Below, piece by piece: positions 1 to 55,758 of a DNA stretch of 55,758 bases. The stretch is from a virus. Both the position numbers and the translations under genes were made by a program. The notes below the pieces were generated by a model that worked only from the letters and a program-made list of their open reading frames with translations, was not told the DNA's origin and ran no database searches. Numbering within the stretch: position 1 is the stretch's first letter; each line of letters starts with the position of its first letter. Location of the stretch: positions 1 through 55,758 of the IMG/VR virus record IMGVR_UViG_3300030085_001335. One strand, given 5' to 3'.

Positions 1-98
1 ATACTATTGATGTTTCTGTTGAAGTTGTTGATGTAAAAATTAATAATCACGAAGAAAATACTGATAGCCGATTTAATCCAAGGATTTCTGCTGTAGGC
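1..98. repeat. Terminal overlap, left copy (circular closure)
   Basis: Bases 1-98 are identical to 55659-55756. Base 99 (g) differs from 55757 (a), and base 100 matches again. An exact overlap at the two ends of one contig, running through the middle of a reading frame that stays in frame across it, is what a circular or circularly permuted genome gives after assembly. It is not a biological terminal repeat placed at a gene boundary. The unit genome would be about 55,658 bp. Confidence 0.9.
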
Positions 99-3098
99 GA
101 TCCTGTTTTAGTTGAGGGTAATGCACCTGGTTTTGGAGGTTTATTTGACCCCACTTTTAATTACGATCTATTTGACTTTGGACTAACATATCAGAGTGAG
201 GGTGGTCTTGTACAGGATTCTATAATTAACCCTACATCTGGTAATGGATCAACTCTAAAAAGAAATTTTGATACTGATTCATTCCCAAATGCCGATACAC
301 TTTTCCCTACTGATTTTTCTGTAATTGATTTATCTCCTATTCAAGGATTTAAGTCTGGTGCTTTGCACCCTTTAGGAATTATTTACAAAGACAAGTGGGG
401 TAGATCTTCTTTTGTTAACAAGCTAGGGTCGGCTTACGTTGGATGGTATAACGACCACGATAGACTTAAAGAAGGTGTTTTTAAAAGCCCTGGTGAGACT
501 ATATTAAAAGGAGAATCTTTTGATGGTCCAGCATCTATTAATATAAAATTCCAAAGTGGTCCACCAGCATGGGCTGAAGCATTCCAAATTGTATACCCAG
601 GTAATTCTCTAACGGATGAGTTTATACAGTACTCTGCTGTGGGTGCTTATGTTGCTAGAAAAGGAGACTTTGAAAGTAATGCTGGAAGTACATTTAGAGA
701 GATTGACACTGAGTCAAAAAGAATATATGTTAGCTTTGAGACTTTAGATATATACAGAGATCAGAAGAATACTGTTAGGGATTACTCGTTTACTGTTGGT
801 GATAAGCTTAGAGTTAAGTCCTCAGCACTCCAATTCTCAGCAACAGCTACAGAACCAACAGACGCATACTTTTCTGCAAATGATGGGAGTGTCATTGAGT
901 TTGATGTAGTGGGGGTCGAACTGCTTACCAACGATGTAACCAACCCTATAGCATATAACACAACTAGCCCAGATGATCCTCATGGTCAAGTGGATGCTAT
1001 GGACAAGAGGTTCATGGGTAAGTTCTTAGTCTTAGAGGCTCCTCATATTGCAGGTGGAGCAGTGTCAGAAAATGGTGATCAGATAAAGTATGGGGGGTTT
1101 GATTGGTTCAGCATAGCTTATGAAAATACTATAGCTGGTACAGCTGTTCAAATTCCATATCCAGATGGGACTGTTGTTGAAGAATCATTGAATCATTGGC
1201 AAAATCAAATTATAGTAGAAATATACAATCCTAAAAAATCTACTTCTACTCAGTTCTACTATGAGATTGGTGAGACTGTTATTATAGATAGGAGGGTTAA
1301 CCTTGATGTGGTTGATTATAACACATTTCATGGACCAAACCTTGTGTTAGATACTGGTGATGTACACTACAGACCAGTAGCCTGTAAGACTGCTGATTAT
1401 CGTGATGAGGATGGCGCTGGAAACACTGATGGATCATTTGAGTTTAGGTGGTATGTAAAAGATGACTGGGTATACAAAACAAAACTGCTTGAGGACTTTA
1501 CTCCTTCAGATATTATTTCTGAAAAAATGTGGAGCAAAGGTAGAGCACATGTTGAGTTTAAGAATGCAGCTACAGTAAGAAGATTTAACGGACTGACTTA
1601 CAGTGATGCTTATGCAGAAGATGTAGCTAACCTGTCTCTATCTTCCTTCAATGCAACCCTTGCTAACTTTGGTTCTTTGGAGTCTAAGTATGGAGCCATT
1701 AACTACATATACAACTATGGTAGTACAGGACAGCTTTTAGCACTCCAAGAAAACAAGTTTTCTTTGACAGCTATAGATACCAATATATTACTTGATGTTG
1801 CTGGTAGTGAGAATGTAGCTCTTTCTACTAAAGTTATAAACGCTACAAAATACTTTGTTGGTGACTACGGGTGTGGTGATCATCCAGAGGCAGTTCTGGT
1901 TTACGATAATGATGTATTCTTTGTTGATGTATCAAGAAGGAAAGTACTGAGAATCTCTGGTGGTCAGATGGTTCCTATATCAGACAAAGCTATGTCCTCT
2001 ACTTTCAATGACATCTTTAAAGCTTGGGAGACAAGTTCAAATACTTTATACCCTAGATCAAAAACAAGAAAGATAATAAGTGGTTATGACCCAGATGAAG
2101 ATACATACTATGTAACCTTCTATGCTGAAAGACCATTATTAAACTACGTTCAAGACGCAAACGATATAAACGGAGTAGGTTCTGGTAATGATCAGTTTAC
2201 AGATGTATACTCTGAGATTCAGTTCAATGGGTACACTCTTAGTTATGATGTTGAAGCAGGTTATTGGCAGTCAAAGCACTCTTTCATTCCTACTATATAC
2301 TCTAACCAGAATAATACAATGTACTCATGCAGATATGTTCGTGACAATTCTGATCAAGGACTGACTGACCAACTAACACCACTCTTATTCCACAAGCACG
2401 ATGATCTTTTAGATGGTAATGGTGAACCTATAAATAGAACTGTATTTTACAATCAAGACACAGCAGTGTCTGACTTCACTGTAGTATCTAACCCATCACC
2501 TAGTTCGGTAAAGATTTATGATGCGTTGTCTTACGAGGGTACAAGTCAACCAGATAAAGTGTCTATTAGATCAAGCAACGGAAGTGGTAATGATAACATA
2601 GGTGGTTTGACCTCTTCAGACAATGATATAGGTCAGTATCAATTTGTAGAGAAAGAAGATTCATTCTATATTACTTTACCTAGAGATACTTCTGCTAACA
2701 GCACTTCTCAGTTTAGCGGTTTAGGTGTGTGTACTGACATAGGTGTAAATGATGGTGGTGAGCCCTTCATAACAATTCAAGGATCTCTTATAGGTATACC
2801 TATACCTGCTGGAGCTAGGTTATCATTTTCAAATAATGGGTTTGCTCAACCTATTGGAGCATCAGAGACAACAGTCAAAAGGGTAGAAGGTAACAATATT
2901 TTTGTTTCACTAGCACCATTAGAGGAAATAGTAGATAAAGATATTATACTGCAATACAATTCTTACTTTGATGGTGACTCGATAAGAGGTCATTACGCTA
3001 CAATAAAATCTAATTTTAAAGACAGTGGTCTGTACGAAGTGTACTGCGTCAATGCGCATGTAACGAATTCACCGCTACACCACGCCAGTACTAACTAA
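1..3098 (+). CDS. Tail stabilisation-like virion protein, C-terminal part (continues from 53747)
   Basis: The frame is open from base 3 to the stop at 3096-3098. It is in phase with the frame that starts at 53747 when the terminal overlap is collapsed, giving one protein of about 1669 residues. This C-terminal part (about 1030 residues) is rich in beta-forming, Thr/Ser/Asn/Gly sequence with repeated Tyr-containing strands (for example around VFFVDVSRRKVLRIS), typical of large phage tail or neck proteins. Together with the N-terminal part it resembles the long structural/stabilisation proteins of crAss-like and related Bacteroidota podoviruses. The next gene starts 21 bp downstream behind its own promoter. 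Virion role is likely; exact position in the particle is inferred. Confidence 0.8.
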   Translation, partial: TIDVSVEVVDVKINNHEENTDSRFNPRISAVGDPVLVEGNAPGFGGLFDPTFNYDLFDFGLTYQSEGGLVQDSIINPTSGNGSTLKRNFDTDSFPNADTLFPTDFSVIDLSPIQGFKSGALHPLGIIYKDKWGRSSFVNKLGSAYVGWYNDHDRLKEGVFKSPGETILKGESFDGPASINIKFQSGPPAWAEAFQIVYPGNSLTDEFIQYSAVGAYVARKGDFESNAGSTFREIDTESKRIYVSFETLDIYRDQKNTVRDYSFTVGDKLRVKSSALQFSATATEPTDAYFSANDGSVIEFDVVGVELLTNDVTNPIAYNTTSPDDPHGQVDAMDKRFMGKFLVLEAPHIAGGAVSENGDQIKYGGFDWFSIAYENTIAGTAVQIPYPDGTVVEESLNHWQNQIIVEIYNPKKSTSTQFYYEIGETVIIDRRVNLDVVDYNTFHGPNLVLDTGDVHYRPVACKTADYRDEDGAGNTDGSFEFRWYVKDDWVYKTKLLEDFTPSDIISEKMWSKGRAHVEFKNAATVRRFNGLTYSDAYAEDVANLSLSSFNATLANFGSLESKYGAINYIYNYGSTGQLLALQENKFSLTAIDTNILLDVAGSENVALSTKVINATKYFVGDYGCGDHPEAVLVYDNDVFFVDVSRRKVLRISGGQMVPISDKAMSSTFNDIFKAWETSSNTLYPRSKTRKIISGYDPDEDTYYVTFYAERPLLNYVQDANDINGVGSGNDQFTDVYSEIQFNGYTLSYDVEAGYWQSKHSFIPTIYSNQNNTMYSCRYVRDNSDQGLTDQLTPLLFHKHDDLLDGNGEPINRTVFYNQDTAVSDFTVVSNPSPSSVKIYDALSYEGTSQPDKVSIRSSNGSGNDNIGGLTSSDNDIGQYQFVEKEDSFYITLPRDTSANSTSQFSGLGVCTDIGVNDGGEPFITIQGSLIGIPIPAGARLSFSNNGFAQPIGASETTVKRVEGNNIFVSLAPLEEIVDKDIILQYNSYFDGDSIRGHYATIKSNFKDSGLYEVYCVNAHVTNSPLHHASTN

Positions 3099-3106
3099 AA
3101 AAACGA

Positions 3107-3115
3107 TATATTTGC
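3107..3115 (+). promoter_or_regulatory. Late promoter -7 element TATATTTGC
   Basis: TATATTTGC matches the Bacteroidota -7 consensus TAnnTTTG. Its G lies 6 bases before the start codon at 3120, so initiation at the usual distance would give an almost leaderless mRNA. No TTG is visible at -33. The same element stands before 32333, 33534, 40381, 45645, 47415 and 52171. Confidence 0.6.
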
Positions 3116-3119
3116 AATT

Positions 3120-3974
3120 ATGAATCCATATTTATTAGGAGTAACTGCCTTAGGCAATTTAGCAGGAGGAATTTTCAACTATAAACAGCAGCAAAAAGAA
3201 GTTGACAGACAGAAGCAAGCAGCTCAAGATGCTATAAAAGCTGAAGAAGCAAAAGCTAAAGCGGCTAGAGCTGGGATGCCAGATTTTTCTTTAGGTAGAG
3301 GCGCTAGAGATGCTTACATGAGATCACAGCAAGACAGAGCTGGTGACCTAGCGCTTCAAGAAGTTCAGAGAACAGGAGGTGATGCGCTTAGGGCTTTGGA
3401 AGCGGGTGGAGCTAGATCTTTGATGTTTGCACCAACACTGGCTAGAAAAAGTGCGATGGATACAGCTAATCAGTTAGCTGCTCAACAAGGAAGAATGGCA
3501 TTAGGGGCAGAAAAATTTGCAACTAAGGAGCAAAACATACTAGACAAGAATATAACAAATCAAAGAAACCTAGGGATGTATGATTACGGTCAAGCTTTAG
3601 GGAGGAAATTCCAAGCTGAACGAGCATTGAAAGAAGCTGAAGGTATGGGATCTGCACTTTTCTCTAATCTATTATCAGACAGCTTAGGGTCTTTCACTGA
3701 ACTGGGGATGACAGCTGCTGAGGCTTTTCCACTTGATCCTGTGGATAGTTTTGAAAATGGGGCTAAGATAAAAGAAACTCCAGGAGAGTTTTCACACAAA
3801 ACAAACCCTATCGACCTTATAAGAAACGGTAAGAAGATTGGTGAGGCTACAGGAGGGGAGTTAATCTTTAACCCAGAGCAATCTGGAAAGCTTGAACAAC
3901 TTGCATCTGAAGGCAGCACTGATCTACACAGATACTTAAAAGGATTATTTAAGAAGTTTAATACCAAGAAGTAA
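3120..3974 (+). CDS. Internal virion protein-like, Ala/Gln-rich helical protein
   Basis: 284 residues. A short hydrophobic, Gly-rich N-terminus (residues 4-20, LLGVTALGNLAGGIFNY) is followed by a long charged, Ala/Gln/Lys-rich helical stretch to about residue 185. A C-terminal segment with the motif ATGGELIFNPEQSGKLEQLA is of a kind that recurs in phage internal or ejection proteins. It sits after the tail stabilisation gene and before two more very helical proteins, the position of T7 gp14/15/16-like ejected proteins. The stop overlaps the next start (TAATG), so translation is probably coupled. Function is inferred from position and composition. Confidence 0.7.
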   Translation: MNPYLLGVTALGNLAGGIFNYKQQQKEVDRQKQAAQDAIKAEEAKAKAARAGMPDFSLGRGARDAYMRSQQDRAGDLALQEVQRTGGDALRALEAGGARSLMFAPTLARKSAMDTANQLAAQQGRMALGAEKFATKEQNILDKNITNQRNLGMYDYGQALGRKFQAERALKEAEGMGSALFSNLLSDSLGSFTELGMTAAEAFPLDPVDSFENGAKIKETPGEFSHKTNPIDLIRNGKKIGEATGGELIFNPEQSGKLEQLASEGSTDLHRYLKGLFKKFNTKK

Positions 3975-5374
3975 TGTCTACATATTCAATTCAACAGGGT
4001 CTGATGTCTACTAAAGGTTCAGACACTGGCGTTTATGGTGCGAGGCTAAAAGCATTTCAAGAAAACTATAAAAAGCCAGAGTTTGCAGAGATAGCTAAAG
4101 AGTTTAGTGATATAGTTAATGCAGATAAAATTAGAGCTGATAAATTTAAACAAGCTGCTCTTGGATCAAAAGTAAATCCGTCTTCATCAGAACTGTATCA
4201 GTCTCAATATGTATTCGCTAAAAACAAGTTTGATCTTCTTTACAGCGATGAGACTTTACAGCACTATTCAAAATCCCCAGAATTAATGCTTAGGTGGTCG
4301 AACTTAGTTGATGAGCTTTCTGCAGAGATAGATTTATTCGAGGGTATATATGAAGACTCTTTTGGAGACATGAATAATTCTACTGGAAAAGAACCAACAT
4401 ACGCTGGTGGCGTGGCAAGAATGAACCAAGCAGGGAGCAATCAAGCGTATTGGGAAAGCCAAGGATTCGAAGATGTGTCTGGTAAAGATACTAATGAAAC
4501 TATGAAGTTGATTGATCAGCCGTTGCATTATAATATGACATTAGATTTTGAGAATCATTCCTTTAATTATGAGTCAGACTATAAATATATATTAGAGCCA
4601 CAGTCCCCAGCCTTTGCTTCAGAGCTATTTGGTTACAAATTAAAACCAACCAAAGTATTATCTCCTGCTGAGTATGCAGTTAAGACAACTTTTGAGAGTG
4701 CTTTTGAAACAGGAGAAGAAGGGTTTGGCGATTTTCTTAAGAGAATGCATACTGATCCAATGTATTTGAGGTCATCTATTGCTCAGTACATTGAAGACAT
4801 GGATGTAGATGATTACACTGTGGATGACTTCATCAATGGTAATGTTTCTAATGACCACGCTCCTCTAGAACAAATTCTATCTGGTTACGACACGAAGGTG
4901 ATAAATGCATCAGCTGAATTTGCTGAACAAAAAAAACGTAAGAAAAACAAAACTACTGCATCTGAAAAAGCCAATCAAAAAAAAGCGGACTTACTAGCTA
5001 CAACTCTTAAAACTATGGCTGATCAGAGCAGTGTAGAATATACTGATATAGATGACAATTCTACTACGGGTGACATGAAAATTTTTAATCTACTCACCAA
5101 GTCTATTTATATTGAAGACGGAGGGGAAGAATTTAAACTGAAAAGAATAGGTATTGACGATGAGGGTGATCTATATGCTTACTTGATTGAGGAAATTCCA
5201 GATCCAGATCCACAATATGCCACGGTTAGACCTAGAGATGTCCCAACAATAGAAATTGGTAGGTATAAGGAAATAGAAGCTGGAGATAATATTACTAATC
5301 AACTTGAATCTGGTTTAGATGCACTATACGGAACTGGTGCTCTTAAAAAATTCATAGACAAAGCATTAAATTAA
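3974..5374 (+). CDS. Putative internal/ejected virion protein, unknown
   Basis: 466 residues, acidic at the N-terminus and C-terminus, with a Lys-rich coiled segment around residues 315-340 (EQKKRKKNKTTASEKANQKK). No enzyme motif or membrane segment is visible. It starts at the ATG that overlaps the upstream stop and ends 9 bases before the giant protein gene, so the three genes form one unit. By position it is a candidate for a DNA-ejection protein. I do not recognise a family. Confidence 0.7.
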   Translation: MSTYSIQQGLMSTKGSDTGVYGARLKAFQENYKKPEFAEIAKEFSDIVNADKIRADKFKQAALGSKVNPSSSELYQSQYVFAKNKFDLLYSDETLQHYSKSPELMLRWSNLVDELSAEIDLFEGIYEDSFGDMNNSTGKEPTYAGGVARMNQAGSNQAYWESQGFEDVSGKDTNETMKLIDQPLHYNMTLDFENHSFNYESDYKYILEPQSPAFASELFGYKLKPTKVLSPAEYAVKTTFESAFETGEEGFGDFLKRMHTDPMYLRSSIAQYIEDMDVDDYTVDDFINGNVSNDHAPLEQILSGYDTKVINASAEFAEQKKRKKNKTTASEKANQKKADLLATTLKTMADQSSVEYTDIDDNSTTGDMKIFNLLTKSIYIEDGGEEFKLKRIGIDDEGDLYAYLIEEIPDPDPQYATVRPRDVPTIEIGRYKEIEAGDNITNQLESGLDALYGTGALKKFIDKALN

Positions 5375-5383
5375 AATAAAAGC

Positions 5384-8300
5384 ATGAACGAAGAGTTAAG
5401 GCGAATAATAGAAGAATATAATTCAAAGGGTTTTAGTTCAAACAAAATTGCTAACCTTTTGATATACTCTCATGGTATAAAAGATGTAGATAAACAACAG
5501 CTTATTTACATCGTTGATGAGTACAACGCTGGATCGTTGGAGCAAGAACCGCCTCAACAAGAGTCTGATAAAGAGTTAAAAAAAAAAGGACTTGGACAAG
5601 TAGACGGAGAGGTTTACACGTTATTGGGTGCGGAATCGAGTTCTCAAGAGCCTTCTGTGGACTCTACTTTGAGCTTGGATCCTTTAGACTTGAACTTGGA
5701 ATCCGACTTAACTCAAAGAGCTGACGTTACATCACAAGCACCACCTGCTCTTGAAGACCTTCAAGCTAGACCACAAAGCTTTGAGGGAGAAAACATACAA
5801 TCTCTACGCCAAGAGAGGCGTGATTTGGCTGCTGAAATAGAAGCTAAGTCTAAAGAAATATCAAACCTTAAACAAAAGACACCAGATGAATTTGTTTCTG
5901 ATGAAATAAATAAAGCTAAGTTAGAGGGTCTTGAAAAAGAACTTGATGGTCTTGAGGCAGACAAAGAATTCTCTTTGCAGAAAGCAAAGATAAAAAGGGA
6001 AGAAGACTTAAGGTTTTTAGAAGAAAAAGTAAAAGAAGAAGGATTAAGATGGGGGGATGTCCAAAGTGATTATCTAAAAAATGTTGAGGACTTTGATAAA
6101 ATTCAAGACCTTATAGCTGAAAAGAAATCTCAAATTTCTGAAATAGAAGATTCTGCAGAAAGATTTGCAGCTAATGGGTTCGGCAAAAAAGAAAACATTC
6201 TTGCTCTACAGCAGAGTAAAATAGATGAGTTAAACAAAGAGATAAACACTCTGCAGTCAAAATCAGATGATTTTACAGAAAGAGTAGAATCTGGATTGTA
6301 TATTAAAACTAGGAGTGCTTTAAAGAATGTAGCTGGAGGAAGATTTTTTGGGGCTACAATGACTGAAGACGAGGCAAGAAGTCTTGCAGAAGAAGTGCAA
6401 CTCTTAATGAATGAGCCGTCTGTGACTGTTGATCAAGTTTATGAATCAATGGTTAAAGATAACCTTGTTATGATAGACAAGGATGCTGTTTTTCAAGATA
6501 GACTTTATTACGACTTAGGTGTCGCACGTTACGACAAGGAGAATCTTTATAAAGTTGATTACAGAAAAAAAGATCTATCAGATCAATTCAAGATATCTCA
6601 AGAACAATTTTCTGAAAACACAGATGAATACTTATCTAAGGTCCCAGTTGAGCTAAGAAACTTTGAGGACGCTAAGAGTAAGTATAAGTCTATGTATAAC
6701 GTAGACTTAAGTGAAAGTGATTACTTAGATCTTGTTTCTTTTTGGAACTATAGAGATACTGCTTTAAATGCTGTAGAGAATAACGAGTCTATAGAAGATT
6801 CAATAATTAAAGACTATAAGGATTTAATAAAAAACTCAACAGAAGAAAACCTGCAAAGCAATTACTTCAAGTTCTTAAATCAAAACAGACAAGAATTTAA
6901 TCAATACAACAAGAACATAGACATCTTAGGGTATGGAGATAAAGCAGAAAACATAATAGGACTGCTTAATAAATCCCTTAAAGATGATGTCTCTGAAAGC
7001 ATATCAGATGCTTTATTCGCCTATAGAGACAGTGATTACAGACGTGGGTTTGACATGGCAGCTCAAGACAAACTTACTGCATCTACTGTTGTTGAGAGAA
7101 TGTTTACTAAATTCATTTTAAATACAGGGGCAAATGTTCTTGATTACTTCGACATGCTACAGGACTATGAGAAAGAAGATGATGATAGTCCTTGGTGGAA
7201 CTTGCTTTACCTAACCCCAGCAGCTGGAGCAAAAGCTTTTGCGGATCTTGGAGGAGGTGAAGGTATAATCGACTTTCAAAATATTTCAACCAAGTCCAAA
7301 GAGATTGCACGAGGTATTGAAGAATATGATAGAATAAATATGGGGTTAACATTGACTGACTCTCAGAAAGAAATAAGTCAGTTAATAGCGGAAGGTAATT
7401 ATGGTGCTTCTGTGAAAAAGGGAGTTATAGGTGTATCAAATATAATCCCTCAAATTGCTTTGGTAATTGCTGCTCCAGAGTTAGCTATACCATTGTTTGG
7501 TGTGTCTTCAGCTGGTGGTATGTACTCAGAGATACAAGATCTAGACCACATAACATACGGAGAAAAAGTTCGTGCCTCTGTGATAATGGGTGCAGCTGAG
7601 GCTGCTACAGAATATTTATTTAGAGGTCAAGAAGTTGTAATTAAAGAGATAGCAAAGAATGTACTTAAAAGAAAAGCTCTAGGTAAAGGCATTCTAGATG
7701 AGGCTGCAAAGAAAGCAATAGCTAAGCAAGCCAATACGATGTTTAAGTTCAATCCAAAATCGAAGGGTGGGAAGATGTTCTTAAAAGGATTGCAGTTCCA
7801 AGAAGAAGGTGTTGAAGAGCTTATAGTTGATGTGGTTGATCAAAACATTACAAACTATCTAGAGAAAAAAAGTTTAAACGAAGAGCATTTTGATCTAAAG
7901 TACAACCTAGAAGATGCACCAAACTCAATAGTTAGGGAACAGATACTAGACGAGATACAAGCCAACAGAGAAAGCTACAGCGAGATTGGTTACAACATCT
8001 ATCAAACGATGGACTCGTATGGTCTAGGTTTAATTGGTGCTGGAGGACCTTTAATGCTTACAAGGTCGTTGGGGTATATAGCATCTCCTGGTAAAATAAA
8101 ATCAAGGATTCAAATATCTAAAAGGATTACAGAACTTGACAAGCTCATAAAGGAAGAGGTAGATATGGGTGAGAGAATCAAGTTGAAATCAGAGAAGGCT
8201 GAATTAATTAGGAAGCAGTTCTCTGATGTTGCTATGGATCAACAGCTTCTAGAGAAAATGAGTGAGGCTGATGTAGACGAACTTATAAAACTTAATCACG

Positions 8301-11300
8301 AAATATCTAAAGCTAGATTTTCATCTAGAAAACTTAGATCAATGATTAACGAGAGCATGTCTCAAGAGGAGCAGGATAGGATTTATGAGTCTATAATGAA
8401 GAATGCTGCGAAAGCAAAGAAAGCTCTTGAGTCTAAGACAGAAATATATGACAGGTATAATACGGAACAAAACAAGTTAGATCAAAACTCATTGACGGAT
8501 GAAGAGTTGGCTCTTGTTAATGAGATTGAATCTTTAGATACTGAGATTGACACATTCGATTCTGTACCTAATAGCGATGGTTTTATTGATGTAACACTTG
8601 AGAATGTTAACAGCGTAATAGACAAGCTGTTATCATCGTCAATCATAAAGTCAACTAGGTTTTCAACTGCTCAGCAAATAAAAGATGGTCTTAGGAACGT
8701 AGCTAAGATTGTTAAAGAAGTAAAGTCTGCTGGTGGATCAGTTAGAATATTTACTAATAAAAAAGATTTTGAAAGAGTTACTGGTCAATCTATAGCAAGA
8801 GGTTTGCATACAGAGGGGAAAGGGAAAGACTCTATTGTTAGTTTGTACCTACCTGCCTTAAGAGCAAACACATCTTATCATGAGGCATTTCATGACATAG
8901 TATTGAGAAAGCTGGGGGCTGGTAAGATTCAAGAACTTGCTTTGTCATTAGCTAAAGCTATACCAAATGATCTTATCAGCAAGTATGTGACAGTGATGGA
9001 GCTTACTGAACAGCAACTGATAGACGTAAAAGACTTAAAAGGGTATGACCTCCTTAAGTATATTATCAGTGAAGATAAGGGTAGGGCTGAAGAGTTTCTT
9101 GTTGAGGTTCTTGCAGACATAAGTAATGGTGATTACTCCATCTCATTTAAGAATGGTCTTATACAGAACCTAAAAGAGTTTGTTGCTAAGTTCTTTGGCA
9201 CTACGTTCAAGGACCCAAAAATAAAGGATGTAGTAAGTGCTATTAAAACAGCTACAGAACAGCTAGCTGAAGGTGAGCAAGTAACAGCATTAGATGAGAT
9301 AGGTAGAGAAGGTGAGACAGAAGCTGATTCATCAAAAAGAAACAGAGCTAAGAAACAAGTGATAGGTGAGAATGCTGAACTAGCTGCTTACGAACTAGGT
9401 ATGTTAAATGAGGCACTCGCAATGGAGAAGGAAGGGTATACTTCAAAGGTAATATTCTCTTCTACTGGATGGGAGAAGGGTGCAGACGGAAAGTGGAGAA
9501 TGCTTATCACTGAAGGGATAGAAGATTACTACGATATAGGTTTAGATATACAAGAAGAGCTCCTTAATACTAAAATAGAAACAGGTTTTGATGAAGAAAC
9601 TGGGATGGAGATTGAATTTGGAGGAACGAAAGTAACTAAAAAAGGCGAAGAGGTCATACCAGAGTCTATATTAAATCTATACCCAGCTCTAAAAGATATA
9701 AATATAACATTTCATAAAGACGTACTTCCATTCGATAAGACTGGAAAGGTTAAAGGTCAATATCGCGTAGGTAGCTTTTTACCCAAAAAGGAAATAGACC
9801 CACTCTCCACCCTTATCGATTTAGGATTAGGTAATACCGTTATCGATATTGCTGTTGAAATAGAATATTTTGATTTAAAAAAGGGTGACAACATAGATGA
9901 TTACTATGAGTCAATGGGTTTGTTCCCAGAACATTCATTGACATTAGCTCATGAGGTTCAACACGCTATTCAAGAAATAGAAGGCTTTCAAGGAGGTGCG
10001 ACCATGAGCAGGGGTGAAACAGCACCTATGGTGTACTCATATCAATTGTTTAATGATAAAGGAAGTGATGCGCCTAAGGTAGAAAACATTGTTGTTGAAG
10101 AAAAGCAAAACGAGAATGGAGAAACTGTTTACTCTGTTGTTGACAATAACAATACAGCTGTATACAAAGAATATGGTGAGTTCAACACTAAGGAGGAAGC
10201 AGAGTCAGTAAGAGAAAAAGTAGTTGGTGATTTTAAAACAAAATCTGAACTGCTTACAAAACGATTCCCAGACTTTTCTATTGAATCAATGAAAGATGAA
10301 GAGATTTCTAGACAAGTAAGATATCTCTTTTATAAATCAATAATGGGTGAAGTAGAGGCAAGGTCTGTATCAGAAATGATGGAGATGACGGATCCTCAAC
10401 AGAGAGAATCTATGAGTCCATCAGAACTACTGGAGCTTGTTAATGATGGTGATGCAGTTATAATTCAGAGAGGTGTTTCAAAGAAGCAAACTATAGGTGA
10501 TGAAGGTTCTGATTCTGATTTTGATTTCGTTGATACGTCCATGGATCCTCGTCAAGATTCTAGTAAAAAGCTCAGACAAACTATTGCAACTGCTATAGAG
10601 AAATACCCTTCACTAAGAGAAGAGATGCTGGCTAATCCAGATAACTACATAACTCCTCAGAATCTAGAAGAACTAAGAGCTACTCTTAACGATGAGAATG
10701 TTACCGATGCTGATCTTATCGACATGATGACAGATGATGGTTTGGGTAGATTGCAAAACAGAAATGATGACTTGGCTATACTAGCTCTTAACGAGTTGAT
10801 AAACAGAGCCTTAGATGCAGGGGACATGGAGGCGGTTAGTAAATACGAGACAAACAGGGCTCAGATTGGAACGACTGCTGGTAGGATGCTCAGACATCTT
10901 AGAGCATTGAAGTCAACAACACCTTCTGGTTTATTAAGACAAATAGAATTAGAGATTTCTAAAAGAGGTAATACTATCACTGATAAACAACGTGATAAAT
11001 TGCTAGATAAATTAACTAACGTAGTTAAACTGAATAAAGACTACAAAAAGAAAGCACTGGAGTTAGCTAACATGGATACTGTTAACGACCAGATTGAAAA
11101 GGAATTTAAAGATCTAGAGGAAGAAATATTCAGTGCAGAAAAAGATCTAAACATATATCTTCAGAATATAGTTGAGAAAAGTTGGGGGGAGATATACAGA
11201 ACTCTTCAGCAGGGTAATTTGATTACTTTTATATCTCAAGGAGCTAACATAGGTGGTAACATTGTAAACATATTCGGTGATTTTTGGGTGAGCGCTATAG

Positions 11301-13312
11301 CTTTTCCTATGGAAAAAGTCCTTAATCTATTTGGAGTTGCTTCGAAAGTTCCAAGGAGTCACCAATTTTCTGCAAGAGCATACGGATATGCATTAAAATC
11401 TGGGTGGCAAGGCACAAAGAAAAGTTTTAAAAGCATCTTTACTGGTAGAGGTCTTGACGCTGATTCAGAGTGGAGGATGCAAAGAGGTTTTTACCCTTGG
11501 CAAGCTTTATTGAATGTTTTGTCGGGAAAAGATTTACCTATTGATAATGACGCAAATAGCTTAATAGCTAAAGCAAGTGAGAAGCTAGGGTTTAAAAGAA
11601 AAGGAAAGTCCTCATTAACTCAAAGAGTTAAGTTGGGAGTTATAACTCTTCTTGGACCAAATGCAGAGATGCAGTTTCGAGTTCTTTCATTAGGAGATGT
11701 TCCTTTTAGACAGTACACTGCTGGTCTTGAGCTTTATCGTATGGCTAAAGCTAAAGGATTGAAAGGAGAAGAACTTCAAAAGTTCCTTAAGTACCCAGAT
11801 AAAAAGTATTTAGAGCTTGCACAAAAAGCTGGAAGAAAAATCACGTTCCAGGAAGAAACAGATGTTTCAAGAGCAACAATGAATGCATTCCAAAGCATTC
11901 AGAAAGGTTTAGCTAAAACCATTGACACAATTTTCTTTGGAGCTTTAGATGGTAGTGAATACGCTAAGTCCATTGTGAGAACATTTCAGCCATTCATAAC
12001 TACTCCAGCGAATATGTTTGACGAGACGTTGACCTACATGTCTCCTTATTGGGCTACATTTAGGATAATAAAAGACATAAGAAAAGGTGATGCTGCTAGT
12101 GCGAGTCAAAACTTTGGGAAGATGATGGTTGGTAGTATGGCAGTTCAAGTAGCCATGTTGTTAATCAAAGAGGGATTAATTAATGGACCGATAGAATGGG
12201 ATGAGGAGACTGAAAAGAAAAACTTAACATTTGATCAAATGGGACCTAGCAGTGTAAATGTGAGTGGTCTTAAAAGATTTTTTATGGGAGAAGATCCATC
12301 ATGGAGACCAACTGATGAAAGCAGAAACTATCTTAAGCTGGGTATAATAGGTCAAATAATAGGTGCTGTTGTGAAGTCAGCAGATCCAGATGAACTAAAG
12401 AAAAGAGATTACTCTGACTTCAAGTTCCTTCACCATGCGTTTACTGATGCATTTAGTATGAGATTGCTTTCTGGAGCAGGTAATCTATTAGATCAATCTT
12501 TCTTGCAAGGAATAGATGGTATACTACAAATTTTAACCAGCTCTAATGAAGAAGACTTTGAAAGACAAACAGAAAGACTTATAAACACTGTCGTGAGAGG
12601 AAGTTCTTCTGTAGCACTGCCGAACCAGTGGTCTTCTTTTGCTAAGGCAGAAAGAGATTATATGCCAGATTATAGGTTAGACAAAAACATTTCTTCATCA
12701 GAGAGGTTGCTAAAAAACTTTATCTACGTTATAAAAGACAGAACATTTCAAGGTAGGGATGTACCTTTTAGAATAGACTGGAAAGGAGAAAAGGTTTTGC
12801 AAACTCCAGAAGGGTCTAACAGTATAGCGTATCAAATATTTGATATTACAAAAGCTAGAAGAGGTTCTTCCGATCCAGTGTCTAATGAGATAATGAGGCT
12901 GTATCAAGAGACTGGTGTAGTGACAGAGGCTATGAGCACACCAATGTATGCAAACAACAGAAAGATATTAGTACCAAAAGCAAAAAGGCAAAGAAAATTC
13001 ATTGATAGAAAATACACATATCTTGATGATGAAGAATTCGTAGGGTCTAGAATATATTTTAGTATAGAGCAATGCAATAAATTAATGGAGGTTGCTGGTA
13101 AAGAAAGATATTTAGATCTTGAGTATCTAATGAATTTAGATGTTTATAAAAAAGCAGATAATGAACTCAAATTAGAGTATCTAGATGAAGTAGCAGAAAG
13201 ATACAACGGTCTTTTAGAGACAAGAACAAATCGCAAAGGGTTAAGAGATCATAGCTATTTAGCACTTGACTTCTTACAAGAGGCTTACGAAAAACAAAAA
13301 GCAGATGAATAA
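5384..13312 (+). CDS. Giant virion protein with two HExxH metallopeptidase-like domains (LPD-type polyvalent protein)
   Basis: 2642 residues in one uninterrupted frame. Residues about 120-300 are charged coiled coil. A first zinc-peptidase motif HEAFH is at 1166-1170, followed by an acidic motif EEFLVEVLADI that could give the third ligand. A second motif HEVQH is at 1523-1527, followed by GEVEAR, a typical Glu-zincin third-ligand motif. Hydrophobic segments occur near residues 680-720, 880-905, 1945-1975 and 2250-2270. The C-terminal third (KSIVRTFQPFITTPANMF region) resembles the LPD38-type tail seen in other giant phage virion proteins. Such proteins are thought to be packaged and ejected with the DNA. 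No lysozyme or RNA polymerase motif was found. Role in ejection is inferred. Confidence 0.8.
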   Translation: MNEELRRIIEEYNSKGFSSNKIANLLIYSHGIKDVDKQQLIYIVDEYNAGSLEQEPPQQESDKELKKKGLGQVDGEVYTLLGAESSSQEPSVDSTLSLDPLDLNLESDLTQRADVTSQAPPALEDLQARPQSFEGENIQSLRQERRDLAAEIEAKSKEISNLKQKTPDEFVSDEINKAKLEGLEKELDGLEADKEFSLQKAKIKREEDLRFLEEKVKEEGLRWGDVQSDYLKNVEDFDKIQDLIAEKKSQISEIEDSAERFAANGFGKKENILALQQSKIDELNKEINTLQSKSDDFTERVESGLYIKTRSALKNVAGGRFFGATMTEDEARSLAEEVQLLMNEPSVTVDQVYESMVKDNLVMIDKDAVFQDRLYYDLGVARYDKENLYKVDYRKKDLSDQFKISQEQFSENTDEYLSKVPVELRNFEDAKSKYKSMYNVDLSESDYLDLVSFWNYRDTALNAVENNESIEDSIIKDYKDLIKNSTEENLQSNYFKFLNQNRQEFNQYNKNIDILGYGDKAENIIGLLNKSLKDDVSESISDALFAYRDSDYRRGFDMAAQDKLTASTVVERMFTKFILNTGANVLDYFDMLQDYEKEDDDSPWWNLLYLTPAAGAKAFADLGGGEGIIDFQNISTKSKEIARGIEEYDRINMGLTLTDSQKEISQLIAEGNYGASVKKGVIGVSNIIPQIALVIAAPELAIPLFGVSSAGGMYSEIQDLDHITYGEKVRASVIMGAAEAATEYLFRGQEVVIKEIAKNVLKRKALGKGILDEAAKKAIAKQANTMFKFNPKSKGGKMFLKGLQFQEEGVEELIVDVVDQNITNYLEKKSLNEEHFDLKYNLEDAPNSIVREQILDEIQANRESYSEIGYNIYQTMDSYGLGLIGAGGPLMLTRSLGYIASPGKIKSRIQISKRITELDKLIKEEVDMGERIKLKSEKAELIRKQFSDVAMDQQLLEKMSEADVDELIKLNHEISKARFSSRKLRSMINESMSQEEQDRIYESIMKNAAKAKKALESKTEIYDRYNTEQNKLDQNSLTDEELALVNEIESLDTEIDTFDSVPNSDGFIDVTLENVNSVIDKLLSSSIIKSTRFSTAQQIKDGLRNVAKIVKEVKSAGGSVRIFTNKKDFERVTGQSIARGLHTEGKGKDSIVSLYLPALRANTSYHEAFHDIVLRKLGAGKIQELALSLAKAIPNDLISKYVTVMELTEQQLIDVKDLKGYDLLKYIISEDKGRAEEFLVEVLADISNGDYSISFKNGLIQNLKEFVAKFFGTTFKDPKIKDVVSAIKTATEQLAEGEQVTALDEIGREGETEADSSKRNRAKKQVIGENAELAAYELGMLNEALAMEKEGYTSKVIFSSTGWEKGADGKWRMLITEGIEDYYDIGLDIQEELLNTKIETGFDEETGMEIEFGGTKVTKKGEEVIPESILNLYPALKDINITFHKDVLPFDKTGKVKGQYRVGSFLPKKEIDPLSTLIDLGLGNTVIDIAVEIEYFDLKKGDNIDDYYESMGLFPEHSLTLAHEVQHAIQEIEGFQGGATMSRGETAPMVYSYQLFNDKGSDAPKVENIVVEEKQNENGETVYSVVDNNNTAVYKEYGEFNTKEEAESVREKVVGDFKTKSELLTKRFPDFSIESMKDEEISRQVRYLFYKSIMGEVEARSVSEMMEMTDPQQRESMSPSELLELVNDGDAVIIQRGVSKKQTIGDEGSDSDFDFVDTSMDPRQDSSKKLRQTIATAIEKYPSLREEMLANPDNYITPQNLEELRATLNDENVTDADLIDMMTDDGLGRLQNRNDDLAILALNELINRALDAGDMEAVSKYETNRAQIGTTAGRMLRHLRALKSTTPSGLLRQIELEISKRGNTITDKQRDKLLDKLTNVVKLNKDYKKKALELANMDTVNDQIEKEFKDLEEEIFSAEKDLNIYLQNIVEKSWGEIYRTLQQGNLITFISQGANIGGNIVNIFGDFWVSAIAFPMEKVLNLFGVASKVPRSHQFSARAYGYALKSGWQGTKKSFKSIFTGRGLDADSEWRMQRGFYPWQALLNVLSGKDLPIDNDANSLIAKASEKLGFKRKGKSSLTQRVKLGVITLLGPNAEMQFRVLSLGDVPFRQYTAGLELYRMAKAKGLKGEELQKFLKYPDKKYLELAQKAGRKITFQEETDVSRATMNAFQSIQKGLAKTIDTIFFGALDGSEYAKSIVRTFQPFITTPANMFDETLTYMSPYWATFRIIKDIRKGDAASASQNFGKMMVGSMAVQVAMLLIKEGLINGPIEWDEETEKKNLTFDQMGPSSVNVSGLKRFFMGEDPSWRPTDESRNYLKLGIIGQIIGAVVKSADPDELKKRDYSDFKFLHHAFTDAFSMRLLSGAGNLLDQSFLQGIDGILQILTSSNEEDFERQTERLINTVVRGSSSVALPNQWSSFAKAERDYMPDYRLDKNISSSERLLKNFIYVIKDRTFQGRDVPFRIDWKGEKVLQTPEGSNSIAYQIFDITKARRGSSDPVSNEIMRLYQETGVVTEAMSTPMYANNRKILVPKAKRQRKFIDRKYTYLDDEEFVGSRIYFSIEQCNKLMEVAGKERYLDLEYLMNLDVYKKADNELKLEYLDEVAERYNGLLETRTNRKGLRDHSYLALDFLQEAYEKQKADE

Positions 13313-13760
13313 AGATCCTAAAGAAAGAAAAAAACTTAAAGACACCAAGGTAGGTAAGTGGCTTAAAGAGAATGCCCCTAAGGTGCTTGACACGGTAGGA
13401 GAACTGCTTCCAGATAATGGAGCCTTGGGTGTCGTTAAAAACTTGATTGACAGAGATGACTCTATCCCACAAGACAAGAAGTCTGAGTTCCAAAGATTGG
13501 AGTTTGAGCTAGAGCTTGAGGATAGAAAGTCAGCTAGGAGTAGAGAGGTAGAAGTAAAGAAGACTGGTGATAAAGATATAATGATGATGATCACTGGGAT
13601 CGTAGGATTGATATCCTTTGTCTTTACTATCTATGCTGTGGTATACATCCCTTCTGTGAAAGAGAACGAGTTATTCATACACTTAATGGGTATGATAGAA
13701 GGTGTTGTTATTGGTAACATCTTTGCGTACTACTACGGTACGTCTGTGAAGAACAAGTAA
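13305..13760 (+). CDS. Holin, 3TM/GTA-holin-like
   Basis: 151 residues from the ATG at 13305, which overlaps the giant protein's end by 8 bases; an earlier in-frame ATG at 13266 would overlap by 47 and is less likely. The N-terminal half is charged and amphipathic and carries the sequence EDRKSARSRE, a hallmark of GTA-type 3TM holins. Two clear membrane segments follow (about residues 95-118 and 126-147), ending YYYGTSVKNK. Holins make the membrane lesion that lets endolysin reach the cell wall. It is the last plus-strand gene and meets the minus-strand operon with one base between stops, leaving no room for a terminator. Confidence 0.75.
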   Translation: MNKDPKERKKLKDTKVGKWLKENAPKVLDTVGELLPDNGALGVVKNLIDRDDSIPQDKKSEFQRLEFELELEDRKSARSREVEVKKTGDKDIMMMITGIVGLISFVFTIYAVVYIPSVKENELFIHLMGMIEGVVIGNIFAYYYGTSVKNK

Positions 13761-13761
13761 G

Positions 13762-14016
13762 CTAAGCTAGTGAGACGAATATAGGAGTCTTCTCTCCAGC
13801 GTAGGCTCCTAGTACATTGAAGTCCATGTATTCGACTGCTTCCATGACATCCATGTCATCTCTTTCCATTAAGATGTGTATGCACATCCCATACTCGTAC
13901 ACAGCTACTACGTTTGGTCCTTGTGTGTGACCTATCAGTGCTTCTTCGAACCCATCAGCTAGTAAAGCCTTAGAGAATGTGAGCTCTTCCAGTATGTTGT
14001 CTATTCTTTTTCTCAT
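13762..14016 (-). CDS. Conserved small phage protein, unknown function
   Basis: 84 residues. The central part (VAVYEYGMCIHILMER, then MEAVEYMDFNVLGAYAGEKTPIF) follows a pattern common in small uncharacterised proteins of many tailed phages: acidic helix, FNV.GAY, GE.TP. Its start overlaps the stop of the nuclease gene before it (ATGA), so it is the terminal gene of the replication operon. No function is known to me. Confidence 0.75.
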   Translation of the reverse strand: MRKRIDNILEELTFSKALLADGFEEALIGHTQGPNVVAVYEYGMCIHILMERDDMDVMEAVEYMDFNVLGAYAGEKTPIFVSLA

Positions 14017-14525
14017 ATCATTACCCTTTTATTTGTCTTAGGATGAGTATACTCTTTAGAGTAATCAACTACCTTGTATGATTTAATTTCTTTTAAGTCA
14101 TCAATGCATACCAATGTTATGACATCCTGCCTGCCATGTCTAGTGTACGTCTTCTTGTAAGCGTTTGTCTTGGTGACGAATTCATGCTTTACATTCTTTT
14201 CAATGTAGTCTCTAAGGTGTTTAGTAAGCACACACGCAAACCCTCCTAGCTCTGGCATCTCAAAGGCTATGACTGTTGCGTCACCATACAGCCATCCCTT
14301 GTCACCACGAACATTCTTCATCTCAACCCATATTTCATTTAACTGATTCTCTCCTTTGACATCTACCGTAGCAATCAATACCCCCTCATCATCAGTGATA
14401 TAGAAGTCTATGTGTTTTTTAATATCATCAGACGTTGATGACTTTGTACAATGCAAACCTTTATAGCGCATTGCTTCTAGAAACCTTGATTCAGATCTCC
14501 TTCCTCTTGCGAATGAACTGTTCAT
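14013..14525 (-). CDS. Putative PD-(D/E)XK nuclease
   Basis: 170 residues. An N-terminal helix with a conserved Glu (SESRFLEAM) is followed by DIKKHIDFYI and then TVDVKG, which fits the D...(D/E)xK core of a PD-(D/E)XK nuclease. WVEMKNVRGDKGWLYGDA and VIAFEMP complete a compact alpha/beta domain. The C-terminus is basic. It overlaps the following gene by 4 bases. It may act in DNA processing, recombination or host DNA degradation; substrate cannot be told from sequence. Confidence 0.6.
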   Translation of the reverse strand: MNSSFARGRRSESRFLEAMRYKGLHCTKSSTSDDIKKHIDFYITDDEGVLIATVDVKGENQLNEIWVEMKNVRGDKGWLYGDATVIAFEMPELGGFACVLTKHLRDYIEKNVKHEFVTKTNAYKKTYTRHGRQDVITLVCIDDLKEIKSYKVVDYSKEYTHPKTNKRVMI

Positions 14526-14526
14526 G

Positions 14527-14760
14527 TTATAGTTTATTATCGTCTCTATACTGACTAGCCGCAGATCTGATCATATCGAACTCGATATTGATTAGTTTCC
14601 TGTGATCAATTATCATCTTCTCTATATCCTCAGCATTGCATGTAGCTGTTAAACCAGCCTCATCAAACAACTCCTCGTAGAGATCAGATGAAATCCTAGA
14701 GATTCGATCAGTAGCTATCGAGTATGATATAGCTATGTCTTCGTTACTTATCTTCTTCAT
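14527..14760 (-). CDS. Hypothetical acidic helical protein
   Basis: 77 residues, acidic and predicted mostly helical, with no motif I recognise. It overlaps the upstream endonuclease gene by 17 bases and ends one base before the nuclease gene, so it is embedded in the replication operon and probably co-translated. It could be a partner of one of the two nucleases, but nothing in the sequence proves that. Confidence 0.65.
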   Translation of the reverse strand: MKKISNEDIAISYSIATDRISRISSDLYEELFDEAGLTATCNAEDIEKMIIDHRKLINIEFDMIRSAASQYRDDNKL

Positions 14761-15202
14761 TACTTTTGATTACCTTAATTGCCTGTTCAATCTGATGTCT
14801 ATTTCTACAGATAAATACCATTGGTACTTTCTCGTAGTTATCAGATAGGTGCTTGAGAAAAAGCTTCCATCGCATAGGAAAATCATGGTGAGAAGGTATG
14901 TAACCTTTAGTCTCTATTATCCAGCTCTCATCTTTGGCTACAAAGTCTGGCGTGTACTTTATTGGTAACACTACGGAGTTTGATCTGTCTCTTAAGTCTT
15001 TAGCTTTAGGTGTCATCTTATGATACACACCTTCGTATCTAAACTTATCCATCACACAGTACTCCTTTTCCTCATACAAGAAAGACAATCCAGATTCAGA
15101 CAAAAGCTTTGAAGCATCAAGCTCCAAACCACTCTTGTACTTTCCGAGTTGTCTTTTCTTCGCTGACTTTCTCTTGCTAGTTAAGTTCCTTTTTCTCTTC
15201 AC
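14744..15202 (-). CDS. Endonuclease of the T7 endonuclease I / DUF1064-like PD-(D/E)XK type
   Basis: 152 residues. A very basic N-terminus (residues 1-25) is followed by a Glu-containing helix (GLELDASKLL), YEEKEY, the metal-binding core YTPDFVAKD...WIIETKG (PD...ExK), and a basic helix with MRWKLFLKHL. This order matches T7 gp3-like and DUF1064-type junction or structure-specific nucleases. Such enzymes resolve branched replication intermediates before packaging, which fits the neighbouring ERF/exonuclease recombination genes. Family is likely; exact substrate is inferred. Confidence 0.72.
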   Translation of the reverse strand: MKRKRNLTSKRKSAKKRQLGKYKSGLELDASKLLSESGLSFLYEEKEYCVMDKFRYEGVYHKMTPKAKDLRDRSNSVVLPIKYTPDFVAKDESWIIETKGYIPSHHDFPMRWKLFLKHLSDNYEKVPMVFICRNRHQIEQAIKVIKSNEEDK

Positions 15203-15221
15203 TCAGCCAAGGTACAGTTTA

Positions 15222-17024
15222 TTACTGTAAAAAGCTAGTGTTTGAGGAAATATTAAACTCACGATACTTATCGAACTGATTTCCAATAGGTTGAAACAAT
15301 TCGTTTGACGTTGTATTTATCCTAAAGGCAGTGCCTTGTGTGTTCATGGTGAATTGAACAGGTTCGTCTAGTGGTGTTGGCTCACCACCTGTCTCTGTCT
15401 CTCTCACCTTACGAACGTGCCACTCTGTAGTTCTCTTGGTGTTATTGTCTGGAGCTTGGACCTTTCTGTGTATAGTAACGAAGCCATCAGCTCTGTTCAC
15501 AAACTTACCACCACCCTCTGTATCCTCAGCGAACGGCGCTATAGGTAATCCATCGTCTCCTTTACGTCTCTGTGCTTCTGTAACAGCATGCATATTGAGC
15601 CACACAGCTACGTTATTAGACGTAGAGAAAGTGAGGAACTCACTAGATGCTTCGTAGTGGTACTCATGGCTGCTTATATTGGATGAGGTCTCAATCTTGA
15701 GACTGTTGTATGGATCAACGAATATAGCATCGGCTTCTTCTTGTCTTAATATCTTCTCCAGAAACAAGATGATGTCGCTGTAGCTGTAGACTTGGTTGTT
15801 GCTTATCACAGTGAAGTGTTCGTTCACCCACTTGTATGCAGATTTTCTTTGATCGTAGTTCATGGAATCAATACGTCTGTTTGTAGCAAACTGCATGAGC
15901 TTCATCTTGAGTGAGGCAGTCCTATTCTCAGATGAGTACACAACCCACTTCCAGTTATGTCTAACAGCAGAGTTGACCATCATGTACAGAGCCATGGTTG
16001 TCTTACCTACGTTTGAGTGTCCATTTATAATCAAGAATTCTTTCTTGTATCTAAAGTACTTGTCTAGTGTAGCATCACCAGTATCTAACCCTATCTCAAT
16101 GTTACCATTGGCGAAGTCTTCAATCCATCTAAAGTCTTCATCGTCAGATGATATGAACGACATGTCACCATCGTTTATCATCATCTCTCTACGAGCTGCC
16201 TGTTCGTTAGCAACAGTCTCTCTAATAGGATCAGCTTTACCCATCTCTATACCATCACGTATAGTCTTGATCGCGTGCTCCTCGCTGTCTATATCCCTCT
16301 TGCTAATCTCACGAAGGAGAATACGAACTGCCTCCTCTTCTTCCATCCTACCTGCAGATATGTACCCACCTAGCAGCCTAGAAGCTTTTAGTAACACTGA
16401 ATGCTTCTCACCGTCCTCACTCTGTCTAACCATCTTAGCAGCTAGGTTTAGCTTCATGTAGTCAGTGTACATACCTTTATTGGTAGCTACCTGCTGCTCT
16501 GATCTTTCTGATGAGAACGCCCCAAACTTATTTGATTCTCTGTTGATGATAATTCCCTCATCGTAAGACTCAAAGCAAGCTCGTGATTCGTTTATTCCAG
16601 ACTCATCTACCTCCAGATCATATTGCTTGTGGAAGTATGTCTTAAGAGCTCTAAAATGATCCCTATGTCTTTCTGGGTTTGTGATTCTAACAAGAGCCTT
16701 CAAGCCATCACCACTAGGTGATACCCAGCATGAGTATACATACTGATCTGTACCAAGCATCTTCTTACTACTGCCTACATCAACGTGATCAAAGTCGAGG
16801 ACTATCAGACCACTGTGCTCAAACAATCCCTCATCAGATCTGTCTGTGAATTCTCCAGAGAAACACACCACAGGTAGCTTCTTCTTAGACTCCTTGTCTC
16901 CAGACCTCACGTTATCTATGATAGGCTTGGACTTACCCTTCTCGATTCTCGATAGGGCTACGTCTATATCCACATAGTGTGGTTCGCTCTTCTTATATAC
17001 GTCTTTAAATATTGTTACTTTCAT
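15222..17024 (-). CDS. Primase-helicase fusion: VirE_N/BT4734-like domain plus DnaB-type RecA helicase
   Basis: 600 residues. Residues about 45-165 match the BT4734/VirE N-terminal type: CFSGEF, then VLDFDHVD (D77, D79 as the DxD motif), SPSGDGLKALV and ESRACFESYDEG. This is related to archaeo-eukaryotic primase folds. Residues about 300-540 form a RecA-like hexameric helicase core: Walker A GHSNVGKTT (335-343), Walker B AIFVDP (D437), and motif NMHAVTEAQRR (477-487). The pairing gives a one-protein primase-helicase comparable in plan to T7 gp4 but built from unrelated primase parts. It is the central replication enzyme of a genome with no visible DNA polymerase. Confidence 0.85.
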   Translation of the reverse strand: MKVTIFKDVYKKSEPHYVDIDVALSRIEKGKSKPIIDNVRSGDKESKKKLPVVCFSGEFTDRSDEGLFEHSGLIVLDFDHVDVGSSKKMLGTDQYVYSCWVSPSGDGLKALVRITNPERHRDHFRALKTYFHKQYDLEVDESGINESRACFESYDEGIIINRESNKFGAFSSERSEQQVATNKGMYTDYMKLNLAAKMVRQSEDGEKHSVLLKASRLLGGYISAGRMEEEEAVRILLREISKRDIDSEEHAIKTIRDGIEMGKADPIRETVANEQAARREMMINDGDMSFISSDDEDFRWIEDFANGNIEIGLDTGDATLDKYFRYKKEFLIINGHSNVGKTTMALYMMVNSAVRHNWKWVVYSSENRTASLKMKLMQFATNRRIDSMNYDQRKSAYKWVNEHFTVISNNQVYSYSDIILFLEKILRQEEADAIFVDPYNSLKIETSSNISSHEYHYEASSEFLTFSTSNNVAVWLNMHAVTEAQRRKGDDGLPIAPFAEDTEGGGKFVNRADGFVTIHRKVQAPDNNTKRTTEWHVRKVRETETGGEPTPLDEPVQFTMNTQGTAFRINTTSNELFQPIGNQFDKYREFNISSNTSFLQ

Positions 17025-17277
17025 CTCTAGATATCATTAAAAGGATTAGATAACCAACAAGGTCTTTAACTGAGTCTTCTGTTTGATCGTTGATGCCAAC
17101 GTTTTGAATACGCTTTAGCTTGTCATCAATCCTAACCTTGATGCTAGACACCGAGTCACCATCGTAAAAGATGTTGATCGGGTCGAGTACAGAGTTACCA
17201 TAAGCTTGATTCTTTTGTATGAGTAACTCTTTGATCTCGTCACACTTGTCTGATATTTTCTTCTGATCATCTTTCAT
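17005..17277 (-). CDS. DUF1599 / nucleotide-modification-associated (Nmad1-like) protein
   Basis: 90 residues. The arrangement IKELLIQKNQAYGNS, SIKVRIDDKLKRIQ and EDSVKDLVGYLILLMI is the DUF1599 signature. This small all-helical domain is found in many phages and has been linked by context to modified-nucleotide metabolism; the fold is also compared to MazG-like NTP pyrophosphatases. It overlaps the helicase start by 20 bases and the upstream gene by 4. Biochemical activity is not established by the sequence. Confidence 0.7.
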   Translation of the reverse strand: MKDDQKKISDKCDEIKELLIQKNQAYGNSVLDPINIFYDGDSVSSIKVRIDDKLKRIQNVGINDQTEDSVKDLVGYLILLMISRDESNNI

Positions 17278-17495
17278 TTTGCTCTGTTTGTATATCCTAA
17301 AAATTTCTTTGATTTAATCTCTCTCAACATTATATGTCGTTTAGCTTTTGTCTTTCCGTATAGCTCTGATCCTAGTCGGTGCATTGTCTTCCTATCATGA
17401 GCCATGATCTCTCCTACTGTGTCATACGAACTAACTACCCACATCTCTTTGTTATGCATGCGTTTGTTCTTCTTGTAGGCTACATCAATCATCAT
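17274..17495 (-). CDS. Small basic protein, unknown
   Basis: 73 residues from the ATG at 17495, chosen because it overlaps the previous gene by only 11 bases. An upstream in-frame ATG at 17549 would add 18 residues but overlap by 65. The protein is Lys/Arg/Met-rich, with YGKTKAKRHIMLREIKSKKF near the C-terminus, and may bind nucleic acid. The stop overlaps the DUF1599 gene start. No family recognised. Confidence 0.6.
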   Translation of the reverse strand: MMIDVAYKKNKRMHNKEMWVVSSYDTVGEIMAHDRKTMHRLGSELYGKTKAKRHIMLREIKSKKFLGYTNRAK

Positions 17496-17838
17496 GTAGT
17501 AGATTGCCCTCCGCTTCGAATCTTGTTTTTCTTCTGATTGCATTTGCAAGTTCTTTGAATGTTATCACTTTACCCATCATACCTTCACACCCTTTCTTGT
17601 CAAGGACAATGAAGTTGTCTCCTTTCTTGTTGGGGATAAGCATAAGCAGTATGTCTTTGAATACTGGTATGCTGACGGTAGAATCTTTGTGGTTCTGCAT
17701 TGAGCACATGAACTCGATCTCTTTACCGTCCTTTGATTTAGCAGAGAAAAAAATAGGGGTAATGACTTTTACATCATTCAACCCCCATTCTAATCTTGCG
17801 TATACAGAGAATACCTTAGAAAGGTAGATCGCCCCCAT
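17485..17838 (-). CDS. Hypothetical protein in the replication operon
   Basis: 117 residues, mixed alpha/beta by composition, with hydrophobic strands (VKVITPIFFSA, FKDILLMLIP) and no catalytic motif I can name. It overlaps the SSB-like gene by 23 bases, so it is co-transcribed with it. A role alongside the single-strand binding protein is plausible but not shown. Confidence 0.65.
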   Translation of the reverse strand: MGAIYLSKVFSVYARLEWGLNDVKVITPIFFSAKSKDGKEIEFMCSMQNHKDSTVSIPVFKDILLMLIPNKKGDNFIVLDKKGCEGMMGKVITFKELANAIRRKTRFEAEGNLLHDD

Positions 17839-18139
17839 CGTCAGCTGTTACTGCGTTCTCTTTAGCCATAGCTATAGCCTTCTCTCTCCTTTCTTTAGCA
17901 GCTTCGCTGTTGAAGTTGTAGATAGAGGCACAAGCCTTGCCGTTCTTACTCATGAAGAGCTTAAGCCTAGCGTTACCACCATGCCCTTTCTCATCTCTCT
18001 TCGTGGTGTAGTTCTCAAGGATGTCCTTAAGTTCTGTGTCCTTTAGACGCACGGTCCAAGAGATTAAGTCTCCATTGTCACTGTAAATTGGGTCATCTGC
18101 CCAGCCGATTAGCTCGGAATCATACTTAGTTTCACTCAT
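17816..18139 (-). CDS. Single-stranded DNA-binding protein-like
   Basis: 107 residues. The key evidence is the extreme C-terminus, an acidic tail ending DDGGDLPF, which is the conserved SSB tip that recruits replication and repair partners. The body has beta-type sequence (LISWTVRLKDTEL, RLKLFMSKNGKACASIYNF) consistent with an OB-fold, but I cannot align it confidently to bacterial SSB. It lies between the recombination pair and the primase-helicase, and a TACCTTTG promoter element lies 75 bases upstream. Phages commonly encode their own SSB. Confidence 0.68.
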   Translation of the reverse strand: MSETKYDSELIGWADDPIYSDNGDLISWTVRLKDTELKDILENYTTKRDEKGHGGNARLKLFMSKNGKACASIYNFNSEAAKERREKAIAMAKENAVTADDGGDLPF

Positions 18140-18213
18140 AATTATATTGAATTTAATATTAAACTGAAAAATGATATTGTTATGTAATATACTGTCATCA
18201 TAAAAAGCAGTAT

Positions 18214-18221
18214 CAAAGGTA
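18214..18221 (-). promoter_or_regulatory. Candidate promoter -7 element upstream of the SSB-like gene
   Basis: On the minus strand this reads TACCTTTG, a match to TAnnTTTG, just after the exonuclease stop and 75 bases before the SSB-like start. No clean TTG is seen at -33. An extra promoter here would let the abundant SSB and downstream helicase be expressed independently of the recombination genes. Confidence 0.4.
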
Positions 18222-18223
18222 CT

Positions 18224-19021
18224 TTAAATTTCGAATTCTTCATAATAATTTCTCGTTACTTTTTCTGGATTGTCCAAAAAGTTATTGATCCTAGAGATAG
18301 AGTCATAGAACTTCATCTCTCCAGAGAAGATTGTTTTGTCCGTACACTTAACCAATGCAGGTAGGTATGGATCTGTCTTCTCTTGGACCACCCAATAGAA
18401 ATCATTGATGTCAAATACCTGCGTATATATGAAAGCTTGTATGTCATAGCAAAAATCTCTAACGGCATATCCAAACTTCTGAACAGAGGCAGCAGACTTG
18501 GAGTCAGTGATGAACCCATCACCTAAGCAATCCAAGAACCCCTTCACCAGTACTGGCTCTCCGTTCTCATCTGGTAACTCATGTAAGAACTCAACTTGAA
18601 ACTTCCCACTCAAGTGAGAGTCTCTAAGACCGCAGTCTTCTAGCCTTGACACCATGTCTCTAGCCATCTTCATGTCTTCAACAGAAACAAGAGTACTGCC
18701 TTCGTTATCACCCTTGATACCAGCAATGGTCTCTTTGTATTCCTTTGTAGCCTTGATGTTCTTAGCAGCTTTGGTCTTATCGCTGAGCCCTTCGATAACT
18801 GCATCCTCATCAATAGAGTAGTAGTTACCGTTGAACTCATCATCAGTCATGAACAGCATGTCATCGTACACATTCCCAAACTCTAACGCCTTAGATGTGT
18901 ATTTGATCTCACCCTTCATGTACTTGTCAAACTTTCGGATGTCTCCAAGAGCTTGCTTGATAGAGGAGTACGACAAGTGTGGCTTGCCATACCTCTCCAT
19001 TAGCTTGTCTGATAACGTCAT
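18224..19021 (-). CDS. RecE/lambda-exonuclease-type PD-(D/E)XK exonuclease (DUF3799-like)
   Basis: 265 residues. The N-terminal LSYSSIKQALGDI and the segment YTSKALEFGNVYDDML match the start of exodeoxyribonuclease VIII PDDEXK-like proteins. The catalytic core is PVLVKGFLDCLGDGFITDSKSA (written here as its parts GFLDCL and ITDSKSA), followed by QAFIYTQVF. It starts one base downstream of the ERF annealase stop, the classic exonuclease-annealase pair that performs double-strand-break-driven recombination, concatemer formation and repair. Confidence in the family is good; processivity and polarity are inferred from relatives. Confidence 0.75.
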   Translation of the reverse strand: MTLSDKLMERYGKPHLSYSSIKQALGDIRKFDKYMKGEIKYTSKALEFGNVYDDMLFMTDDEFNGNYYSIDEDAVIEGLSDKTKAAKNIKATKEYKETIAGIKGDNEGSTLVSVEDMKMARDMVSRLEDCGLRDSHLSGKFQVEFLHELPDENGEPVLVKGFLDCLGDGFITDSKSAASVQKFGYAVRDFCYDIQAFIYTQVFDINDFYWVVQEKTDPYLPALVKCTDKTIFSGEMKFYDSISRINNFLDNPEKVTRNYYEEFEI

Positions 19022-19022
19022 A

Positions 19023-19604
19023 TTATCCTACGAACTTTTTGATTCCTTCCTTCTGCTTGTCAGTCAACTGATCCCCATACTTCTTGAGTATCTGGTTGTA
19101 AGCAGTTGTCTTATTGTTTGAGGACTTGATATACTGTATGGCTTTACCCATGATGTCATCATCCTTTGCAGCAGGCTTTGCCTTCGCTGTGGTTTTCTTT
19201 GTCACAGTTTTCTCACTGTTATCTTGAGAGTCAGCATCCTTGGTATCATCGATTAAGAAGAGACCATTCAGTGCATACTTTCTAGCGTAAGAAGATGTAG
19301 CTCCAGTAACCTGTGATGCGTCCATACCTTTCTTTGATCCCTCCTCCCTAGCTTGGGAAGATACAGTGATTGACTGCCCTTCGAAATCGTACAGCGTAAC
19401 AATCGCCTTGATGTAAACTCTTTCTTGGATTTCAAAAACTTCATCATGGATAGTCAATGACAGCTCGTGCTTAGCGAGTAGTGGCTTCAACGCTTCAAGA
19501 ATATCTTCTTGGTTCCTGTACTTGTACTTACCGAAGTTATTGAACTGACCCTTAGGTGCTTTCAGCTCTGATTGAACTGAGGATAATTTTTTATATATGC
19601 TCAT
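19023..19604 (-). CDS. ERF-family single-strand annealing recombinase
   Basis: 193 residues. The motif order is that of ERF proteins: FGKYKYRNQEDILEALKPLL near the N-terminus, a beta-rich core (YIKAIVTLYDFEGQSITVSS), then GATSSYARKYALNGLF and DDTKDAD. A Lys/Ala-rich linker (about 130-148) leads to a small C-terminal helical domain. ERF proteins anneal complementary single strands exposed by the partner exonuclease, which is encoded immediately downstream. Good family match. Confidence 0.88.
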   Translation of the reverse strand: MSIYKKLSSVQSELKAPKGQFNNFGKYKYRNQEDILEALKPLLAKHELSLTIHDEVFEIQERVYIKAIVTLYDFEGQSITVSSQAREEGSKKGMDASQVTGATSSYARKYALNGLFLIDDTKDADSQDNSEKTVTKKTTAKAKPAAKDDDIMGKAIQYIKSSNNKTTAYNQILKKYGDQLTDKQKEGIKKFVG

Positions 19605-19630
19605 TTTATTTAATTTACTTTACAAAAATG

Positions 19631-20005
19631 CTAATTATTCTTCAAATATTCAAGTACTTTCTTAACAATATCACTTTCTGATTCCTCAATAGCCTCCGTA
19701 GTTATCCTTCTGAATACCTCTTTACACATGTCAATCCGTGCATTGAACACTGGGTCTAAGTCCGCTATGTTCCTGCCCTCATTGTACGAGTAAACTACAG
19801 TGCTGTGATCTCTGTTAATGCTATCAGCTATCTCTTGGTAAGTCCGTCTGGTGCAATCCCTACACACCACGCTGTAAGCATGCCTAGCAAACGCAGCGTC
19901 CTGCTTTCTTGTTCTTGATCTGATTCGATCTTGTTTCACGAGAAATATTTTTTCTACGCAATCCATGATTACATCAAGATCATCTTTGATTTTGTTTTCT
20001 TCCAT
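19631..20005 (-). CDS. Stand-alone DnaA domain IV-like DNA-binding protein
   Basis: 124 residues. Residues about 25-90 match the C-terminal DNA-binding domain of DnaA: basic helix RIRSRTRKQDAAFARHA, TYQEIADSI, and the DnaA signature INRDHSTVVYSY (R65-D66-H67-S68-T69-V70). No AAA+ ATPase domain precedes it, so the protein can bind DnaA-box-like DNA but should not form DnaA filaments by itself. The rest is an acidic C-terminal helix. It stands between ribonucleotide reductase and the ERF gene. It could mark the phage origin for helicase loading or compete with host DnaA. Confidence 0.85.
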   Translation of the reverse strand: MEENKIKDDLDVIMDCVEKIFLVKQDRIRSRTRKQDAAFARHAYSVVCRDCTRRTYQEIADSINRDHSTVVYSYNEGRNIADLDPVFNARIDMCKEVFRRITTEAIEESESDIVKKVLEYLKNN

Positions 20006-20025
20006 TATATTTTATTATTTATTAA

Positions 20026-21654
20026 TTAACCTTCACATGATTCGCACTCTAGGATATTCCTGCTGAAGTCCTGTGCACTACTCTTGCTGTACTGATAGTA
20101 CAGAGTCTTCACTCCTTGCTCCCAAGCAAATATGTACAGCTTGTTGATGTCCTTCGCTGACACTGATGGATCAATCGAAAGGTTTAGACTTTGCGACTGG
20201 TCTATGTACTTCTGTCTAGCTGCTGCTTGTATCACAATCTCCTTAGGAGATATCTCTGAGAACGTCTTGAAGACTTCCTTATCTGGTAGGTCTAGGTGTT
20301 GAACAGATCCATCCTTCTTAAGGATAGAGTCCCATACCTCATCAGTATTCATACCGTGGTTGTCTAGGTGCTGTACCAAGAATGGGTTCTTGTAAACCGT
20401 CTTGATCTTTGCCAAGTCCTTCACGAAGTAGTTACTCTTGATTGGTTCAATACCCATACTCACTTGACCTAGTATGAATGAGGATGACTTGGTTGGAGCT
20501 ACAGCCATCATGGTTGTGTTAGCTCTGTTGTTACGTAAGCTCTCCTTACCTCTCAAGTTGAAGTAAACCATTGATGCTTTGTCAGCATCTACAGATATCC
20601 TCTTGAAAATAGAAGTGTTGGACAGCTTAGCCTCCATTGATTCGAAAGGAATCATCTTCGACTGCAAGTACGAGTGCCATCCTAGCACCCCCATACCTAT
20701 CGCTCTGTGTTCTTTAGCAAACCTCCACGCTCTCTTCATTGCAGGTAGGTGCTCTGCCTTGGCGATGAACTCATCCATCACAGCGTTTAAGAACAAACCA
20801 TACGTATAAACTGCATCAGTATCTTTGATCTCATCCCAGTGGAGTAAGTTGATACTACCTAGGCAGCACACGAATGACTCGTCTGAGTTGGTAGGCAGTT
20901 GAATCTCACTACAAAGGTTCGAGGCTGTTATCTCCATGCCTAGTTCTTTGTAAGGGGAGTTGTTGTTAGAGTTATCCTTGAACATGACGTATGGATATCC
21001 AATCTCACATCTCCTCTGTATGATAAGCGCCCATATCTTTCGCTTCTCTTTATCACCATCGATCATCTCTTTCATCCACTCGTCAGTAACTGTCACTCCA
21101 GTCTGTAGGTTTTGGATAGGATTCCCCTCTGTAGCAACATCCAAGAACTCCAATATGTCTGGGTGATCTGTAGGTAAGTACACAGCACAGCTACCTCTAC
21201 GTGAATCAGCCTGCTTGCATACGTCAATCACCGTGTCGTACATCTTAGCGTAGTGTATTGGTCCATCAGCATGACCTCCAGTAGATATGGATTCACCCCT
21301 ACCTCTGATGTTACCGAAGTAGGCTGAGGTTCCACCACCATACTTGCTCATCATACCTATCTCTCTAGCTCCGTTGAGGATGCTGTCCATAGAGTCATCT
21401 ATGTTTGAACCGTAGCAACTGATAGGCAGTCCCTTGTCCTTTCCAAAGTTGATCCATACTGGGGTTGACAATGAGTAGTAACCCTTCTTCATGTAGTCTT
21501 CGAACCTATCTGCAAACCCATTGATACCTAGGTATGCCTCTGCTGTCTCCGCTATGTCTCTAATCCTTTTCTCTGGAGCTTCCTGTATGTAGCCCCTAGA
21601 TAAAAACTTCCTTGACTCATCGTTGAGCCAGTAATAATCTTCTCTCTTTTCCAT
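20026..21654 (-). CDS. nrdA: Ribonucleoside-diphosphate reductase, alpha subunit (class I)
   Basis: 542 residues, shorter than bacterial NrdA because the N-terminal ATP-cone allosteric domain is missing. Catalytic residues are in place: C80 (PISCYGS), N246-C248-E250 (SNLCSEI), C263/C264 as the partner cysteine, Y519-Y520 for radical transfer, and the C-terminal redox pair C537-x-x-C540 (CESC). It reduces ribonucleotides to deoxyribonucleotides together with NrdB. Its start overlaps the NrdB stop (TAATG), giving coupled translation. Without an ATP cone it is probably insensitive to dATP inhibition, a common feature of phage enzymes. Confidence 0.95.
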   Translation of the reverse strand: MEKREDYYWLNDESRKFLSRGYIQEAPEKRIRDIAETAEAYLGINGFADRFEDYMKKGYYSLSTPVWINFGKDKGLPISCYGSNIDDSMDSILNGAREIGMMSKYGGGTSAYFGNIRGRGESISTGGHADGPIHYAKMYDTVIDVCKQADSRRGSCAVYLPTDHPDILEFLDVATEGNPIQNLQTGVTVTDEWMKEMIDGDKEKRKIWALIIQRRCEIGYPYVMFKDNSNNNSPYKELGMEITASNLCSEIQLPTNSDESFVCCLGSINLLHWDEIKDTDAVYTYGLFLNAVMDEFIAKAEHLPAMKRAWRFAKEHRAIGMGVLGWHSYLQSKMIPFESMEAKLSNTSIFKRISVDADKASMVYFNLRGKESLRNNRANTTMMAVAPTKSSSFILGQVSMGIEPIKSNYFVKDLAKIKTVYKNPFLVQHLDNHGMNTDEVWDSILKKDGSVQHLDLPDKEVFKTFSEISPKEIVIQAAARQKYIDQSQSLNLSIDPSVSAKDINKLYIFAWEQGVKTLYYQYSKSSAQDFSRNILECESCEG

Positions 21655-22637
21655 TAAAATAAATCGTCTTCGGTTACACTTTTGCTTTTCTTATTATAAT
21701 CTATCTGTCTCTTGTAGAAGAAGTCACCTTCCTTCGTAGCTGTTGTCTCTACGTCAAACCACTTAGTGGTAGAAAGGACTGCCTCATCTATGTCGAACAC
21801 AGGCTTATACCCTATGTTTTTCAATGAGTTATTGAACCTGTTTTGAACAAACACTTTAATCGTTTCCTTTGGTAGGAAGTCTAGCTCCCCTTTCTCGAAT
21901 ACCCAATCAAGTATACCTTCCTCAGCCTTAAAGGCTTTCTTGCACGCACCACTCACAACTGCCTCAAAATCAGCGTCAAACCAGTCTGGATTCTCCTCCT
22001 TGATGATGCTGATAATAGCCACTCCGAAGTCACCATGTACGTTCTCCTCTTTACTTGTAGCTTCAACCACATTGGATATACCTTTGAGCACATTCAGTTC
22101 TTTGTTGAATGACATCATGATTAGAAACTGAGAGAACAGTGATACGTGTTCGATGAACAATGAGAACAGCAGTACTGCCTTCGTGTACATCTTGTCATCT
22201 CTAGACCTAGTCCCATCCAAGTACTTCTTAAGGTACTTGATTCTGTTCTTGATAGCAGGTATCTCAACTACTGTTTCGAACTCCTTCTCCAGACCTAGTA
22301 TTCTAATCAGTCTAGCATACGCATCCTTGTGTCTGACTTCACTCTCTGCGAATGTCATACCTACATCACCTACCTCTGTGATAGGCATCCTCTTGTACAT
22401 GTCAGCCCAGAATGTCTTCACAGATACTTCTATCTGAGCGATAGCAAGCATCGTTCTCTTGATCACTTCCCTTTGATCATCAGTCAGTTTTACTTTGAAG
22501 TCTTGGATGTCCTCTGTGAAGTTGAACTCTGTATCAATCCAGTACGAATGACGTATGGCATCCTTGAAATCTAAGAGATGGGGGTAGTCGTACGGAAGGA
22601 TGTTTTCCCTCCGTTTAAAAATGTTTTTTGTCCTCAT
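21654..22637 (-). CDS. nrdB: Ribonucleoside-diphosphate reductase, beta subunit (class I)
   Basis: 327 residues from the ATG at 22637; a GTG 18 bases upstream is also possible. Metal ligands and radical tyrosine are visible: E70, E100 and H103 in ESEVRHKDAY with Y107 as the radical tyrosine, E163 (FIEHVS), and E198/H201 (EENVH). This is therefore a tyrosyl-radical diiron-type class I subunit. It is the first gene of the large replication operon, and the region between 22638 and 22698 carries a short CCTC/GAGG hairpin upstream of it. Confidence 0.95.
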   Translation of the reverse strand: MRTKNIFKRRENILPYDYPHLLDFKDAIRHSYWIDTEFNFTEDIQDFKVKLTDDQREVIKRTMLAIAQIEVSVKTFWADMYKRMPITEVGDVGMTFAESEVRHKDAYARLIRILGLEKEFETVVEIPAIKNRIKYLKKYLDGTRSRDDKMYTKAVLLFSLFIEHVSLFSQFLIMMSFNKELNVLKGISNVVEATSKEENVHGDFGVAIISIIKEENPDWFDADFEAVVSGACKKAFKAEEGILDWVFEKGELDFLPKETIKVFVQNRFNNSLKNIGYKPVFDIDEAVLSTTKWFDVETTATKEGDFFYKRQIDYNKKSKSVTEDDLF

Positions 22638-22698
22638 AAATATGTTTTGTATCACCTCCAGAATAGAGGCGAAAGGGTTGTAAAGTTAAGTATAAAAA

Positions 22699-22917
22699 CT
22701 ATACTTTTTCTTTGTGTGTTTGTAAAATATTTTCAGCTATTGCTGACACCACTTCGGGGTTATGCAGTTTTAGATTGTCGTACACGCTATCATTGTCTAG
22801 CAGTACATCTGAGATGATTACTGACGCATTCATCTTGTGCTCATGATCCCCATTGAAGTATACTATTTCTGGTTCGTATGTGTAAACAACTCTGTAGTTT
22901 TTTATTCTGTCTTTCAT
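22699..22917 (-). CDS. Hypothetical small protein
   Basis: 72 residues from the ATG at 22917; a GTG at 22935 would add six. Tyr/Val-rich strands at the N-terminus (YRVVYTYEPEIVYFNGDHEH) and an acidic C-terminal half. No motif recognised. Last of the small early genes before the reductase operon. Confidence 0.55.
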   Translation of the reverse strand: MKDRIKNYRVVYTYEPEIVYFNGDHEHKMNASVIISDVLLDNDSVYDNLKLHNPEVVSAIAENILQTHKEKV

Positions 22918-22928
22918 TTCTGTTTTAT

Positions 22929-23183
22929 TTAGCACTCTCCGTACATATCATAATCAAAATCTTGTGGAAGCAGTCCAGTTGCTTTGTATACATTATAGTT
23001 ATCTGCATCCTCTCTAGCCATATCTCCATTGACTACGAACTCCCTTCTCGTTGCTCTCCTAATGCTCAAGGAATCAACCTTTCTGATTAGCATCTTCAGT
23101 GTGTTACGTAGGTGGCTTTCACTCATGTCATCTACGTTAATCTTATGACCATTACTCATGGTCCAATAAACTTTATCATTCAT
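22929..23183 (-). CDS. Conserved small phage protein, unknown
   Basis: 84 residues. The N-terminal part (WTMSNGHKINVDDMSESHLRNTLKMLIRK, here noted by its core MSESHLRNTLKMLIR) follows a pattern repeatedly seen in small phage proteins that describe a tool-less domain of unknown role. The rest is basic then acidic. It overlaps the upstream gene by 8 bases. No function assigned. Confidence 0.65.
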   Translation of the reverse strand: MNDKVYWTMSNGHKINVDDMSESHLRNTLKMLIRKVDSLSIRRATRREFVVNGDMAREDADNYNVYKATGLLPQDFDYDMYGEC

Positions 23184-23376
23184 CTTTAGTTTGATTTACT
23201 ATTTCTACTCCTTCATTACATACATACTTTGTGACTACGACCTTGTAAGACTTTAAGAATTTCTTTACTTGTCTAGTACCTATTCTCTCATACTGTTCTT
23301 TACTGCTGTAAATTCTAAACTTCTCGATGCAGTTCGTATAAGGGTCTTTAGCATGCATGATATAAAACTCTTTCAT
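23176..23376 (-). CDS. Hypothetical small basic protein
   Basis: 66 residues, Lys/Tyr-rich, with a helix EQYERIGTRQVKKFLKSYK and a C-terminal strand VVVTKYVC. No recognised family. It follows the 55-residue gene after 6 bases and overlaps the next gene, so it belongs to the same transcript. Confidence 0.6.
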   Translation of the reverse strand: MKEFYIMHAKDPYTNCIEKFRIYSSKEQYERIGTRQVKKFLKSYKVVVTKYVCNEGVEIVNQTKDE

Positions 23377-23382
23377 GTTCTT

Positions 23383-23550
23383 TTAATTTAAGACTTTTGC
23401 TCTTCTATGCAGTTCATGGGTTGTCCATTCTCTCTTCTCTTCACCATCCATGTGCATCAAGACTGCTTCTACAAATCTCCAATATTCATCACCCATGGCT
23501 GTTGAGTGGAAGTAGAAGTCAACGAAGTCTACGTCTGCTGATACGTTCAT
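23383..23550 (-). CDS. Hypothetical small acidic protein
   Basis: 55 residues from the ATG at 23550, which overlaps the stop of the preceding 57-residue gene as ATGA. A longer frame to 23616 exists but would overlap that gene by 70 bases. Aromatic and acidic sequence (DEYWRFVEAVLMHMDGEEKREW) with a basic tail. No family recognised. Confidence 0.6.
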   Translation of the reverse strand: MNVSADVDFVDFYFHSTAMGDEYWRFVEAVLMHMDGEEKREWTTHELHRRAKVLN

Positions 23551-23720
23551 ACTAAGCTGTGTATAATCAGTTTGTCTTTTAATCTTTTTGATATTGCAGG
23601 TGCTTCTATTTTCCATACTTGAAACTCACCATCATTAACTTGATTGAAATTCACACCCCATTTTTTGAGATACTGCTTCACGATGTTGCTGTCTGAAGAA
23701 CAGCACATTAATTTTTTCAT
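23547..23720 (-). CDS. Hypothetical small protein (57 residues)
   Basis: 57 residues, beginning MKKLMCCSSDSNIVKQYLKK and ending LIIHSLV. An A-rich leader (AACTAAAATCAATTCAA) precedes the ATG. It is the first gene after the intrinsic terminator at 23742-23773 and is coupled by ATGA to the next gene, which supports it being real. Pattern 'CCSSDSNIVKQYLKKWG' suggests a compact alpha/beta fold; no function known. Confidence 0.55.
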   Translation of the reverse strand: MKKLMCCSSDSNIVKQYLKKWGVNFNQVNDGEFQVWKIEAPAISKRLKDKLIIHSLV

Positions 23721-23741
23721 TTGAATTGATTTTAGTTAGAT

Positions 23742-23773
23742 AAAAAAGGGTGGCTACTTTATTCACCACCCTT
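23742..23773 (-). terminator. Intrinsic terminator, minus strand
   Basis: On the minus strand an 8-bp perfect stem AAGGGTGG / CCACCCTT with a 12-base loop runs straight into a T tract (six T including the stem end). It closes transcription coming from higher coordinates and defines the end of the structured non-coding stretch 23774-23884. Confidence 0.75.
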
Positions 23774-23884
23774 ACCAAACAACAAACAAAGATTCTCGTC
23801 TTTCCGAGACGTCATACAACCCCTACTTGATCAGAGGTGTTCACTAGGGTTTGTTGAGAAACCCCCGTTTCACTCTGCTAATTT
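23742..23884 (-). ncRNA. Candidate structured small RNA (about 143 nt)
   Basis: No reading frame of note lies here, yet the minus strand is full of nested helices. A helix pairs 23873-23877 with 23832-23836 (CAGAG/CTCTG). It encloses a perfect 6-bp hairpin GGGTTT-CTCAAC-AAACCC at 23847-23864. A further hairpin around 23796-23813 (TCTCG/CGAGA) follows, and the stretch ends in the terminator at 23742-23773. An extended -10-like TGATATAAT stands just upstream. This looks like a discrete terminated transcript or a long structured leader. Homology unknown. Confidence 0.45.
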
Positions 23885-23890
23885 ATAGGG

Positions 23891-23899
23891 ATTATATCA
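23891..23899 (-). promoter_or_regulatory. Extended -10-like element TGATATAAT
   Basis: The minus strand reads TGATATAAT, a consensus extended -10 for ordinary bacterial sigma-70, and an ATTTGG lies 7-12 bases upstream. There is no TTGACA-like -35. In Bacteroidota the usual -7 is TAnnTTTG, so this would be an atypical promoter and could be chance in AT-rich DNA. Confidence 0.3.
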
Positions 23900-23942
23900 G
23901 ACTACCAAATCTGATCTTAGTTTTTTTTCTACAAAATTATTT

Positions 23943-24182
23943 CTACCTATGCTTCTCATCCCACTTAGTCCAGTAATGACGGTGCTGTTGGAAGCCCATC
24001 AACGCTGTGAACAATGCACCTACCCAGAAGTAAGGTTGCCCTGTAATAACTGCCTTGACTATAAGCATGGTTAGGATTATAGGTGTTACTGATATGTTTG
24101 TTATCCTAGCCCAAGGTCTTTTTTGCTTGAGCAAGTACTCCCAATAGGAGCCAAATTTATTGTTATCCATCGAGTTCATCAT
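23943..24182 (-). CDS. Small membrane protein, two TM segments
   Basis: 79 residues. Two hydrophobic stretches, about 29-46 (ISVTPIILTMLIVKAVIT) and 50-65 (YFWVGALFTALMGFQQ), flanked by basic residues, ending in a charged HYWTKWDEKHR tail. An inner-membrane location is likely. It overlaps the upstream gene by 20 bases. Early membrane proteins of phages often act in superinfection control, but nothing here shows that directly. Confidence 0.65.
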   Translation of the reverse strand: MMNSMDNNKFGSYWEYLLKQKRPWARITNISVTPIILTMLIVKAVITGQPYFWVGALFTALMGFQQHRHYWTKWDEKHR

Positions 24183-24549
24183 TTTTATTTAGGTCAAGTC
24201 CTTTAATTTCAGAGATCATGTCCCTTACATGTGCTCCTGCCTCCAAGAGAGCTAGGTAATTATCAAAGTCTTTTTTTATAAAATCAGCCATATTCTCTTC
24301 TAAGAAAGTAACTGTTCCCTCATCAAGAAGATCATGAGGGGTTTGATCTGGAAGAATACCACCACAAAAAACATCTCTAGTGAGAAGATCAAATGTTGAT
24401 AGTTCCTCATCGTTTAGATGTTGATCTAAAGTATCTATCCATTCGTTCCATAGGTTACGGCAGTGCTGACTAGAACTGCCTTCGTACTGAAACTCATGGT
24501 ACATGAAAAAATACTGAGTGAATTGAAATTTTAAATTATTCATTTGCAT
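24163..24549 (-). CDS. Hypothetical acidic protein
   Basis: 128 residues (a second Met two codons in is an equally good start). Aromatic N-terminus (FQFTQYFFMYHEFQYEG), then acidic helical sequence (NDEELSTFDLL, ENMADFIKKDFDNYLALLEAG). No family recognised. The three 23-bp repeats lie 27-95 bases upstream of its start and would be in its leader or promoter. Confidence 0.65.
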   Translation of the reverse strand: MQMNNLKFQFTQYFFMYHEFQYEGSSSQHCRNLWNEWIDTLDQHLNDEELSTFDLLTRDVFCGGILPDQTPHDLLDEGTVTFLEENMADFIKKDFDNYLALLEAGAHVRDMISEIKGLDLNKNDELDG

Positions 24550-24575
24550 GTAGGTTTTAATAAATTAAATTACTG

Positions 24576-24644
24576 CTTTACTTGTGGTAACCCCACAACT
24601 TTACCTATGGGGACCCCACAACTTTATCTGTGGTAACCCCACAA
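24576..24644. repeat. Three tandem 23-bp iteron-like repeats with internal dyad
   Basis: Copies at 24576-24598, 24599-24621 and 24622-24644 follow each other with no gap. Consensus CTTTAnCTGTGGTAACCCCACAA is 23 bp. Copies 1 and 3 carry the inverted arms GTGG/CCAC (TTGTGG...CCACAA in copy 1). Copy 2 varies in the middle (TATGGGGACC). The arms resemble a shortened DnaA box (TTACCACA against TTATCCACA). Exact 23-bp phasing, about two helical turns, suggests a protein array such as an origin or operator. Confidence 0.85.
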
Positions 24645-24657
24645 CTTTTGAAAAACC

Positions 24658-24665
24658 TAGCTTTG
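24658..24665 (+). promoter_or_regulatory. Candidate plus-strand promoter element TAGCTTTG
   Basis: TAGCTTTG fits TAnnTTTG and stands 7 bases before the ATG of a 23-residue frame at 24672, the same geometry as the late promoters. It would fire against the surrounding minus-strand operon. No -33 TTG is evident; the repeats occupy that position. Confidence 0.35.
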
Positions 24666-24671
24666 TTTCTC

Positions 24672-24743
24672 ATGGCTAAAACAAGCAAAGAAGTTGCATG
24701 TAAAACACCAGTCGCAGGATCTCCCTGCGCACCATACGCTTAG
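24672..24743 (+). CDS. Possible 23-residue peptide on the opposite strand
   Basis: ATG to TAG encodes a 23-residue peptide starting MAKTSKEVACKTPVAG and ending SPCAPYA, with two cysteines and two prolines. It is the only plausible plus-strand frame within the minus-strand half, and it sits directly after the 23-bp repeats and a TAGCTTTG element. Its length allows chance occurrence. If transcribed, the RNA would also be antisense to the gene at 24747-25103. Confidence 0.35.
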   Translation: MAKTSKEVACKTPVAGSPCAPYA

Positions 24744-24746
24744 GTT

Positions 24747-25103
24747 TTAGAGCTGATCGTTACCAGCTATGTCTTTGATCTCAATATACATAGATGCATA
24801 CTTAGCCATAGATTTGTAAGTACTTATCATCCTTTTAGTCAGCATGAAACAAAACTCTTCCATGCTATCTTTGTCTAGGTGATCATCAGCATCTACGAAT
24901 GCACAACCGATACCTTCTTCTGCGCTTTTCTTGATGTAGCTAACCATGTCTATCAATAGTTCCTCAAGTGGTTTGTCAAGCCAGTTCTCTACGCCCATCT
25001 CTATGATGTCCTCACATAGGAATATCCTTGCGGCTGTTGATACCTCGTCATAATCTCCTAAGGAGTCATTGACTATCTTGATTGCTTCCTCACTCGTTAT
25101 CAT
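24747..25103 (-). CDS. Hypothetical acidic helical protein
   Basis: 118 residues, strongly acidic and helical (ITSEEAIKIVNDSLGDYDEV, ENWLDKPLEELLIDMVSYI, EGIGCAFVDADDHLDKD). No recognised motif. It overlaps the 44-residue gene upstream by 14 bases. It is directly followed by the repeat/peptide locus. Confidence 0.65.
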   Translation of the reverse strand: MITSEEAIKIVNDSLGDYDEVSTAARIFLCEDIIEMGVENWLDKPLEELLIDMVSYIKKSAEEGIGCAFVDADDHLDKDSMEEFCFMLTKRMISTYKSMAKYASMYIEIKDIAGNDQL

Positions 25104-25224
25104 ACGTCTCTACTTTTGAATGTGTTCTAGCGAATGCTAGTTCCACACTAGGTGTAACAAGGTTTGATACTTTACCATCCACTACTCTAGTGTAATGGTA
25201 CATTACTTCTTTGGTTTCTTCCAT
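25090..25224 (-). CDS. Hypothetical 44-residue protein
   Basis: 44 residues, MEETKEVMYHYTRVVDGKVS at the start and THSKVETYDNE at the end. An A-rich leader (ATAATTATAAC) precedes the ATG. Short overlap with the next gene supports co-translation. Beta-like composition; function unknown. Confidence 0.5.
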   Translation of the reverse strand: MEETKEVMYHYTRVVDGKVSNLVTPSVELAFARTHSKVETYDNE

Positions 25225-25232
25225 TGTTATAA

Positions 25233-25445
25233 TTATTTGATTCTGTGACGTATAACGTCAGCCGTTTTATCTATTTTATCATTCAACCACTTCTCGAAGT
25301 ACAGCCATTGCTGTGTTACCGTACCTGCTAACTGAGGTGTGTAGTCTACACTGACCACTAGGTCTCCGATGGTTGTTTGTTTCTCACCATTTTTGATGGC
25401 TATCATAATTGATTCTCTGATAATCTCTTTCTTATTGTACATCAT
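25233..25445 (-). CDS. Hypothetical small protein
   Basis: 70 residues. Basic N-terminal helix (NKKEIIRESIMIAIKNGEK), a strand DLVVSVDYTPQL, then QQWLYFEKWLNDKIDKTADVIRHRIK. No family recognised. The start region lies directly after the duplicated gene fragment at 25448-25531. Confidence 0.6.
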   Translation of the reverse strand: MMYNKKEIIRESIMIAIKNGEKQTTIGDLVVSVDYTPQLAGTVTQQWLYFEKWLNDKIDKTADVIRHRIK

Positions 25446-25447
25446 GT

Positions 25448-25531
25448 CGTATGTGTTTTGTATTCGTTGTATTTTGTAATGAATTGTACTACTGCCTTGT
25501 ATGTTAAATCAAGACTACATTCCTCTAAAGT
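25448..25531 (-). pseudogene. Duplicated 3' fragment of the neighbouring 99-residue gene
   Basis: Translated on the minus strand, this piece gives LEECSLDLTYKAVVQFITKYNE, close to LEECNLDSTYKAVVEFIKEYND at the C-terminus of the product of 25679-25978, and the DNA is nearly identical over about 60 bases. A stop lies directly upstream in that frame and there is no start, so it cannot be expressed alone. It marks a local duplication or recombination event. About 190 bases separate the two copies. Confidence 0.7.
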
Positions 25532-25704
25532 CCGTCATACCCATAAACTAAGTATTCGTTTATTTGTTGCTTCAACTTCTTGAGGTTGGTATTCGTGAAA
25601 GTGGGGTTTGCATATGCTGATGCGGTATATTCACCACTTCTCCAATTAATGCCGTAACCTTTGTAATAAATTACACCTCTATTTCTCTTCTCTAAATTTG
25701 TCAT
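25525..25704 (-). CDS. Hypothetical 59-residue protein
   Basis: 59 residues, starting MTNLEKRNRGVIYYKGYGIN, with a Tyr/Gly/Thr-rich middle and NLKKLKQQINEYLVYGYDGL at the end. The ATG lies inside the end of the upstream gene (26-base overlap) and the stop lies in the duplicated fragment, so the fragment supplies its 3' boundary. No family recognised. Confidence 0.5.
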   Translation of the reverse strand: MTNLEKRNRGVIYYKGYGINWRSGEYTASAYANPTFTNTNLKKLKQQINEYLVYGYDGL

Positions 25705-25978
25705 CGTTATATTCTTTAATAAATTCTACTACTGCTTTGTATGTTGAATCAAGATTACATTCCTCTAAAGCCCAATGTATATTGTTCCAAAAATCATCGT
25801 CATCATACTCGCATCTACTATCTAGCCTGCACTTTTGCGCTACTGGCATCAACCAATCCCAAGAAGTTTGAAATTTACTCAGAGACTTAATAGAATATGT
25901 CCATTCTCCGTTATCAAAACTTCTTTTGTCTGAGTATTTCACACCCATAAACTCTGCTATTAGCTTGTTATCATTCAT
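25679..25978 (-). CDS. Hypothetical protein, source of the duplicated fragment
   Basis: 99 residues, rich in Trp and acidic residues (FQTSWDWLMPVAQKC, DDDDFWNNIHWALEECNLD). The C-terminal helix TYKAVVEFIKEYND is repeated in the fragment at 25448-25531. The start overlaps the upstream stop by 4 bases. No function recognised. Confidence 0.65.
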   Translation of the reverse strand: MNDNKLIAEFMGVKYSDKRSFDNGEWTYSIKSLSKFQTSWDWLMPVAQKCRLDSRCEYDDDDFWNNIHWALEECNLDSTYKAVVEFIKEYNDDKFREEK

Positions 25979-26259
25979 ATCTCATCTACGTTTACGTTCA
26001 TATCTTCAAGCATCTCAAGTAGGTAGTCTGGTAGTTCGAAGATTCCATCGTAACCGTACAGTACGTTGTTTACGATCTCAAGCATACCTTCTGCATAGAA
26101 CTCATCCCCACCGCTTTCTACATCGTAGATTTCAAAGCCTGCATGCTCTCCATCTATGTATATACTTACGTCCATTTTTACTTTTGTTGGTTCGCTTACT
26201 CTACCGAAACTGTTTTCGTAGAAAGCTACTGTCGTGATTTCTTTGTGTGATTTTCTCAT
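25975..26259 (-). CDS. Hypothetical acidic beta-type protein
   Basis: 94 residues. Strands such as EITTVAFYENSFGRV and KMDVSIYIDGEHAGFEIYDV, then an acidic helix LPDYLLEMLEDMNVNVDEI. It is preceded by a conserved early leader (ACTCAAAATTAAACAAA, then CACAAAC, ATG). Unknown role. Confidence 0.65.
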   Translation of the reverse strand: MRKSHKEITTVAFYENSFGRVSEPTKVKMDVSIYIDGEHAGFEIYDVESGGDEFYAEGMLEIVNNVLYGYDGIFELPDYLLEMLEDMNVNVDEI

Positions 26260-26298
26260 GTTTGTGTTTGTTTAATTTTGAGTATTTATTTTATTGTT

Positions 26299-26526
26299 TT
26301 ACCTTACTTCATTAAGAAGATAATCCACTATGCAATCATATTCGCTCCTAGCATCAACATTAAAATTAGATTCTAAGAATAGATTCTGATGTTTTAATAC
26401 TTCAGAAAATATTAAGTCATACTCAACTTCTTGGTATTCAGTTTCATTATTTTCAATATGGTTCATGAATAGTTGAGAGAATAAAAAGCTTTCGTAATTC
26501 ATGATAATTTGCTTTGAATTTTTCAT
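26299..26526 (-). CDS. Hypothetical small acidic protein
   Basis: 75 residues from the ATG at 26526 (MKNSKQIIMNYESFLFSQLF). A longer frame to 26586 would run back into the preceding gene and lacks a leader. The chosen start has the early-type leader AAATAAATACAAAC. Acidic, Asn-rich and helical. No motif recognised. Confidence 0.6.
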   Translation of the reverse strand: MKNSKQIIMNYESFLFSQLFMNHIENNETEYQEVEYDLIFSEVLKHQNLFLESNFNVDARSEYDCIVDYLLNEVR

Positions 26527-26534
26527 GTTTGTAT

Positions 26535-26708
26535 TTATTTTTTTATGAAAAATATTTGTCCGCTTAAGTCGTAGTCGAAACTCCAACCTTGGTGTTTTAG
26601 TTCTTGTATTATACGCTCACATTCTGCATACATATCTAGGTTCTCATCCCAAGTATCTACGGTATCTTTTACCGCTTGGGGTAGGCAGTCGTACTCTTGT
26701 GCTGTCAT
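26535..26708 (-). CDS. Hypothetical 57-residue protein
   Basis: 57 residues, MTAQEYDCLPQAVKDTVDTW at the start and WSFDYDLSGQIFFIKK at the end. Its ATG overlaps the preceding stop (ATGA), a common coupling arrangement here, and it ends just before the leader of the next gene. This gap would otherwise be an unexplained 180 bases. Helix-then-hairpin pattern; unknown function. Confidence 0.6.
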   Translation of the reverse strand: MTAQEYDCLPQAVKDTVDTWDENLDMYAECERIIQELKHQGWSFDYDLSGQIFFIKK

Positions 26709-27106
26709 GATTGCTTTGGATTTATGTTTGTTATCCCCATGATTTGTTTTGCTTTATCCCTTCCACGAGGGTTTAATCCATCCTCATCCCAGTATTTCCA
26801 GTTGTCATGAAGGCTCTGCAATGCAGACCAAAATGCTAAAGGATGACCTTTGTACTCTTCTTTCAATAGGTAATCCAACCCTTGTTCATTTCGTTGGTTT
26901 TTAACCATCTTGTCTAACTCATAAACATCACCTATAACGGTTCCAAACTCCTCCAAGGATGGTTCGTTCATACACATACCTACTGCACACATCCTCCCAT
27001 CTTTCGTTAGGTATCTACACTCCTCTCCACCACAGAAGATTTCTGTTGATCTGTTGTTTAACGTGTAGGTATCTGCTACCTGCTTTACAATTTCTTTCGT
27101 TGTCAT
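26705..27106 (-). CDS. Conserved phage protein with Cys-rich N-terminal region, unknown
   Basis: 133 residues. The N-terminal part has IFCGGEECRYLTKDGRMCAVGMCM with four to five cysteines, a pattern that recurs in uncharacterised phage proteins and could bind metal or form disulfides. The remainder is helical (LAFWSALQSLHDNWKYWDE). Function unknown. Confidence 0.65.
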   Translation of the reverse strand: MTTKEIVKQVADTYTLNNRSTEIFCGGEECRYLTKDGRMCAVGMCMNEPSLEEFGTVIGDVYELDKMVKNQRNEQGLDYLLKEEYKGHPLAFWSALQSLHDNWKYWDEDGLNPRGRDKAKQIMGITNINPKQS

Positions 27107-27117
27107 ATCTGTTTATT

Positions 27118-27417
27118 TTAATAATCATCATTCATCCTATCACCATACCCATGTGTTTCTAGGGTTGCGTAACGATCCTTTCTGTAAGGGTACTTCTTTG
27201 GATCATTGTAACACTTGATACAGTAGTGCCCCGTAGGTACACCATGTGCATCATACCTCATGTCGCTATCAACCCCACATCCATTGCAAGGTGTGATCTG
27301 CTGTATGTAATGATCGTTGTGGTCAAATGTATATTCCATCATCTCATCTACTTCCCAAGAGGAGTAGGTCTCATACTCAATCTCGTGTGTTTTTTTATTG
27401 ATAATCTGATACATCAT
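27118..27417 (-). CDS. Zinc-ribbon-like small protein
   Basis: 99 residues. C44-x-x-C47 (CNGC) and C66-x-x-C69 (CIKC) flank RYDAHGVPTGHY, forming a likely four-cysteine zinc site. The acidic N-terminal half has the helix SWEVDEMMEYTFDH. It begins MM, so the start is 27417 or 27414. A leader CCTTCAAAATTAAACAGTT precedes it. Possibly a nucleic-acid or protein adaptor; unknown. Confidence 0.68.
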   Translation of the reverse strand: MMYQIINKKTHEIEYETYSSWEVDEMMEYTFDHNDHYIQQITPCNGCGVDSDMRYDAHGVPTGHYCIKCYNDPKKYPYRKDRYATLETHGYGDRMNDDY

Positions 27418-27452
27418 AACTGTTTAATTTTGAAGGGGTTACACCCCATTGG

Positions 27453-27809
27453 TTAATCTATAAATGTAAGTTCAATTTGATCACCGTTGTTAACGGCTTC
27501 CAGTATCTCGTCCATCAGCGCTTCGTACTGTGTGTATACTTCTTCGAAGTTCTCTAGTAGCTTCTCGCCACTACCTTTGATATCAAAGTATTTCTTGACG
27601 TCAGATACTTTCCAGTGTCTATTGGCTTTCATCTTGAACTCTACCCACATACCTAGGTCACGCCTTGAACACATTAGGTTCCAGTTTGCCTTGTTTGCCT
27701 TTGTTGGGTTTCTAAAGTAGTCGTAAAGGTCGACCCATAAAGGGGTTGTGTAGTTTGGGTTGTACACCTTTGGGTACTTACATAGGTTGATCTGTGTGAT
27801 TGTAGACAT
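27453..27809 (-). CDS. Hypothetical early protein
   Basis: 118 residues from the ATG at 27809 (MSTITQINLCKYPKVYNPNY). A longer frame to 27851 would begin inside the promoter. The sequence has several Trp/Tyr (LWVDLYDYFRNP, GMWVEFKMKANRHW) and an acidic C-terminal helix. It is the first gene behind promoter 27848-27880 and has leader AACTCAAAATCAAAACATT. Function unknown. Confidence 0.68.
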   Translation of the reverse strand: MSTITQINLCKYPKVYNPNYTTPLWVDLYDYFRNPTKANKANWNLMCSRRDLGMWVEFKMKANRHWKVSDVKKYFDIKGSGEKLLENFEEVYTQYEALMDEILEAVNNGDQIELTFID

Positions 27810-27847
27810 AATGTTTTGATTTTGAGTTTTGCCGTTTGATTGACAGT

Positions 27848-27880
27848 GCAAATATAAGGGATAATGTTGGTAACTTCCAA
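27848..27880 (-). promoter_or_regulatory. Early promoter (-33 TTTGG, 21-bp spacer, -7 TATATTTG)
   Basis: On the minus strand the -7 element TATATTTG(C) occupies 27856-27848 and the -33 TTG occupies 27880-27878 within AAATTTGG; the spacer is 21 bp. A run of seven A lies just upstream, and beyond it a 7-bp inverted repeat ATAGTAC-TAC-GTACTAT (27893-27909). The same design is found at 30582 and 31328. Confidence 0.75.
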
Positions 27881-27905
27881 ATTTATTTTTTTATAGTACG
27901 TAGTA

Positions 27906-28166
27906 CTATACTACTGTGAGTTCAGTGCCATCACATCGAACAGACTTGATAGTATCTGCGTTTATCATACGGTACGCATTCTTCTGAATATCATATACAG
28001 GTAGTAGACCTTTGCTCCTAGCATCGTACTTCATACCTATGCCTTTTGTGTACTTATGTACTCCCATACGTGCCGTCATTACTCTTTCCTCACCGTTCTT
28101 TTTAATGAACGTTACTGAGAAGATTTTACCACCTCTTACGAGGTTCTCGATTGTTTTTACTTTCAT
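27906..28166 (-). CDS. SH3-like beta-barrel small phage protein
   Basis: 86 residues. The pattern FSVTFIKKNGEERVMTARMGVHKY, YDARSKGLLPVYD and AYRMINADTIKSVRCDG corresponds to the 'SH3 beta-barrel fold-containing' proteins annotated in many Bacteroidota and crAss-like phages. Their role is unknown; the fold often mediates protein or RNA contacts. The stop lies at the inverted repeat upstream of the 27848 promoter. Confidence 0.65.
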   Translation of the reverse strand: MKVKTIENLVRGGKIFSVTFIKKNGEERVMTARMGVHKYTKGIGMKYDARSKGLLPVYDIQKNAYRMINADTIKSVRCDGTELTVV

Positions 28167-28182
28167 AATTTTTAATTTATAA

Positions 28183-28773
28183 TTAAACCCATTGATTTCT
28201 AATAGTTACCCAAACAATAGCTTGGAACTGGTACGCCTTCACGCCCATCTCCTTAGCTACCTTCACGGTTTCTTCTTGAATGATACGGTACTGCTTAGGT
28301 GTTACAGATTCTCTACAAGTCCTCGACTTCTTAGATGAGGTTTGACAAGCTCTTAAGTGCCACTTGTCGATTGTAACAAAGTTACTATCGTTCTCACCTA
28401 CGTTCCTAGCGAATGCATACGTCTTAGGTGATGAGGTCAGTATCTTACGATCACCTTTTGCAATAGCGAAAGCCTTGGCTTTGTTTGCATCATAGGTACA
28501 TACCTTTACATCTTGCATAGGTACGTTATCACGTACTGCCATGAGTACTTGGACTGCATCGAACTTGTTTCTTTCCCATCTGTTATTGGGAGAAAGAGCC
28601 GAGATAACGCCTGCGGCTACTTCACCACGTACACCGTAGTCAGTTGATAATTGCTTTGCAAAATCCATTGCATCTTTGTACCAAACCAAACCTTGTTTGA
28701 TCTCGTCTTTAGTCGCTCTATTGTACCAAATACGTAGGTTAGAGCGATACTTTTTAAGCTCTTTTTTAGTCAT
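28183..28773 (-). CDS. Conserved phage protein (DUF7178-like), possibly DNA-glycosylase-like helical fold
   Basis: 196 residues. The motifs WYKDAMDFAKQLSTDYG, AAGVISALSPNNRWERN, KTYAFARNV, VTIDKWHLRACQ and YQFQAIVWVTIR follow the order of a conserved phage family. The ISALSP...W..N and TID.W elements have been compared with helix-hairpin-helix glycosylases, but I cannot see a clear catalytic Asp in an HhH-GPD motif. Basic overall, so nucleic acid binding is plausible. Leader ACTCAGAATCAAAACGTT precedes the ATG. Confidence 0.6.
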   Translation of the reverse strand: MTKKELKKYRSNLRIWYNRATKDEIKQGLVWYKDAMDFAKQLSTDYGVRGEVAAGVISALSPNNRWERNKFDAVQVLMAVRDNVPMQDVKVCTYDANKAKAFAIAKGDRKILTSSPKTYAFARNVGENDSNFVTIDKWHLRACQTSSKKSRTCRESVTPKQYRIIQEETVKVAKEMGVKAYQFQAIVWVTIRNQWV

Positions 28774-28794
28774 AACGTTTTGATTCTGAGTTTA

Positions 28795-29073
28795 TTAATT
28801 TTTTAGGAAAGAATCCCAGTCTACTCCAAGCGCACCATCGTGCTTAGATACGTGAAGGTCGTACAGTATTATAGCTACGTCTTGAACGTTACTGTCTTCG
28901 ATGGTTTTTATCTTATCTAAGATCGCTTGCTTCTTTGTTTCTTCTCTGTTATATACAGAGCTATCGCTTGAATACTGGTAGTAAAAGTCAAGTTCTCCTA
29001 GGTCTTGGTTTAGCTTTGCTAAGAAATCCATGTCCTCTGTAGAGGGTTTCCAGTTTTCGTCTCTTGTACTCAT
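28795..29073 (-). CDS. Hypothetical early protein behind the tRNA-like minihelix
   Basis: 92 residues, acidic, helical (TEDMDFLAKLNQDLGELDFYY, DKIKTIEDSNVQDVAIILYDL). No family recognised. Its leader is notable: the conserved early leader at 29074-29100 is joined directly to the CCA end of the tRNA-like element at 29102-29146, so its mRNA may be defined by RNA processing. Confidence 0.65.
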   Translation of the reverse strand: MSTRDENWKPSTEDMDFLAKLNQDLGELDFYYQYSSDSSVYNREETKKQAILDKIKTIEDSNVQDVAIILYDLHVSKHDGALGVDWDSFLKN

Positions 29074-29101
29074 AGGTATGTATGTTTTAATTTTTGAATT
29101 T

Positions 29102-29146
29102 TGGAATCGGCAAGGGAATCGAACCCCTCATGCACCATGACCGATT
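29102..29146 (-). ncRNA. tRNA-like minihelix (acceptor stem, 4-bp arm, T-arm, encoded CCA)
   Basis: Minus strand, 5' to 3'. 29146-29140 AATCGGT pairs with 29111-29105 GCCGATT (7 bp, last pair T.G). 29139-29129 forms CATG-GTG-CATG. 29128-29112 is AGGGG-TTCGATT-CCCTT, a T-arm with the canonical 7-base TTCRANN loop. CCA follows at 29104-29102. There is no sequence for D or anticodon arms, and no tRNA 5' half upstream. Acceptor-plus-T-arm RNAs with 3' CCA are known minimal RNase P substrates, so a processing signal or tRNA mimic is likely. An attP derived from a tRNA 3' end is the alternative, but no integrase was seen. Confidence 0.75.
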
Positions 29147-29156
29147 GATTGACTGC

Positions 29157-29501
29157 TTATAGCGAATCAAAGATTTTTGCCGCCCTTTGCCTAGACTCAT
29201 CCTTTGCATCCCATTCAGCATCTCTAAGGTCATACGTCCTCTTGATATACCATCTACGTAACGTATCTACGTCCTCTGTTGAGACGATATGCTCTTTAAA
29301 TGCATACCCACCATCTATGTACATTACTGCCGACAATATGATCGGACAAGAGGACTCTCTTGTAATTTCTGAAAACATACAATGCAGTTCTAGACGTACG
29401 TCATGACCGTCTACATTACCGCTTAGGCTCATGTTATCCAACGCTTTCTTGTTGAATTCAGTCCATTCTACCTTGTTTAATTTGTTAATTAAGTATTCCA
29501 T
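29157..29501 (-). CDS. Hypothetical protein between ribozyme and minihelix
   Basis: 114 residues. N-terminal basic helix (LINKLNKVEWTEFNKKALD), then beta-type strands (GNVDGHDVRLELHCMF, PIILSAVMYIDGGYAFKEHIV) and a charged C-terminus. Its leader (ATTCAAAATCAAATATT) starts right after helix II of the hammerhead ribozyme, so the mature mRNA would begin with the cut ribozyme's helix I. Function unknown. Confidence 0.65.
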   Translation of the reverse strand: MEYLINKLNKVEWTEFNKKALDNMSLSGNVDGHDVRLELHCMFSEITRESSCPIILSAVMYIDGGYAFKEHIVSTEDVDTLRRWYIKRTYDLRDAEWDAKDESRQRAAKIFDSL

Positions 29502-29526
29502 AATATTTGATTTTGAATGTTAGTTT

Positions 29527-29586
29527 GTCTCATCAGTACAAAGAGAACTACTCTTTGTAGACAACCCCTAAGGGTTGTTTCGACTA
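29527..29586 (-). ncRNA. Type II hammerhead self-cleaving ribozyme
   Basis: Minus strand, 5' to 3'. Helix II strand GTC (29584-29582) is followed by GAA (29581-29579). Helix III is ACAACCC-TTAG-GGGTTGT (29578-29561) and begins with the required A15.1-U16.1 pair. The cleavage-site C17 is at 29560, giving the GUC triplet. Helix I is TACAAAGAG-TAGTT-CTCTTTGTA (29559-29537), 9 perfect pairs. The core CTGATGA (29536-29530) follows, then helix II strand GAC (29529-29527). Every invariant core nucleotide is present in the right order. Helix II is the open helix, so this is type II. The stop codon TAG of the upstream gene (29586-29584) donates the first G of helix II. Predicted cut: between 29560 and 29559. 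Confidence 0.93.
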
Positions 29587-29943
29587 TTCCATATCTAACC
29601 ATACAGGGTATGGGTTGCCACTATTCGAAGAGATTTTGTATACACAATAGCTACCGCTATTGCTTATGTATACCTTCCTACCTTCGTGAGTATGTGGTGT
29701 GGACTTACCTACCCAAACTGCGTAGTCGTTTCCAGTTCTCGGAGACTTACATTTTATGTAAGTGCTACCCTTGTTAGTCTCAAAGAGACTGAAAGTCGTA
29801 CCATCAATGTTAATTGATCTGCCAGTTGATAGACCGCTTTCGACATTGAATCCACCTCCCTTGGAGGTTTTAGATACGAATGTCTGAGTGAAGGCAGTAA
29901 TAGATATCGCTACCAAAGCCAAAGTGAAAATTGCTTTTTTCAT
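29584..29943 (-). CDS. Exported early protein with signal peptide
   Basis: 119 residues. Residues 1-20 (MKKAIFTLALVAISITAFTQ) are a textbook Sec signal peptide with cleavage after TAFT or AFTQ. The mature part is Gly/Ser/Thr-rich and beta-like with three cysteines in total (KCKSPRTGNDYAVWVG, SYCVYKISS). It would act in the periplasm or at the surface. An early exported protein is unusual and suggests superinfection exclusion or envelope modification, but no family is recognised. The stop codon overlaps helix II of the hammerhead ribozyme. Confidence 0.75.
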   Translation of the reverse strand: MKKAIFTLALVAISITAFTQTFVSKTSKGGGFNVESGLSTGRSINIDGTTFSLFETNKGSTYIKCKSPRTGNDYAVWVGKSTPHTHEGRKVYISNSGSYCVYKISSNSGNPYPVWLDME

Positions 29944-29968
29944 GTGTATGTATTTATGTATGTATGTA

Positions 29969-30349
29969 TTAATAATCTAAGTAGTTTCTCTTGTAGTCTA
30001 AAAAGTAGTCGTTGTTGAAATCATACCTTTCACCTACGTATGAAGGATTGAAGACAAGAAAGCCTTTTTTACTTCTCCTATTTGTCTTTACTGCTATTGC
30101 ATCCTCTCCGAGGATTACACATACCTCCCTAAGCGTCTCCCTAAGGTCTCTCAAGTCCTCGAAAGATAGCGAAGCTATTAACGTACGTTCGAGACCCCAA
30201 TCACCGCCTTTGCACCTACGTTCCTCGAAATCAGTTACTGCGATGTCTGAAAATTCGGCTTCACACATTAGTGTTCTTAATGCTTTCGGCATCGAAGTCC
30301 TTTGTATACCTATGTTCACTTGTGCCGCTATGTTTGTTTCTTTTACCAT
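29969..30349 (-). CDS. Hypothetical early protein
   Basis: 126 residues from the ATG at 30349; an upstream frame extends further but would run over the conserved leader and the preceding gene. Mixed alpha/beta with basic clusters (FEERRCKGGDWGLERTL, AVKTNRRSKKG) and a Tyr/Asp-rich C-terminus. Leader TTCAAAATCAAA followed by TACATACATACGTC precedes the start. Unknown function. Confidence 0.62.
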   Translation of the reverse strand: MVKETNIAAQVNIGIQRTSMPKALRTLMCEAEFSDIAVTDFEERRCKGGDWGLERTLIASLSFEDLRDLRETLREVCVILGEDAIAVKTNRRSKKGFLVFNPSYVGERYDFNNDYFLDYKRNYLDY

Positions 30350-30399
30350 GACGTATGTATGTATTTGATTTTGAATTTTTGATTGGTAATTGAACTGCC

Positions 30400-30531
30400 T
30401 TATGCAAGCTCTTGTTCTACGTACATCTGCTCTTCGCAGGTAAGTACGTCCCATTCTAGGGTGTTGATTGCCATTTCGAAGTCTAGCCCATCGAAGATGG
30501 ATGCAAGTTGGTTTAGCTTTTGCTCGTTCAT
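30400..30531 (-). CDS. Hypothetical 43-residue early protein
   Basis: 43 residues, starting MNEQKLNQLASIFDGLDFEM and ending EEQMYVEQELA, strongly acidic and helical. The start is set by the conserved leader that ends CATACATACCT before the ATG at 30531, and by promoter 30582. Small acidic early proteins sometimes mimic DNA or bind host enzymes; nothing here proves that. Confidence 0.55.
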   Translation of the reverse strand: MNEQKLNQLASIFDGLDFEMAINTLEWDVLTCEEQMYVEQELA

Positions 30532-30567
30532 AGGTATGTATGTTTTATTTTTGAAGTTGTCGGAATA

Positions 30568-30604
30568 TCGAATCGACCCCACAAAGATACGGCAATCGAT
30601 TCGA
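30568..30604. promoter_or_regulatory. Dyad operator centred on the -7 element of an early promoter
   Basis: TCGAATCGA at 30568-30576 and TCGATTCGA at 30596-30604 are perfect inverted 9-bp arms. The centre (30586) falls on the -7 element TATCTTTG (minus strand, 30589-30582). A dimeric regulator bound here would block or control this promoter. The other early promoters lack the dyad. Confidence 0.6.
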
Positions 30605-30613
30605 CAATTCCAA
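30582..30613 (-). promoter_or_regulatory. Early promoter (-33 TTTGG, 21-bp spacer, -7 TATCTTTG)
   Basis: Minus strand: -7 TATCTTTG at 30589-30582, -33 TTG at 30613-30611 inside AAATTTGG, spacer 21 bp. An A-rich stretch and the inverted repeat TACCCT/AGGGTA lie upstream, as at the 27848 promoter. It drives the 43-residue gene and those beyond it. Confidence 0.75.
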
Positions 30614-30659
30614 ATTTATTTTTGTTAATGTTTTTTTACCCTTTAGGGTAGATTGCCAA

Positions 30660-31274
30660 TTAAAACGGGCAATCGCTTGTGTCGATGTCTGCATCTGAGT
30701 ACATAGGTGCACCATCAGCGAGTGCATCCTGCTCAGCTACGTACCTAGCGTGTCTAGCTGCTTCAATTGGGCATTGTCCGATCTCTAAATCAAACGGCAG
30801 GACTGCTTGCTTATTTGAGACTTTCTTAGCCTTCGGCTCATCCGTAGGTAGGTATGTCTGAGCAAGCCCTCTCGAAGCCCTTTGGGCTTGAACTTCTAGC
30901 TTTTGATTGCTAGTCAGCTTCGCTGGAGGGTTAGAGACTTTCTTTCTTCGGCTAGAAGTCTTTGACTTCTTTTTCGAAGTCTTCGACTTCGTTTTTGAAT
31001 CAACCTTTGGTTGATCAACGCCTACCTTCGCTAGAGCTTCGGCAACCGCTTTCTCAATCATAGATTGAACATCTGGAGTTTCAACCTTTTTTTGTTGCTT
31101 CGCAACATGCTTCGAAGTTTTCAGCCCTTTCACGAAGGTATGTAGCGCCTTGACCGCATCAAGGGCTTCGTTCTTAGCTTCCTCGCTTGGAATAAAGCAA
31201 GCTTTATTTATAGACTTCTGAGCATCTTTGATGAGGCTTGTTCTAGCCTCGTTGTCAAAACCGTAGGTTTTCAT
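30660..31274 (-). CDS. Lys/Ala-rich early protein, first gene of the early arm
   Basis: 204 residues from the ATG at 31274; the sequence upstream of it is the conserved leader and promoter, not coding. Helical N-terminal 90 residues, then a very basic low-complexity linker (about 90-120, KTKSKTSKKKSKTSSRRKK) and a C-terminal part with PFDLEIGQCPIEAARHARYV and an acidic DTSDCPF tail. The basic linker suggests nucleic acid binding. As the first-expressed gene it is a candidate host takeover factor. No family recognised. Confidence 0.65.
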   Translation of the reverse strand: MKTYGFDNEARTSLIKDAQKSINKACFIPSEEAKNEALDAVKALHTFVKGLKTSKHVAKQQKKVETPDVQSMIEKAVAEALAKVGVDQPKVDSKTKSKTSKKKSKTSSRRKKVSNPPAKLTSNQKLEVQAQRASRGLAQTYLPTDEPKAKKVSNKQAVLPFDLEIGQCPIEAARHARYVAEQDALADGAPMYSDADIDTSDCPF

Positions 31275-31300
31275 AGGTATGTATGTTTTTATTTTGAGCG
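31275..31300 (-). promoter_or_regulatory. Conserved early-gene leader (one of at least ten copies)
   Basis: The leader reads CGCTCAAAATAAAAA then CATACATACCT before the ATG. Related leaders precede 30531 (CTTCAAAAATAAAA, CATACATACCT), 30349, 29943, 29501, 29073, 28773, 27809, 27417 and 26259. They share TCAAAATYAAA and, in the longer class, repeats of CATA. Bacteroidota ribosomes rely on A-rich leaders rather than Shine-Dalgarno pairing, so this is probably a translation-initiation element, possibly also an RNA-binding site. Confidence 0.65.
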
Positions 31301-31327
31301 TCAATCCGTTTGTCGAACTGAACACCG

Positions 31328-31359
31328 CAAATATATGGCAGCTTCAAAACAACCTCCAA
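31328..31359 (-). promoter_or_regulatory. Early promoter for the first gene of the early arm
   Basis: Minus strand: -7 TATATTTG(C) at 31335-31328, -33 TTG at 31359-31357 in AATTTGG, 21-bp spacer. It lies 54 bases upstream of the ATG at 31274, leaving room for the conserved leader. It is the outermost promoter of the leftward transcription. Confidence 0.75.
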
Positions 31360-31980
31360 ATTTTTGAGGGACTATTTTCGTGCGCGATTTCTCCTGCGCA
31401 TTATGCGCGTGGAAACAGGCGTAAAATCGATTTTCTCAGAGCCTCGTATGCGCTGACCTACGTAGGTGCGAGAAGAGCCCTCAGATTTGATGCATTGGAT
31501 CCAGTGTAGCCTCATGCGTAGGTATGTGTGTAGGTGTACGTATGTATGTGGGGGTGTGTCCCTTGCTTCCGTAGGGCTGAGGACCGAGCCGACTTTCCCC
31601 TTTCCGCTTGTGCAGGCTTTCGTACGTACGTACATACGTGGCTTTTCTTACTTCTAGTGCTTGGTTAATATACGATGGTTAAATAGCTGAAAGTCAAACA
31701 GTTATGCTACACAAAAAGCTCAAATGTGTGCGCAAGACGTAGGTACGTGATACCCACGGGGTGTGTGTTATGCGTTTGCTATGTGTAACGCGGGTGATAT
31801 GTAATACGTATTATCCCCACAATCTACATTACTCATCATTTTTTTCAACCCTACCCCTTTTAACATGCATAAAAAAGCTGTTCATTTTTCAACATATCCA
31901 ATCATCATATGACACAAAAGCAGTATAAGGGACTGCATACTAAGCAGTTACACTATTTACTTAAAGTAATGCTTTAACAG
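31360..31980. other. Gene-free intergenic stretch between early and late arms
   Basis: About 620 bases with no credible gene on either strand. It contains a GC-richer island at 31380-31660, a perfect 12-bp palindrome ACCTACGTAGGT (31456-31467), many GTAC/ACGT/GTATG tetranucleotide steps (for example 31621-31638), the inverted repeat AATACGTATT (about 31805), TTATCCCCACA (close to a DnaA box) at about 31811, and small hairpins such as GCAGT/ACTGC near 31920. Such a region could hold an origin or divergent control sites. Confidence 0.5.
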
Positions 31981-32011
31981 TTGACTATATCAAAAAAAAG
32001 CTGTAACTTTG
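31981..32011 (+). promoter_or_regulatory. Promoter for the intergenic small RNA
   Basis: TTG at 31981-31983 (TTGAC), 20-bp spacer and TAACTTTG at 32004-32011 give a full Bacteroidota -33/-7 promoter. No gene starts behind it; transcription would run into the terminator at 32121-32153. Confidence 0.7.
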
Positions 32012-32017
32012 CCTAAC

Positions 32018-32153
32018 AAGCGTTGCTTTAACAGCGGCATCGTAGAAAGCTCTGCACGCATTTAAGGTGTTGAGGAAAGAACAAGTAAGATAGATGACTC
32101 TATCATCTTATATAGCTGTGGAGGGCACAAGAACTGTGCTCTTTTTTTTTTTT
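32018..32153 (+). ncRNA. Candidate intergenic small RNA (about 130-136 nt)
   Basis: The span from the expected start (about 32018) to the strong terminator has no good reading frame. It shows a 6-bp hairpin AGATGA-CTCTA-TCATCT (32092-32108) and a possible CGTTG/CAGCG hairpin (32019-32035). A dedicated promoter and terminator on a non-coding segment are the classical signature of a stand-alone regulatory RNA. I do not recognise a family. Confidence 0.6.
32121..32153 (+). terminator. Intrinsic terminator of the intergenic RNA
   Basis: A 9-bp stem GAGGGCACA / TGTGCTCTT (with two G.T pairs) and 5-base loop AGAAC is followed by a run of twelve T. It is one of the strongest intrinsic terminators in the window. 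Confidence 0.88.
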
Positions 32154-32190
32154 GTACCTATACATACCATGTATGTTTACTGTTTGGGGA

Positions 32191-32282
32191 ACCTCTACCT
32201 ATATATGTTCTGTATTTCGTACCCTCTCTCTATATATGTTATGCATTCTGTACCTTCTCTCTATATATGTGGTGCTTTTCGT
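32191..32282 (+). repeat. Three tandem 30-31 bp direct repeats
   Basis: Units at 32191-32220, 32221-32251 and 32252-32282 share ACC(T/C)TCTCTCTATATATGT, then a variable part ending (T/C)GT. The array is just upstream of the first late promoter (32318). Unit lengths of 30-31 bp are about three helical turns, so identical faces are presented. There are no spacers, so this is not a CRISPR array. A protein-binding or AT-rich unwinding array is possible. Confidence 0.75.
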
Positions 32283-32317
32283 ACCTAATGTCTAAACAGA
32301 GGCAGTCTTATAATTAA

Positions 32318-32326
32318 TATATTTGC
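32318..32326 (+). promoter_or_regulatory. Late promoter -7 element TATATTTGC
   Basis: TATATTTGC with G 8 bases before the ATG at 32333. Same element as at 3107, 40366, 47384 and 52159. First promoter of the rightward virion arm. No -33 TTG at the expected place. Confidence 0.6.
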
Positions 32327-32332
32327 AAGTAT

Positions 32333-33487
32333 ATGAGACCGATCAAGCCAACTGCTTTCATGACTCCTAATAAAGGACCAGATGATCCGCCTAAAAAAGA
32401 TTTTCTATCTAAAGCTACTGAGAAAAGAGATATAGATTACGCACCTTCTATTCAGCTTCAACGACTAGACTCAATAGACTCTAACGTTAGATCAAAAAAC
32501 CCTTACTTTGGTAACAAAGAAGAGGTTTACGTTCCATTTGATTTTTATTCCGACTGGCTTAATTCTGAGATGTATAAACGAATGATGGACGGAAAGGAAT
32601 CTATTCATGATAAAATGCGCCCCATACCATCTTCAATTTATAAAGACGATGAAGAATCAACCCAGAATATTATTCAGAAGTTTGGATATAAACCTGGCTT
32701 AGACGGGAAGGTATCAATTACAGATGCTAGAAGACAAAATTTAGAAAATACTGAAGTAGAAAACTATGCTCTTTCAGATTTTAAGAACATGGTTAGTAAG
32801 GGGGAATACATAAGCGGAGGTGAATATAAAAGAGATTCTGATGGGAATATTATTAGCAGCTACCCAAAAGTAAAATTGCAAAATCCAAAATATAAAACTA
32901 GTACAGGTCAGTCTATTAGTTTTGATGATTACTTGTCTACGTTGGTTCATGAGCTTTCTCATGCATCAGATGTTGATATACTTAATTATGATGGTCCAAA
33001 CAGTACCTGGGATGCTATTTATTATGAGGCAAGAAAGGAAAGAAGAGGAGAGCCAGTTCCAGAAGGTACTTTTGGCTTAGAAGAAAGAACTGGGGGATAC
33101 AGGAAGGCGTTAATACCTAGTAAAGATGTAGATTTAATAAATTCTTTTGTTGAAAAAAACAGAGAAAAAAACCTTAAAGGACATTATCCAGAATATACAC
33201 GTAACCGAGACTTGAACTGGAGGTATTACACTGACCCTACAGAGGTTAGGGCTAGAGTAAACTCTCAGAGATACGATTTATTTAAGAAGGGAATTTTTAA
33301 TCCATTCTCACAAAAAATGACTCAAAAAAAGCTGGATGAAATAAGAAAGGATACAATTAAATCTGGTTCAAAAAATATGAAAGACCTATTTAACTTCTTT
33401 TCTGACGATCAGATTATAAAGATGTTTAACTCTATAGCTATGGAAGAAACAGGTAAATCAAAAGGTAGGATCCTTAATTTTGCTTAA
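32333..33487 (+). CDS. Zinc-metallopeptidase-like virion protein
   Basis: 384 residues. Pro/Lys-rich N-terminus (MRPIKPTAFMTPNKGPDDPP), then a gluzincin-type motif: TLVHELSHASD with H206, E207 and H210, and TDPTEVRAR about 94 residues later, whose E304 is a likely third zinc ligand. Similar HExxH proteins occur in virions of Bacteroidota phages and may process capsid proteins or cut cell-envelope proteins. It leads the late arm and has its own promoter. Catalysis is inferred. Confidence 0.7.
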   Translation: MRPIKPTAFMTPNKGPDDPPKKDFLSKATEKRDIDYAPSIQLQRLDSIDSNVRSKNPYFGNKEEVYVPFDFYSDWLNSEMYKRMMDGKESIHDKMRPIPSSIYKDDEESTQNIIQKFGYKPGLDGKVSITDARRQNLENTEVENYALSDFKNMVSKGEYISGGEYKRDSDGNIISSYPKVKLQNPKYKTSTGQSISFDDYLSTLVHELSHASDVDILNYDGPNSTWDAIYYEARKERRGEPVPEGTFGLEERTGGYRKALIPSKDVDLINSFVEKNREKNLKGHYPEYTRNRDLNWRYYTDPTEVRARVNSQRYDLFKKGIFNPFSQKMTQKKLDEIRKDTIKSGSKNMKDLFNFFSDDQIIKMFNSIAMEETGKSKGRILNFA

Positions 33488-33521
33488 AGATAACAGCAGA
33501 AACATCATACGATAAATTAAT

Positions 33522-33530
33522 TAAATTTGC
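33522..33530 (+). promoter_or_regulatory. Late promoter element TAAATTTGC
   Basis: TAAATTTG matches TAnnTTTG. Its G lies 5 bases before the ATG at 33534, the shortest spacing in the set, so the mRNA would be leaderless or nearly so. Confidence 0.5.
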
Positions 33531-33533
33531 AAC

Positions 33534-33956
33534 ATGGCAACGCTAACTACAAAAATAACTGAATCCGTAACAGTCAACAGTAAAGTTTATGGAGCTACAA
33601 ACACCATGAGTATTACTGGTGTAAACAACGTTTATGAAACTGTTGTGACTATAGGTACAACAGCAGCAACAGCAATAGACTTTGTAGCTTCAGCTCCAAC
33701 CTTTGGTTCTGTATTAGAAGGAGATCTTAAGTATCTTAGGATAACAAACACAGATGCATCTAATGGTGTAAATATTATCATAACACTCAAAGGTGCTTCA
33801 GATAAATATAAACAAACAATAGGACCAGGTAAGTCATACATAATTACTAGCGATACTATAAGTTTTGACGGTGGTAGCGCTGGTTTTATGGAGCACATTA
33901 TTCTTGACGCAGTTACAGCAGACGTTGAATGTGAATTCTTTTTAGCAACAGCATAA
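33534..33956 (+). CDS. Small beta-rich virion protein
   Basis: 140 residues, Thr/Ala/Ile-rich with alternating strands (KYLRITNTDASNGVNIIITL, GPGKSYIITSDTISFDGG). The strand-N-strand pattern L.I.N....I.I.L and C-terminal FFLATA resemble the product of 47415 (HKLYIKNAS...FINIELG...ALFYEA), suggesting related folds. Likely a decoration, fibre or collar protein. No named family. Confidence 0.6.
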   Translation: MATLTTKITESVTVNSKVYGATNTMSITGVNNVYETVVTIGTTAATAIDFVASAPTFGSVLEGDLKYLRITNTDASNGVNIIITLKGASDKYKQTIGPGKSYIITSDTISFDGGSAGFMEHIILDAVTADVECEFFLATA

Positions 33957-33968
33957 TACATTATAGAT

Positions 33969-34259
33969 ATGGCAGATACAACTTCAGAAGAGATACTTAA
34001 AATATTGCAGGGAATGCAAGCTGCACAAGATAAAGCAGAGGAAAGCTTTGACCCATACAAAGGAAGAACATTCATTCCTAGAATGTCTCCAGAGTTTAAG
34101 AAGATGTTGGTTGAGGGTATTAGAAAAGCTAGAGCTAAGAGGCAAGAAAGAAAAGCTGCAGATCGTCTTGAGAATAAAATGGGTGAACCTCAAGATTTAA
34201 TTCAAAATAACGATATGTTTGCTAAGTACGGTGGTAAGATAAAAAAATACAAAGGATAA
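33969..34259 (+). CDS. Small virion-arm protein with C-terminal KYGGK motif
   Basis: 96 residues. Helical, basic centre (GIRKARAKRQERKAADRLE) and C-terminal FAKYGGKIKKYKG, a lysine/glycine tail shared in style with the products of 34706, 46745 and 47122. The stop overlaps the next start by one base. Unknown function. Confidence 0.6.
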   Translation: MADTTSEEILKILQGMQAAQDKAEESFDPYKGRTFIPRMSPEFKKMLVEGIRKARAKRQERKAADRLENKMGEPQDLIQNNDMFAKYGGKIKKYKG

Positions 34260-34693
34260 TGAATAATGCAGGAACAATGGCTGATATGATTGAAGCCGCT
34301 ATGAAAAAGAAAGAAGGACCTAAGGATAGTTTTACTATGGCTGGTCAATACGCAGGTCCAGTTCAGAGAGACGAAGATCGTGAGTTCGTTATGTATGAAT
34401 CACCAAACGGTGAACAGATTCAAGTGTATGGTAACTGGAATGAGTTTGCTGTAGATAGAGACGAACAAGGTCTTGACTTGATCGCTGATGAAGACTACCC
34501 AATCGTTCGTAATGAAGATGGTGAGTACATATTAGATGAGGCTGCTTATGAAAGAATGGGGGAAGAGATGCGTATGAAGCAAGAGATGATGAATAGAGAG
34601 ATGATGCGTGAGGATGAAGAGCAGATGATGCAACAAGAAGAAGAACAAAGAATGATGGGTGGTGGAATGATGCCTATGAAGAGACGTTACTAA
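34259..34693 (+). CDS. Acidic Met/Glu-rich protein
   Basis: 144 residues. Acidic throughout, with a Met/Glu/Gln-rich helix (about residues 98-132, MRMKQEMMNREMMREDEEQM) and the ending MMGGGMMPMKRRY. A beta-like middle carries MYESPNGEQIQVYGNW. It could be an assembly cofactor or scaffold-like protein. No family recognised. Confidence 0.6.
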   Translation: MNNAGTMADMIEAAMKKKEGPKDSFTMAGQYAGPVQRDEDREFVMYESPNGEQIQVYGNWNEFAVDRDEQGLDLIADEDYPIVRNEDGEYILDEAAYERMGEEMRMKQEMMNREMMREDEEQMMQQEEEQRMMGGGMMPMKRRY

Positions 34694-34705
34694 TAATACT
34701 GGTTA

Positions 34706-35761
34706 ATGAAAGCTATTAGGAAAAACGAACCTTACACTACCCCACCTACCAACCCACCAACAGCAGCAGATAGCTTGTTTCTCCTTAACAACAATAGAGA
34801 AGTAGCTAAATTGTTAGATCTTGGTTATGGGACTGACAATATTGATAGAAGAAACCTACTAGAAAACTGGGAAAAGTTTGGTTTTGATATCTCAAAAAAA
34901 AAGGCACTTGATAACTTGCAAAGAGACCTTAATTCTTCTTCCGTCTCTAATATGAAAAGATCCAAAGATCAATCAAATTACATAGACACACAGGGGGATT
35001 TTTTTGGAATAACTGACTACCTTTCAGGAGGAGGTGATGACTACTATATGCCTACTCAGTATATACATCCTGGCATCGTACCACAGGGATTTGCTGACTA
35101 CATCCCTAGCATCCAGGCAATAGACAAAATTAAAAAGAAAGATCCAGATTTTCTTCAAAAGATTTTAGATAACATGCCAGACATACCTACTGATGCTAGT
35201 GGTAATGTTAATGTTTCAAGTCTCCCATCTATAGCTACTTACATTTATGATGACTTAGCAATAACTCCTACAAAGCATTTAACGCCTGAGCAAAGAAAAT
35301 TAAGAATTAAACTTTATGGGAACGAAAACGTAGGAAATGTTGACGCACCTACATATGAGCTGCCGCCTAAGCCATCATCTCAGATGTCAGACAATAAGAA
35401 AAAATCGTCTAGAAAAACAGACCGCATCAAACCTATTAAGCGCCGTGGTTTACCTTCTCGTCCAGAGCCAGAGTTACAAGTTAGAGAGCAAGAACCTAGA
35501 GATAAACTCATTGATACCCAAGCTGTATACAGAAACCCTTTATCTAATAGACTCAATATAAGAGGTCTTGAGCGTCCTTTGATGCAGACAGGTGTGAAAA
35601 AAATCTATGAGCGTCCAGATGGAACTAGATATGTAACAAGAGAAAGGTTTGATAGTGACATGATAAAAGAAATAGATGAGATTAAAAACCCTGCTCCAAG
35701 GATAATCAAAGCCCAAAGTTTTAAGAAAGGTGGTATTATCCCAGTTAAAAAAAGACGATAA
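34706..35761 (+). CDS. Hypothetical virion-arm protein
   Basis: 351 residues. Pro/Thr-rich N-terminus (KNEPYTTPPTNPPTAAD), helical middle, a basic Pro-containing region (about 230-260, KKKSSRKTDRIKPIKRRGLP) and the C-terminal tail SFKKGGIIPVKKRR. The N-terminal style recalls the product of 32333. The stop abuts the next start (TAATG). No motif of known function. Confidence 0.6.
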   Translation: MKAIRKNEPYTTPPTNPPTAADSLFLLNNNREVAKLLDLGYGTDNIDRRNLLENWEKFGFDISKKKALDNLQRDLNSSSVSNMKRSKDQSNYIDTQGDFFGITDYLSGGGDDYYMPTQYIHPGIVPQGFADYIPSIQAIDKIKKKDPDFLQKILDNMPDIPTDASGNVNVSSLPSIATYIYDDLAITPTKHLTPEQRKLRIKLYGNENVGNVDAPTYELPPKPSSQMSDNKKKSSRKTDRIKPIKRRGLPSRPEPELQVREQEPRDKLIDTQAVYRNPLSNRLNIRGLERPLMQTGVKKIYERPDGTRYVTRERFDSDMIKEIDEIKNPAPRIIKAQSFKKGGIIPVKKRR

Positions 35762-36186
35762 TGAAAGCTGTAAAGAAATACAAAGATCCAGAGCCACCAA
35801 AAGATCCAAATCCACAAACCAAATTAACTCGTCTTGAAAGAAAAATTGCAAGAAAGCAAAAGAGGCTAGACAAGATGACTCCTGGTTCAAATAAAAACAT
35901 ATTAGACAGAATGACTCCTGGTGGAAGCCCTGCGGTTTCTTTTAATATGAACGACTCTAACGATGGAGTTAAAGGTAGCTGTAAAGAAGGTAACTTAAAA
36001 GCTTGCCAAAGTGAAGCAGTAGTAACAAAACCGTTTTCAAACAAAAGTAGATTCAATCTTAATAAAGTCGGAGACCCTCAAAAGAGAAAGAAGATGCAAG
36101 AGAAGATTGATAAGCTAAAGAAAAAGCAACGCCGTAAATACAGAAAGAAGAACCCTCTTGGATACGCTAATCCTCGCTTCCTATAA
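35761..36186 (+). CDS. Lysine-rich basic protein
   Basis: 141 residues, extremely basic (MKAVKKYKDPEPPKDP at the N-terminus, KIDKLKKKQRRKYRKKNPLG near the C-terminus) with two cysteines in the middle. DNA binding or condensation inside the head is possible. It converges with the minus-strand gene 36167-36598, overlapping it by 20 bases at the 3' ends. Confidence 0.6.
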   Translation: MKAVKKYKDPEPPKDPNPQTKLTRLERKIARKQKRLDKMTPGSNKNILDRMTPGGSPAVSFNMNDSNDGVKGSCKEGNLKACQSEAVVTKPFSNKSRFNLNKVGDPQKRKKMQEKIDKLKKKQRRKYRKKNPLGYANPRFL

Positions 36187-36598
36187 GATCATTATGCATT
36201 CTCTGAACAAGCAGTCTTGCTTTCTGAGTTAGTGCGTAACGTACTCTGTAGTTGTACTTAGTTTCTTCTCTGAATAGATGAGAGTCCTCTGTACTCGATG
36301 GGGTTAGTTTATCGAACTGCTTATATAAATATTTATTACGTTGCAGGGGGTAGATTATTCTCTCAAGAATATTCTTCTCTCGTATACCATATTCTTGGGA
36401 GGCATACCTTGCTGTAAAGAATTCTAAATCATACCCCCACAATAGGAACTCTAAGTGAGACGCTGATATGTTGTTCTTCTCACATGTATCCTTCCTAACC
36501 TTTCTTATATTCTTTAAGAAAGTATAACCCAGATACTTTTCTTTCATCTTAGAAAACTCTCTGAACATCTTGCCTCTGGCTATTCTAGATCTTGGCAT
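36167..36598 (-). CDS. Putative winged-helix (MarR-like) regulator, isolated on the minus strand
   Basis: 143 residues. Basic N-terminus (MPRSRIARGKMFREFSKMKE). A helical core NNISASHLEFLLWGYDLEFFTARYA, then GIREKNILERIIYPLQRNKYLYK, which reads like a recognition helix, and YRVRYALTQKARLLVQRMH, which reads like a wing with final helix; this order is that of MarR-type winged-helix proteins. It is the only minus-strand gene within the late arm. A late-gene activator or repressor is a reasonable guess. Confidence 0.6.
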   Translation of the reverse strand: MPRSRIARGKMFREFSKMKEKYLGYTFLKNIRKVRKDTCEKNNISASHLEFLLWGYDLEFFTARYASQEYGIREKNILERIIYPLQRNKYLYKQFDKLTPSSTEDSHLFREETKYNYRVRYALTQKARLLVQRMHNDLIGSED

Positions 36599-36606
36599 AT
36601 TTTAAT

Positions 36607-36614
36607 TACCTTTG
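36607..36614 (+). promoter_or_regulatory. Candidate promoter element TACCTTTG
   Basis: TACCTTTG fits TAnnTTTG and lies 21 bases before the ATG at 36635, in the divergent gap between the winged-helix gene and the packaging gene cluster. It would drive the packaging operon. Confidence 0.45.
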
Positions 36615-36634
36615 TTAAAATCAAATTTAAGAAA

Positions 36635-36928
36635 ATGGATAGTAAAATACTAGAGTTCCTTCATAAAGTATCAGACAAGATAGAGGAGATTGAAGATATG
36701 GTCGAAGATTACGGCTATAAAGAAAAATTCCTTTCTTGTATTGTCGTTGGTGTTATCTCTGAAAGCGATGAGCACGGTTCTCTTTTAAACTCTATTTACT
36801 CTATGTGCATCGATTCTGATGAAGAGATGGAGAAGATAGAAGATTTTATCAAAACTACATACTCAAAACTCACTAAAGATAAGAGTGACGGTATGGATTC
36901 CATTTTCAAGGATATAAATTTAAACTAA
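36635..36928 (+). CDS. Hypothetical acidic helical protein
   Basis: 97 residues, acidic, helical (KILEFLHKVSDKIEEIEDMV, DSDEEMEKIEDFIKTTYSKL). First gene of the cluster that leads to terminase. No motif. The stop overlaps the next start by one base. Confidence 0.6.
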   Translation: MDSKILEFLHKVSDKIEEIEDMVEDYGYKEKFLSCIVVGVISESDEHGSLLNSIYSMCIDSDEEMEKIEDFIKTTYSKLTKDKSDGMDSIFKDINLN

Positions 36929-37164
36929 TGAATGGTCTAATAAGGAAAATTATCATAGGGCAAAACCCTAAGGATGGCATGGCTTATTACCTCGGCATGA
37001 GAGCTGGGGATGGTACGGTCTCAGCCATAATTATCGATGGTGAATATCTACACAAGTATTCAAAGGTTAGGTACATGGTCTACGTTGAGAATGACGAAGG
37101 CACAAACCTATGGAAGTCTGTCAATGACGTCCCTTGTATAATTGAGTACGATCTAAACTTTTGA
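36928..37164 (+). CDS. Hypothetical small protein
   Basis: 78 residues. Beta-type pattern (KIIIGQNPKDGMAYYLGMRA, TVSAIIIDGEYLHKYSKVRY, CIIEYDL) suggests a compact barrel. Conserved-looking Gly and Asp turns, no catalytic motif. One base separates it from the co-chaperonin gene. Confidence 0.6.
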   Translation: MNGLIRKIIIGQNPKDGMAYYLGMRAGDGTVSAIIIDGEYLHKYSKVRYMVYVENDEGTNLWKSVNDVPCIIEYDLNF

Positions 37165-37165
37165 T

Positions 37166-37744
37166 ATGAAAACAATGAATCTTTTTGTCGTTAAGGTAGA
37201 CAAGCCTATTAACGACACTATGAAAACAGATGGTGGTCTAGAGTTATTCGTTGACACTAGGTTCAATGAGTTTGAACACAGACAAGTCTTTGGTGAAGTA
37301 GTCTCTGCCCCACTGTTAATTAAGAATGATGTAGAACCTGGAGACACACTTTACTTCCACCACTTGGTTGTTGTAGAGGGTGGTCAGAAAATCCCATGGG
37401 AAGAGAACCACTACATCGTTAAGTGCGATAAGCAGTTCACTATTGGTAACCAGGCGTTTGCTTACAAGAAGAAAGGTAGTGATGAGATCACTCCTTTGTT
37501 TGGTTGGTGCTTACTTGAAGAAGCAGAAGTAGAGAAAGAAGAAGCTTTTATAGAGATTGTAAATACAGAAGAAGACTTACCACTTACAGGGATTGTTTCT
37601 TTTGATGCGGACTGCTTAGAAGAGCTTGATGTAAAGAAAGGAGATGAGGTTGGGTTCGAAAAGAACATGGACTATCGTGTAAAAATAGACGGTAAGGAAT
37701 ACTACCGTGTAAGATCTGAGGACCTGTTGTATGTCAAAGAATAG
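37166..37744 (+). CDS. GroES-like co-chaperonin with two tandem domains
   Basis: 192 residues. Domain 1 (about 1-95) has NLFVVKVDKPIND, then HRQVFGEVVSAP, EPGDTLYFHHLVV and ENHYIVKCDKQF. Domain 2 (about 107-192) repeats the layout: TPLFGWCLLEEAE, LPLTGIVSFDA, KKGDEVGFEKNMDY and YYRVRSEDLLYVK. Each follows the GroES order (strand, G-V, GD-V-F, strand, final I-L strand). T4 gp31 is the known phage GroES replacement that helps fold capsid protein in GroEL. A doubled domain in one chain is unusual. The gene overlaps the next by 14 bases. Confidence 0.72.
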   Translation: MKTMNLFVVKVDKPINDTMKTDGGLELFVDTRFNEFEHRQVFGEVVSAPLLIKNDVEPGDTLYFHHLVVVEGGQKIPWEENHYIVKCDKQFTIGNQAFAYKKKGSDEITPLFGWCLLEEAEVEKEEAFIEIVNTEEDLPLTGIVSFDADCLEELDVKKGDEVGFEKNMDYRVKIDGKEYYRVRSEDLLYVKE

Positions 37745-38024
37745 TTTTACAACAATTAGCGCCTCCAGAAAGCTAATGTCTAGTATGGAGGAAGCCATTG
37801 ACAACATGATACAAGAGGTGAAGAAACCTATTGATCAAGAGATTAGTGGTAGTGCTAGGAAAGCAGAGCTTCAGTCTGTAAAGCAGACAGCCATAGATTG
37901 CAAAGAGCTAATAATAGAACGGCAGAAACTAGCTGAGATGATAAAGTCTTTAGAAGACAACGGTACTATCGAAGACAAGAAAGACTTCGGTGGTGGCTTT
38001 GCTGAAAAGTACTCAAAAAAATAA
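37731..38024 (+). CDS. Hypothetical helical protein upstream of terminase
   Basis: 97 residues, helical with coiled-coil character (MEEAIDNMIQEVKKPIDQE, CKELIIERQKLAEMIKSLED). By its place before the large terminase it could be the small terminase subunit, which is usually a helical oligomer, but no helix-turn-helix is evident. Unassigned. Confidence 0.6.
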   Translation: MSKNSFTTISASRKLMSSMEEAIDNMIQEVKKPIDQEISGSARKAELQSVKQTAIDCKELIIERQKLAEMIKSLEDNGTIEDKKDFGGGFAEKYSKK

Positions 38025-38042
38025 CACATTAAATTTAACGAC

Positions 38043-38231
38043 ATGCCTAAGTATAAATGCGATTGCCATAAGAAAGTATATACCATTGCTAACGTAAAGA
38101 TTAAAGTCAAAGATGGGGAGCTTTATTCTGAAGGTGCTGACTGCCCTAAGTGTGGGAAAAACATGAAACTAGCAAACCCTAAGTCTGGTGTAGCTAACTT
38201 CAGTAGTAACTCTATGGGGCAAGTAAGGTAG
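38043..38231 (+). CDS. Small zinc-ribbon protein
   Basis: 62 residues. C6-x-C8 and C34-x-x-C37 (CDC, CPKC) form a likely zinc site; the rest is a short beta ribbon (TIANVKIKVKDGELYSEG). It ends one base before the terminase start. It may assist packaging or transcription; unknown. Confidence 0.65.
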   Translation: MPKYKCDCHKKVYTIANVKIKVKDGELYSEGADCPKCGKNMKLANPKSGVANFSSNSMGQVR

Positions 38232-38232
38232 T

Positions 38233-40359
38233 ATGGCTGGTCTTGTAGACATAGAAGGATTTAGCGATAGTGTAGTAAACATATGCCCAGACAATACCAA
38301 AGGTGAAGTCATTGAGTTGGAAGGGTTATACATCCAGCTACCAAAGAAACCTAAGAAGTCAGACATCTTATATCACGATAAAAAGAAAGCTGACCAAAGG
38401 TGGATGAGAGAAGAAATACCAGAAGCTCTCAAAGCTATTAGGAGTATGGATGAGTGGTACGAATCTCCTAGAGAGTTTAGAGAGAAGTACACTCCTTACA
38501 TTGACCAAGAGTTCAAGCGGAGGAAGCATGGGGTGTGGTTCTACAATAACGGAGAACCTACATACATAACTGGTAGGCACTACATGATATTGCAGTGGAG
38601 TAAGTTTGACATAGGCTACCCTTACTACTTTGTGTTCCAGAGGAAACTATTCTTACACATGCAAGCTTGCGAAGTAGATCCTAGATGTCTAGGTCAGAAC
38701 TTCGTTAAGTGCAGACGTTCTGGGTATACTAATATGATCAGCTCTGTGTTGGTTGATGAAGCTACCCAAGTGAAAGAGAAGCTTTTAGGTATACAGTCTA
38801 AGACTGGTAAAGATGCACAGGAGAATATATTTATGAAGAAAGTGGTTCCAGTGTTTAGCGCATACCCTTTCTTCTTCAAGCCTATCCAAGATGGTACTAC
38901 AAATCCTAGGATGGAGCTGGCATTCCGTGAGCCATCAAAGCGTATCACTAAGAACAACAAAGTAACTAGACGAGGCGATGCACTCAATACTATTATAAAC
39001 TGGAAGAACACTGTAAACAACGCATACGATGGTGAGAAAACCCACAGGCTGTACTTAGATGAGTCTGGTAAATGGGAGAAGCCAGCTGATATCAATGAAG
39101 CCTGGAGGATAGAGAAGACATGTCTTATCGTTGGTAGAAGGATTATCGGTAAGGCGTATGTTGGTAGTACAGTAAACCCAATGGACAAGGGTGGTGAGGA
39201 GTACAGGGTTCTGTATTATGACTCAGATCCAAAGGATAGAAACGAAAACGGTAGAACCAAGAGTGGGTTGTATAGCATCTTTATCCCAGCTTATGAAGCA
39301 CTAGAGGGATTCTTTGACGTATATGGTAATTGTATCGAAGATGATCCAGCTTCCCCAGTCATGGGTATTGACGGTGAGATGATAGATATAGGTAGTAAGA
39401 CTTACCTTAAGAACGAAAGGGCTTCACTCAAAGGTAGACACTCAGAACTGAATGAGATTATACGCCAATTCCCATGGACCATTGAAGAAGCATTCCGTGA
39501 TAGTATCGAGTCTAGTCTGTTTAATGTAGGTAAGATATATGAGCAGATAGACTACAACAATAACATGTACCCCAACCCAATTGTCAAGGGTAACTTTATT
39601 TGGAAAGAAAAAGACAAAGAGGTCGTATTTTCTCCAGATTCAAATGGTAGGTTCAGAATATCGTGGATGCCTAAACCAGAAGACAGGAATAAGATTGTAG
39701 ACAATAGAGGTAAGATATTTCCTGGCAATGCTCACATTGGCGTAGGGGGTGTCGATAGTTATGACCTTGATCAGACTCTAGACAACAGAGGATCTAAGGG
39801 AGCGCTGCACATGTACAATAAGTTTAACATGCATGCACCTAGCAATATGTTTGTGCTTGAATACGCTTCTCGTCCAGACCTTGCTAGTATATTCTATGAA
39901 GATGTATTGATGGCTGCTGTGTACTATGGTTACCCTCTATTGATAGAGAACAACAAGTATGGTATTGTAAGATACTTTGAGCAGAGAGGATTCGATGGTT
40001 ATCTTATGGATAGACCAGATCACTTGAAAGCTCCAGGGTCTAAGTCAGTGAGAACCAAGGGTATACCGTCTAACTCTGTAGATGTAATACAATCTCATGC
40101 ACAAGCAATAGAAGCTTATATACACAACCACGTTGGTGACAATGTTGACACTGGCGAGCCTGGTAATATGTATTTCAACAAAACACTTGAAGACTGGATA
40201 GGTTATAGGATAGACAAGAGAACCAAGTTTGACCTTACCATCAGTTCTGGTTTATGTCTATTAGCTGCACAGAAGGTTAAAGTTAAAGAAGAACGTAAAT
40301 CAAATTTTTCAGATAAACAATTTTTTAGAAAGTTTAAGACTAAATCTTACCACTCATAG
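38233..40359 (+). CDS. terL: Terminase large subunit
   Basis: 708 residues. ATPase domain: Walker A-like KCRRSGYT (159-166, an arginine-rich variant), Walker B LYLDES (D276, E277) and coupling motif GSTVNP (311-316). Nuclease domain of RNase H fold: GGVDSYD (D508, D511), LIENNKYG (E572) and FDLTISSGL (D667). It cuts concatemeric DNA and drives it into the prohead through the portal encoded next. The layout and YLDESGKW motif are like those of Bacteroidota podoviruses and crAss-like phages. Confidence 0.9.
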   Translation: MAGLVDIEGFSDSVVNICPDNTKGEVIELEGLYIQLPKKPKKSDILYHDKKKADQRWMREEIPEALKAIRSMDEWYESPREFREKYTPYIDQEFKRRKHGVWFYNNGEPTYITGRHYMILQWSKFDIGYPYYFVFQRKLFLHMQACEVDPRCLGQNFVKCRRSGYTNMISSVLVDEATQVKEKLLGIQSKTGKDAQENIFMKKVVPVFSAYPFFFKPIQDGTTNPRMELAFREPSKRITKNNKVTRRGDALNTIINWKNTVNNAYDGEKTHRLYLDESGKWEKPADINEAWRIEKTCLIVGRRIIGKAYVGSTVNPMDKGGEEYRVLYYDSDPKDRNENGRTKSGLYSIFIPAYEALEGFFDVYGNCIEDDPASPVMGIDGEMIDIGSKTYLKNERASLKGRHSELNEIIRQFPWTIEEAFRDSIESSLFNVGKIYEQIDYNNNMYPNPIVKGNFIWKEKDKEVVFSPDSNGRFRISWMPKPEDRNKIVDNRGKIFPGNAHIGVGGVDSYDLDQTLDNRGSKGALHMYNKFNMHAPSNMFVLEYASRPDLASIFYEDVLMAAVYYGYPLLIENNKYGIVRYFEQRGFDGYLMDRPDHLKAPGSKSVRTKGIPSNSVDVIQSHAQAIEAYIHNHVGDNVDTGEPGNMYFNKTLEDWIGYRIDKRTKFDLTISSGLCLLAAQKVKVKEERKSNFSDKQFFRKFKTKSYHS

Positions 40360-40365
40360 ATTTAC

Positions 40366-40374
40366 TATATTTGC
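40366..40374 (+). promoter_or_regulatory. Late promoter -7 element TATATTTGC
   Basis: TATATTTGC with its G 8 bases before the portal ATG at 40381. Same class as 3107 and 32318. It lies in the 21-base gap after the terminase stop. Confidence 0.6.
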
Positions 40375-40380
40375 GAGGAC

Positions 40381-42843
40381 ATGAATAGCTATCAAAAGAA
40401 TAAAAAGTCTGGGTTCCCAGATCCTCTGGTATCGGCAGATATCAAGAAGTCTACAGATTATGGGTTGAAATTCGCTAAGGCGATTATGGATCAGTGGGGG
40501 AACATGCAGGCTGAGAATTCACTGTTAAGAAAAAGACACAATGTTTTTAACAGGAATAAACTATACGCTAACGGAACTCAAGATACTACTATTTACACAC
40601 AGCTGTTGACATCATTAGATCCAAACAATGGTGATGGTAGCTTCTTGAACTTAGACTTCACTCCTGTTCCAATACTGCCTAAGTTTGTTAGGATTGTAGT
40701 CAACAAAATACTTTCTAAGAAACCATACCCAAACCTTGAAGCAGTTGATCCCCTCTCTTCTTCAGAGAAAGATATGCAACGTAGGAAGGTTGAAATGCAG
40801 ATTCTAGCTAAAGAGAAAACAGCTGCTATTGCTGAGAAGCTAGGTGAGGGAGATGCTAAGACTAAGAACATACCAGAGACACTAGAAGAGGCTGAGATCT
40901 TTAGCCAGAATAATATCAAATCATCTGGAGAGATAGCTGCTCAGATTGCAACAAACCTAACTCTAGAATGGAATGACTTTGATGATAACATATTCAGAAG
41001 AGCAGTCCTTGATCTTGTAAGATACGGTATGGGTGTTGTAAAAAGAAGCAATGACCCTAACTATGGTATTGTTGAAGAGTACATTGATCCAGACAAGTTT
41101 ATTCATAGCCACACGGAAGATCCTAACTTTAACGATCTAATCTATGCAGGTCATATTAAGAGCATTACAATCAGTGAGTTAAGAAGACTTTCTGCAGGTC
41201 AATTAGAAGAAGAAGAACTAGAAAAAATAGCAAGGTCTACAGCTAAGAATAAAGGCTATGACATGACTGAATTTTCTAAAAGCAGTTATGACTCCAACAT
41301 ACAGAGATACAGATACGGGTACGATGAGTACATGGTTGACATATTAGATTTCGAGTTCAAGGCGGTGGACTGCCTCTATTTTGAATCTAAAGAAAGTAAG
41401 TACGGGAATGTAGGATTTTACTTTAAAGGTAATAGCTATAAGAAACCAGAGAACTCTGTTTACGAGAGAGAGGTTTCTAAAATGGAGAATGAGGTTGTGT
41501 ATGGAGGTACATACATTATAAACTCTAAGAAAATCTTAAACTATGGGCTTAAATCAAACCTACCTAAGAACATTCATGATCTCTCAAGAGTAAACCTTTC
41601 TTACTTCCCAGTAGCTACTAACCTTGTTGACATGATACCTAAGTCAATGGTTGATAGCTGTATTGGTTTTGCTGATCAGTTGCAGTTGACTCACTTAAAG
41701 ATACAACAAGCTATTGCTAAGGCTAAGCCAGATGGATTGATTATTGACATCGAAGGGTTAGAGAATGTACAGCTAGGTAAAGGTGGGGAGTTACAACCTC
41801 TTGACCTTCAAGATATTTACGAGCAGACTGGTGTATTCTACTACAGAAGTAAAAACCCAGAAGGAGGATTCCAGAACCCACCTATTCGTGAGATTGGTAA
41901 TTCAATCAGAAACATCAATGAGTTTATTGCTCTTTATAATCACTACTTAAGATTGATCAGAGATACTACTGGTATCAACGAGATGATGGATGGTAGTACA
42001 CCTAAAGGAGATACTCTTGTGGGTGTTCAACAGCAAGCTATTGCTGCTGGTAATAATGCTATATATGACATTACCAATGCCTCTATGGTGTTGTTCAAGA
42101 AAGTATCTTCTGATATAGTTAAGTGCTTGCAAGTAATGCCTAGAGAGTCTATTCTTTATAGAGCATACGAGAATGCAATAGGGAAGGAGAACGCTTCTTT
42201 AATTACATCTTTCAGTGATCTACCTCTGTATAACTTTGGTGTTACAGTAAGAAAAGAAATGGAAGAGCAAGATAGAATTCTTTTAGAGCAGAACATACAA
42301 GTATCACTTGCTCAGAAAGAACTTGACCTTGAAGATGCAATTGCTATCAGACAGCTCAAAGATATTAACCAAGCTGAAAGACTTTTGATTGTTAAAAGAA
42401 AGAAGCGTATGTCTACGAATCAACAGATAGCTATGCAGAACTCTCAGATGCAAGCTCAGATTCAACAGCAGTCTGCAGCTGCAACCTCTCAAGCTAGAAT
42501 GCAAGAGATGCAGATGCAAGCTCAGATAAAGTCTCAAATGATGCAGCTTGAATCTCAGATGGAGTTGCAGATGAAGCAAGCAGAGCATGAGATGAGAAAA
42601 GAGATTGAGATGCTTAAGGCTCAAGCACTACTAGGTATGAGATCTGAAGGAGAAGAGTTCAAAGAAAAGCTTGAGGTTCTTAAAGAAGACAGAAAGGATA
42701 AGAGAGTTGATAAGCAAGCAGCTAAGCAATCAAAGCTTATCTCTCAGAGAAAAGGTGAGAGAGGTGAGCTTCCAGAAGTTCAGTCTGATGATAGTGAGCA
42801 GACTGGAGAATTAGATCAGATTATAGACCAATTAATACAGTAA
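40381..42843 (+). CDS. Portal protein
   Basis: 820 residues. It follows terminase, as portals do. Mixed alpha/beta core with FDDNIFRRAVLDLVRYGMGV, EYIDPDKFI and IRDTTGINEMMDGSTPKGDTL, the last two typical of portals. The C-terminal 200 residues are a Gln/Met/Lys-rich coiled coil (around 682-765, MQAQIQQQSAAATSQARMQE), a feature shared with crAss-like portals. It forms the DNA gateway and the neck attachment ring. Confidence 0.85.
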   Translation: MNSYQKNKKSGFPDPLVSADIKKSTDYGLKFAKAIMDQWGNMQAENSLLRKRHNVFNRNKLYANGTQDTTIYTQLLTSLDPNNGDGSFLNLDFTPVPILPKFVRIVVNKILSKKPYPNLEAVDPLSSSEKDMQRRKVEMQILAKEKTAAIAEKLGEGDAKTKNIPETLEEAEIFSQNNIKSSGEIAAQIATNLTLEWNDFDDNIFRRAVLDLVRYGMGVVKRSNDPNYGIVEEYIDPDKFIHSHTEDPNFNDLIYAGHIKSITISELRRLSAGQLEEEELEKIARSTAKNKGYDMTEFSKSSYDSNIQRYRYGYDEYMVDILDFEFKAVDCLYFESKESKYGNVGFYFKGNSYKKPENSVYEREVSKMENEVVYGGTYIINSKKILNYGLKSNLPKNIHDLSRVNLSYFPVATNLVDMIPKSMVDSCIGFADQLQLTHLKIQQAIAKAKPDGLIIDIEGLENVQLGKGGELQPLDLQDIYEQTGVFYYRSKNPEGGFQNPPIREIGNSIRNINEFIALYNHYLRLIRDTTGINEMMDGSTPKGDTLVGVQQQAIAAGNNAIYDITNASMVLFKKVSSDIVKCLQVMPRESILYRAYENAIGKENASLITSFSDLPLYNFGVTVRKEMEEQDRILLEQNIQVSLAQKELDLEDAIAIRQLKDINQAERLLIVKRKKRMSTNQQIAMQNSQMQAQIQQQSAAATSQARMQEMQMQAQIKSQMMQLESQMELQMKQAEHEMRKEIEMLKAQALLGMRSEGEEFKEKLEVLKEDRKDKRVDKQAAKQSKLISQRKGERGELPEVQSDDSEQTGELDQIIDQLIQ

Positions 42844-42847
42844 GATA

Positions 42848-43216
42848 ATGGCAGCTATTAATTTAGATACAGCGGCAAGACTTGACATAACTTGTAGAAA
42901 AGGAGATACATTTCAATTAGAGATTGACTTTGAACAAAGTATTCCTACTTCAACGTGGTTGATGCATGTTAGAGAAACAGATACATCAGAAGAGGATGAA
43001 AATATAATAATACCTGAGGATGATATAACTTTTGCTGTTGCAGATAACTCAAGCGGTGTTACAAATGCTCTGTTAACAGTCACTATTGCCGATAGTGTTA
43101 TGGCGGAAGTTCAATCTGGAACTTATGTTTACGATATACAAAATGATTCTGTTAATGTAACTAAGACTTACGTGTTTGGTTTATTCAAAGTAAATGAAGA
43201 TGTAACAACACCTTGA
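42848..43216 (+). CDS. Small beta-rich virion protein
   Basis: 122 residues. The pattern LDITCRKGDTFQLEIDFEQS, WLMHVRETDT, LLTVTIADSVMAEVQSGTYVYDIQ and VFGLFKVNEDVT is that of a small immunoglobulin- or barrel-like tail or fibre-base protein seen in many phages. It precedes the putative receptor-binding protein by one base and may be its adaptor. Confidence 0.65.
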   Translation: MAAINLDTAARLDITCRKGDTFQLEIDFEQSIPTSTWLMHVRETDTSEEDENIIIPEDDITFAVADNSSGVTNALLTVTIADSVMAEVQSGTYVYDIQNDSVNVTKTYVFGLFKVNEDVTTP

Positions 43217-43217
43217 T

Positions 43218-44216
43218 ATGGCAATAACTATAAAAATAAATACACCTTCACCTATTTCTATAAATGCAGGACCTATTGCCAGTGAGCCTAGTACAGTAAA
43301 CGTATTAAGCAGTACAGGTGAAACTTTAGGGTTTTTAGATTCAGCCAAGGCTGAGACAATTAATCTAACAAGTGATGCAGTATCTTTTACTAAAGTTGGT
43401 AGTCAAGGACAGATATCAACTACCCAATCAGCTTCTGGTATAGCTTATGAAGCTCGATATCCAATGGTTAATTTTAGTGTGGTAACTAATGACAGCTGGA
43501 GCCATTACACTTCTGGAAATTACGATCGCACACAACCAGTTTTCCCAGCTACTTATGCTAAGATAAATCGTAGTGCTACACAAGCAGACGTAAGAGGAAC
43601 ACCAGCAACTAGTACAAGTGCATCAGATGCAGTAGCTCCAACAATACTTGAAAGTAACAACGCTTTCGGTAACAAGTTTAGATACACAGATGATCAAGGT
43701 AATGCTTCAAATGCTACAGTAGGATCAAACCTTTACGCACACGTAGACTGGTTTAATCATGACTGGAGTACAGCTGGGTCGACTGCTTACTATGTTATAG
43801 ACCACCTTACAGGTTTTGGGTATACAGTAAAATTTGAAACTGACGATGGTGCATATAACCTTCAAAACACATCTGCTGGTCAAACTTGGGAAGACTGGAT
43901 AACATACATTAACGGAACTCATCACGGTTACACAGGTTGGATGCCCTTAGATATTGGAGAGATTATGAATGCTCATGGTGCTTGTTCACATCCAGAATTA
44001 ACTTGGGCGGATAACTTCTTTGAGTTTGATTCAAATCAAGCTGGTAATACAAGAGGTGCATTTATAACTGGTGAAACCGCAAGCGTAAGTGGAAATGGGT
44101 TTTACATCATATATGATACAAACAATTTTGATTTAGTAAGAAATACAACCAAAGCTAAAGATGGAAATTTCTTCAATAGGATAGCGAACTGTTTCATGAA
44201 AAGAAAACACTACTAA
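43218..44216 (+). CDS. Putative tail fibre/receptor-binding protein with DUF1566-like C-terminus
   Basis: 332 residues. Ser/Thr-rich N-terminal half (structural, beta), then a C-terminal domain from about 185 with TAYYVIDHLTGFGYTVKFET, WEDWITYINGTHHGYTGWMPLDIGEIM (shown by its core GWMPLDIGEIM) and GNFFNRIANC. W...G-W-P-D-E spacing recalls DUF1566/C-type-lectin-like domains found in adhesins and fibres. A cell-surface recognition role is inferred. The C-terminus KRKHY is basic. Confidence 0.55.
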   Translation: MAITIKINTPSPISINAGPIASEPSTVNVLSSTGETLGFLDSAKAETINLTSDAVSFTKVGSQGQISTTQSASGIAYEARYPMVNFSVVTNDSWSHYTSGNYDRTQPVFPATYAKINRSATQADVRGTPATSTSASDAVAPTILESNNAFGNKFRYTDDQGNASNATVGSNLYAHVDWFNHDWSTAGSTAYYVIDHLTGFGYTVKFETDDGAYNLQNTSAGQTWEDWITYINGTHHGYTGWMPLDIGEIMNAHGACSHPELTWADNFFEFDSNQAGNTRGAFITGETASVSGNGFYIIYDTNNFDLVRNTTKAKDGNFFNRIANCFMKRKHY

Positions 44217-44217
44217 A

Positions 44218-44376
44218 ATGAATACTTACATACGACAAACGATAGTACAGTACATTGTACAAGATGAAGTAGAGGCTAACAGTTATGCAGAAGCCGAAGC
44301 TATACCTATCACACAAAAAGTACCAGAAGGCGCTGTATTAGAAGTGCCCATAGCTATATTGAAGGATAACTATTAA
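44218..44376 (+). CDS. Hypothetical 52-residue protein
   Basis: 52 residues, MNTYIRQTIVQYIVQDEVEA at the start, VPEGAVLEVPIAILKDNY at the end; acidic, beta-type. It fills the gap between the putative fibre gene and the amidase with an ATG one base after the stop. Possibly a fibre chaperone or adaptor; unknown. Confidence 0.6.
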   Translation: MNTYIRQTIVQYIVQDEVEANSYAEAEAIPITQKVPEGAVLEVPIAILKDNY

Positions 44377-44384
44377 AATAAGTT

Positions 44385-44798
44385 ATGAGAGATGTAAACA
44401 GAATCGTACTACACTGCTCAGCTACTGTAGAAGGTAAAGAGTATTCTGTAGATACTATAAGAAGCTGGCACACAGCAAAAGGTTGGTCTGATATAGGGTA
44501 TCACTATCTCATTAGTCTAGATGGATGCATAGGTATTGGTAGACCAATAGACAAGCAGGGTGCTCACGTTAGGGGTCACAACAAAGATACTATCGGTATC
44601 TGTTATGTTGGTGGTGTAGATGCTGACCTCAAACCAAAAGACACTATGACTCCAGAACAGGAAGATGCTTTCAGAGAACTTGTTGCTTCTATCAGAACTT
44701 TGTTTGGAGAAGATATAACTATTCATGGTCACAACGAATTTTCATCAAAGGCTTGTCCTAGCTTTACAGTTAAGGAAAAATTCTCTGATTTATATTAA
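44385..44798 (+). CDS. N-acetylmuramoyl-L-alanine amidase (T7 lysozyme-like endolysin)
   Basis: 137 residues, the length of a minimal amidase_2. Zinc ligands H10 (IVLHCSAT), H116 and C124 (HGHNEFSSKACPSF), catalytic Y39 (DIGYHY) and K122 match T7 lysozyme residue for residue in spacing. It cuts the amide bond between MurNAc and L-Ala in peptidoglycan. No signal peptide, so release depends on the holin (13305). T7 lysozyme also regulates RNA polymerase, but no phage polymerase is seen here. Confidence 0.93.
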   Translation: MRDVNRIVLHCSATVEGKEYSVDTIRSWHTAKGWSDIGYHYLISLDGCIGIGRPIDKQGAHVRGHNKDTIGICYVGGVDADLKPKDTMTPEQEDAFRELVASIRTLFGEDITIHGHNEFSSKACPSFTVKEKFSDLY

Positions 44799-44815
44799 CT
44801 ATTAAACTAACAATT

Positions 44816-44878
44816 ATGATTTGCGAAACATGTTGTAACTGTCCTTTGTGTGCTTTGTGTCCTTTTTGCAAGGGATAG
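44816..44878 (+). CDS. 20-residue cysteine-repeat mini-protein
   Basis: Sequence MICETCCNCPLCALCPFCKG: cysteines at 3, 6, 9, 12, 15 and 18 give a perfect C-x-x repeat, plus C7. It starts 18 bases after the amidase stop with the A-rich leader AACTATTAAACTAACAATT, and ends before the spanin gene leader. Such spacing could bind metals or form a disulfide ladder or a palmitoylation/lipid-linked surface. Very short frames can be chance, but this cysteine periodicity is hard to explain otherwise. Confidence 0.55.
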   Translation: MICETCCNCPLCALCPFCKG

Positions 44879-44896
44879 ATTAGATCTTAAATAATC

Positions 44897-45154
44897 ATGA
44901 AAGCTCCGATTACCTTCGAGCAGTTTGTAAAGAATCCTACGATGGCAGTATTCTTTTTGGTGACACTAGCAGTTGGCTATCTGTACATTGATAACAGGAT
45001 GAACTACACTAGCCAGATAGAGGCATGCTCTAAACGCACAATCTATTTAGAAGGTAAGATAGAACAACTTTCCATACGATTACATAAGAGTGATAGCATC
45101 CTAGCTAGGACTGCTGCAAGACTTGAAATACTTAATGAGCTTGCAGGTAAATAA
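44897..45154 (+). CDS. Putative inner-membrane spanin-like protein
   Basis: 85 residues. One N-terminal membrane segment (about 15-31, TMAVFFLVTLAVGYLYI) followed by a coiled-coil periplasmic part (EACSKRTIYLEGKIEQLSIRL, then LEILNELAG), the plan of an inner spanin (Rz). It overlaps the next gene, also membrane-anchored, by 20 bases, as Rz/Rz1-type pairs do. Function inferred from topology and position after the endolysin. Confidence 0.6.
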   Translation: MKAPITFEQFVKNPTMAVFFLVTLAVGYLYIDNRMNYTSQIEACSKRTIYLEGKIEQLSIRLHKSDSILARTAARLEILNELAGK

Positions 45155-45614
45155 TAAATACATAATAGCTATAGCCGTAGTAGTTGTCGTATGTACGCTA
45201 CTCATTCGAAACTGCAACAATGAAGTTGACACAGTAGATTATACTCCTCAGTACAGGTATGAAACCATTCGAGATACAGTAACTACCACAATAACCAAGA
45301 CTAAGATTGACACCATAGTTATTGAGATAGAAGAAACTATCAATAACATTATGGATAGAACAGAGACTGTGGTTAGGGAGGTAATAAAAGAAAGGGACTC
45401 AATGGTTGTGCGAGTGGTTGAGCTAGAGCAAGTGACCAATATCTTTGTTTACGATACTGTAAAAGTATTTGTAGATATACCTCCAGATAGTGTAACAGTT
45501 TATAGCATATGGGAGTACGAAAGCTTTGACGGAATAGAAAAGACAACTAAGAGGGATACCTTACAAAAGAATAGAGTACATAGGCATTACGCTCAGAAAT
45601 ACATCATTAAATAG
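45135..45614 (+). CDS. Membrane-anchored coiled protein, possible spanin partner
   Basis: 159 residues from the ATG at 45135; a TTG 12 bases earlier is less likely. Membrane segment at about 10-24 (IIAIAVVVVVCTLLI), then a long Thr/Ile/Val/Glu-rich stretch (TVTTTITKTKIDTIVIEIEE) and a basic end. There is no canonical lipobox. A long periplasmic rod is expected. Possibly the second spanin component. Confidence 0.6.
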   Translation: MSLQVNNKYIIAIAVVVVVCTLLIRNCNNEVDTVDYTPQYRYETIRDTVTTTITKTKIDTIVIEIEETINNIMDRTETVVREVIKERDSMVVRVVELEQVTNIFVYDTVKVFVDIPPDSVTVYSIWEYESFDGIEKTTKRDTLQKNRVHRHYAQKYIIK

Positions 45615-45631
45615 CCAAGGTGTTTATTAAT

Positions 45632-45640
45632 TATCTTTGC
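45632..45640 (+). promoter_or_regulatory. Late promoter -7 element TATCTTTGC
   Basis: TATCTTTGC with its G 6 bases before the ATG at 45645. It restarts transcription after the lysis genes for the lysine-rich cluster. Confidence 0.6.
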
Positions 45641-45644
45641 TTTT

Positions 45645-45941
45645 ATGAAAGCCAGAAAAAGAATTAAAAACTTACTAAAAAAGCACAATCTTTCTGGTGT
45701 GAATAAGCCAAAGAAGACTCCTGGTCACCCAAAGAAGTCTCACATGGTTTTGGCTAAAGAAGGTGAAAAAGTAAGACTGATTCGTTTTGGTCAACAAGGA
45801 GCTAAGACTGCAGGGAAACCCAAAGCTGGCGAAAGTGATAGAATGAAAAAGAAGAGAGCTTCTTTTAAAGCTAGACACAGAAAGAATATTAAGAAAGGAA
45901 AAATGTCTGCCGCATATTGGGCAAATAAAGTGAAGTGGTAA
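45645..45941 (+). CDS. Lysine-rich conserved virion-arm protein
   Basis: 98 residues, very basic. The segment VLAKEGEKVRLIRFGQQGAKTAG, then KRASFKARHRKNIKKGKMSAAYWANKVKW, is a strongly conserved style seen in marine and environmental phages as a domain of unknown function. A head-internal DNA-binding role is plausible. Starts MKAR like several neighbours. Confidence 0.7.
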   Translation: MKARKRIKNLLKKHNLSGVNKPKKTPGHPKKSHMVLAKEGEKVRLIRFGQQGAKTAGKPKAGESDRMKKKRASFKARHRKNIKKGKMSAAYWANKVKW

Positions 45942-45942
45942 A

Positions 45943-46152
45943 ATGGATTTAGATTTAACTCAGTACGAAATAATCATGGTAGTTGGAGCTCTTGTTGCAA
46001 CTTGGGTGAAACACAGAATTGATTATTCTAAATTAGAAGCTAAGGTTTATACTTTAGAGCAAGACAATAGAGGCTTCAAAGAAGATCTTAAAACCTTGAT
46101 TGAGGCAGTACAAGAGATTAAATTATTACTAGCAAAAAACCAAGTAGAATGA
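45943..46152 (+). CDS. Small membrane protein with coiled-coil tail
   Basis: 69 residues. A hydrophobic segment (about 8-21, EIIMVVGALVATWV) followed by a coiled coil (LEAKVYTLEQDNRGFKEDLK, VQEIKLLLAKNQ). The coil is like that of XhlA-type lysis helpers but with the membrane segment first. It overlaps the next gene by 4 bases. Could be a second holin or holin regulator; unproven. Confidence 0.6.
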   Translation: MDLDLTQYEIIMVVGALVATWVKHRIDYSKLEAKVYTLEQDNRGFKEDLKTLIEAVQEIKLLLAKNQVE

Positions 46153-46373
46153 AACCAATTATGTTTTTAGTAGGTATAGTACTTTTATCTATAGTCTCAA
46201 TAGTAGTGTATTACTTTGTGGCGTTACACAAAGGTGAAATAAAAGACGAGGACAAGAACTTTGTTCCAGATGCAGTTGACTCTGCTGCCGATGAGCTAAA
46301 AAAGAAAGCTAAGAAAGTTAAGAAAGAACTTAAAGATGTTGCTGACGCAATAACTGGCAATAACAAGAAGTAA
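46149..46373 (+). CDS. Small membrane protein with Lys-rich tail
   Basis: 74 residues. N-terminal membrane segment (5-25, MFLVGIVLLSIVSIVVYYFVA), then acidic and Lys-rich helix (ELKKKAKKVKKELKDVADAI). It may sit in the membrane with its tail in the cytoplasm or periplasm. Function unknown. Confidence 0.6.
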   Translation: MKPIMFLVGIVLLSIVSIVVYYFVALHKGEIKDEDKNFVPDAVDSAADELKKKAKKVKKELKDVADAITGNNKK

Positions 46374-46374
46374 T

Positions 46375-46554
46375 ATGAAAGCTAAGAAGAAAGAAGTTAG
46401 TAAGCTTAAGATAACTAATCAAGAGGTTGCTATTGATGCACCTAAGGGACATCACTGGATGCTAGAGCAGGGCAGATACTACTTAATGAAAGGTGAGTAC
46501 AAGCCTCATGATAAAGCTGTAAGAAAAGCTAAGTTTAAACTTGCTAGTCACTAA
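46375..46554 (+). CDS. Hypothetical 59-residue basic protein
   Basis: 59 residues, MKAKKKEVSKLKITNQEVAI at the start and RKAKFKLASH at the end, with a central PKGHHWMLEQGRYYLMKGEY. The ATG follows one base after the previous stop, and its own stop overlaps the next ATG (TAATG). It shares the MKA-K start and lysine content of its neighbours. Confidence 0.65.
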   Translation: MKAKKKEVSKLKITNQEVAIDAPKGHHWMLEQGRYYLMKGEYKPHDKAVRKAKFKLASH

Positions 46555-46748
46555 TGGCTAAGATGAAGTTCAACCCTAAGTATACTAAAGGTAGCTCTGA
46601 TACTTCAAAGCGCAAGAAGCTTATGGCGCAAATAGCTGCTATATATAAAAAGTATAGGGGCACAAAAGGTAAAAGAAAAAAGAAAGGTTTCCCTCCAGCA
46701 GTTGCTGCGAGGCTTAAAGAATTAATGAAACAAAGAGACGCAATATGA
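46554..46748 (+). CDS. Small lysine-rich protein
   Basis: 64 residues, strongly basic (KYKGTKGKRKKKGFPP-like centre, here YRGTKGKRKKKGF) with helices on both sides. It overlaps the neighbours at both ends by 1-4 bases. Probably virion-associated; could neutralise DNA. No family recognised. Confidence 0.6.
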   Translation: MAKMKFNPKYTKGSSDTSKRKKLMAQIAAIYKKYRGTKGKRKKKGFPPAVAARLKELMKQRDAI

Positions 46749-47119
46749 AAGCGATAAAAGGTAAAAAGAAAAGACTGCTTAGAAGAGCAGATAGAAAAGA
46801 AGAAAAATCTAATAAACTAATGTCTGACGCCAAATCTCTTTGGCAAAAAGGTAAAGGCATGAAAGAACAAGAAGGTGTTAATGCTGAAGAGTTAGGTCAA
46901 GGCATGCAAGTGAGATCTGAGGCGAAAGGGGAAAAAGCACTCGAGTTAAAAAAAGAAGCTGAGGTTCTTCGTAAAAGAGCTGCTGCTTACAAGAAAGGAG
47001 GAAAAGTACCTACTTATGCTTATGGAGGTAAAGTGTATGCTGAGAAAGGCGCTATGCTAAAAGCTATGCTTAAAGATCCTAAGCAAGCAGCTATTGCTAA
47101 AAAAGAATTAGGGCTGTAA
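46745..47119 (+). CDS. Lysine-rich protein with YKKGGK motif
   Basis: 124 residues. Basic coiled-coil N-terminal 90 residues, then YKKGGKVPTYAYGGKVYAEKG, containing two GGK turns, and a helical end with ML..ML. The GGK element is shared with products of 33969, 34706 and 47122. Function unknown; a peptide tether or DNA-neutralising protein is possible. Confidence 0.6.
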   Translation: MKAIKGKKKRLLRRADRKEEKSNKLMSDAKSLWQKGKGMKEQEGVNAEELGQGMQVRSEAKGEKALELKKEAEVLRKRAAAYKKGGKVPTYAYGGKVYAEKGAMLKAMLKDPKQAAIAKKELGL

Positions 47120-47121
47120 CA

Positions 47122-47361
47122 GTGAAGGCTATAAAGAAATATAAGAAAGGCGGTAAAGCCAAGAAGGGTAAATCATTCAAGGATCTTGACGCTGCTGAGA
47201 AAGAAGTTTACCGTAGAGGTCTCGCTGCTTATATGTCTTCTGGTAATAGACCAAAAACTTCCCAGCATGCTTGGGCTATGGCTAGAGTGAAAAGCGCTTT
47301 TGGTAAAAGGGAAGCTGCTAAGATAAGAAGAGAGAAAGGAAAGAAGAAAAAGAAGAAGTAA
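47122..47361 (+). CDS. Lysine-rich protein with KYKKGGK start
   Basis: 79 residues, GTG start two bases after the previous stop. Begins MKAIKKYKKGGKAKKGKSF and ends in a run of lysines (KGKKKKKK). Its centre EVYRRGLAAYMSSGNRPKTS could form a small helical domain. Likely DNA-associated by charge. Confidence 0.6.
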   Translation: MKAIKKYKKGGKAKKGKSFKDLDAAEKEVYRRGLAAYMSSGNRPKTSQHAWAMARVKSAFGKREAAKIRREKGKKKKKK

Positions 47362-47383
47362 AATACGCATACGAAAAAGTCTT

Positions 47384-47392
47384 TATATTTGC
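47384..47392 (+). promoter_or_regulatory. Late promoter -7 element TATATTTGC
   Basis: TATATTTGC, 24 bases before the ATG at 47415, giving an A-rich leader of about 15-18 bases. It serves the head-assembly genes (scaffold, capsid). Confidence 0.65.
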
Positions 47393-47414
47393 AAATAAAT
47401 AACTAAAAAAAGAA

Positions 47415-47828
47415 ATGGCATTATCACAAACCCCTAACGTTACCGCATCTCTTACTTTGAGCAGCCCTAACTTAATCAATGACGCTCTTGCGTTAACTGT
47501 TACGGCTAAGCTTAATAAAGCAGGTGCGAGCGATAGCCTTGATCAAGTCAACGGTGTATCGCGAAAAATTTATGCTGCTGCTACTACAGCAGATAACTTA
47601 TTTGCTGCTGCTGACTACTCAGACAATAAAGCTCATAAGCTTTACATTAAAAACGCCTCAACAACTGTTGGTGAGTTTATTAACATAGAGCTTGGATCGT
47701 CAAATACAGCTGTAGGTAGATTGTATGCTGGAGAGTGGGCTTTCCTCCCTTGGGATGGAACTAACGATGTTGACATCGATACTAGCGCAGGATTGACAAT
47801 CGAGTACGCATTATTCTACGAAGCATAA
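47415..47828 (+). CDS. Small beta-rich head/decoration-like protein
   Basis: 137 residues. Thr/Ala/Ser-rich strands (ASLTLSSPNLINDALALTVT, KLYIKNASTTVGEFINIELG, ALFYEA). Its fold pattern is like that of the product of 33534. It stands directly upstream of scaffold and capsid genes, so a head fibre, decoration or collar role is likely. Confidence 0.62.
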   Translation: MALSQTPNVTASLTLSSPNLINDALALTVTAKLNKAGASDSLDQVNGVSRKIYAAATTADNLFAAADYSDNKAHKLYIKNASTTVGEFINIELGSSNTAVGRLYAGEWAFLPWDGTNDVDIDTSAGLTIEYALFYEA

Positions 47829-47832
47829 GACT

Positions 47833-48216
47833 ATGGCACATCCATCAGAAGATTTAGAAAACAGACTTTATTATTCAACCAGTAATGACGTTTTATTACC
47901 AACTCCAGCCACTGGAGCCACGCATTTTCGTAAAGTAGTGTGTACTGTAGCTGGAAACCTTAGGGTGTTTGGGGGAATTGCTGAATTTGTTGATGTTAGT
48001 GAGTTAGCTGACGATGCAGCAGCACAAATTTATACAAACCCAACAACTGGAGTTGCTTTCACAGATAAGGCAGAGGCTGTTGCACTGGGTGACGGATGTT
48101 ATGAAAAGCACACAGCGTTTATCTCTGTAGCGATGGTTGCTGGTGATGTTATAGAGGGTAAGTTTTATAAGATTCAAGGAGACACATCCATCCACTACTT
48201 TGCTTACGCACGATAA
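47833..48216 (+). CDS. Small virion protein
   Basis: 127 residues, beta-rich, with FRKVVCTVAGNLRVFGGIAE and GDVIEGKFYKIQGDTSIHYFAYA. Companion of the 47415 product by position, size and strand pattern. Unknown exact role in the head or neck. Confidence 0.62.
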   Translation: MAHPSEDLENRLYYSTSNDVLLPTPATGATHFRKVVCTVAGNLRVFGGIAEFVDVSELADDAAAQIYTNPTTGVAFTDKAEAVALGDGCYEKHTAFISVAMVAGDVIEGKFYKIQGDTSIHYFAYAR

Positions 48217-48240
48217 GAAAATAAATAATAATTAAATACA

Positions 48241-49389
48241 ATGGAAGAAAATAATAATACAGCGCAAGCTGAAGAAACAAACACGCCTTCTTGGTCCTTT
48301 GTGACTGAAGAAGAGGTGGCTGCCTCTATGTCTCAAAGTCAAGAGCAGCCTAGTGCAGAACCTGTAGTAGAACCAACAGTGGATACTACAGAAGAACCAA
48401 CGGTAGACACGAATGAGACTGTCACACAGGATGCAGTTCAAGAACCTACCTTGGAACAAGAAAATAGATTTAACGTGACAACTGATGACTTCCAGTCTGA
48501 GGATGTTACTGAAGATAATGGGTTTAGTAATGAAGAACTAGAATCTAGTGTTCTCTCATATTTGAGCGAAAGGCTCGGAAGAGATTTCAATAGTTTCGAT
48601 GATCTAAATGCTACCCAGCAACAAGGAGGGCTAGATGAAAGAATCTCAGCTATAGCGAGTTTTGTTGAAGAGACTGGCAGGGATCCAGAGGACTGGTTCA
48701 TGTATCAGCGTTTAAACCCATCCGAAATGGATGACTTAACAGCTGTGCAAGTTCAAATGGCTTTAGATTACCCTAACCTATCTCAGACAGAAATCTCGAC
48801 TCTTCTCAACTCTAAGTATAAGGTTGATGAAGATATGCATACTGAGGAAGAAATCAGTCTATCTAAGTTGCAACTGAAGATTGATGCGACTAGCGCAAGG
48901 CAGAATGTTGATAAATTTAGAACTCAATACAAAGCCCCAGAAGTTAATCGTACTCAAGAACCAGAATCTTTGTTTGATGATGAATGGTATGGTCAAATGA
49001 AACAAGAGCTTGACTCTTTAGAAGGGATCGATTTCGATCTTGGAAATGGAAACAAGTTTACTCTTGGTTTATCTGACAATTACAAGAATCAACTAGCAGA
49101 GAAGAATTCTCATCTTGATGAGTACTTTGATCCTTATGTGCACGAGGATGGAAGTTGGGATTTTGACAAGCTTAATATGCACAGAGCCGTTGTCGATAAT
49201 ATCGAAATGATTGTTAAGTCAGTATACCAACAAGGTATGAGTGACGGACAACGAGGAATTGTAGATAAAGCAGCTAACGTCAATACTAAGTCTCCAGGTC
49301 AAGGTGGTTTTCCAGAACAATCAAATCCGTTAAGTGAACAGCTTAGGCAAGCACTTGGTGGAGGCGATACAATGACTTTTAAATTATAA
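48241..49389 (+). CDS. Putative scaffolding protein
   Basis: 382 residues. Very acidic, low-complexity N-terminal 80 residues (repeated EPTVDTTEEPTVDTNET), then helical sequence with acidic coiled regions and a Gly/Gln-rich C-terminus (SPGQGGFPEQSNPLSEQL). Place directly before the major capsid gene, charge and helicity are all those of a scaffold that shapes the prohead. No protease motif. Confidence 0.72.
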   Translation: MEENNNTAQAEETNTPSWSFVTEEEVAASMSQSQEQPSAEPVVEPTVDTTEEPTVDTNETVTQDAVQEPTLEQENRFNVTTDDFQSEDVTEDNGFSNEELESSVLSYLSERLGRDFNSFDDLNATQQQGGLDERISAIASFVEETGRDPEDWFMYQRLNPSEMDDLTAVQVQMALDYPNLSQTEISTLLNSKYKVDEDMHTEEEISLSKLQLKIDATSARQNVDKFRTQYKAPEVNRTQEPESLFDDEWYGQMKQELDSLEGIDFDLGNGNKFTLGLSDNYKNQLAEKNSHLDEYFDPYVHEDGSWDFDKLNMHRAVVDNIEMIVKSVYQQGMSDGQRGIVDKAANVNTKSPGQGGFPEQSNPLSEQLRQALGGGDTMTFKL

Positions 49390-49409
49390 CTTTTTAAATA
49401 CATAAAAAA

Positions 49410-50795
49410 ATGGCTATTACTGCTACACAACAAGGAAGCGATGTCGCTGCTTTGTTAAACACAGCCCCAGAGAAATATGTGTCTTTGGGTGACCTCCTTA
49501 AGTACAACAAACCAGACAACCGTGAACTATACGTTCAAACTTATGGTGATCAAGGTATCACAGGTTTCTTGGAAATGACAGGAGCTGTAAAAAACGCTGG
49601 TACTGCTGACCAAGTTCAGTACTGGGAAGAAGGAAGACTTCACAAAACAGTTACTGTAAATGGTAACATTGCTGCACAGGCTAGTACAGAATCAAATGTT
49701 AGCGTTACTTCTGTTGGTGATGATCAATGTCGAGTAAATGATGTTCTTTTAACTCCTGCTGGAGTACGTCTTGTTGTTACCGCTGTTTCTGGAACTGGAA
49801 TTACAGCAAGAACTATGGATGGAAACGCTTTTGCTGCAGAGACTGCACCAGGGGTTATACCTATTATTGGTAACATTTATGCTCAAGGTACAGCACAACC
49901 AATTAATTTCTATCAAACTGACGTTACTAAGCGTACTAACGATTTCTTAATCACTAAAGAGACTTTCCAAGTAAATGGTTCTCAAGCTACTAACATCGGT
50001 TGGATCGATGCAGGTAACGGAGACTTCCGTTGGTATGTTAAAGGTGAGATGGATACTCGTAAGCGTTTCATGAATCAACGTGAGATGATGATGTTGCTTT
50101 CTGAAAGATTTGATACTGCTTTGTCTGGATCGAGTGCAGGTGATAGTAATGCTACTAACGATGCGATTGCATTAGCTAGTGGTGTTACAACTGGTTCTGA
50201 AGGTTACTTCGCTGCTATTGAAGATAGAGGTGTCACTACAACTGGTGACTTTGACTCTATGGCTGATATCGATAAGATCATCTTGCTTCTTGACAAGGAA
50301 GGTGCTCCAGCTGAGTACGCAATGTATGTGAACACTCAGACTTCATTGAACATGGATGATATGGTTGCTTCTGGTATTGCTACTGCTACTACTGCTGGTC
50401 TTCCAGGTCAGTTCGGTGCTTTCCAAAACTCTGCAGACATGGCTGTTCAACTTGGATTCAAATCATTTACTCGTGGTGGTTACACTTTCCACAAGCATGA
50501 TTGGAAACTATTGAACGATCCTACTTTGTTGGGTGCTTTCGGTACTCCGTTGTACAAAGGAGCTATGGTTCCAATGTCTCAAGTTGCTGATGCTAAGACT
50601 GGTGTTAAAGCTCCAGCTCTTGAAATGAACTACAAGGCTGCTAACGGATACTCTCGTGAAATGGAACACTGGGTAACTGGTGGTGGAGTTCTTGGGTTCG
50701 CTACTGATGGTGATGATGTGGCTAAGTTCCACTACCGTTCAGAGTGTAACTTGATCACTCGTGCCGCTAACAAGCACGTGCTTCTTAAGTCGTAA
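49410..50795 (+). CDS. Major capsid protein
   Basis: 461 residues. Starts MAITATQQGSDVAALLN; has the long N-arm, YVSLGDLLKY, then the beta-rich insertion (120-180) and a HK97-type core: FRWYVKGEMDTRKRFMNQRE, DSMADIDKIILLLDKEG and MEHWVTGGGVLGFATDGDD. Codon use is the most regular of the window and a strong terminator follows, as expected for the most highly expressed late gene. Family assignment is by position and this core pattern. Confidence 0.85.
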   Translation: MAITATQQGSDVAALLNTAPEKYVSLGDLLKYNKPDNRELYVQTYGDQGITGFLEMTGAVKNAGTADQVQYWEEGRLHKTVTVNGNIAAQASTESNVSVTSVGDDQCRVNDVLLTPAGVRLVVTAVSGTGITARTMDGNAFAAETAPGVIPIIGNIYAQGTAQPINFYQTDVTKRTNDFLITKETFQVNGSQATNIGWIDAGNGDFRWYVKGEMDTRKRFMNQREMMMLLSERFDTALSGSSAGDSNATNDAIALASGVTTGSEGYFAAIEDRGVTTTGDFDSMADIDKIILLLDKEGAPAEYAMYVNTQTSLNMDDMVASGIATATTAGLPGQFGAFQNSADMAVQLGFKSFTRGGYTFHKHDWKLLNDPTLLGAFGTPLYKGAMVPMSQVADAKTGVKAPALEMNYKAANGYSREMEHWVTGGGVLGFATDGDDVAKFHYRSECNLITRAANKHVLLKS

Positions 50796-50804
50796 ACTAA
50801 TAAA

Positions 50805-50832
50805 GCAAGGGGTTCTTCATTGAGCCTCTTGC
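50805..50832 (+). terminator. Terminator after the major capsid gene
   Basis: An 11-bp stem GCAAGGGGTTC / GAGCCTCTTGC (two G.T pairs) with 6-base loop TTCATT, followed by an AT-rich tract TATTTAACTTATTTA. It limits read-through from the capsid gene. Confidence 0.75.
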
Positions 50833-50871
50833 TATTTAACTTATTTATAAAATTTTTAAAAAACAAAAAAA

Positions 50872-51210
50872 ATGAACGTACCAGCTAAAGATAAAATGCT
50901 TTATTTTGCCGCTACTGCTGATGCTGCTATTTGCTTCAAAGCTAGTGAGCTAAGAGGTATGCACATGTTAACTGATGACGTTATTACCTTTCAGTTTTCA
51001 AATGTAGCAACTCTAACAAATGGATCTCCAAATGCAAACGCTACGATTAGCATTAGTAGTGAAAAACAAAAAGAAGTTATGGAAGCTATTTCAAATGAGC
51101 TTGCTTTCGGTAACAATGCTTTTGTTGTCATTGCTGATCAAGTAAACTCTGCTTTCTTTAATTCAGATATTACTGGTTGCACAGGTGTAACTTTTGATAA
51201 TGTTGGATAA
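50872..51210 (+). CDS. Small head-associated protein
   Basis: 112 residues, beta-rich and Ala/Ser/Asn-rich (MLYFAATADAAICFKASEL, ANATISISSEKQKEVMEAIS, GNNAFVVIADQV). It is enclosed between two terminators, directly after the capsid gene, which suits a highly expressed decoration or cement protein. No named family. Confidence 0.62.
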   Translation: MNVPAKDKMLYFAATADAAICFKASELRGMHMLTDDVITFQFSNVATLTNGSPNANATISISSEKQKEVMEAISNELAFGNNAFVVIADQVNSAFFNSDITGCTGVTFDNVG

Positions 51211-51224
51211 TAATTTTTAGAATT

Positions 51225-51253
51225 GAGTGGTCGCATTTTGCGGCTACTCTTTT
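51225..51253 (+). terminator. Intrinsic terminator
   Basis: A 10-bp stem GAGTGGTCGC / GCGGCTACTC with 5-base loop ATTTT is followed by TTTTCTT. Three bases later comes the promoter element TACTTTTG, so this is a compact stop-and-restart module. Confidence 0.82.
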
Positions 51254-51255
51254 CT

Positions 51256-51263
51256 TACTTTTG
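51256..51263 (+). promoter_or_regulatory. Late promoter element TACTTTTG
   Basis: TACTTTTG fits TAnnTTTG, 25 bases before the ATG at 51288, with A/T-rich leader between. It directly follows an intrinsic terminator. Confidence 0.55.
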
Positions 51264-51287
51264 TATCAATAATTTAATTTAACAATA

Positions 51288-52103
51288 ATGGAAAATAATA
51301 CTAAAGCCCCAGTAAAGGGGAGACAAGCGGCTAAAACAGCTGCTCCAAAACCACAAGCGAAATCCGCTTCATTCAAGCCTACAATTCGTAGGGAACAGAA
51401 AACAAATCAGATCAAAGAGTATAGACTTGTAAAGAAGTCTGGAGCTACTTTCTTAATGCAACAGAAGAATGTTACTGTTGTCCAAGATGGTAAGCTTCGT
51501 GAAATTAGATACTGTCCTAACGAACCATCTATTTACCGTGATGAGCAAGATGACAAGTCTACTCGTGAGGCAGTTGTATTCCTAGAGGGCAGAATTTTTG
51601 TTCGTCCAGATCAACCAAACCTTGCTGAATACCTTGACGTCCACCCAGATAATAAAACTAATGGTGGTAATAGATTCTACATGTACAAGAAAGAGGTTGT
51701 GTCTGAAAGAAAGCTTGAAGATGAATTTAAGATGCATGACGCTATTAGTCTAATTAGAAACAAAGACTTAGAAGAACTGCTTTCTGTGGCTATATCATTC
51801 GGGTTTGATGTTGACAGACCAGTAAATGAGATCAAGCATGACTTAATGGTTATGGCTAAGAAGAGTCCTCAAGCGTTTATTGAGTCATTCGACAACCCTA
51901 TTGTAGAGATGAAGACACTAATCTCTCAAGCTTCTAAGTATCAAGTGATTAAGCTTACTGAGAAGGGTGCGTTCTGGTTTGACAGCAACAAGCTTATTGT
52001 ATCTGTCCCTGCAGGTAAAGACCCAATGGATGTATTTGTTAGATACTGTATGACCGAGGCTGCTGTCCCAGTAGTAGAGGAAATAAAGAAACAACTAAAG
52101 TAA
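51288..52103 (+). CDS. Hypothetical head/neck protein
   Basis: 271 residues. Basic, Ala/Pro/Lys-rich flexible N-terminus (1-45), then a beta-rich part (GATFLMQQKNVTVVQDGKLR, VVFLEGRIFVRPDQPNLAEY) and a helical C-terminal half (LISQASKYQVIKLTEKGAFW). Followed by a terminator, so it is its own transcription unit. Its place between capsid and ring proteins implies a head or connector role; unknown family. Confidence 0.62.
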   Translation: MENNTKAPVKGRQAAKTAAPKPQAKSASFKPTIRREQKTNQIKEYRLVKKSGATFLMQQKNVTVVQDGKLREIRYCPNEPSIYRDEQDDKSTREAVVFLEGRIFVRPDQPNLAEYLDVHPDNKTNGGNRFYMYKKEVVSERKLEDEFKMHDAISLIRNKDLEELLSVAISFGFDVDRPVNEIKHDLMVMAKKSPQAFIESFDNPIVEMKTLISQASKYQVIKLTEKGAFWFDSNKLIVSVPAGKDPMDVFVRYCMTEAAVPVVEEIKKQLK

Positions 52104-52122
52104 TACAATACACTATCTGTTG

Positions 52123-52152
52123 AAAGGAGCTTCCAAATAAGGAGGCTCTTTT
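52123..52152 (+). terminator. Intrinsic terminator
   Basis: A 12-bp stem AAAGGAGCTTCC / GGAGGCTCTTTT (two G.T pairs) with 6-base loop AAATAA. The 3' arm ends in T4 and is followed by CTTTTG. The late promoter TATATTTGC starts 7 bases after. Confidence 0.8.
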
Positions 52153-52158
52153 CTTTTG

Positions 52159-52167
52159 TATATTTGC
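52159..52167 (+). promoter_or_regulatory. Late promoter -7 element TATATTTGC
   Basis: TATATTTGC with its G 5 bases before the ATG at 52171; this fixes the start of the neck gene five codons downstream of the first possible ATG (52156), which lies inside the promoter. Confidence 0.65.
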
Positions 52168-52170
52168 TGC

Positions 52171-52920
52171 ATGGCAAGTATTAAAGTCGTATATGACACA
52201 CTGTTAAGTCTGGTCAACAAAGATCAGAGAGGATTTGTCACGCCAAGAGTTTTTAATGAGTTTGCAGGGGTAGCCCAGCTAAACATATACAACAGACTTT
52301 TTGACGATCTAAAAGATGCTCACAGAAATCGCAGGGCAAGTTTTGATCCTGGTCGTGATAAGTCTTTATTCAAAAGAATAAATGAAGATTTATCAGTATT
52401 CTCTAGAACCAAAACATTGGCGAGAGTTGATGGCGTATTTAAGAAGCCAGATGATCTTAGTCGTATCATTTCTGCTACAACCTTTGGACCCGTGCTTCTT
52501 GGACAGTCTAATAGAACACCTATTGAGATGTGCTATGATGAGGATAAGATTGATAGAATCCTTAGGAGCAACATTAGTTCGCCAACTGAAGACTTTCCTA
52601 TTGCGTTAGTATCAGATGACATAGAGCTTTTCCCAACGTCTATAAACAGATTGAGATTAAAGTATTACAAGATACCTCAGAGTGTAAGTGCTGATGGCAC
52701 TCCTAGTACTAACTCCCCTACTTATGGAACTGTAACCTTTCTGGGGGCGGATGTGTACTCGCAAGGTAATAGCTCAGACTTTGAACTGCCTAATCATTAC
52801 GTATCACTACTGGTTATAGAGATTGCTCAACTCATAGGTGTAAACTTGAGAGACAAGGATGTACAGACTTACGGTACGATGGAGCAAGCTGACAATGATC
52901 AACAACAAAGCTTTAGATAA
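52171..52920 (+). CDS. Neck/ring (head-tail connector) protein
   Basis: 249 residues from the ATG at 52171. Helical start (VVYDTLLSLVNKDQRGFVTP), then beta-rich core and helical C-terminus (HYVSLLVIEIAQLIGVNLRD). The pattern and position (before the DDFVDW protein and the large stabilisation protein) match ring or adaptor proteins of crAss-like and Cellulophaga podoviruses. The stop abuts the next ATG (TAATG). Confidence 0.65.
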   Translation: MASIKVVYDTLLSLVNKDQRGFVTPRVFNEFAGVAQLNIYNRLFDDLKDAHRNRRASFDPGRDKSLFKRINEDLSVFSRTKTLARVDGVFKKPDDLSRIISATTFGPVLLGQSNRTPIEMCYDEDKIDRILRSNISSPTEDFPIALVSDDIELFPTSINRLRLKYYKIPQSVSADGTPSTNSPTYGTVTFLGADVYSQGNSSDFELPNHYVSLLVIEIAQLIGVNLRDKDVQTYGTMEQADNDQQQSFR

Positions 52921-53747
52921 TGGCAAGAAATGAAACACAGTTAAGCCAAGTTATTGATGACTTCATCATAAGCTTGGAGTCAGACAATTATGCTTCTGGT
53001 GCATCTGATAATATAATTAGATCATACGCTTTGCGTGGTATAAGAGAGATGGGGTTTGATCTACTTAAGAAGATTAGATCTCTAAAGATAACCGTAGACA
53101 CAACCAACAATACAGCTGAGTTCCCAGATGACTTCGTTGATTGGACTAAGATAGGTGTAGTTGGTAATGATGGTATTGTTTATGCGTTAGGAGAGAATAA
53201 GAACATCAACCAATCACAAGCTTATGCAACTGTTAACGGTAGTACTTATGACTCAGATAATGATGGTCTGCTTGAACGTGTTGACTCTAAAGGAGCTACG
53301 GATAGTGGTTCCCCTTCTGTTGGTAGCGACCTTAATGATGGTATGGATTCTTACATCTTTAGGAACTACGTTTACGGAGGTAATGAGGGTAGGCTGTATG
53401 GTGCTGGAGGTGGACAGTATTACGCAGAGTTCAGAGTTAACATGGATCAGAATAGAATTGAACTCAAAGGTAATAGCTCTATCAAAGAAATTGTTATTGA
53501 GTACATTGCTGATGAGGCAAGGTCTACAAACCCTAGCGTTCATGTGTATGCTGAAGAAGCTCTGAGAGCTTATATATACTACAAGATTATTGAAAGAAAG
53601 TCTTCTGTACCAGCAAACGAAAAGATGAGAGCTAGGTCTGAATACTACAACGAAAGAAGATTAGCCAATGCAAGGATCAAGTCATTCACTAAAGAAGAGG
53701 CACTGAAAACGATCCGTAAGAACTTTAAACAAGCACCTAAGAGATAA
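52920..53747 (+). CDS. Neck/tail tubular-like structural protein
   Basis: 275 residues. SYALRGIREMGFDLLKKIRS, then AEFPDDFVDWTKIGVVGNDG, a Gly/Asn-rich loop region and EALRAYIYYKIIERKSSVPA. The segment PDDFVDWTKIGV is typical for connector or tail-tube proteins of Bacteroidota podoviruses. Overlaps the next gene (TAATG). Position supports assembly of the neck. Confidence 0.68.
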   Translation: MARNETQLSQVIDDFIISLESDNYASGASDNIIRSYALRGIREMGFDLLKKIRSLKITVDTTNNTAEFPDDFVDWTKIGVVGNDGIVYALGENKNINQSQAYATVNGSTYDSDNDGLLERVDSKGATDSGSPSVGSDLNDGMDSYIFRNYVYGGNEGRLYGAGGGQYYAEFRVNMDQNRIELKGNSSIKEIVIEYIADEARSTNPSVHVYAEEALRAYIYYKIIERKSSVPANEKMRARSEYYNERRLANARIKSFTKEEALKTIRKNFKQAPKR

Positions 53748-55758
53748 TGGGTATTAATAAGATTACACCGAAAGGACTTTCTCCTGATACAGATGAGAGG
53801 TTAGTTAAGCCTGGCTTTATGCCAGATGCTACTAACATAACTTTATCTGAAGGAGGTGAGGGAACAGAAAGCGTTCTTAAAAACTGTAAGGGTACTATTC
53901 CAGGATCACCATTTACATCTGATGACGTTATCCCAAACGCAGATTCAAACATCCATGTAATAGGTGAAGTGTCTGACTCTCAGAGGGGGTTTATTTATTT
54001 CTTTGTTACAGGTGCTGCTCCTAAGGCATTTTCAAGTATATATCAGTACAATACAAATACAGATGAATACAGGCTTGTTTTTTCACACAGAGGTTTAAAA
54101 TTCCATCCTAGTCTTTATATTACAGCAAATGTTGTTAACGGTGCTTTTCAACAAAATGGGGTAGTTCAAACTATTCTTTACTTTACAGACAATTACAACC
54201 CACCTAGAAAGATAAACGTAGATAGAGCGCTTGCTGGTGACTACGATAGTTTTATTGGGAGTGGATTTGATTACTCTCTTAATACTATCAAGGCTGCACC
54301 ACTAAAAGCACCAACGGCTTTCTTCTCTACAACCGAAGAACTGCCTCACAACAATTTTCAAACAACTGCCTTTCAGTTTGCTACTCAAATAATATATGTT
54401 GACGGTGAAGAGAGTGCTATATCACCTTACTCAAAACTTACTTATTCAGAAAAATTTTCTGTTCACGGTATAGAAGAAGCATCATCAGAAGAAGCTGTTT
54501 ACACACAGGTCCGTTTAGTGGTTGATAATACTTGCAATATATCTTTAAACATTGATCCAGATATAAGAGGTTGCAAAGATGTAAGTAAGATTAGGTTGAT
54601 AGCAAGAGAAGGTAATACCTCTGTTTTTTACATCATAGATGAGTTTGATCCTAATGAAAACTTAAGTAGACAAGTATACGGAGAAAACATAAATGTTTAT
54701 GATAGTGATAGTAGTGAATACAAGTTCTTTAATGACATACTTGGGACTGCAGTTCCTACGGCTACTGAAGACAAACTATTTGACAACGTACCTTTAAAAG
54801 CTAGAGGACAGGCTGTTGTTGGTAATAGGTTAATGTACAGTAACTACGAAGAAGGAAGACCAAACCACCAAGTTTTATCTGATATAAGTGTTACTTATAA
54901 AGATGATACTGCGCTAAAAACTCAATTTGTAAAAGAGCCATTTAATCCTCTCAATGGTTTTGTTGATGGTAACTTAGGTTTTACATTTAGACCTTTAGCT
55001 GAATTTGCTATTGAGCCAGATGAATCTACAATAATTGACGCAGGTAGTATTGTAGATATTTCTTTCAATTTAAAATTGGATGATGTTGAAATTATAAATG
55101 CTGATGCACTTAGTAGTGAACATATATTTGAAGTAGATCTTAGACCTAATGTTTGGATTGGACAAGGATTTTTAAATGAGGATCCTGTCGATTATTTTAA
55201 TGGGGAAGGTGCTTTTGATTTTCCTATTCTTAATCCATTTTATTATAATCCTCTGCCAACATCAGCATATACGTATAAAGTTTCTTCATTTACTCCAGAA
55301 GAGTCTACGTCTAATGGTCTAGATAATTCAACACCAACCTCAGCAGGTTTTCAATCATGGGCTCATATATCAATTTCAGAGGTAACCCCAAGTGAGTTTA
55401 CTATTGATCAGTTTGTTGAATACTTAGCTAATGTCTTAAGCAGAGTTAGTTTTAAACAGGATTATGCAGGTACTTTTAGGTTGTTTCCTACAGAAGCAGC
55501 TAACATTCAATTTCAACAGGACTATCAAAACAACTTTCCTACAGGATTTGAAAACCAAAACCTACCAGAAGCAAGAATGAGAGTCAGCAGTAATATGGAG
55601 AGCGAAAAAGGAGATGTAGGTGTTGAGTACAAACTTGTGTGTGAAGTAAATGAAAATAATACTATTGATGTTTCTGTTGAAGTTGTTGATGTAAAAATTA
55701 ATAATCACGAAGAAAATACTGATAGCCGATTTAATCCAAGGATTTCTGCTGTAGGCAA
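53747..55758 (+). CDS. Tail stabilisation-like virion protein, N-terminal part (continues at base 3)
   Basis: The first 670 codons of a 1669-residue protein that is cut by the window end and continues from base 3 to 3098. It has KPGFMPDATNITLSEGGEGT, then YFTDNYNPPRKINVDRALAG, which is a characteristic motif of large stabilisation/structural proteins in crAss-like and related phages, and repeated beta-strand blocks (TAFQFATQIIYVDGEESAIS). It starts by overlapping the neck gene stop. Likely a part of the neck/tail outer shell. Confidence 0.8.
   Translation, partial: MGINKITPKGLSPDTDERLVKPGFMPDATNITLSEGGEGTESVLKNCKGTIPGSPFTSDDVIPNADSNIHVIGEVSDSQRGFIYFFVTGAAPKAFSSIYQYNTNTDEYRLVFSHRGLKFHPSLYITANVVNGAFQQNGVVQTILYFTDNYNPPRKINVDRALAGDYDSFIGSGFDYSLNTIKAAPLKAPTAFFSTTEELPHNNFQTTAFQFATQIIYVDGEESAISPYSKLTYSEKFSVHGIEEASSEEAVYTQVRLVVDNTCNISLNIDPDIRGCKDVSKIRLIAREGNTSVFYIIDEFDPNENLSRQVYGENINVYDSDSSEYKFFNDILGTAVPTATEDKLFDNVPLKARGQAVVGNRLMYSNYEEGRPNHQVLSDISVTYKDDTALKTQFVKEPFNPLNGFVDGNLGFTFRPLAEFAIEPDESTIIDAGSIVDISFNLKLDDVEIINADALSSEHIFEVDLRPNVWIGQGFLNEDPVDYFNGEGAFDFPILNPFYYNPLPTSAYTYKVSSFTPEESTSNGLDNSTPTSAGFQSWAHISISEVTPSEFTIDQFVEYLANVLSRVSFKQDYAGTFRLFPTEAANIQFQQDYQNNFPTGFENQNLPEARMRVSSNMESEKGDVGVEYKLVCEVNENNTIDVSVEVVDVKINNHEENTDSRFNPRISAVG
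55659..55756. repeat. Terminal overlap, right copy (circular closure)
   Basis: Identical to 1-98. It lies inside the stabilisation-protein frame; collapsing the two copies keeps that frame open for 1669 residues. See the left copy. Confidence 0.9.

Follow-up and report, generated by a model that had tools for sequence, protein, structure and literature searches.

What does a self-cleaving RNA do in the narrow gap between two genes of a phage operon? The question is raised by a 55.8-kb virus record, the whole of which we refer to as the window, whose minus strand had been predicted to carry a complete type II hammerhead ribozyme, with every core part in place, directly behind the gene of an exported protein. 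A search of the whole window against all Rfam families returned the type II hammerhead family RF02276 at this position with 47.9 bits (E 8.7e-07), above the gathering cut-off of 37 bits, and both this match and the sequence itself bear out the predicted parts and their positions (Table 1). It was the sole match above any family's gathering score, permissive matches to other Rfam RNA families in the window all lying under the curated family scores. The match is far above chance: our own core-and-helix descriptor gave the ribozyme a score of 21.5, whereas the highest score among 60 Markov-shuffled versions of the window was 15.0, and no second hammerhead was found in the window, either by the descriptor or above the Rfam cut-off.

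The invariant type II core is complete, comprising CUGAUGA (consensus CUGANGA), GAAA, the NUH cleavage triplet GUC and the A29578-U29561 pair that opens helix III, and the permutation is that of type II, with helices I and III closed by loops and helix II (GUC/GAC) open. The tail AACUA is complementary to loop I (UAGUU), giving a pseudoknot that was overlooked in the original prediction; contact between loop I and the tail is a known tertiary feature of type II hammerheads (PMC3088659). Helix II is just 3 bp long and relies on this pseudoknot, and the minimum-energy fold contains helices I and III without the exact helix II, which counts against a functional reading. The lowest-energy fold instead pairs GUUAG of the 5' flank with CUAAC of the tail, a pairing that we dropped because it is not conserved: the relative L002 has GTTAG, and its tail is without CUAAC. 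No terminator-like site was reported on the minus strand near 29500-29590. Judged from its sequence, the element is a genuine type II hammerhead of the known class RF02276, predicted to cleave itself.

Table 1. Features of the ribozyme and the two genes that flank it, in window coordinates.
Feature	Position	Strand	Details	Basis
Upstream gene, 119 aa	29584..29943	minus	N-terminal signal-peptide-like stretch; ends in UAG 29586-29584	ORF
Stop codon UAG	29586-29584	minus		sequence
Stop UAG and helix II 5' strand, overlap	29582..29586	minus	shared base G29584	
Helix II	GUC 29584-29582 with GAC 29529-29527	minus	3 bp, open helix	
GAAA	29581-29578	minus		
Helix III hairpin	29561..29578	minus	7 bp, loop UUAG; ACAACCC 29578-29572 with GGGUUGU 29567-29561	sequence and fold
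Cleavage triplet GUC	29562-29560	minus		hammerhead consensus
Predicted cut	29560/29559	minus	24 nt past the stop codon	hammerhead consensus
Helix I hairpin	29537..29559	minus	9 bp, loop UAGUU; UACAAAGAG 29559-29551 with CUCUUUGUA 29545-29537	sequence and fold
Core CUGAUGA	29536-29530	minus		sequence
Pseudoknot	AACUA 29521..29525 with loop I UAGUU 29550-29546	minus	5 bp	
Type II hammerhead ribozyme	29519..29585	minus	RF02276 extent	Rfam
Downstream gene, 114 aa	29157..29501	minus	no assigned function; AUG 58 nt past the predicted cut	ORF

The ribozyme sits in a phage of marine-type Bacteroidota, within a minus-strand block (about 13.8 to 31.3 kb) that holds replication and nucleotide genes together with many small genes without assigned function, and whose kin are phages of Flavobacteriia (Flavobacterium, Cellulophaga, Maribacter). 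On the same strand, the block encodes a DnaB-like helicase with a BT4734-like N-terminal domain, the large and small subunits of ribonucleotide reductase, a DnaA C-terminal domain and ERF, a gene content from which we call the operon early; the original prediction had also placed the ribozyme in an early operon. The 119-aa protein encoded upstream of the ribozyme has no Pfam family and a weak match to PHROG 16207, a group whose function is not assigned; its homologues lie on seven contigs of IMG/VR and on three from bacterial genomes. Among named phages, neither this gene nor the same ribozyme sequence gave more than short chance matches, and no relatives of the downstream 114-aa gene were found in IMG/VR. 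A-rich leaders stand before several early genes, the one behind the ribozyme among them, with the motifs CAAAATAAAACATACATACCTATG and TTCAAAATCAAATA recurring at 29069-29096, 30527-30554, 31270-31297 and 29504-29527 of the window. Behind the downstream gene, at 29100-29150 of the minus strand, lies a sequence that resembles the 3' half of a tRNA (AAUCGG ... GGGGUUCGAUUCCC ... CCGAUUCCA); it was recognised neither by ARAGORN nor by Rfam, has a fold z-score of -0.34 and no match in IMG/VR, and is possibly a tRNA remnant or an attachment-site-like piece.

The predicted cut falls exactly where it had been foreseen, behind the stop and outside both frames, so that neither reading frame would be damaged and the message would be split between the exported-protein gene and the next gene. 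We consider it probable that the ribozyme acts as a self-cleaving gene separator in a polycistronic early phage transcript, folding in the gap between the two co-transcribed genes and cutting there. Because helices I and III are capped by loops in the type II permutation and helix II is open, such a cut would put a hairpin on both products. At the 3' end of the upstream mRNA this would be helix III, with a 2',3'-cyclic phosphate; at the 5' end of the downstream mRNA it would be helix I, with a 5'-OH, ahead of the leader and the AUG. These ends should let the two mRNAs have separate lifetimes and be translated separately, and the separator would then shape the 3' end of the upstream message and at the same time serve the downstream gene as a natural counterpart of the synthetic insulator RiboJ. 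Against this reading stands the single ribozyme in an operon of about 18 kb, in which most genes are therefore not separated by a ribozyme. The chemistry of 2',3'-cyclic phosphate and 5'-OH ends also permits their joining, and some phage contigs carry tandem hammerheads, both of which would suit a source of circular or trans-ligated RNA. With one hammerhead in the window, however, no unit-length fragment would be released, and Perreault et al. sought circular or spliced products of prophage hammerheads and found none (PMC3088659), which makes such a source highly improbable.

The main reason for reading the element as a device for 3'-end formation and separation comes from the same locus in relatives. 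A type II hammerhead starts at the stop of the same gene in L002 (82% protein identity) and in L003 and L004 (57%), where the fold is held with altered stem letters on both sides, that is, with compensatory change. The pseudoknot covaries as well, UAGUU/AACUA in the window corresponding to UGGCU/AGCCA in L002 and to UUCAGC/GCUGAA in L003 and L004; in the latter two the stop is UAA and the ribozyme scores 36.3 bits, slightly below the Rfam cut-off. This conservation with different letters, together with the complete consensus core and pseudoknot, favours the gene separator. In other relatives that keep the gene, the place of the ribozyme is taken by another structure. The more distant L128 and L129 (46% identity), whose ribozyme stretches are identical to each other, carry a type I hammerhead that starts 3 nt past the stop (descriptor score 19.0; not reported by the Rfam scan), and L126 and L127 (47-48% identity) have no hammerhead and a 13-bp terminator-like hairpin followed by TTTTTT in L126 or TCTTTTT in L127. 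The original prediction had held that loss of the core nucleotides beside a retained gene would speak against it; the core is thus kept in three relatives and replaced in these four.

Structures were also seen behind homologues in bacterial genomes. L389, a contig of an Aquimarina genome, has a strong hairpin at the same place (z -4.2) without a U-tail, and the Ekhidna MAG contig L388 shows, at 5385-5465 (+) directly behind the homologous exported gene, a possible tRNA-like fold (T-arm GGGGGUUCGAUUCCCCC, acceptor GGUGUA/UGCACC), which ARAGORN did not call and which is not significant as a fold. The downstream gene changes between groups of relatives and the upstream gene stays; the constant unit is thus the upstream gene plus a 3' structure whose kind is exchangeable, and the presence of other 3' structures at the same place supports the gene separator. 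Two observations weigh on the other side: in the partial homologue on the bacterial genome contig L390 a gap of only 5 nt, which holds no structure, separates the stop from the following AUG, and relatives that contain a DUF7178 gene are mostly without a hammerhead in the stretch covered. An exchange between hammerhead types or a terminator-like hairpin at one gene end was not described in the openly accessible literature that we searched.

Further hammerheads were noted in several of these genomes. L002, the closest relative, carries a type I hammerhead at 4172-4221 (+), with 28.5 bits (cut-off 34), that overlaps the UAA stop of another early gene (111 aa), so that this phage group uses both permutations. 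L254, a relative found through its DUF7178 gene, has two type I hammerheads (2052-2105 and 3182-3231, both +), each about 10 nt past a gene stop, and a type I hammerhead lies just behind a 109-aa ORF at 4544-4597 (+) of L390, from an Aquimarina algiphila genome, where the Rfam type I model did not report it.

The base shared between stop and ribozyme was then viewed across phages at large. Two pattern scans of IMG/VR yielded a set of at least 262 type II hammerheads, all distinct and all lying away from contig ends, and a sample of the scanned loci was confirmed with Rfam; a stop was counted as the end of an ORF of at least 50 aa, the ORFs being called mechanically and the longest candidate taken. 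Among the matches listed, a stop lies 4-22 nt before GAAA in 209 of 262 (80%), compared with 5.5% at random points on the same strands, and 84% of the 262 have an AUG no more than 45 nt past CUGAUGA, compared with 24% in the null. Open frames of at least 100 codons cross the cut in 44 of the 323 type II hammerheads of the descriptor set, and in 45% at random places; the cleavage triplet is GUC in 315 of the same 323. The commonest position has the third base of the stop as the first base of helix II (66 cases among the 323), with almost none deeper, and the window ribozyme has exactly this arrangement. The claim that the stop supplies the first G of helix II is correct, G29584 being common to UAG and GUC; the interlock of coding and catalysis that was drawn from it stands as a one-base overlap, but is not special to this phage.

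Where the stop overlaps helix II pair 3 among the matches listed, UAG accounts for 33 of 39 stops; at all other positions it accounts for 44 of 170 (Fisher p=1.3e-11). In 38 of the 39 the third base of the stop forms a pair with its partner in helix II (UAG with C in 33, UAA with U in 5; the remaining one is UAA with A), so that the stop base is a working base of helix II. The inclusion of a stop base in helix II is a general habit of phage hammerheads, and both the sharpness of the placement and the preference for UAG imply selection; neither the stop-codon rule nor the UAG preference was described in the openly accessible literature searched. A place next to a stop is the usual one in phages probably because the ribozymes cut one long message into gene messages, and the tightest possible packing of genes and ribozyme would explain why helix II takes in the last base of the stop. 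The position between a stop and an AUG in the type II hammerheads listed, seldom crossed by long frames, favours the gene separator, as does the presence of several hammerheads on one contig, up to nine. By our descriptor, the viral contigs L140, L025, L265 and L331 carry seven to nine each.

The placement also bears on what else the ribozyme could be for. The AUG is close by, at a median of about 20 nt after the ribozyme, and joint conservation with the ribozyme is as frequent for the downstream as for the upstream gene across the wider set (38 compared with 33 pairs), as would be expected if the purpose were a RiboJ-like leader with a 5'-OH and a hairpin for the downstream gene, the upstream 3' end being incidental. 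We think this unlikely, since it is the upstream gene that is the constant partner in the window phage group, while the downstream gene varies, and since relatives have a terminator-like hairpin at the same place. The patchy occurrence among relatives and the mosaic neighbourhoods might suggest a neutral or selfish passenger that moves between phage genomes at gene borders without benefit at the locus, yet core and pseudoknot persist, with compensatory change, from 82 down to 57% protein identity, the ribozymes follow a sharp rule of placement and prefer UAG, and mosaicism at hammerhead junctions does not significantly exceed that at other junctions between genes; such a passenger is very improbable. 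The idea of hammerheads as gene-swap points found no support either: both neighbours are conserved in 9.8% of hammerhead pairs and in 14.8% of pairs at other junctions (p=0.5).

A ribosome with a stop codon in its A site covers about 10 nt beyond the stop. One terminating at the UAG of the window would cover the 5' strand of helix II, the GAAA and the start of helix III, so that termination and folding should exclude each other, and most type II hammerheads of phages have a stop that either runs into helix II or directly adjoins it. The ribozyme could then act as a switch, heavy translation of the upstream gene blocking the cut and keeping one mRNA, and low translation allowing it. Type I hammerheads, however, also lie directly behind stops (65%, null 7.7%), a position in which the ribosome would cover different parts of the ribozyme, and the common factor may therefore be packing alone; moreover, hammerheads can fold co-transcriptionally, ahead of the first ribosome at the stop, and tight packing with reuse of the UAG base suffices for the geometry. 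We regard such a switch as rather unlikely, and a link between translation and cleavage in the window phage, possible on geometry, as having a slender chance. If phage type II hammerheads as a class were built onto stops and held open by the terminating ribosome, which seems quite doubtful, upstream translation would decide whether an mRNA is cut, and translation-gated RNA scissors would be widespread in phages. The stop overlap also offers a precise one-base handle on the interaction between translation and ribozyme folding.

The gene separator is in line with work on prophage hammerheads, three sets of which cleave themselves in vitro, the Agrobacterium set also in E. coli, and for which Perreault et al. 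(2011) had already suggested that phage transcripts are processed into mRNAs of gene length (PMC3088659). The window ribozyme shares with the bacterial and prophage type II members of RF02276 described there the permutation, the core, the loop I-tail pseudoknot, the phage context and the intergenic position; that paper describes neither the abutment or overlap of stop codon and helix II, nor the quantitative rule for it, nor the preference for UAG, and the phrase 'stop codon' is absent from its text. The tandem hammerheads of prophages in Agrobacterium tumefaciens, Azorhizobium caulinodans and Clostridium scindens (PMC3088659) also lie between phage genes, but there several ribozymes flank the genes, whereas the window has a single one. 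The RiboJ insulator also speaks for the gene separator: in E. coli it increases the abundance of transcripts about twofold, and once it is cut the downstream mRNA carries a 5' hairpin as its leader (PMC6206723), as predicted for the window; RiboJ is, however, the hammerhead of the viral satellite sTRSV with an added hairpin, placed after a promoter, and the window element is a natural type II hammerhead between two genes. Theta ribozymes of gut phages are likewise self-cleaving phage ribozymes, but are HDV-like, with a different fold, and tied to tRNAs and recoding (PMC10879173).

What prokaryotic hammerheads do biologically was described as an open question in a 2017 review (PMC6155905). The rule of a stop before and an AUG after, the match of stop identity to helix II and the exchange of 3' structures point to mRNA separation and 3'-end formation, and the placement rule makes this role testable in cultured phages. 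One such phage is Brevibacillus phage Emery, which carries an unannotated type II hammerhead (L387, 1507-1565), under the Rfam cut-off, in which the UAG of gp73 overlaps helix II by one base as in the window; its neighbouring genes are unrelated to those of the window. The same is true of the genes of Anoxybacillus phage A403, also cultured, which has an Rfam type II match of 39.7 bits.

Other RNA-like and repetitive elements were seen in the same material. L126 and L127, which carry the exported gene, contain tmRNA-like genes beside tRNAs (9436-9883, 98.8 bits, and 10124-10515, 83 bits, respectively). The window itself has a tandem repeat of three 27-nt copies with a spacing of 23 nt at 24576-24648, and another of three 39-nt copies with a spacing of 31 nt at 32194-32294, in the divergent region between two gene blocks.
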